A stretch of 25,818 nt of DNA from a virus. A program made the translations under genes and the position numbers. Each line of letters begins with the position of its first letter. Within the stretch, counting starts at the first letter, position 1. Positions 1-25,818 of this stretch are shown here, in pieces. The notes below the pieces were generated by a model. The model was not told where the DNA came from, made no database searches, and worked only from the letters and a program-made list of their open reading frames with translations. The stretch is from the IMG/VR virus record IMGVR_UViG_3300009506_000174, positions 1 through 25,818 of that record; one strand, written 5' to 3'.

Positions 1-78
1 CCGATTTATCGCATGATTATTGCTGCGGGTTCCGTTAAATTGCTTTATACAGGGGCCACGCCGAGGGGCTTGATTTAA
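1..78 (+). CDS. Possible C-terminal end of an upstream gene (partial)
   Basis: Frame 1 is open from the window edge to a TAA at 76-78 and encodes 25 residues ending in YTGATPRGLI. I do not recognise the protein. The stop lies just upstream of the small terminase gene, as expected for the preceding gene in the operon. The codons are AT-richer than those of the head and tail genes (28 of the first 60 bases are G or C), as in the radical SAM gene downstream. Frame 3 stops at 36-38. A 25-codon open frame can occur by chance, so the call is tentative. Confidence 0.3.
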   Translation, partial: PIYRMIIAAGSVKLLYTGATPRGLI

Positions 79-107
79 TACATAAAGGGTGTTATGTTTT
101 TTTTGTT

Positions 108-908
108 GTGCCGTTGATGAGCCAAACAGCTTTCGCGAAATACATAGGAGTTTCGCAACCTTTCATAGTGTACGCGGTCAAGAACGGCCTCGTGGCGCTC
201 ACCGCCGACGACGCCGTCGAGCTCGACCATCCAACAAATCAGGCCTTCGCAGAGGCACAGACGCTGAGGCGCGAGGCGAAAGGCTTGAAGCCGTCTCCGC
301 TGGCCCGCGGCGACCCGCCGCCGCCGCTGCGAGGGACCGGCCGCCCGGTGGGCAGCCGCAAGAAAAAGGCTCCCAAGCCTGCCCCGGTCAAGGCCAACCC
401 CCGGCCAAAACCGCAGGCCAAGGTCGAACCGGACCCCGGAGCGGTTCCAGGGACCGCCCAGATCGCCCTTTCGGAGCCGATATCGACTCGGACACCGACA
501 CCGATACCGGCGACAGCTCCGGCGCCGGACGGTCTGCAGGTCGAGGAAGCACCGCCGGCGCCCCGGGAACCGATGACGGCGACGGCCATCGCCTATCGCG
601 ACAAGACGATCGCGGCGAAGGATCTCACGCTTGCCAAGGTCGAAAAAGAGCGGATCGCGGCTCAGGCGGCGCGGCGCGAGTTGATCTCGTCGAAGATGGT
701 CGCGATCGTCCTCGGCCGACTCGGCGCCGTGCTCGAGGAACAGTTTCGCGCGTTCGGAGAGCGGAACGCCCTGGCCATTGTCGCCGCGATGGAGACCGGA
801 TCACGCGAGGGCGCGATCGCCGACCTGCTCGACGACGAGATCGGCCGGGGTGTGACCGCATTCAAGACGGCTGTTATTCACGAGCTCGCCGAGCTGGACA
901 TCGGATGA
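108..908 (+). CDS. Putative terminase small subunit (Nu1-like DNA-packaging protein)
   Basis: This protein probably recognises phage DNA and recruits the large terminase. The first 45 or so residues look like a winged-helix/HTH DNA-binding domain of the Nu1 type (SQTAFAKYIGVSQPFIVYAV). Residues about 60-160 form a Pro/Ala/Arg/Lys-rich, low-complexity linker. Residues about 160-266 are helical and charged, probably for oligomerisation or large-subunit contact. At 266 aa it is longer than lambda Nu1 (181 aa), mostly because of the linker. GTG at 108, TTG at 114 and ATG at 117 are all in frame. The only purine-rich stretch (AAAGGG, 84-89) is rather far upstream, so the start is uncertain. The position just before the packaging genes supports the call. 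It could be a different phage HTH protein, but the order of the following genes makes that less likely. Confidence 0.7.
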   Translation: MPLMSQTAFAKYIGVSQPFIVYAVKNGLVALTADDAVELDHPTNQAFAEAQTLRREAKGLKPSPLARGDPPPPLRGTGRPVGSRKKKAPKPAPVKANPRPKPQAKVEPDPGAVPGTAQIALSEPISTRTPTPIPATAPAPDGLQVEEAPPAPREPMTATAIAYRDKTIAAKDLTLAKVEKERIAAQAARRELISSKMVAIVLGRLGAVLEEQFRAFGERNALAIVAAMETGSREGAIADLLDDEIGRGVTAFKTAVIHELAELDIG

Positions 909-979
909 TCGAATGAATAATAAAAAAAAAAATAATTCGTGTATTCCCGCGCCGCACGAATGCAACCCCTAAAGATGAA
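909..979. other. A-rich junction with an 11-A homopolymer before the radical SAM gene
   Basis: After the TGA at 906-908, an ATG at 913 is followed by AATAAT and an uninterrupted run of eleven A (922-932). The ATG-913 frame stops at a TAA at 970-972 after 19 codons. The frame one base later is open from 917 straight into the radical SAM gene and encodes IIRVFPRRTNATPKDEL before the TTG at 980. Dropping one A would fuse ATG-913 to the radical SAM frame. GGA at 903-905 is a weak but well-spaced ribosome site for ATG-913. The junction looks like a frameshift or slippage point, or a homopolymer miscount in the assembly. Confidence 0.6.
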
Positions 980-1789
980 TTGGTAAGAATAAATGAATCT
1001 CCGGGCCTTTGGGATGAAGCCGACGAAATACATGTGTCAGTGACATTCACATGGGATTTACCCCGGGCCGAAGAATTGGTTCGTCAATGGGAAACGGTGG
1101 CGCCGGTGCGCATTGGTGGGCCTGCCACCGGTGAACCTGGCGGTGCGTTTATTCCTGGGCGCTATCTTGCTTATGGACACGTAATTACCAGCCGCGGATG
1201 TTTCAATAAATGCTGGTTTTGTTCGGTATGGAAGCGGGAAGGACCGGTGCGCGAATTGCCCATTTCCGACGGCTGGATAATTCATGACGACAACTTGCTT
1301 GCCTGTTCTATCGAACACCGGGATCGCGTGTTTGCCATGCTCGAGCGCCAGCCGCATCGACCGCGGTTTGTCGGCGGCCTCGAGCCGGCTCTTGTCACCA
1401 AAACCATTGCCGAGCGTATTGTTTCCCTTCGCCCTGACGCTGTCTTCCTTGCCTATGATACACCGGACGATCTCGATCCCATGCTCCAAGCCGCGTCGCT
1501 TTTTCTCACCGCCGGTCTCACTACATCCGGTCACCGTCTCCGCTGCTATGTTCTCATTGGATACCCTGGTGATACCATTTCTCAGGCCGAGCATCGCCTC
1601 TTCCAGACATTGGCCGCCGGCTGTATTCCACAGGCCATGTTATACCGACCACCGGGAAGGCGGTTGCCATTGCCTCTTGATAAATCATGGCGACGGCTGG
1701 CCAGACTTTGGGCTCGTCCGGCTTACATTGCCCGTCAGGCGCTCACCCCTCCGGATGATTCTCGACAGATTCGTTTATTAGCACAATGA
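980..1789 (+). CDS. Phage-encoded radical SAM family protein
   Basis: This is a radical S-adenosylmethionine enzyme: C74, C78 and C81 form the CX3CX2C motif (RGCFNKCWFC, counted from TTG-980) that would bind the [4Fe-4S] cluster. A later YVLIGYPGDT stretch fits the glycine-rich end of the half TIM barrel. The region before the cluster (VSVTFTW, then PVRIGGPATG) resembles the last strands of a B12-binding Rossmann domain as found in B12-type radical SAM proteins, but no DxHxxG cobalamin motif is present. The substrate is unknown. The only downstream start is TTG-980 with a poor ribosome site, and coding-like sequence continues upstream to about 932 in this frame. Two 60-base lines I counted are 48-50% GC, lower than the neighbours, which suggests separate acquisition. 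The stop overlaps the large terminase ATG (ATGA). Radical SAM membership is solid; the function is not known. Confidence 0.85.
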   Translation: MVRINESPGLWDEADEIHVSVTFTWDLPRAEELVRQWETVAPVRIGGPATGEPGGAFIPGRYLAYGHVITSRGCFNKCWFCSVWKREGPVRELPISDGWIIHDDNLLACSIEHRDRVFAMLERQPHRPRFVGGLEPALVTKTIAERIVSLRPDAVFLAYDTPDDLDPMLQAASLFLTAGLTTSGHRLRCYVLIGYPGDTISQAEHRLFQTLAAGCIPQAMLYRPPGRRLPLPLDKSWRRLARLWARPAYIARQALTPPDDSRQIRLLAQ

Positions 1790-3810
1790 CTGACGGCATC
1801 CAAACCAGCTTCGACATTTTCGAGGACAATCGGCGCCACTATCTCGAGGAAGACAAACGAAAGCTTGCCAGCGAGTTTGAAAAATATTGGGCCGATCGCC
1901 CGACGATCACCATTTCAGAATACGCCGAGAAGCGGCGAACGCTCCCGGCCGGAACACCGTTCCCGGGGCCGTGGAGAAATGATCTCACGCCGTACCTGAT
2001 CGAGATAATGGACGCGATGTCACCACACAGTGACATTCAACGTGTCGTCGTCGCGAAGGGCGCCCAACTCGGCTTGACCGCCTGTGCCGAGAACATCATC
2101 GCCTATTATATGGACGCGAGCCCGGCCGAGGTGTTGTTCGTGTCAGCGACTGAGGGGCTTCTGCGAAAATGGGCGACGAAGCGGCTCGAGCCCCTGATCG
2201 ATTCCTGTGGCATCCGTCCGAAGATCGGGCCACAGGCGAAGCTGAAACAGAGACGCCGAACCGGCGATCTCGTGTTCTCGAAAGAGTATCTCGGCGGAAC
2301 GCTCGACATGGTCAGCGCCCAGGCCGCGGCGATGCTGCGCGCGGACAGCAAGCGGATCTTGATTCGCGACGAGATCGACGGAGCTCCGGCCACGCTGCGA
2401 AGCGGCGAAGGAAACTGGCTCGACGTCTCATACGTGCGTACCAACGCTTGGGGCAATCGGCGCAAGGTGTTCGACTCGTCGACGCCGACGACCTTTGACG
2501 AGTCCTCGATCTGGCCTGAGTACGAGAGCGGCGATTGCCGGAAGTATTACGTCCCGTGTCCGCATTGCGGCGCTTTCCAGGTGCTCGTGTGGGACGGTGG
2601 GAAGGACGGCCCCGGGATCAAGTGGAAGCTCGACGGGACTCAGATCGTTGACGTCTGGTATCGCTGCGAGCATTGCGGCGAGGCGATCAGGAATTTTCAC
2701 AAGGGTTCGATGTTGCGGCTCGGCGAATGGCGCCCGACGGCGGTCAGCGAGTCGCCGACGCTGCGAAGCTACCACATTTCGACGCTCTACTCTCCGATCG
2801 GTATGGTCTCTTGGGAAGAGCTCGTCTCGGCTTTCTTGAGGGCGGAAAAGACGCCTGACGGGATGCGGAGTTTCGTCAACCTCTATTTGGGCGAGCCGTT
2901 CCGCGAGGTCGGTCAGCGGCCGCCGTTGTCCAAGGTGAAAGAGCTTCGCTCGGGATACCAGTCGAAAACCGTTCCCTCCGACGAGATCCTTTTCTTGACC
3001 ATGGCGGTCGACGTCCAGACCGGCTCACGCCGAGACCCGGAAGGCAACCCCGAGCGCCTCGAGGTCGAGGTCTGCGCCCATGGCGCCGGTTATCGCTCTT
3101 GGTCGATCGATTGGTTTCAGATCCTCGGCGGTGTCCGTGATCCATTCGGCGGAGCATGGGCCGAGTTGAACGAACTCGCGCGCGATGGTGGTCTCAACTA
3201 TCTCCGCGGCGACGGTCGGAAGTTCGGGCCGGTGTGTACGCTGCTCGACAGCGGCGACGGGACGAACCTTGGCACGGTCTATCAGTTTGCCGCGGGATGG
3301 AGAAACACTTACGCTTGCGCCGGCGTCGATCTGCTCAAGCGAAAGCAAGACAGCCAAGGCGCTTTGCAGCTTGACGAGATGACGAGCAAGAACTTCGATC
3401 GGTACCGGATCACTCGCCAGAGGGGAGACACGCCGGTCGTGCTGATCTCGACGAACTATTACAAGCTCGTACTTTACAATTCTCTCAAAATACCTTTCAG
3501 ACCGGCATCCGTACAGCAAGCGCCCGGCTTCTGTGCGTTTCCCCAAAACTACCCCGATCATTACTTCGAGATGTTGGTCGCCGAGGAGCGCCGATCCGAC
3601 GGCTCTTTCTACTGCCCGAGCGGCCGTCGAAACGAGGCGCTCGACCTCCGGGTTTACAACCTGGCCGCGCGCGATCTCTTCATCGACACGAAGATCCAAG
3701 AGCTGCGCGAAGTGGCCAAGAAACGCGGCGCCAACCCGGCCCAGCTGCAGGCGATCCGGTCCCGTCAGGTGCTCGACATGATGGGCGCGGCCGTCAAACG
3801 ACACAATTGA
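1786..3810 (+). CDS. Terminase large subunit, GpA family
   Basis: This is the ATP-driven DNA-packaging motor and nuclease that cuts genome ends and pumps DNA through the portal. A variant Walker A lies at K91-T98 (KGAQLGLT) and Walker B at I191-E196 (ILIRDE). Two CxxC pairs (C258/C261 and C294/C297) form a zinc ribbon typical of the lambda gpA branch. The C-terminal nuclease has candidate metal-binding aspartates at D409 (AVDVQ), D488 (LLDSGDG) and D620 (EALDL). The length of 674 aa is close to lambda gpA (641 aa). ATG-1786 overlaps the radical SAM stop by ATGA, so the two are probably translationally coupled. The family call is firm; individual catalytic residues are assigned by motif position only. 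Confidence 0.95.
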   Translation: MTDGIQTSFDIFEDNRRHYLEEDKRKLASEFEKYWADRPTITISEYAEKRRTLPAGTPFPGPWRNDLTPYLIEIMDAMSPHSDIQRVVVAKGAQLGLTACAENIIAYYMDASPAEVLFVSATEGLLRKWATKRLEPLIDSCGIRPKIGPQAKLKQRRRTGDLVFSKEYLGGTLDMVSAQAAAMLRADSKRILIRDEIDGAPATLRSGEGNWLDVSYVRTNAWGNRRKVFDSSTPTTFDESSIWPEYESGDCRKYYVPCPHCGAFQVLVWDGGKDGPGIKWKLDGTQIVDVWYRCEHCGEAIRNFHKGSMLRLGEWRPTAVSESPTLRSYHISTLYSPIGMVSWEELVSAFLRAEKTPDGMRSFVNLYLGEPFREVGQRPPLSKVKELRSGYQSKTVPSDEILFLTMAVDVQTGSRRDPEGNPERLEVEVCAHGAGYRSWSIDWFQILGGVRDPFGGAWAELNELARDGGLNYLRGDGRKFGPVCTLLDSGDGTNLGTVYQFAAGWRNTYACAGVDLLKRKQDSQGALQLDEMTSKNFDRYRITRQRGDTPVVLISTNYYKLVLYNSLKIPFRPASVQQAPGFCAFPQNYPDHYFEMLVAEERRSDGSFYCPSGRRNEALDLRVYNLAARDLFIDTKIQELREVAKKRGANPAQLQAIRSRQVLDMMGAAVKRHN

Positions 3811-3840
3811 CTTTTTAGAGTATAGAGGCGATAAAAGGTC

Positions 3841-4125
3841 ATGGCCTACCTGAGCGCCACAACGCGAACCCGCCTGCAGGCGGAATTGACAACTGTCGAG
3901 GCCCAGATCTCCGCGGCCAATACAACCATGACCTCGATCGTCGGGAAAGAGATCGAGTCCTATCGACTCGACACCGGCGAGGGATCCCAGCAGACGAAGC
4001 GGCTCGATATCGAAAAGCTCGAGCGGCTGATCTCAAAACTCGAGTCGAAGGCCGAGCGCCTACGCCAGCGGCTCGCCGGCGCCGGTGTCGTCAACATCAA
4101 CGTAAGGCGGATGGACGGCCTATAA
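3841..4125 (+). CDS. gpW-like head-tail joining protein
   Basis: A 94-aa mostly helical protein. In lambda-like heads a small gpW-type protein sits between the large terminase and the portal and helps make filled heads competent for tail attachment. Here the N-terminal half is Thr/Ala-rich. Then comes a YRLDTGEGSQQTKR stretch, and then a charged heptad-like helix (residues about 55-80) that could form a coiled coil. AAAGG just upstream serves as ribosome site. The stop overlaps the portal ATG by one base (TAATG). Assignment rests on size, helix content and position, so homology to gpW is inferred. Confidence 0.6.
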   Translation: MAYLSATTRTRLQAELTTVEAQISAANTTMTSIVGKEIESYRLDTGEGSQQTKRLDIEKLERLISKLESKAERLRQRLAGAGVVNINVRRMDGL

Positions 4126-5771
4126 TGGGGCTCATCGACACGATCCGTGGATGGTTCGGCCGGGCCGTCACCGACGCCGGCTTTCCTGCCACCGGCGACG
4201 CCGTCTCCGGTGGCGCCCTCCGTCGCTACTCGCTCGGCTCTTATCACGAGTTGCTGGGTCGCTCGGGGTACTACTACGGCGGCCCCAAGTGGGCGTACGG
4301 CCTTTCTGGTAGCGGCCGCGGGCCGATGCTCGACCACGCGACCTTGCGAGCGAACGCGCGCGCGGCTGTCCATGACTCGATGCCGGCCCGGGCGATCGTC
4401 GAGCGCTATCAGCAAACGGTGGTCGATACCGGCGTACGGGTCGAGTGTGCTCCCGATGCCGAGGTGCTCGGGATCGACCCCGAGCAGGCCGAGACCTGGG
4501 CGCGAGACGTCGAGCAGCGGTTCAACCTGTGGGCGAGCTCGAAGCTCGTCACCGTCGGCGAGGATATGTCGTTCTACCAGGCCCAACGGTTTTCGATGCG
4601 CGCCCGGATGCGCGACGGCGAATACTTCGTGAGGTGCTATTACGACAGCCGGCGCGACCTGCTCAACCCGCTCCGGATCGGCTTCATCGACCCCAACCAG
4701 ATCACCGGCGATGCGCTCACGGATACCGTTTGGCCGGAGACCGTGGCCGACGGGATCAAGCGCGACAAGCTCGGGCGAGAAGTCGCTTTCGAGGTGCTCA
4801 TCAGGCAACCGAGCGGCAAGATCGAAAAGGTCATCGTTCCGGCCAAGGGCCGCGCCGGGCTCCCCTTGATGCTCCACGGTTTCGCGCCGGAATACGCCGG
4901 ACAGTCGCGCGGGTTCTCGAGGCTGTCTCACGCGATCCAAGAGTTTCAAAATTTGACCGACTTCACCTCGGCGCAGATCAAGAAAGCGATCGCCCAGAGC
5001 TCGCTTGCGCTGTTCCTCGAGCCCGGAGAGAAGAACGACGCGATCAACCCGTTTGGCGACATGCTCTCCGGGCCGGTGAACTCGTTCGACGAGCCCGAGA
5101 CTCCGGGTGAGACCACGACGGCGCTCTCGGGCGAGGAGTCGGTCAACTACTCGAGACTGAACAGCGTCTCTTTCGACCCGGGCTCCGTCGGTGTCTTCAA
5201 CCTGCTCGCCGGCCAAAAGCTCGTTCCGTTCAAGGACTCGGCGCCGTCCGAATCGTTTGACAGCTTCGTCACGGCGTTTGTGGGCTACCTGGCCGCGTCG
5301 GTGAACATGCCTCCCGAGGTGCTCGCGCTCAAGTTTTCTCAGAACTACAGCGCCAGCCGGGCCGCGCTGATCTTGATGTGGCGTACGGCCTGCGTCGAGC
5401 GCGACGAGGAGGCGAGCGATTTTTATAATCCGATCTACCGCGCCTGGTTGCACGGCGAGATCGCGGCCGGTCGAATCTCGGCGCCCGGATGGTCCGATCC
5501 GCGACGGCGCGCAGCGTGGAGCCAGGCGACGTGGAACGGGCCGCCGATGCCGAACATCGACCCGGCCAAAACGGCGAAGGCCGACAAGGACTATGTCGAG
5601 CTCGGCGCGCAGACGCTGGACCACGTCGCCCGCAACTTCAACGGCTCGAGCGGCGCGGCGAACAGGATGAAAAACGCGCGGCAGATCTCGCAGCTGACGC
5701 CGGTTCCGTGGTCGTCCAAGAAAGACGCAGCAAGCGCCCCGGAACCCGGCGCGCTCGACGAGGAGGATTGA
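4125..5771 (+). CDS. Portal protein, lambda gpB family (Phage_portal_2)
   Basis: This is the dodecameric ring at one capsid vertex through which DNA enters and leaves and on which the prohead is nucleated. At 548 aa it matches lambda gpB (533 aa). Recognisable family stretches are the N-terminal LRANARAAVHDSMPARAIVE segment, the helical NLTDFTSAQIKKAIAQSS region, and the NMPPEVLALKFSQNYSASRA block near residue 400, which is typical of lambda-type portals. The C-terminus (DYVELGAQTLDHVARNFN and after) is the usual hydrophilic tail. It directly follows the gpW-like gene. The next gene starts 3 nt after the stop, with GAGGAGGA inside the portal's 3' end as its ribosome site. Confidence 0.93.
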   Translation: MGLIDTIRGWFGRAVTDAGFPATGDAVSGGALRRYSLGSYHELLGRSGYYYGGPKWAYGLSGSGRGPMLDHATLRANARAAVHDSMPARAIVERYQQTVVDTGVRVECAPDAEVLGIDPEQAETWARDVEQRFNLWASSKLVTVGEDMSFYQAQRFSMRARMRDGEYFVRCYYDSRRDLLNPLRIGFIDPNQITGDALTDTVWPETVADGIKRDKLGREVAFEVLIRQPSGKIEKVIVPAKGRAGLPLMLHGFAPEYAGQSRGFSRLSHAIQEFQNLTDFTSAQIKKAIAQSSLALFLEPGEKNDAINPFGDMLSGPVNSFDEPETPGETTTALSGEESVNYSRLNSVSFDPGSVGVFNLLAGQKLVPFKDSAPSESFDSFVTAFVGYLAASVNMPPEVLALKFSQNYSASRAALILMWRTACVERDEEASDFYNPIYRAWLHGEIAAGRISAPGWSDPRRRAAWSQATWNGPPMPNIDPAKTAKADKDYVELGAQTLDHVARNFNGSSGAANRMKNARQISQLTPVPWSSKKDAASAPEPGALDEED

Positions 5772-5774
5772 GCG

Positions 5775-6533
5775 ATGGCAGCTCCAACCGTTGTAACCTG
5801 TGCCGCGAACACCTGGACGAAGGTCGCCACCGGCGTGATCGCCGCTCGTGTCTGGATCATGGAAAACGGCCCGAACGCTTATTTCCATACCTACGTCGCG
5901 ACCGGCGGTGCGGCTCCGACCGATCTTTCGAAAGCGGCGATCGCTCCCATGGGTGACCGCGATAACGCTCAACCCTCGTTCGAGCAGGATTTCGGGGAGC
6001 TGTCGGATCTCTACGTTTACGCTCGTGGCGCGGCCGGCTCGGTCCGGGTCGACGCCGGCGCCGGGGGCGGAGGGTTCGACGCGACGATCGCCACGAACAC
6101 CGGGGCGACTGCGGCGAGCGTCGCGAGCATCGACGGCAAGACGCCGGCCAAGGGCGCGACCACGGCCGCCGGGTCGGTGCCCGTGACCCTGGCCAGCGAT
6201 GACGCGCAGCTGTCCCAGCTGAACAAGGGGCAAACCGGGATCGTCGGCGTGCACGCTTCCGCGGTCGTCGTCGACTTCTCGGCCGGTGTCGATACCTCGG
6301 CGACGCCGTTGACGGCGGGAAAGACATATCGTTTTCTTGCCACCGAGGACTGCCATTTCTGTATGACGACCGCCGGCGCCGACGATGCGACGACGGTCGA
6401 CACGCCGCTCGGGGCTTGGAGCCCGGAGCCGTTCAAGGTGCCCGCCTCCGAGTTGACAAACCTCTACGTCTCGGCGATCGGAAACATTCCCGGGCTCGGG
6501 TTGGGAGAGCTGTTTATCAGCGAGTTGACATAA
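5775..6533 (+). CDS. Putative virion or head-associated beta-domain protein
   Basis: I do not recognise a named family. The 252 residues divide into an N-terminal beta-rich domain (about 1-95, with ENGPNAYFHTYVATGGAAPT), a Gly/Ala/Thr-rich linker (about 96-150), and a second beta-rich domain (about 155-252, with TYRFLATEDCHFCMTTAGA). Both halves resemble small surface-exposed virion domains that phages carry beside head genes. No signal peptide or membrane segment is visible. It sits between portal and protease genes, together with the LamG-type protein that follows 4 nt after its stop. A head fibre, decoration or fibre-anchor role is inferred from position and composition only. Confidence 0.5.
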   Translation: MAAPTVVTCAANTWTKVATGVIAARVWIMENGPNAYFHTYVATGGAAPTDLSKAAIAPMGDRDNAQPSFEQDFGELSDLYVYARGAAGSVRVDAGAGGGGFDATIATNTGATAASVASIDGKTPAKGATTAAGSVPVTLASDDAQLSQLNKGQTGIVGVHASAVVVDFSAGVDTSATPLTAGKTYRFLATEDCHFCMTTAGADDATTVDTPLGAWSPEPFKVPASELTNLYVSAIGNIPGLGLGELFISELT

Positions 6534-6537
6534 AGCG

Positions 6538-8547
6538 ATGCTTCGAGCGCGCACAAGACAGAGATCGATCCGGGGGCGCCACGCCGACTTGACTTACCGT
6601 CAATTCGCGTCGCCGGTTCCCGGTGTCTCAGGGCTGTCGCCCCTTATAACACCTTCGGGCGGCGGCTCAACCGAAGAGCCCGTGTTCCGCTTCTTTGGTG
6701 GAGACGCCGACGCCGTTGACTGGACGACTCGGGATTATCCCGGCACCCCGGTTGCGTGCGCGCGTCAAGCGGTCGGTGTTCAGCCCACGTACAACGACGG
6801 CTCGCCGTATCTCGGGCCCGATGACGACAGCGTGCTGTTCAATGCGAGTGATTACTATGCCGCGCCGAATACGAGTTTTGGTCAGATAGCAACCGAAGAC
6901 GCGGTCATTGAAATAATATTCTGTGCTGGCAACACTGGAAATGCAGCGCTATGTGGAACCGCTACCACGGGGCAGGGCTGGCGCATTTGGTGGAATGCTA
7001 ATATCCTTGTGGTTACAATTCATGATGGAAGCGGAGCAACGGCCACAACCTCTGCCGCTTCAATTGTAAGCGGACGCTGGTATCATGCTTTAATGTTCTT
7101 AGATAGAACGGGCAGTGCGCAAGTCTATATTAATGGTGTGGCCAGCGGTGCCGCTGTTGATATTAGCGGAAGACAATTGACACTAAATAGTGGATTGGCG
7201 TTTTGTGCTGGGTCGCGCGCATCGGGTGGGGTTCCATTTGATTCTAATATTGCTTATCTATCTATGTGGTTAAAAGCCGCCTGGTTGACCAGCCACCTGA
7301 ATGCCGACACGGCGAAGGAGCGCTTCGGCAAGCTCGAAGGTTGGTGGCCGAACGTTGCGAAGGGAACGGCCGCGCCGACGGTTCGGACGCGGGCCTATGT
7401 CGGTTTCAGCGAAAAGCTCGAGGCCGGGCTCGTTCGGATCTACCCGCGCGGCTCCGAGTCGATGCGCCTCAATCAGCGCTCCGACGTCTACGGAACCGTC
7501 GTCGGCTACCTCGCCGAGCCGCAGTCGAAAAATGTTCTCGGCGAGAGCAACGATTTCTCGGCCTGGACGAAAGAGGACGCCGGCGACGTCGTGACCGACG
7601 ATGCGGCCACCGGGCCCGACGGCCTGACTTCGGCCGCCACTCTGGTTTGCGACAACACGAATGGAAACCACGGCCTCAGCCTGCAGAGCGCCGATAACCT
7701 CACCGCGGCGAAAACCTGCGCTGCGATCTGGGTCGGTCACGGAAACGCGAGCTGGGTCAAAATCGAAGATACGACCGTAGCCAACGCCTACCGCTACTTC
7801 AACGCGGAGACCGGAGCGCTCGGGACGAAGGGTGCCGGCGCCGATGAAGCCGGGTTCGTGCTCGGTCAATACATCGGCGACGCCGATCGCCGGGTTTACA
7901 TCCGCTTCGGCGGAACGGTCGCGCTGCATACGATCCGGATTCGTCCCTGCGACGATAACGAGGTCGACACTTTCAGCGGCGGTGACGGTGTCGCCGTGAC
8001 CCTCTATTTACACGCCGCGCAGTGTGAAGAGGGCGATTATCCGACGAGTCGGATCGACACGGATGGAGGGGCGAGTGCGAGCAGATTGAAAGATCAATAT
8101 CAAGCGGTTGGCTTGGCCAACCTTGGTGGTATTGGAAGTGAGAAGCGCGGGCGTATTGAATGTAATATTTTGTTCCCGGATTCTGATTATTCTGCAAATT
8201 GTTTTATATTCGACATCACCGATGGAGGTGGAGCCGCAGATCGGATAGTAGCTTTTACGGCTGGCTCTGATGTAATTGCTGTAACAACCGCAGCAAGCGG
8301 CGGCTCTGGTGGTTCTGCCAATGGTATTACTGATGTTATTGATGGTGTTAGACATCGGTTTCAATTGTCTTGGCAGAAGGACGATTTGAGAAACATACTC
8401 GACAGTGTTTTGGAGAAACGCGATTCGGCAGTGGATTTACCAGATGATTTGGACATAATGGATATTGGAGAGACGAGAGCGCAAGGATCACAACTCAACG
8501 GTATTATGTCAGATTACAAAGTCTTCAAACGCCCGGGGCGTCGATGA
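6538..8547 (+). CDS. Laminin-G/concanavalin-like fibre or head-surface protein
   Basis: A 669-aa secreted-virion-type protein without obvious enzymatic motifs. Residues about 88-250 read as a LamG/ConA-like jelly-roll (GRWYHALMFLDRTGSAQVYI, then a strand with YLSMWLKAAWLTS). Residues about 325-505 look like a carbohydrate-binding beta-sandwich (NVLGESNDFSAWTKED, ending ...AAQCEEGDYPTSRI). Residues about 510-669 look like a second LamG-like region (DGVRHRFQLSWQKDD). The gene is patchwork in base composition: 6880-7275 and 8080-8525 are much AT-richer than the rest. Its place in the head operon suggests a fibre or decoration on the capsid, possibly glycan-binding, but a tail-fibre role cannot be excluded. 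The stop overlaps the next ATG (ATGA). Confidence 0.65.
   Translation: MLRARTRQRSIRGRHADLTYRQFASPVPGVSGLSPLITPSGGGSTEEPVFRFFGGDADAVDWTTRDYPGTPVACARQAVGVQPTYNDGSPYLGPDDDSVLFNASDYYAAPNTSFGQIATEDAVIEIIFCAGNTGNAALCGTATTGQGWRIWWNANILVVTIHDGSGATATTSAASIVSGRWYHALMFLDRTGSAQVYINGVASGAAVDISGRQLTLNSGLAFCAGSRASGGVPFDSNIAYLSMWLKAAWLTSHLNADTAKERFGKLEGWWPNVAKGTAAPTVRTRAYVGFSEKLEAGLVRIYPRGSESMRLNQRSDVYGTVVGYLAEPQSKNVLGESNDFSAWTKEDAGDVVTDDAATGPDGLTSAATLVCDNTNGNHGLSLQSADNLTAAKTCAAIWVGHGNASWVKIEDTTVANAYRYFNAETGALGTKGAGADEAGFVLGQYIGDADRRVYIRFGGTVALHTIRIRPCDDNEVDTFSGGDGVAVTLYLHAAQCEEGDYPTSRIDTDGGASASRLKDQYQAVGLANLGGIGSEKRGRIECNILFPDSDYSANCFIFDITDGGGAADRIVAFTAGSDVIAVTTAASGGSGGSANGITDVIDGVRHRFQLSWQKDDLRNILDSVLEKRDSAVDLPDDLDIMDIGETRAQGSQLNGIMSDYKVFKRPGRR
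6880..7275. other. Low-GC segment inside the LamG-type gene (first)
   Basis: Base composition drops sharply within one open reading frame. The line 7081-7140 has 23 G/C of 60, against 41 of 60 in 7321-7380 just downstream. The segment corresponds to the first LamG-like domain. The reading frame is intact on both sides, which suggests replacement of a domain cassette by recombination with a lower-GC source. The edges given are by eye. Confidence 0.65.
8080..8525. other. Low-GC segment inside the LamG-type gene (second)
   Basis: A second AT-rich block covers the C-terminal LamG-like region. The line 8161-8220 has 19 G/C of 60. The switch back to GC-rich sequence coincides closely with the end of the gene near 8530. 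Together with the first block it brackets a GC-rich middle module, so the gene reads as three cassettes of at least two origins. The edges are by eye. Confidence 0.65.
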
Positions 8548-8939
8548 TCTATCCTTCAATATACTTGCGCCGGGCCGATTGGAAAATGCTCGCGGATCCC
8601 GGCAAGGATCAACCCAACGGCGTTCACCTCGAGGGGCCGGACAAGGCGCGGGTCGTCGTCTACGCCGTCGACAACCAGGGCGCCGTGTGGCACTGCCTCT
8701 TGACCCCCGAGCAGCGCGAGGCGGTCGAGAAAGCCGGGATCGCGTTCAAGAATTTTTCGACGCTCGAGGAGATCGAAAAGCTCGCCGGAGCACCTCGACA
8801 CGTCTTCGGCTCCGCGGTCTACGAACCCGGTGACAAGGACGGCGAGTTCAAGGTATACAGACCAGGGAAGGCCGAGCCCGAGATCATCGCGGCGAACGTC
8901 GTCGCGGCCGAGCTCGAGGCGCGCGAGGTTGAGCGATGA
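8544..8939 (+). CDS. Small hypothetical phage protein
   Basis: I do not recognise this 131-aa protein. It has no signal peptide, membrane helix or cysteine pair. The N-terminal two-thirds alternates short beta-like stretches (KARVVVYAVDN, AVWHCLLT) with helices (TPEQREAVEKAG, STLEEIEKLAG). The C-terminus ends in an Ala/Glu-rich helix. ATG-8544 overlaps the LamG gene stop, and its own stop overlaps the protease start (ATGA on both sides), so it is tightly coupled to both. The body has the normal high GC of the head genes, unlike the end of the LamG gene. It could be a chaperone or attachment factor for the preceding fibre-like protein, but the sequence itself does not show this. Confidence 0.6.
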   Translation: MIYPSIYLRRADWKMLADPGKDQPNGVHLEGPDKARVVVYAVDNQGAVWHCLLTPEQREAVEKAGIAFKNFSTLEEIEKLAGAPRHVFGSAVYEPGDKDGEFKVYRPGKAEPEIIAANVVAAELEAREVER

Positions 8940-10636
8940 AATACCTCTACATTCTCGCCGAGATCAGTCGGCAACTCTGGGCGATCACTCCCGAGGCGAT
9001 GCGCGGGATTCTCTCGGCCCTCGAGGACAAGCTCGGGCCGGAGGATCGCGGCCTGTTCCACGCGGCCGACCTGGGCGCCGTGGTAGGTCACGTCGGCGAG
9101 GATTACAACAGCGGCCGGGCGCGAGTCGTCAACGGCGTCGGTGTAATCACAATCGACGGGCCGATCGTCCCTCGAGGAAACGCTCTACACGATTCCTCGG
9201 GGCTCGTGTCGATCGACCGGCTGACCACCGAGCTCAAGACGTTCCAGGCCGACCCGCAGATCCGAGAGATCCTGTTTCTGATCGACTCGCCCGGCGGGGC
9301 GACGACCGGAGTGTCCGAGCTCGCCTCGCTGATCGAGAAGACGGAGAAACCGACGTCGGCCTATGTCTACGGGTTCGCGGCGTCCGCGGCCTACTGGATC
9401 GCCAGCGCGACCGATCGGATCACCGTCTCCGACACCGGGCTCGTCGGCTCAATCGGAACGGTGCTCACCGTCCGGCGAGCGAGCGAGAACGATCCGATCG
9501 AAATCGTGTCGGCGCAGTCGCCGAACAAGCGCCCCGATCCCGAGACCGACGAGGGCCGGCGCGAACTTCAACGGATCGTCGATGGGATCGCGAAAGTGTT
9601 CATCGACACGGTGGCTCGCAACCGGAGCGTGAGCGCGAAAGACGTGACAGAAAAGTTCGGCCGCGGCGGTCTGCTGCTCGCTCCCGAGGCGCTAGCCGTC
9701 GGGATGATCGACGCGGTCTCGACGCTCGATGATTACCTCGCCGAGGAGGTCGAGAACGACGACACCGAGGGCGACGAGGAGATCCCTTTCGGCGCGACGA
9801 CCACGAACAACAGCGACACGGTAGAGACGGCAACCGAGCTCACTTCCGGAGCCATACCGGCATTCAAGGATTTTCCGATCGTCGATCGCCCCTGGGATGC
9901 GGCTGCGGCAGACAGGCGTGTCAGGGAGTTCACCGGCTCGAAAAAGCAACCGGCCGAGTTCTACAAAAACGCTTTCTTTTGGTACGATGACAAGAAAGCG
10001 GATCAGTATACCTCTTATAAGCTGCCATTCGCAGACATCGACGGCGGTCGAATGGTCGCCGTGAAAAAAGGCGTCCAGGCGGCCAATGGTGCGATGAGCG
10101 GCGCCCGGGGCGGGGTTTCGATCCCGGCGGCCGACAAATCCAAGGTGCAAAATCATATTGACAGGTATCTTAAAAAGATCGAAAAACAGAAGAACAACGG
10201 CGCGCGAGGCGCAGACAAAAACAGCGGAGCAAAAACCATGTCAGATCTCAACGCTTTGATGGCGGAAAACCCCGGGGCCAAGGCCGAGCTCGACAAACTC
10301 CTCGCGGACGCGCGCGCCGACGGGGCAAAAGAGGCCGACGAAACGATCAAGGCGCGTCTCGATGCCGCGTCGAAAATCATCGACAGCGACTACCCCGCGA
10401 AGATCAAGGCGATCGCCCTGGCCGTGGCCAAGGGCGAGAAGTCGGTCGAGCAGCTCGACACGGCCGTCGCCGTCTACGATTCGATCAAGGCGGATGCCGA
10501 CATCAAATCGGCGCAGGCGGATTCCGCCGCGGTCCCGCCGACTCCGCCGCAGACGCAGGGAGAGCGGTCGACGGACGGCGTCGTCAGGACCGAGGCCGAC
10601 ATCGAGGCCGCGGTCGCGGAGATGAAGAGCAAGTAA
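8936..10636 (+). CDS. S49-family prohead protease with C-terminal scaffold (lambda C/Nu3-like)
   Basis: This is a ClpP/SppA-type serine protease that would process scaffold and head proteins during maturation. The catalytic core lies at residues about 60-265: S150 in GFAASAAYW is the likely nucleophile and K198 in QSPNKRPDP the likely general base, a 48-residue spacing like the Ser-Lys dyad of SppA and lambda gpC. After an acidic linker comes an extra domain (residues about 300-420: FPIVDRPWDA, YKLPFADIDGG, ADKSKVQNHIDRYLKK) that resembles the C-terminal part of other phage prohead proteases. Residues 435-566 are the helical, charged scaffold segment. At 566 aa it is longer than lambda gpC (439 aa). 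ATG-8936 overlaps the previous stop. Confidence 0.88.
   Translation: MKYLYILAEISRQLWAITPEAMRGILSALEDKLGPEDRGLFHAADLGAVVGHVGEDYNSGRARVVNGVGVITIDGPIVPRGNALHDSSGLVSIDRLTTELKTFQADPQIREILFLIDSPGGATTGVSELASLIEKTEKPTSAYVYGFAASAAYWIASATDRITVSDTGLVGSIGTVLTVRRASENDPIEIVSAQSPNKRPDPETDEGRRELQRIVDGIAKVFIDTVARNRSVSAKDVTEKFGRGGLLLAPEALAVGMIDAVSTLDDYLAEEVENDDTEGDEEIPFGATTTNNSDTVETATELTSGAIPAFKDFPIVDRPWDAAAADRRVREFTGSKKQPAEFYKNAFFWYDDKKADQYTSYKLPFADIDGGRMVAVKKGVQAANGAMSGARGGVSIPAADKSKVQNHIDRYLKKIEKQKNNGARGADKNSGAKTMSDLNALMAENPGAKAELDKLLADARADGAKEADETIKARLDAASKIIDSDYPAKIKAIALAVAKGEKSVEQLDTAVAVYDSIKADADIKSAQADSAAVPPTPPQTQGERSTDGVVRTEADIEAAVAEMKSK
10238..10636 (+). CDS. Nested in-frame scaffold protein (Nu3-like) from an internal start
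   Basis: ATG-10238 is in frame with the protease gene (codon 435). It is preceded by a good ribosome site, GGAG at 10226-10229, 8 nt upstream. Translation from here gives a 132-aa Ala/Lys/Glu/Asp-rich, mainly helical protein (MSDLNALMAENPGAKAELDK at the start), the composition expected of a scaffold. Lambda makes its scaffold Nu3 the same way, from an internal start in gene C. The scaffold would assemble inside the prohead and be removed by the protease. The internal start is inferred from the ribosome site, the frame and the lambda precedent. Confidence 0.65.
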   Translation: MSDLNALMAENPGAKAELDKLLADARADGAKEADETIKARLDAASKIIDSDYPAKIKAIALAVAKGEKSVEQLDTAVAVYDSIKADADIKSAQADSAAVPPTPPQTQGERSTDGVVRTEADIEAAVAEMKSK

Positions 10637-10689
10637 AGAGGCCGGAACATCGGAGAAAAAGGCGCGGAGCCAACCAAACGAGGTAAACC

Positions 10690-12255
10690 ATGGGCGTGCA
10701 AGCGAGCCGAAACATAAACAACCAGGCGTTTTTTCAGAGCGGAAACGCGAACGTTAAGGAGGCCGAGACGATCGCGCAGGACGCGGGCCGCGTGGCCGTG
10801 CTCGCTTCCAAAACCGTCATGGCCAAGAACCCGACGACCGGAAAATGGGTTCCGCTGACCGACGTCGATCCGACCTCGGCGCCCGCGAAGATGGTCACCG
10901 GTGCGATCGGTTCCGAAGCGACGTTCCAACCCGTGACCGACGGCGAGTTCGCGATCACCGTCGACGGCGTCGCGATGAATATCACCGGCCTCAACTTCTC
11001 CGGAATCGAGGCGCCGACGGCCACGGGCGCGAGCTGCGTCTGCGGCGCGTTCGGCTCCACTCTTACGGCGATGCAGGCGATCACCGACGGCGCATTCGCG
11101 ATCACCGTCGACGGCGTCGCCCTCGCGATCTCCGGCCTCGACTTCTCCGACATCGACGCACCGAGCGACACGGCCGGAACGATGCTCTGTGGCGCCAACG
11201 GCTCGAACCTCGCGGCCTATCAGGCCGTGAACGATGCCGCGTTTACGTTCACCGTTAACGGGACCGTTCGCGCGATCACCGGCCTCGATTTCACCGGCGC
11301 GACCGCTTGGGCCGATGTCGCGCACATCATCGACGCCGCGATCGCACAGTACGGCGTTCGGTGCGAATATGACGAGACGGCCGACGTGTTCGAGTTCGTC
11401 ACCGTCAATCGCGGGCGCAACGCGACGATCTCCGTTCTCTCGGCGCCGGGCGCCGGAACCGACATCTCCGGCGTCGCCGGCCCGGGCTCGTTCCTCAACG
11501 GCGCGACCGGAACCGGCACCGCGACGGCTGGCACCGGCGGCCTCGGTGAGGGCGTGACGATCGCCGACGTCATCAACGACGTTGCCCGCGGGCGCGTCCG
11601 CTGCGAACTCGACGCCGCGGCCGGAACATACGTGTTCCTGTCTCCGCGGCGCGGGGCGATCTCGACGATCACCGCGCTTTCGGCGCCCGGTGCCGGAACC
11701 GATATCAGCGGCGCCGGCTACCTGAACGGCCTCACCGGAACCGCGACCCTGACACAGGGCACCGGCGACACCGGCGACGATCGGAACATCGCCGACGTCA
11801 TCAACGAAAAGGCCGAGGGCCGGTTCGAGGTGCTGTTCGATGGTACGAACCTTACCTTCATCTCTCCGACGACCGGGCTCGAGAGCGCGATCACGGTGCT
11901 TTCGGCCGTGGCCGGCGGCGCCGGAACGGACATCTCGGGCGCGTCCTACCTGAACGGCCTCACCGGTACCGGGACCGTTACCGCCTCGACCGGGTTCGAC
12001 GGCGCGAACATCCCGGCCGGGATCTACGTCGGCGACGAGATCGCCGCGGCGACCCTCGTCGCCGGCGACGTCTCCAACTGCCCGATCGTCGTCGGCGGAA
12101 ACGTCACGGTGAACCGGGATCAACTCGTGTTCGAAAACTCGCTGACGCTGGCGAGCGTCGTGGTGCCCCTGCGAAAGAGGATCGAGGACGTGCTCGCGGA
12201 GATCGGGATCTTCGCCGAGTATGCGGTCGATATCGACAGCTACGAGAACGCTTAG
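10690..12255 (+). CDS. Head decoration protein (lambda D-like) with inserted tandem repeats
   Basis: The ends of this 521-aa protein look like a lambda gpD-type capsid-stabilising protein. Residues about 40-70 (KNPTTGKWVPLTDVDPTSAP) and about 440-490 (IYVGDEIAAATLVAGDVSN, then VTVNRDQLVFENSL) resemble the two halves of the fold. gpD itself is only 110 aa. Between the halves lie about 350 residues of repeats: three copies of a 49-aa unit (FAITVDGVA...ITGLNFSG) and then two to three copies of a 76-84-aa unit with a GTDISG motif at residues 258, 338 and 414. The repeats resemble modules of phage sheath-like DUF3383 proteins. It lies directly before the major capsid gene, as D does in lambda. GAGGT lies 6 nt before ATG-10690. 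The D-like fold is inferred from short motifs and position. Confidence 0.72.
   Translation: MGVQASRNINNQAFFQSGNANVKEAETIAQDAGRVAVLASKTVMAKNPTTGKWVPLTDVDPTSAPAKMVTGAIGSEATFQPVTDGEFAITVDGVAMNITGLNFSGIEAPTATGASCVCGAFGSTLTAMQAITDGAFAITVDGVALAISGLDFSDIDAPSDTAGTMLCGANGSNLAAYQAVNDAAFTFTVNGTVRAITGLDFTGATAWADVAHIIDAAIAQYGVRCEYDETADVFEFVTVNRGRNATISVLSAPGAGTDISGVAGPGSFLNGATGTGTATAGTGGLGEGVTIADVINDVARGRVRCELDAAAGTYVFLSPRRGAISTITALSAPGAGTDISGAGYLNGLTGTATLTQGTGDTGDDRNIADVINEKAEGRFEVLFDGTNLTFISPTTGLESAITVLSAVAGGAGTDISGASYLNGLTGTGTVTASTGFDGANIPAGIYVGDEIAAATLVAGDVSNCPIVVGGNVTVNRDQLVFENSLTLASVVVPLRKRIEDVLAEIGIFAEYAVDIDSYENA
10909..11330 (+). repeat. Three tandem coding repeats of about 147 nt
   Basis: Units begin near 10909, 11053 and 11200. 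The core GATCACCGTCGACGGCGT is identical in the first two copies, 147 nt apart, and diverged in the third (TTCACCGTTAACGG, again 147 nt on). Each unit encodes about 49 residues with the pattern DG-FAITVDG--ITGL-FS. All are in frame within the decoration protein. Confidence 0.8.
11308..12000 (+). repeat. Two to three imperfect coding repeats of about 228-250 nt
   Basis: The motif encoding GTDISG recurs at 11461, 11701 and 11929 and the IADVIN motif at 11560 and 11788 (228 nt apart). Each unit runs from an IADVIN-type helix through an SP--G--S-IT-LSA strand to GTDISG--YLNGLTGT. They follow the 147-nt repeats in the same gene, and copies differ by small in-frame indels. Confidence 0.75.
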
Positions 12256-12269
12256 GCCATCGGCCTAGG
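12251..12269 (+). other. Stem-loop between decoration and major capsid genes
   Basis: TAGGCC (12253-12258) pairs with GGCCTA (12262-12267) across a 3-nt loop, extendable by a T-G and a C-G pair. It includes the TAG stop of the decoration gene. No U-run follows, so it is not a classical terminator. It may stabilise or process the capsid mRNA. Confidence 0.45.
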
Positions 12270-12319
12270 TAAAAGGAACAACCCGCGCCAGAGGGCCGGG
12301 AGCAGCAAGAGGAGCGGAC

Positions 12320-13537
12320 ATGGCAACCTGGCAGACAACGCCCTTGGCCCAAGATCCCTACTCGCGTATGATGGCGCTCGCCTTCGACGAGTCGGAGATC
12401 ATCGGTGTACCGACCGCCTTTCAGTCGCTCTTCGGACGCGGCGGAGCACTCGGCGCGACCCTGTTCTCTCCGGTGGCGTCGGTCGTCGAGATCGATGTCA
12501 TCCGCGGAAACCGCAAAACGGCCGCGCTCGTTCCGCGCGGCATGATCTCGCGGCCCCTCGGCGCGACGCAGCGCGACACCGCGGCCGGGAAATACACGAG
12601 CTTCGCTCGTCGCTTCCCGCTGTCGATCGAGGAGGGCGCGATCAGCGCCGATCAGCTCGAGTTTCGGCCGGCCGGAGAAAATCCGTACGCGGCCAGCGAC
12701 CACCGGGCGCGCGTTCGTATGTTCGCCCTGCGCGAGCACATGGAGCAGATCCGGCGAACGGTCAGGATGTTCGAGCGCTTGGCCGCACAGTCCGTCCTCG
12801 AGGGGAAGCAAGACGCGATCCTCGACACGAGCTCGACAGACGAACAGTACGACTTCAAGCGCAAGGCCGCTCACGCCGCGACGGCCTCGGCCAGCTGGGG
12901 CACCGCTGCGACCGATATCGCCGGCGACATCGACGACGCCTGCGAGATGGTTCGGAACGACGGCAATATCACGCCCGATATGCTGATCTGCTCCGACGAA
13001 GCGATCGAAGGGATCCTGAAAAACACCGCGCTCCTCGCCTGGGCCGACAACCGGCGGATCGGTCTGCTGCAGGCCGGCTCCCTCAACGCACCGCCGCTCC
13101 CGTCCGAATACGCCCCGTTGATCGCCGGCGGCATGATTCACCGCGGGTTCATCGAGACGCCCAAGGGGTTCAAGCTGCAGGTGTTCTCGTACGTCGATAC
13201 GTACCACAACGCCTCCGGGACCGAGGTCAAGTTCATGACGGCCAACTATGCGATCGTCGGCTCCATCAAGGCGCGCTGCGATCGCTACTTCGGCCCGCCC
13301 GAGCGTCTCCCGCTCTCGCCGGCCGAGGAGGCCGACATGCGTTACTTCATGGGCGTCGACCCGGCGGCCGGGATGATCCCCCCCAACATCAAGGGCGCTC
13401 CCGGCGTCATCTCGCCGGCGATGTTCTACTTCGACTTCTACAAGAGCGGCCGGAAGATCTTCACCGTCGAGACGCAGTCGGCGCCGATCTTCGCGACGAC
13501 GATGACCGACGCCTGGGTCGTTATCGACGTGACCTAG
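12320..13537 (+). CDS. Major capsid protein, lambda gpE family
   Basis: This 405-aa protein forms the icosahedral shell in the HK97 fold. Family signs are the N-terminal FGRGGALGATLFSPVASVVEIDVIRG segment, the EHMEQIRRTVRMFERLAAQSVLEGK helix near residue 145, and the C-terminal IGVPT-to-IFATTMTDAWVVIDVT strands typical of the E family. Lambda gpE has 341 aa. A good ribosome site (AAGAGGAG) lies just before ATG-12320. It is preceded by the decoration gene and flanked on both sides by stem-loops that could raise its expression. The gene order protease-scaffold-decoration-capsid matches lambda C-Nu3-D-E. Confidence 0.92.
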   Translation: MATWQTTPLAQDPYSRMMALAFDESEIIGVPTAFQSLFGRGGALGATLFSPVASVVEIDVIRGNRKTAALVPRGMISRPLGATQRDTAAGKYTSFARRFPLSIEEGAISADQLEFRPAGENPYAASDHRARVRMFALREHMEQIRRTVRMFERLAAQSVLEGKQDAILDTSSTDEQYDFKRKAAHAATASASWGTAATDIAGDIDDACEMVRNDGNITPDMLICSDEAIEGILKNTALLAWADNRRIGLLQAGSLNAPPLPSEYAPLIAGGMIHRGFIETPKGFKLQVFSYVDTYHNASGTEVKFMTANYAIVGSIKARCDRYFGPPERLPLSPAEEADMRYFMGVDPAAGMIPPNIKGAPGVISPAMFYFDFYKSGRKIFTVETQSAPIFATTMTDAWVVIDVT

Positions 13538-13546
13538 TTTCGCTGA

Positions 13547-13563
13547 TCGCCCGAGCTGGGCGA
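13547..13563 (+). other. Stem-loop after the major capsid gene
   Basis: TCGCCC (13547-13552) and GGGCGA (13558-13563) form a perfect 6-bp stem with a 5-nt loop, starting 9 nt after the capsid TAG. No U-run follows. It could act as a weak attenuator or protect the capsid mRNA 3' end. Confidence 0.45.
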
Positions 13564-13583
13564 CCGCACAGGAATGGTGATCC

Positions 13584-13748
13584 ATGCCGAAACGCTACTT
13601 CAAAACGACCTACGTCGGCCGCAAGCGTGAGCGGGTCGAGATCTCGGCCGAGGAGGCCGCGAAGCTCAACGCGCCCAAGGACGCGGCCCCGAGGCCGTCT
13701 CCCAAGCCGAGCGCCAGTTCTTCGACCGGCGGCAGCGCCACGGGGTAG
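13584..13748 (+). CDS. Small basic protein between capsid and connector genes
   Basis: A 54-aa open frame from ATG-13584 to TAG-13746. The N-terminus is basic (MPKRYFKTTYVGRKRERVEI), followed by a short Ala/Glu helix and a Pro/Ser/Gly-rich tail. CAGGA at 13569-13573 gives a ribosome site. Its position after the E-like gene and before an FII-like gene is where lambda has FI, but there is no sequence likeness I can claim. Small proteins of this size and composition are common after phage capsid genes. Function unknown. Confidence 0.65.
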   Translation: MPKRYFKTTYVGRKRERVEISAEEAAKLNAPKDAAPRPSPKPSASSSTGGSATG

Positions 13749-13750
13749 AC

Positions 13751-14134
13751 GTGGGCAATCTCCGCGAGCTTGCCGAGGCCGATCTCGCCGAAACCCTCGA
13801 GGATGATTCGGACGGATTCGGCTTGCCCGTGGAGCTCATCGACCCCGACGGGACGGTTTACACCGGGCTCGTCGGCCAGGTGCTCTATGACTCCGTCCAG
13901 AGCACCGAGGGAGGGGTTCCGGTCGTCGTCCCGAAACCGGTGGTCACTCTCCGGCGGAGCTCCCTCGAGCGCGTCCCGCTCCCGGCCGAGCGCGGCCGGT
14001 GGGTTTGCAAGATCCCGCTGACCCCGGATCCCGACGCCGACCTCGTGACCTACATCGTCGACGAGCCGCTCGAGTCCGGGGGTTCGATCGGAATCGTGAG
14101 GTTGTATCTGACCCGGGCGGAACAGTCGTCATGA
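13751..14134 (+). CDS. Putative head-tail connector protein (FII-like)
   Basis: A 127-aa, mainly beta protein: VELIDPDGTVYTGLVGQVLYD, then VVTLRRSSLERVPL and RGWVCKIPLTP-type strands. It starts with GTG-13751, 2 nt after the previous stop, and its stop overlaps the next ATG. In lambda and Mu-like phages a small beta-barrel protein at this place caps the portal/neck and provides the tail docking site (FII). Size and place fit; homology is inferred. It could instead be another neck adaptor. Confidence 0.55.
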   Translation: MGNLRELAEADLAETLEDDSDGFGLPVELIDPDGTVYTGLVGQVLYDSVQSTEGGVPVVVPKPVVTLRRSSLERVPLPAERGRWVCKIPLTPDPDADLVTYIVDEPLESGGSIGIVRLYLTRAEQSS

Positions 14135-14790
14135 TGAATTTCCGCACAGTCAAGGCCGCCGTTGTCACGCTGCTCGGGGCCGCTGCGGCCGGCCGGTTCA
14201 CGGTGATCGGATACCAGACCCGCGGCCAGGCGGCCGCCGAGGTCAAGGACAGCTCGCGAACCGTCCAGGTGTTTTTTTCCCGCGGGGAGTTTCCCAAATC
14301 CGGCGGTGGGATGTCCGGGCCGGTTCGCCACAACCTGACGATCCGCCTCGAGCTGCTCGCCGGCGCCGCGGCCAAGGGCGACCTGGCAACGCTGAACGAC
14401 GAGAACGCAACGGCCGTTCAGATGGCCGCGGCCATCGCCGCGTTTCAACAGGCCTCGGACGCGGCCGACGAGAGTTTCGACGAGCTGGCCGACATCGTCT
14501 ATCAGATCATGATGGACGCCGAAAATTACGACCTCGGCCTCGACCCGGGCGAGGTGTCCTCTCGGTGGATCGGTTCGATCGACAAGTCGGAGCCGACCCC
14601 GCGCGGGGAATACGTCGTGATCCCGGGAACGCTCGAAATGACTTGCACGGTTTCAGAGGTTCTCGTCGGCGACACGGGGCAACCGGCCGATCCGAGCCTG
14701 GGCGCCGTGCTCGCCGAAGTCGAGACACACACACCGCCGGACACCGAAACGGCTGATCCGGCACAGGCCGGGATCCGAGGAGGCGATTAG
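14131..14790 (+). CDS. Putative tail completion/terminator protein
   Basis: This 219-aa protein lies between the connector and sheath genes, where tail terminator or neck proteins of myoviruses are encoded. The N-terminal part (MNFRTVKAAVVTLLGAAAAG, RFTVIGYQTRGQ) has the helix-strand look of terminator folds. Strands with VQVFFSRGEFP and HNLTIRLELL follow, then an Ala-rich helical part and an acidic C-terminal tail. I start it at ATG-14131 (another ATG at 14134), which overlaps the previous stop. The frame is open further upstream to a GTG at 13999, but that would bury 136 nt of the connector gene. Function is inferred from position. Confidence 0.55.
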   Translation: MMNFRTVKAAVVTLLGAAAAGRFTVIGYQTRGQAAAEVKDSSRTVQVFFSRGEFPKSGGGMSGPVRHNLTIRLELLAGAAAKGDLATLNDENATAVQMAAAIAAFQQASDAADESFDELADIVYQIMMDAENYDLGLDPGEVSSRWIGSIDKSEPTPRGEYVVIPGTLEMTCTVSEVLVGDTGQPADPSLGAVLAEVETHTPPDTETADPAQAGIRGGD

Positions 14791-14792
14791 AG

Positions 14793-16352
14793 ATGACAAT
14801 CACCGCGAGCAGCTGGGCCGCTGGCGTTGCAACGCGAGCGAACAACACCCAATTCGCGAACGCGATCGAGATCCTCGAGCGCAAGCATCTGTTGATCGGA
14901 GCATACGACCCCGCCAAAACGGCGGTCGTCGACAATGTTCCGGTACAGATCCGGTCAGCGGCGGACGCCGAGGATCAATTCGGCGCCGGGTCGCAGCTGC
15001 ATCGGATGGCTCTCGCCGCGAACAAGGGGCACTTTTTCGACGTCGAGACCTGGGCGCTACCGTGTCCCGACGACGTCGCGGCCGCTGCGGCCACGGGAAC
15101 GCTGACGCTCGGAGGGCCGGCGACGGCCGCCGGGACGCTGGCGCTCTACATCGGCAACGACCGGATCCCGATCGCCGTGGCGAAGGCGGCCACGGCAACC
15201 GCGATCGGCGATCTCATCGACGCCTATGTCTTGGCGCACACCGAGCTTCCGGTCACCTCGAACAACGTCGCCGGCGTCGTGACGTTCACGGCAAAGACCA
15301 AGGGAACGCACGGAAACGGGATCGCTATCACCCTCAATTGGGGAGTCGGCGAGGCACTTCCGGCCGGTGTCACCGCTGTCGTGGTCGACATGGCCGCCGG
15401 CGCCACCGATCCCGACATCGACGACGCCCTCGCCGGCCTCGGTGACGGCGACCTCGCCAACCTCGAGCACTTCACCGACGTCAATGTCGGTTGGGGTCTC
15501 GACGATACGACCGTGATCGCCGCGATCTCGACCTACAACGGATCTGGAAACCTGTTCACCGGGCTCTACGATCCCTTGATCGCACGTCCCTTCCGGAACC
15601 TGTGGGGCGACACGGTCGCGGACGCTGCGGGGCTCACGGCCCTCGAGGCGATCGCCGACGCTCACCGGGACGACCGGACCTCCGGTGTCATTGCGGCGCC
15701 GGGCTCGCCGGTCCACCCCGTCGAGCTCGCCTGTCAGACCATGGCGATCCTGGCGAGGCTCAACAGCACGCGCGCGGAAGAGACGGCACTAAACCAGATC
15801 CTCACCGGGATCATTCCCGGCGCGACCGCCGACATGTGGACGGCGGCTTATGACAGCCGCGACGAGGCCGTCCAGAACGGGATCTCGACCACCCTGGAAA
15901 AGGGCGGGTCGCTCACGGTTCAGAACGTTCTGACGTTCTATCGGCCGGTCTCGGTCCCGATCGCGTCCAACGGCTACCGGAGCCAGCGGAACATCTCGAT
16001 CGTCCAGAACATGTTGAACGCCATGCGAACCACGTTCGAAACGGAGAAGTGGAACGGCGTTTCCATCGTCGAGGACGTGACCAAGGTCTCGAACGCGACG
16101 AGCCGCGCCAAGGCACGCGACGTCTCGGCCGTCATGGATGATCTGTTCTCGCTCGCCGATCAGTTTGGCGCCCGGGCGTGGATCTACTCGGCGGCCTGGA
16201 CGAAGGAAAAACTCGCCGAGGGTGGTCTCGTGACCATCCGCTCGGGAGCCAACGGTTTTGATGCGACGCTTCCGGTTCTGCTGAGCGGTGAGGCCGGGAT
16301 CTTCGACGGAACGATCGAGTTCGATACGTCGCTTGCTGTTGTCCTCGGCTGA
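14793..16352 (+). CDS. Contractile tail sheath protein (Mu gpL-like)
   Basis: The sheath surrounds the tail tube and contracts on infection. The 519 aa match Mu gpL (495 aa). The N-terminal domain contains the usual inserted module with GTLALYIGNDRIPIAV and GVVTFTAKTKGTHGNG. The conserved C-terminal sheath domain includes GVIAAPGSPVHPVELACQ, FYRPVSVPIASNGYRSQRNISIV and, at the very end, EFDTSLAVVLG. A strong ribosome site (GAGGAGG) lies before ATG-14793. This gene, with the tube and baseplate genes, shows that the phage has a contractile tail. Confidence 0.93.
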   Translation: MTITASSWAAGVATRANNTQFANAIEILERKHLLIGAYDPAKTAVVDNVPVQIRSAADAEDQFGAGSQLHRMALAANKGHFFDVETWALPCPDDVAAAAATGTLTLGGPATAAGTLALYIGNDRIPIAVAKAATATAIGDLIDAYVLAHTELPVTSNNVAGVVTFTAKTKGTHGNGIAITLNWGVGEALPAGVTAVVVDMAAGATDPDIDDALAGLGDGDLANLEHFTDVNVGWGLDDTTVIAAISTYNGSGNLFTGLYDPLIARPFRNLWGDTVADAAGLTALEAIADAHRDDRTSGVIAAPGSPVHPVELACQTMAILARLNSTRAEETALNQILTGIIPGATADMWTAAYDSRDEAVQNGISTTLEKGGSLTVQNVLTFYRPVSVPIASNGYRSQRNISIVQNMLNAMRTTFETEKWNGVSIVEDVTKVSNATSRAKARDVSAVMDDLFSLADQFGARAWIYSAAWTKEKLAEGGLVTIRSGANGFDATLPVLLSGEAGIFDGTIEFDTSLAVVLG

Positions 16353-16377
16353 TCGCCGGGGCAGGGAGGTTTGAACC

Positions 16378-16770
16378 ATGGGCGCCAAAAACATCTCCGG
16401 ATCGATCCGCAAGGTCGTGATCGGGGGTATTTCGTTCAACGTCGCCGGCGATGCAAATCTCAACATGCCGACGAGCGGTTGGGAGAATTCGAACGTCGCG
16501 AGCTCGGGCTCGAATATGCGGAAGATGGTGAGGCGGTCGCAGAATATCGAAAACTGCGTCTTGCTCACGAACGCAGACGAGCGCGTCCAGTTGCAAGCGA
16601 TGGCCGACAGCCTCGACGATCTCACCCTGGCCGTGACCAATGCGGCCGGCGACACCTATCGCGCCGACGGAACGATCAACATCGAGGGTTCGGAAAGTGA
16701 AGAGAACCGGACGACCGTTCATCTGCTCCCGCGCGACGAATGGACGCCGTCGGTCGGCGAGGTGTCTTGA
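16378..16770 (+). CDS. Tail tube protein (Mu gpM-like)
   Basis: A 130-aa protein directly after the sheath, with a GGAGGT ribosome site. It forms the inner tail tube through which DNA passes. The sequence ISGSIRKVVIGGISFNVAGDANL at the start and the strands TYRADGTINIEGSESEE near the end fit the small tube proteins of Mu-type myoviruses (Mu gpM has 118 aa). The stop overlaps the next ATG by one base (TGATG). Confidence 0.88.
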   Translation: MGAKNISGSIRKVVIGGISFNVAGDANLNMPTSGWENSNVASSGSNMRKMVRRSQNIENCVLLTNADERVQLQAMADSLDDLTLAVTNAAGDTYRADGTINIEGSESEENRTTVHLLPRDEWTPSVGEVS

Positions 16771-17204
16771 TGAGCGACGCACAGACAGAGGCGACCCCGG
16801 GAGCGAAGATCGGCGAGGAATCAGCGCGGGCCCAGGTCAAGGTGCTTTTCGAGGCGTTCGAGGCGGACGTCGAGGAGGGCGAGCGGTCTCAATCGGTAAG
16901 CAAGTTGCTTGTCAAGGCGGTCACCCGCGGACGGCTCGAGATCAACGGCGAGGGCGACGGCGTGAAGATCACGCAGCATTTCCGGAAGCAGGTCGAGGGT
17001 AAATCCTCGGTCGATTGGAATTGGTCGCGCCTCGGCCTCGGGCGTTCGAGGGTCAAGGTCACCGACACCGGGATCGGGACGTTTGGAACATACTACTCTG
17101 TTGCCGCTCCGATGACGGGAATCGCCGAGGATTCGATCCTGAAAATGCATCCCGTCGATCTCTCCGTCCTCGAGGACATCGCCGCTTTTTTTCAGCTGCT
17201 CTGA
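16770..17204 (+). CDS. Tail assembly chaperone, short form (G-like)
   Basis: A 144-aa soluble protein between tube and tape measure, the position of tail assembly chaperones in nearly all long-tailed phages. They bind the tape measure and recruit tube subunits, and are not in the finished virion. It is charged and helical at the N-terminus (ARAQVKVLFEAFEADVEEGE) and ends EDIAAFFQLL. ATG-16770 overlaps the tube stop. An in-frame ATG 30 nt upstream (16740) lies inside the tube gene and is less likely. The last codons include seven consecutive T, a slippery site that fuses it to the next frame. Sequence similarity to Mu gp41 is assumed from position. Confidence 0.72.
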   Translation: MSDAQTEATPGAKIGEESARAQVKVLFEAFEADVEEGERSQSVSKLLVKAVTRGRLEINGEGDGVKITQHFRKQVEGKSSVDWNWSRLGLGRSRVKVTDTGIGTFGTYYSVAAPMTGIAEDSILKMHPVDLSVLEDIAAFFQLL

Positions 17205-17368
17205 TCCCGCGGATCGAACGGTGGCGAGCAATGCTCTTCTACCGCGGAACCTCACCGAGCGATCTGGATTCGATGAGCTATTTCGATCTGCGTTATTGGG
17301 CTCACCTTGTCGAGCTGGCAATCGAGGCCGAACGGAAGCTAGCAAACCAGGGAGGTAACAGGCCGTGA
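16770..17368 (+). CDS. Tail assembly chaperone, -1 frameshifted long form (GT-like)
   Basis: A -1 slip on the T7 run at 17186-17192 replaces the terminal QLL-stop with SAALIPRIERWRAMLFYRG and continues for 58 codons to the TGA at 17366-17368, ending KLANQGGNRP. This gives a 199-aa or so product. The extension is short, helical and tyrosine/leucine-rich like other T domains that contact the tape measure. No well-placed ribosome site supports an independent gene for the extension, although ATG-17231 exists. Programmed frameshifting at this gene pair is conserved across tailed phages. The tape measure GTG overlaps the extension's stop. Confidence 0.72.
17186..17216 (+). promoter_or_regulatory. 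-1 programmed ribosomal frameshift site with downstream stem-loop
   Basis: T TTT TTT (17186-17192) in the zero frame is an ideal X-XXY-YYZ slippery heptamer. Ten nt downstream, GATCC (17203-17207) pairs with GGATC (17211-17215) around CGC, with a possible extra T-G pair. The zero-frame stop TGA is at 17202-17204. The stem is short, so stimulation may be modest. Confidence 0.7.
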
Positions 17369-19452
17369 CCGCGTTCGTTGTCGAGACTGCGTTCACAGCG
17401 TCGAAGGACCAAGTCACCTCGACGCTCAAAGCGCAGGCCGCCGCGGCGACGACGTTCGGTCAGAAAATGAAACTCGCTTTCAAGTCCGCCGCGAAAGAGT
17501 CGTCGATCTTCAGAGCCAACCTTGCCGCGAACCTCGCCTCGAAGGCGATCACCACGGCGACGAGCTTGATTGGTCGCGGGGTTCGCTCGGTCGTCGAGGA
17601 ATACGTTTCTTTCGACGAGGCGATCGGACAGGCTGCGGCGAAGATGCCCGAGAAAATACGGCGCGGGACGGACGCTTTCAAAGAGCTCGAGGACGCCGCT
17701 CGGGCCGTCGGCGCCTCGACGAAGTACACCGCCACCGAGTCGGCCGAGGCGCTCAACTTCCTGGCCATGGCCGGGTTCAACGCGGCGCAGTCGATGGCCG
17801 CGCTGCCTCATGTAACAGACCTGGCCACGTCGTCGGGTATGGACCTCGCCAGGGCGACCGACATCGCCTCGGACGCCCTGGGCGCGTTCAACTTGATGAG
17901 CTCCGACGCGGCCGTGCTCGGTTCGAACCTCGCTCGGATCAACGATGTTTTCGCGAAGACCGTCAACACCGCAAACGTCGATATGGAAATGCTCTATGAG
18001 ACGATGAAGGACGGCGCCCCGGCGATGACGGCCGCTGGTCAGAGCGTGGAGACGTTCGCGGCGCTGGCCGGGAAAATGGGATCGGCCGGAATCAAGGGTT
18101 CCAAGGCCGGAATGACCCTCAAAAATATGATGCTTCAACTTGCCGGACCGACCGGCGCGGCCAAGTCTGCATTGAAACGACTCGGGATTGAAATCGAAGA
18201 TGATTCCGGGAACATGCGGGATATCATCGATATCCTCGGTGATTATAAGCGCGCGACCGCTGATATGGGTTCGGTTCAACGGGACGCGACGACAGATTTG
18301 ATTTTTGGAAGGCGAGCAATCTCCGGCGTCAACATTCTGCTTCAAGAGGGCGAAGATGGATTGAGGGCCTACCGCGACGAGCTCGAGGCGGCCGGCGGTA
18401 CCGCGGCCGAGGTCGCCGGCGAGATCGAAAAGTCGCTCGGAAACAAGCTGCTCAAGCTCAAGAGCGCGGCGATCGAACTCGGATTCAAGCTGCTCGAATC
18501 GTTCTCGGGTGACGGGAAGGACGCGATCGACGCGCTCGTCGAGACCGTCCAGAAATTCAACATGAAATCGATCATCGATGGAGCTCACGACGTCGTCTCC
18601 GCGATGCAATGGCTCTACCGGTTGATCCGCGATAATTGGAACACGATCAAAACTCTCGCCGCTGGCTTCGTGGCGTTCAAGGTTGTGATTGGTACAATCA
18701 ATTTTGCCCGGGCCGTCAGTGGTTTCATGTCCATCGCCAAGGCCGCAGCACAGGCCGCGACCGCGGCGGGAGGTGTCGGAGCCGCTGGCGCCGGCGGTGT
18801 CGCTGGCGCGGCGGGAAATGTCGCGAAGCCCGGAAAGCTGGACGTTGCGGCCGGAGCCGCTGGCGGTGCGATAGTCGCGGCGACCGCCGGCTATGCGATC
18901 GGAAATGTGATCGAGGATAATTTATTAAATCCGATGCGCGAGAGCGGCGAGAAGTTCGAGACCATGTTGAACAACATGGCGCGGAAATACGAGGGCGTGG
19001 GGCGCGGGGCGGTCGACATCTCGACGATGAACCTTGCCGAGTTGGAGACCGCGGCGAAGCAGTTGAGCATGATTCGGCGGGATATCAAGGAGGAGGGTCT
19101 CCCTATTCACTCCGTCGAGGGTTACTTCCAGGGGCTCGCGGAAACGGCCGGCTCGATCGGGATCGCAATGAACGAGGCGCTTGGATTCATCAATCCGGCT
19201 CAAGCCAAAAAGCTCGAGGAGGAAAACAGGGGGATACTTTACGAGCGGATGGAAAGTGAGAGACGGATTGCCGCGGCCTATGCCGAGGTGCTCCAACGGT
19301 TGATCGCGCTGAAACAGCAAGCGGCCGCGGCCAACTCGTCGCAGACACAGATCGATGTCAACGTGAAAGCACCGGAGGGAACGACGGTCGAAACGAAACA
19401 GCAAGGCGGGAACGCTCCCAAGGTCAACCAGAGCAAGGCGGGGAAAAATTGA
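17365..19452 (+). CDS. Tail tape measure protein
   Basis: The 695-aa tape measure sets tail length and is ejected into the host envelope. Residues about 80-330 hold the TP901/PhageMin_Tail core: DEAIGQAAAKMP, ASTKYTATESAEALNFLAMAGFN, and the MGSAGIKGSKAGMTLKNMML block typical of that family. Residues about 425-520 are hydrophobic and Gly/Ala-rich (IKTLAAGFVAFKVVIGTINFA and following) and may insert in a membrane. The C-terminus is helical with Gln/Ala-rich stretches. At roughly 1.5 angstrom per residue it would specify a tail of about 100 nm, an inference from the general rule. It starts at GTG-17365 with AGGGAGGT at 17349-17356 and overlaps the chaperone extension stop. Confidence 0.92.
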   Translation: MTAFVVETAFTASKDQVTSTLKAQAAAATTFGQKMKLAFKSAAKESSIFRANLAANLASKAITTATSLIGRGVRSVVEEYVSFDEAIGQAAAKMPEKIRRGTDAFKELEDAARAVGASTKYTATESAEALNFLAMAGFNAAQSMAALPHVTDLATSSGMDLARATDIASDALGAFNLMSSDAAVLGSNLARINDVFAKTVNTANVDMEMLYETMKDGAPAMTAAGQSVETFAALAGKMGSAGIKGSKAGMTLKNMMLQLAGPTGAAKSALKRLGIEIEDDSGNMRDIIDILGDYKRATADMGSVQRDATTDLIFGRRAISGVNILLQEGEDGLRAYRDELEAAGGTAAEVAGEIEKSLGNKLLKLKSAAIELGFKLLESFSGDGKDAIDALVETVQKFNMKSIIDGAHDVVSAMQWLYRLIRDNWNTIKTLAAGFVAFKVVIGTINFARAVSGFMSIAKAAAQAATAAGGVGAAGAGGVAGAAGNVAKPGKLDVAAGAAGGAIVAATAGYAIGNVIEDNLLNPMRESGEKFETMLNNMARKYEGVGRGAVDISTMNLAELETAAKQLSMIRRDIKEEGLPIHSVEGYFQGLAETAGSIGIAMNEALGFINPAQAKKLEEENRGILYERMESERRIAAAYAEVLQRLIALKQQAAAANSSQTQIDVNVKAPEGTTVETKQQGGNAPKVNQSKAGKN

Positions 19453-19955
19453 GCGACTGGCAAACAAGACTGCAGCCGCAGATCTGGCTATTCTCTCCGG
19501 ACGGCAATGAGTTCAACGCCAAATGGAAAGGCGACCAGCGAGAGCTTTCAAAAATGATCGGTGAGTTTTCGTTTCCAGGTCGCGACGGATCGATAGTGCA
19601 AGATCTCGGAAGTCGCGCGGTGCGCTACCCGTTGACGATATTTTTTGATGGTCCTAATCACGATCTTTGGGCGTCGGCTTTTTTCGAGGCAATAAAAGAA
19701 CGTGGAAAATGGATGGTCGAACACCCCGTTTTGGGGTTTGTCGAATTGCAGCCGATTCGCGTTTCGGAAAATTTGCAGCCGGTGGACTCGGGAAATATCA
19801 CCGAGATCAGTACAGAATGGATCGAGCCCCTCGACGAGATCACCCTCGAGACCGCGCGGCAAATGTGGGGTATCATCGACAAGCTACAAATCGATCTCAA
19901 AGCATCTTCGGCGGAGACGTTCGCGGATCAGGTAGTGACCGAGGAGGAAACCTAG
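19449..19955 (+). CDS. DNA circularisation protein N-terminal part (Mu gpN-like)
   Basis: This 168-aa protein matches the N-terminal domain of the Mu gpN / DNA-circularisation family: SFPGRDGSIVQDLGSRAVRYPLTIFFDG and HPVLGFVELQPIRVSE are hallmark segments, with a helix (ETARQMWGIIDKL) behind. The family is a baseplate/tail hub-distal component; the circularisation role was assigned in early Mu-like annotation. It starts at TTG-19449 overlapping the tape measure stop (TTGA). In Mu, gpN is one protein of 491 aa. Here the reading frame is interrupted by TAG at 19953-19955, and the next gene continues in the same frame without any gap. Confidence 0.8.
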   Translation: MSDWQTRLQPQIWLFSPDGNEFNAKWKGDQRELSKMIGEFSFPGRDGSIVQDLGSRAVRYPLTIFFDGPNHDLWASAFFEAIKERGKWMVEHPVLGFVELQPIRVSENLQPVDSGNITEISTEWIEPLDEITLETARQMWGIIDKLQIDLKASSAETFADQVVTEEET

Positions 19956-20747
19956 ATGTCGATCCGTGTCGGAGAGCGTGGTGACAGGTCAGCGGCGGTT
20001 GACGTTCTGACGCGCGTCGTCATCATGTCCGAGCTTGGGCTCGCCGAGCTCACCTCGGGCGCCGACGAGATCGCGGGAATGGTACAGACCGCCCGCGAGG
20101 GGTTCGACGAGGAAGCGGTCAAGACGACGCCCGACCTCGCGATCTTGGCCGGCTATCTGCAGGGCATCATAGAGCGCCCGGCACTCGTGACAGCGAAACA
20201 GCTGGACGACAGGTTCAACGCATACAGCGACCTCGCCGGAGAGCTCGCGACGCTGCTCGCCGACCTCTCGCTCGACGCGGCCGGGTTCAACCGGGCGTTA
20301 GTCGTGGAACTCGCGATGTCCTCGGTTCTTTACGGCCTGGCCGTCGTCGTCCAGACCGGAAAGCCCGACACGAGATCGCACGCGATCACCTTGGCCGGCA
20401 ACTTGCTTTCGCTGTTTGAAACGATCGTTCAAGATCTCGACGCGGCCCAAGAGGCTTTTGAGGACCAACCGTTCAACACGAGGTATTTTTCGCAGACCGC
20501 GACCTATTCGACCGCCGCGAACCTCGTCGCCAACTGTGTTAAATATCTGTTGATTTCCGCTTACAATTTGAAGGTCGAAAAGCGTTTCACTCTCACCGAG
20601 CCCGAGGCTCCGATCTCGATAGCGATCCGCGAATATAGCGGAATGGTTATCGAGACGGCGCTCGATCTCTTCATCAAGGCGAACAGCTTGACCGACGTCG
20701 AGCTGCTCTTGCTCGAGGCCGGCCGCGAGGTCGTGGTCTACGTCTGA
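19956..20747 (+). CDS. DNA circularisation protein C-terminal part (Mu gpN-like)
   Basis: The 263-aa product is mostly helical and ends with strands and turns (SLTDVELLLLEAGREVVVYV) like the C-terminus of Mu gpN-family proteins, which contain a conserved ...LYG...I...N....P.....G..L.V pattern. ATG-19956 immediately follows the TAG of the previous gene in the same frame, and GAGGAGGAAACC in the 3' end of that gene gives a strong ribosome site. With the upstream 168 aa it totals 431 aa, near Mu gpN. It may be a separate subunit or be joined to the first part by readthrough. Confidence 0.65.
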   Translation: MSIRVGERGDRSAAVDVLTRVVIMSELGLAELTSGADEIAGMVQTAREGFDEEAVKTTPDLAILAGYLQGIIERPALVTAKQLDDRFNAYSDLAGELATLLADLSLDAAGFNRALVVELAMSSVLYGLAVVVQTGKPDTRSHAITLAGNLLSLFETIVQDLDAAQEAFEDQPFNTRYFSQTATYSTAANLVANCVKYLLISAYNLKVEKRFTLTEPEAPISIAIREYSGMVIETALDLFIKANSLTDVELLLLEAGREVVVYV

Positions 20748-20757
20748 GGGCGAGGCC

Positions 20758-22083
20758 ATGGCCAAGTTCAAAGGCGAGGAGCACCGGCCGGAGGCGACAG
20801 AGTCTCCCGTTCCCGGCCGCTATTACATCGTCCAGAAATCCGACTCGGCCCAGGGTCTCAGCGGAATATCGGCCAAGGCGTATAGTAATGGCCGACGCTG
20901 GCGGGAGATCTGGAAACCAAACAAAAAAATCGCGCGTTCGAGCGACCCCAATCGGGCTTTTTGGCCGAACGACGTCATCTGGATTCCAGGCGATCCGCCG
21001 GCCGAGGTTCCGATCGAGGAAGCTCACGAGGACATAATCGAGGAGCTCGCGGGCGAGGATCCGAACGGCGTCGTGATAATCATCGACGGCACTCCGATCG
21101 TTCCCGTGTCGGCAACGATTTTGTTGACGTTCGACACCGCGGCCGACGGATGGGCCGCAACGGTCGCGTGGAACCCTGACAACCTGGATCAGCGAAAACT
21201 GTTGAGGCCGTTCGGGTTTCAGTCGGCCGAGTGTTACGTCGGCGGGAAGCTGCGCGTGCGTGGCTGGCTCTACAACGTGAGCCCGTCTTTTGGGCCGTCC
21301 GGGCGCGAGATGCGCCTCGAGGGTTGGTCCTATACCGCCGACGTGATTGACTCGACGGTGCGGCCGCCGTACGAGCGGAACAAGGTCAAGCTCGAGCAGC
21401 GCGCCCGGGAGCTCGTCGAACCTCTCGGTGTCGGCGTGGAATGGCGAGCGGGAGACGACAAGCTGTTCGACCGCGTCGAGATCTCGCAGGACTCGACGAT
21501 CCTCGCTCACCTCGCCGAGTTGGCGCAGCAACGCGGGATCCAAATTTCGTCCACAAACCAGGGGCGCTTGCTGTTCCACAAGGCCGAGGAGTCTTTACCG
21601 GCGGCCTCGTTCATCGAGGGTGATCCGCCCTTGATGGAAGCCAAGGCCAGCTATTCGGGGCGAGACAGATTCGCGACCTACGTCGCCAGAGCACAGAGCC
21701 CGGGAAAAAATTCAGCGAACGCAACGTCGGAGGATCCAGCCGTTCCGGCTCAACGAATGCTTTCATTCGCAGTCGGCGAGTCTGACGCGAACGACCTACA
21801 AAAGGCGGCCGACTGGCGGCGCTCGAAGCAACTCGGCGAGTCGATGACTCTCGAAATTCCGGTCAACTCTTGGTACGATGACTTCGAGGATCTCTGGGAG
21901 CCGGGAGCTATGGTCACGGTTGTTTCACCGAGTCTCTACCTGTTCAACGGGTTCGACTTTCTGATAAAGCAAGTCGAGTTCTCGCTCGCCGACAACGGGG
22001 CCACGGCGACGCTGACACTCGTTCCGCCGCAGATCTACACCGGCGAGCCGCTCCCTGACCCCTGGGCCGAGGAGGTCAAATAA
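20758..22083 (+). CDS. Baseplate hub protein (Mu gpP/gp44-like) with N-terminal LysM-like domain
   Basis: The main part (residues about 100-441) is the gp44/gpP hub, which plugs the tube end and holds the spike: WAATVAWNPDN, CYVGGKLRVRGWLYNVSPSF, AQQRGIQISSTNQGRLLF and LIKQVEFSLADNGATATLTL are typical segments, the last being the conserved C-terminal hub strand. The first 80 residues read as a LysM-like fold (GRYYIVQKSDSAQGLSGISAKAYSN ... REIWKPNKK ... WPNDVIWIPGD). In many Mu-like phages a LysM-type gpX and the hub are separate genes; here they are one protein. ATG-20758 has GAGGGCGAGG upstream. Mu gpP has 379 aa. Confidence 0.85.
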   Translation: MAKFKGEEHRPEATESPVPGRYYIVQKSDSAQGLSGISAKAYSNGRRWREIWKPNKKIARSSDPNRAFWPNDVIWIPGDPPAEVPIEEAHEDIIEELAGEDPNGVVIIIDGTPIVPVSATILLTFDTAADGWAATVAWNPDNLDQRKLLRPFGFQSAECYVGGKLRVRGWLYNVSPSFGPSGREMRLEGWSYTADVIDSTVRPPYERNKVKLEQRARELVEPLGVGVEWRAGDDKLFDRVEISQDSTILAHLAELAQQRGIQISSTNQGRLLFHKAEESLPAASFIEGDPPLMEAKASYSGRDRFATYVARAQSPGKNSANATSEDPAVPAQRMLSFAVGESDANDLQKAADWRRSKQLGESMTLEIPVNSWYDDFEDLWEPGAMVTVVSPSLYLFNGFDFLIKQVEFSLADNGATATLTLVPPQIYTGEPLPDPWAEEVK

Positions 22084-22620
22084 ATGCCGGCCGCAATCGT
22101 GAAAAATCGCGAGCTGAAAAAGAACCGAGACGGCTCCGGAAACGTGCTCTTGATACAAGCCGAGGTCTCCGACCCTGACGATCTGCAGTCCGTCGAGTTG
22201 GTCACCGGTTCCGGCGAGGACTACAACCCGCCGAACGGCTCGAAGCTCGTCGTGATCGAGCTCGGCAACGCTTACAAAGTCGCCGTAGCCTGCGACGACG
22301 GGATCGAACCCGCCGCGGCCATCGGAGAGCGGCGACTCTATAGCATTTCCGGGGGTGCTGTTGCGGCCGTGATCTGGCTCAAGGCCGACGGGACGGTCGA
22401 ACTCAACGGCGGCGGCGGGACGGCTGTCGAATACTCCCGGTTGAAAACGGCGTTCGATCAACTCAAGTCCGATTTCGATACGCTCGTCGGCGTGTTCAAT
22501 GCACATGTTCATCCCGGGGTAACGGCTGGCGTCGCCTCTACCGGTTCGACAGCTACCCCGGGATCGACAAGTTCGGCCGACATGTCGCCGGCGGAATCTG
22601 ATACGGTGACGTTGCCATGA
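22084..22620 (+). CDS. Baseplate central spike protein (Mu gp45-like)
   Basis: A 178-aa spike that pierces the host outer membrane. The N-terminus has OB-fold-like strands (GNVLLIQAEVSDPDDLQSVELV, GSKLVVIELGNAYKVAVACDDG). A repetitive Gly-rich beta-helix-like strand follows (WLKADGTVELNGGGGTAVEY), then the conserved FNAHVHPGV motif, whose histidines bind iron at the tip of gpV/gp45-type spikes. The C-terminus is Ser/Thr/Gly-rich. ATG-22084 directly follows the hub stop, and the stop overlaps the next ATG. Mu gp45 is 197 aa, so the size fits. Confidence 0.85.
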   Translation: MPAAIVKNRELKKNRDGSGNVLLIQAEVSDPDDLQSVELVTGSGEDYNPPNGSKLVVIELGNAYKVAVACDDGIEPAAAIGERRLYSISGGAVAAVIWLKADGTVELNGGGGTAVEYSRLKTAFDQLKSDFDTLVGVFNAHVHPGVTAGVASTGSTATPGSTSSADMSPAESDTVTLP

Positions 22621-23084
22621 CCTCGAAACTCGGATTCGTCTGGGAAGGCGACCCCAAAATCGACCTCACCGAGGACGGCGCTGACATGGTCTACCGTGGC
22701 GGTCAGCCCGTCATGGATCGAGGCCTCGAAAACTGCGTCTTGCTCTCGCTGTTCACCGCGCCGGACTGGGCCGGAAACGCACTCTTGACGGGGCCTGACG
22801 AAGCGATCGGCTCGCTCTACGAGCAGATCGCCACCAAGGACGCAATCACGTTGACATCTCTCGAGCGCCTGGCCAGCGCGGCGCGTGCTGCTCTCGCATG
22901 GTTGATCCCCGCGAGAATAGCCAGCAAAATCGACGTTGACGTTTCAAACCCCGAGGGGCGCCAACTCGCAGCGACGATCAGGATCTATCCTCCCGGCGGT
23001 GGAGATCCGGCGTTGCTAACAATCCTTCGCAACGGTCCAAACTGGATCTATCAAAAATACGATCCAGCTCACGAGAGGCTGTAA
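22617..23084 (+). CDS. Baseplate wedge/spike-adjacent protein (Mu gp46-like)
   Basis: A 155-aa protein of the GP46 family, the equivalent of T4 gp25 in position. GGQPVMDRGLENCVLLSLFTAPDWAGNALL near residues 28-60 is the conserved segment, followed by a helical block (ITLTSLERLASAARAALAWL) and a C-terminal beta stretch with IRIYPPGGG. It overlaps the spike gene and precedes baseplate J by one base. It likely fixes the baseplate wedge to the sheath start. Confidence 0.85.
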   Translation: MTSKLGFVWEGDPKIDLTEDGADMVYRGGQPVMDRGLENCVLLSLFTAPDWAGNALLTGPDEAIGSLYEQIATKDAITLTSLERLASAARAALAWLIPARIASKIDVDVSNPEGRQLAATIRIYPPGGGDPALLTILRNGPNWIYQKYDPAHERL

Positions 23085-23085
23085 A

Positions 23086-24504
23086 ATGGCGTTTCAGATA
23101 CCGACGACACAAGAGCTTGCGGCGCTGATCCTCGCGGCGATCGAGGCGAAGATCAACCAGACAACGCCACCGGTCGCCAAGGCATTTAACAAGGTGCTAT
23201 CGGTCGTCCTAGCTCTTGTCGGGACCGGTCTTTACAAGTTCGGCGCCGATCGGATCCTGCAGGTTTTCGCTCTGACGGCCACAGGCGACGGGCTCGACAC
23301 CGTCGGATCCGAGTATGGTGTCACTCGTCACGCGGCGATCGCGGCCGTGCTCGAGTTCGAGGCGACCGGGACGAATGGAGTTTTGATCCCGGCCGGAACC
23401 GATTGGACGTCGGAAAGCACCGGAGAGATCTACACGACGATCGCCGACGTGACGATCGCCGCGGGCGTGGCCGTGCTCAACGGCGTCGCCTCTACGCCCG
23501 GCGATACAGGAAACCTGGCCAACGGCGAGATCCTCACAATCAACACGCCGATCGCCCAGGTCGACAGCGAGGCCACCGTCACCGACACGATCACCGAGGG
23601 CGAGGACCGCGAGACCGATACGGCCTACCGGCGCCGCGTGCTGACCCGCATCCGGGCCGCCGGCGGTGGGGGAAACGCGGCCGATTATCGCCAGTGGTCC
23701 GAGGACGTCGACGGAGTCCGGCGCGCGTTTCCCTATTCCGGCAAGCCGAGAAAGTCCGTTCAGACCAGTATCGCGGTAGTCATCAACGCGGCTCCTCTCA
23801 ATACCGTCATCTGGGCCGGCCACGATTGGCGCGACGAGGCCGGGGCCGTCGAGGGAGACCAAATCACGCTAGCGAATTGTCCGGTCGGAGCGAACGATGG
23901 AACCTACACGATCACGTCGATCAACCTCGCCGGCGACACGCTCACGTTGAGCGGGCCACTTGCGAACGACGCTGGCGCGATCGACGCCACGGTCGAGGCG
24001 ACGCCAGGCGACCGCGTCGTCTACATCGAATCGACCGACACCGGGGTCGACGGGGTTCCGACTCCGACGCTGCTCGACTTGGTACGGGCCGCGTTGCTGA
24101 ACGATCCCGACACCGGAGATTCGCGCGACGTGCTCGGGTTGATAGAAGAACGACTCTACGTCGAGCCGATCGACCGGCTTTACGTAAAGGTCAACATCAA
24201 CGGCCTCGAGGTCGCGGCCGAGCTCGAGGCAACGGTCAAGGCGCAGCTGACGTCAGCGCTCGACACTCACCTATACGATCGCGTTTTCTGTTTCGTCGAG
24301 GGTCTGGACTACGAGGGAGACCGGGTCGATTCGGTGACCGAGGTCACGGTTTCGGGTGTCGTTTGGGGAATCCTGAAACCGGTTGGCGCTTTCGCTGACG
24401 ACGTACAGATCAAGTTTGTTCGAGACGCGGCCACGGCCTACCAGCTGGACCGCGGAGAATTGACGATTCTCGAGGGCGTCTATTACGACGGGGTTGGGTT
24501 CTGA
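23086..24504 (+). CDS. Baseplate J protein (Mu gp47-like)
   Basis: This is the wedge protein that links the hub and the fibres. The N-terminal half has IPAGTDWTSESTGEIYTTIADV and TDTAYRRRVLTRIRAAGGGGNAADYRQW, typical of Mu gp47/gpJ proteins. The C-terminal part holds TPTLLDLVRAALLNDPDT, RDVLGLIEERLYVEPIDRLYVKVNING and the final RGELTILEGVYYDGVGF. The family is about 350-400 aa; this one has 472 because of an inserted block at residues about 232-308 (VIWAGHDWRDEAG ... DGTYTITSINLAGDTLTLSG), between two strands of the core. ATG-23086 follows the gp46 stop by one base. Confidence 0.9.
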   Translation: MAFQIPTTQELAALILAAIEAKINQTTPPVAKAFNKVLSVVLALVGTGLYKFGADRILQVFALTATGDGLDTVGSEYGVTRHAAIAAVLEFEATGTNGVLIPAGTDWTSESTGEIYTTIADVTIAAGVAVLNGVASTPGDTGNLANGEILTINTPIAQVDSEATVTDTITEGEDRETDTAYRRRVLTRIRAAGGGGNAADYRQWSEDVDGVRRAFPYSGKPRKSVQTSIAVVINAAPLNTVIWAGHDWRDEAGAVEGDQITLANCPVGANDGTYTITSINLAGDTLTLSGPLANDAGAIDATVEATPGDRVVYIESTDTGVDGVPTPTLLDLVRAALLNDPDTGDSRDVLGLIEERLYVEPIDRLYVKVNINGLEVAAELEATVKAQLTSALDTHLYDRVFCFVEGLDYEGDRVDSVTEVTVSGVVWGILKPVGAFADDVQIKFVRDAATAYQLDRGELTILEGVYYDGVGF

Positions 24505-24505
24505 T

Positions 24506-25818
24506 ATGAGACGAGTTCTCGACGCGCTGTTTCCTCGCGGTGCTTTCTGGACGCCGAAGATCGGCGGCCACTACGATCTTTTACTCGACGGCCTCGGAGA
24601 CGGCCTGGAAATACTGCGAGCCTTTCTTTCGAGTCTGGCGAAAATCCGCGAGCCGGAAGAAACGATCATGCTCGACGACCTCGAGCGGGAGTTCGGAGTC
24701 ATCGTCGATACCGGCCTGACCGACGCCACGCGCCGCACATATCTTGCCGGTGTGAAGTACGGGGCGATCGGTCTCGGGACCGCGGCCGACGTCCAGGCGC
24801 GTTTGCGGGCCGCCGGCTTCTCGAATGTCTACGTTTACCAGAACAGCCCAGCGATCGACCCTGACGGCTTTCCAGGGGCCGGCGCCGAGCTGCTCGTCAC
24901 GGGAGAGCTCGCGGATCACCCGGTAACGTTCTTGATGCCGATCCTTTCTCGAGATTGGCCGTTTGTTTTTTTCGTCGGTGGAGCGCGGACGAAACACGAC
25001 AATTTCATTGATTGGAATATGGAATATTCCGGAACGCTTCACTGGCCGGACGGAGACGGCGGGGTAATCTCGAAGCTCACGACGCCGCGTCAATCGAGTC
25101 TCCGCTCTCTCGGTGTCGCGGCCAGCGGGGCGACGCTTACCGATCAACAGGTCTGGCCGCCGACGGACGATCCGACGCTGCTTTCGTTTTATCGGATGCT
25201 CGAAGATACGACGGTAACAGGAACGCGCGTCGTCGGTCTTGCTCCTAGAAATCTGCTCATCGACGGCGACATGAATCAGACAGGCACGGCCTCTTGGACG
25301 GCCGTCGCGACAATCCTCAGCAAACAGAGCGGATCGCCGCATGGCGGAAGGTATTCGCTTCGAATAGATTCGTCGTCTGGTTTGGGTACGGGTTGGGCAA
25401 CTCAAGCCGTTGTATTGAACAACAAAGATTTGAAAATAGAGGGTTGGGCGCGCAGTGTTGACGGGGTCGCGTCGCCGAGGATCGCCTCTCCCGGCGGAAA
25501 CCGCTGGACAGGGACGACCTCGACCGATTGGCAGTGGTTTTCCGTGTCTTGGACCGAGGCCGGCGGCGCGGGCGCGATTCAACTCGGGATGGACACGGCC
25601 GACAAAACTGTCGAGTTCGACGACGTTCGCCTAACGGACATCAACTTTCAAGAGCCGGGAGCCACGGCTTCGAATACCACGAACGTTACGACAGCGTTGA
25701 TAGACGGGTTGGATTTTGATCCGGGGTCGTCTTCGTTTGCGGAATTGATCGACGACTGCATTAAGAACGGAGATTTTGGAGCGGCCGCCGGCTGGACGCT
25801 CGGGGCCAACTGGGCGAT
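24506..25818 (+). CDS. gp48-like baseplate protein fused to a carbohydrate-binding-like module (partial)
   Basis: Starts at ATG-24506 and is open to the window end, so at least 437 residues; the C-terminus is missing. Residues 1 to about 180 read as the Mu gp48/DUF2313 family, a wedge or fibre-connector protein: LDALFPRGAFWTPKIGGHYD, DDLEREFGVIVDTGLTDATRRTYL and a G-ADVQARLRAAGF segment. Residues about 245-375 read as a carbohydrate-binding beta sandwich of the CBM4/9 type: NLLIDGDMNQTGTASWTAVA ... WQWFSVSWTEAGGAGAIQLG ... VEFDDVRLTD. A second module seems to start near 425 (IKNGDFGAAAGWTLGANW). The CBM part is a likely receptor or envelope-binding segment. Fusion is seen directly in the open frame. 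Confidence 0.85.
   Translation, partial: MRRVLDALFPRGAFWTPKIGGHYDLLLDGLGDGLEILRAFLSSLAKIREPEETIMLDDLEREFGVIVDTGLTDATRRTYLAGVKYGAIGLGTAADVQARLRAAGFSNVYVYQNSPAIDPDGFPGAGAELLVTGELADHPVTFLMPILSRDWPFVFFVGGARTKHDNFIDWNMEYSGTLHWPDGDGGVISKLTTPRQSSLRSLGVAASGATLTDQQVWPPTDDPTLLSFYRMLEDTTVTGTRVVGLAPRNLLIDGDMNQTGTASWTAVATILSKQSGSPHGGRYSLRIDSSSGLGTGWATQAVVLNNKDLKIEGWARSVDGVASPRIASPGGNRWTGTTSTDWQWFSVSWTEAGGAGAIQLGMDTADKTVEFDDVRLTDINFQEPGATASNTTNVTTALIDGLDFDPGSSSFAELIDDCIKNGDFGAAAGWTLGANWA

Follow-up and report, generated by a model that had tools for sequence, protein, structure and literature searches.

The open reading frame at positions 10690–12255 of the window, a 25.8-kb stretch (25,818 nucleotides) from an uncultured-virus record that carries the structural-gene half of a phage with a contractile tail, very probably encodes a D-type head decoration protein with a nested insert, A1[A2[A3-b1]b2]b3, that would form an outward-directed tower of three domains. 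The chain would run up through the front halves of the domains (A1, A2, A3), turn at the tip and run back down through their back halves (b1, b2, b3), giving each subunit one tower of three stacked domains with both feet in the capsid-bound core. The height of such a tower would shift by whole layers of one front and one back half (~125 aa), through gain or loss of a module in the loop that joins two such halves. The towers would provide a variable surface that contacts cells or particles, whereas cementing would be left to the core alone.

The gene occupies the slot of lambda D (lambda order C-D-E), with the S49 protease gene on one side and the gene for the major capsid protein on the other. 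The major capsid gene lies directly downstream and fixes the genomic position, and in the relatives examined the D-type gene is also found directly 5' of the capsid gene. From this position and from the family of the core, we infer that the 521-aa protein is present in the virion. The coordinates of the gene, its parts and its neighbors are collected in Table 1. Two further open reading frames of the window were recorded. The product of one, at 6538–8547 between the portal and protease genes, has 669 aa and contains a laminin-G/concanavalin-like domain (PF13385, E 2e-10); it is possibly another surface protein, encoded within the head-gene block. The other, at 980–1789 just 5' of the large terminase gene, carries a radical-SAM signature (PF04055, E 2e-4, under the curated cut-off) and a GCFNKCWFC motif, an odd location for such an enzyme.

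Table 1. Predicted features of the window around the decoration gene, with the evidence for each
Feature	Position	Strand	Evidence or remark
GpA terminase	1786		in window
Lambda-type portal	4125		in window
S49-family capsid protease/scaffold gene, lambda C/Nu3 position	8936..10636	+	PF01343 E 5e-19
Ribosome-binding site GAGG	10680..10683	+	sequence
D-type decoration gene with repeats	10690..12255	+	521 aa; frame open throughout
D-type core, N-terminal part, residues 1–67	10690..10890	+	41 compact D homologs aligned; pLDDT 94–97
Front half A1, residues 68–116	10891..11037	+	sheath-module HMM positions 14–43, E 8e-9
Front half A2, residues 117–165	11038..11184	+	sheath-module HMM positions 12–43, E 4e-10
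Front half A3 of the sole uninterrupted module, residues 166–204	11185..11301	+	HMM positions 4–104 over residues 164–269, E 7e-21
Back half b1, contiguous with A3, residues 205–289	11302..11556	+	helix, three strands, GTDIS, linker
Back half b2, residues 290–365	11557..11784	+	sheath-module HMM positions 49–101, E 6e-5
Back half b3, residues 366–434	11785..11991	+	sheath-module HMM positions 48–101, E 1e-7
D-type core, C-terminal part, residues 435–521 and stop	11992..12255	+	compact D homologs aligned; pLDDT mostly 88–97
Major capsid protein, gpE type	12320..13537	+	PF03864 E 6e-14; phrog_29 major head protein E 3e-28
Phage's own sheath gene	14793		phrog_165
Tail tube	16378		in window
Tape measure	17365		in window
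Baseplate genes	from 20758		in window

The core of the protein could be assigned to the lambda D-type (beta-tulip) head decoration proteins through its compact relatives. HDPD (lambda D, Pfam PF02924) did not match the window protein itself, but matched 30 of the 41 compact homologs that align with its ends (best E 2e-10), and 18 compact versions were matched by PHROG head decoration. An AF2 model of one compact relative, L014, made from 41 sequences, reached a pLDDT of 90.5 and a pTM of 0.82; its top Foldseek matches in the PDB were the decoration proteins of YSD1, SHP, Bas63, lambda D, Sf14 and PhiTE, together with 5mfd, an entry named as a designed armadillo protein complexed with pD_(KR)5, which we read as a lambda D fusion. 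The full window model had a pTM of 0.48, its domain arrangement was not reliably predicted, and the 50 Foldseek matches listed for it included sheaths and flagellar proteins but no decoration proteins; the D fold is demonstrated on the compact relative. Strands 15–17, 21–28, 42–46 and 53–55 and elements 442–446, 453–458, 461–469, 472–475 and 498–504 of the core follow the compact order in the model of the window protein, mostly with pLDDT 88–97. The N-terminal core part closes with the W-x-P strand and the subsequent loop, its strands being the same in both models, and the insert sits in this loop, the second of the core, which leads from the W-x-P strand to the P-x-G-I-Y strand. The alignment of the compact-family profile to lambda D alone was insignificant, and a search of PDB sequences with the same profile returned chance matches only. 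An earlier note on this DNA had described the protein as a D-type capsid stabilizer split by internal repeats, and this description holds: most compact relatives of the two ends match HDPD, one compact relative adopts the D-type fold in prediction, its core elements recur in unchanged order in the window model, and some 370 internal residues are repeats.

Direct searches with the window protein of viral contigs, annotated phages (E <= 1e-3) and plasmids returned no relative, PHROGs gave no match, and capsid protein scans of genome collections also gave no match. Two weak tblastn matches of the window protein were rejected, AH02 gp13 being encoded beside an injection-translocase gene and IFTN9 being a sheath. 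A capsid-protein search led to a single contig, L002, in which the corresponding position holds a version of the gene for 404 aa; compared with the window, it is short of exactly one front unit (48 aa) and one back unit (77 aa). Searching DNA with a degenerate form of the capsid motif RYFGPPERLP, followed by capsid alignment, yielded 77 loci; 60 were non-duplicate related loci with a readable gene upstream of the capsid gene, and 2 more loci stayed unassigned. The upstream gene was a compact version of 140–165 aa at 42 of the 60 loci, and carried a different insert, here called X, at 11, window-type repeats at six and a third kind of insert at one (L057).

Since an insert of ~370 aa in a core loop is too big to fit under the trimer that gpD-like proteins form, which binds the capsid mainly via the N-terminus (PMC7602432), it would have to project outward or sideways, and the towers presumably point outward from the shell, the projection that the earlier note had sensibly supposed. 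For the additional domains of sheaths, adhesion and tail stabilization have both been proposed (PMC9230969), as have adhesion or stability for broadly similar domains of sheaths and heads (PMC9230969, PMC7602432). The absence of any insert from 42 of 60 relatives argues for an accessory surface role, and adhesion or surface contact has about an even chance of being what the tower does. Even if the nesting is right, the towers might be structural, buttressing neighboring trimers into a thicker cage without being adhesive, as capsid stabilization is the general role of the family (PMC7602432) and tail stabilization has been suggested for the additional domains of sheaths (PMC9230969); the 42 insert-free relatives and the variable layer number are easier to reconcile with an accessory surface than with a brace that is essential, and we regard the structural role as possible but rather unlikely.

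The repeats themselves were confirmed. Direct repeats recur twice at a spacing of 147 nt (10919/11066, 77% over 111 nt; 10935/11082/11229) and at spacings of 240 and 228 nt (11448/11688/11916), and Tandem Repeats Finder scored the 147-nt array at 347. They correspond to three 49-aa units and to three units ending in GTDIS, spaced 80 and 76 aa apart, as the earlier note had stated. The repeats are above chance because DUF3383 from Pfam matched the 521-aa protein in three stretches (E = 3e-20; no further named Pfam family was significant) and an independent sheath-domain HMM matched five segments (E 6e-5 to 7e-21). These matches also bear out the proposed resemblance of the second repeat kind to DUF3383 and sheath proteins. 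Both unit types exist, but instead of two kinds of repeat they are complementary halves of one sheath-type domain, nested and equal in number.

The order of these halves was read with a sheath-module HMM of 111 positions built from four sheath copies only. On the window protein, residues 77–106 aligned with model positions 14–43, 124–155 with 12–43, 164–269 with 4–104, 291–349 with 49–101 and 366–425 with 48–101, which gives the order front-front-whole-back-back. The same order was found in L061, L086 and L089, and front-whole-back in L025 and L088; family-specific HMMs detected two front and two back halves in L024, which lacks exactly one front and one back unit of the window. The number of fronts equaled the number of backs in all seven repeat proteins, the half-domain breakpoint was the same in all of them, and the order whole-whole occurred in none. 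Tandem duplication would yield successive whole copies, so the half order and the equal counts identify the arrangement, at the level of sequence, as nested (recursive) insertion and not tandem repetition. Layer numbers were 3, 2 and 2 in the window, L024 and L025 and 3, 2 and 3 in L086, L088 and L089, and only 2 and 3 were seen in the window-type module family. The repeat number thus differs among related genomes, and the earlier suggestion that it could expand or contract stands in so far as it does; the change is by whole layers (~125 aa), not by 147-nt slippage. A1 and A2 share 61% identity in protein and 77% in DNA, so nothing in the window points to a very recent expansion.

Which halves belong together is suggested by their similarity. 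A1 and A2 were the most similar front pair in all four three-layer proteins, and b2 and b3 the most similar back pair in three of the four, with one tie (84% and 75% in L061). This likeness supports, but does not prove, layers composed of A1 with b3, A2 with b2 and A3 with b1, as a linear pairing predicts that b1 and b2 are most alike. The protein might instead hold two independent tandem arrays, with solenoid-like stacking of the 49-aa and the 76–80-aa units and equal counts by coincidence; adjacent units are 77–78% alike in DNA and keep a constant 147-nt spacing, as in arrays grown by slippage. This is improbable, given that the halves match only the front and the rear portion of a domain found whole in tail sheaths, that the breakpoint is one and the same in all proteins, that the counts are equal in seven of seven, and that the unrelated insert X has the same half order.

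The nested module is identifiable by sequence and predicted fold as the insertion domain of DUF3383/XM1-type tail sheaths, the two repeat kinds being its front and back halves. All seven repeat proteins matched DUF3383 (PF11863), and the window protein and its relatives matched only the insertion-domain part (about 85–226 of the 493 profile positions), the N- and C-terminal domains of the sheath core having no match in the window protein. Foldseek matched the full window model to the XM1 sheath (E 6e-7) and the E217 sheath (3.0 Å over 131 columns), followed by FliD and flagellin domains; a model of the SppYZU05 sheath superposed on the window model at 0.9 Å over 92 columns, and L061 matched the XM1 gp6 gene by tblastn within the sheath reading frame. 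The N-terminal domain of the XM1 sheath carries an inserted domain resembling FliD D3 (PMC10457771). In every DUF3383-type sheath examined, the module was single and uninterrupted, and the listed sheaths with XM1-like domains, inspected for nesting, aligned without long extra stretches. The top viral structural match, BFVD A0A8S5NB24 (649 aa; 296 columns aligned), is an oversized sheath that may carry a nested sheath insertion domain.

With DUF3383, a tail-sheath family, as the best Pfam match and sheaths as the best full-length structural matches, the protein could also be taken for a tail component, sheath-like or fiber, instead of a capsid decoration. The match is, however, confined to the insertion-domain part (profile positions 90–185 of 493), the phage has a separate phrog_165 sheath gene (14793), and the compact relatives in the same position are HDPD proteins with the D fold, leaving a tail component highly improbable. 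An assembly artefact or a decaying gene in one contig, conceivable for a window that is a single uncultured-virus record, has a negligible chance and is already refuted by six other non-duplicate contigs that carry the repeat architecture intact at 48–56% identity; the frame is also open throughout.

Beyond the window-type family, the X insert, located one core loop earlier and showing no detectable relation to the DUF3383 module, revealed the same half order. An X HMM aligned to L047 at model positions 2–43, 6–106 and 46–118 (front-whole-back) and to the 5'-truncated L029 at 5–43, 4–104, 46–106 and 44–118 (front-whole-back-back). On the capsid tree, L047 is closest to L096, which has a single X module; comparison of their DNA shows the difference to be one insert of ~280 nt within the X module. 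The whole inner copy of L047 scored 31.8 bits and the outer back half 92.4 bits, so the inner module has diverged more from the family and is probably not a recent copy of the host module. The third insert, in the 349-aa decoration protein of L057 (2929–3978), looks front-whole-back on inspection; the HMM weakly supports its inner copy and the next back half, and its nesting is no more than probable. Single X modules occur in annotated head decoration D proteins of the cultured Pseudomonas phages Turba and Haddon and of cyanophage Cy-LDV1 (L108 1609–2244, L109 1609–2241 and L110 1627–2253). In phage WC36-2, a D-like protein with an X module is encoded upstream of a capsid-like gene (L007 203–1120), and the same phage has a DUF3383 sheath with one whole module.

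Given two unrelated domain families in two different loops of the same core, and probably a third in L057, recursive self-insertion seems a reasonably likely general and convergent route to two-footed towers on phage decoration proteins. A domain in a core loop would take up the next domain in its own loop, and the tower would grow or shrink by whole layers with the binding core left intact. On the capsid tree, the repeat-bearing phages fell in three places, and the AU test did not reject a single clade (p 0.3); the D-core tree placed them together, with the compact L059. Independent acquisition of the insert is not claimed in view of these two results. Insert types cluster on the D-core tree and scatter on the capsid tree; decoration genes may pass whole from one capsid type to another, unless the capsid tree is too poorly resolved.

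Nested insertion in general is known, with as many as six levels in the RNA polymerase of cyanobacteria (PMC13114784), and we found no report of it in decoration proteins in the open-licence literature; the novelty lies in the protein that hosts it, in the recursion of a single module family and in a natural series of layer numbers. Domain strings are already known on decoration proteins, and a nested array with two ends is a different building principle, by which length would vary without a free end and gain or loss would occur only as matched half-domain pairs. The series within one phage group, from no insert through one layer (type X) to two and three, makes both the structure and the evolution of nesting testable, and a natural lambda D-type core with ~370 aa in an internal loop may interest users of lambda D display.

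The closest known systems each share part of this architecture. Lambda gpD and the SHP of phage 21 (PF02924) occupy the same slot and are matched by the compact relatives of the core in sequence and fold, but lambda D (110 aa) lacks an insert where the loop here holds ~370 aa of nested modules. The sheaths of the DUF3383 family, including Vibrio phage XM1 gp6, have the same module by sequence and predicted fold, likewise inserted in a host protein (PMC10457771); they carry it once and uninterrupted, whereas here it sits on a head protein and is nested in two or three layers. T4 Hoc, T5 pb10, N4 gp17 and Sf14 gp20 also project a varying number of beta domains (PMC7602432, PMC11821841), but as Ig-like domains in series on a single capsid-binding domain, in contrast to an array with both ends in the core. 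The window protein has no linear Ig-like string on a terminal capsid-binding domain, its modules being split, nested and located between the core halves. The D2-D3 domains of flagellin and FliD, which Foldseek matched to the window model, belong to proteins without a D core that are not phage head proteins. The outer domains of flagellin and FliD likewise lie mid-chain, with both chain ends forming the assembly core. The D proteins of Turba, Haddon and Cy-LDV1 also lie upstream of the capsid gene and carry one inserted beta domain, yet theirs is the different, type X domain, in one layer only and in proteins of about 210 aa.
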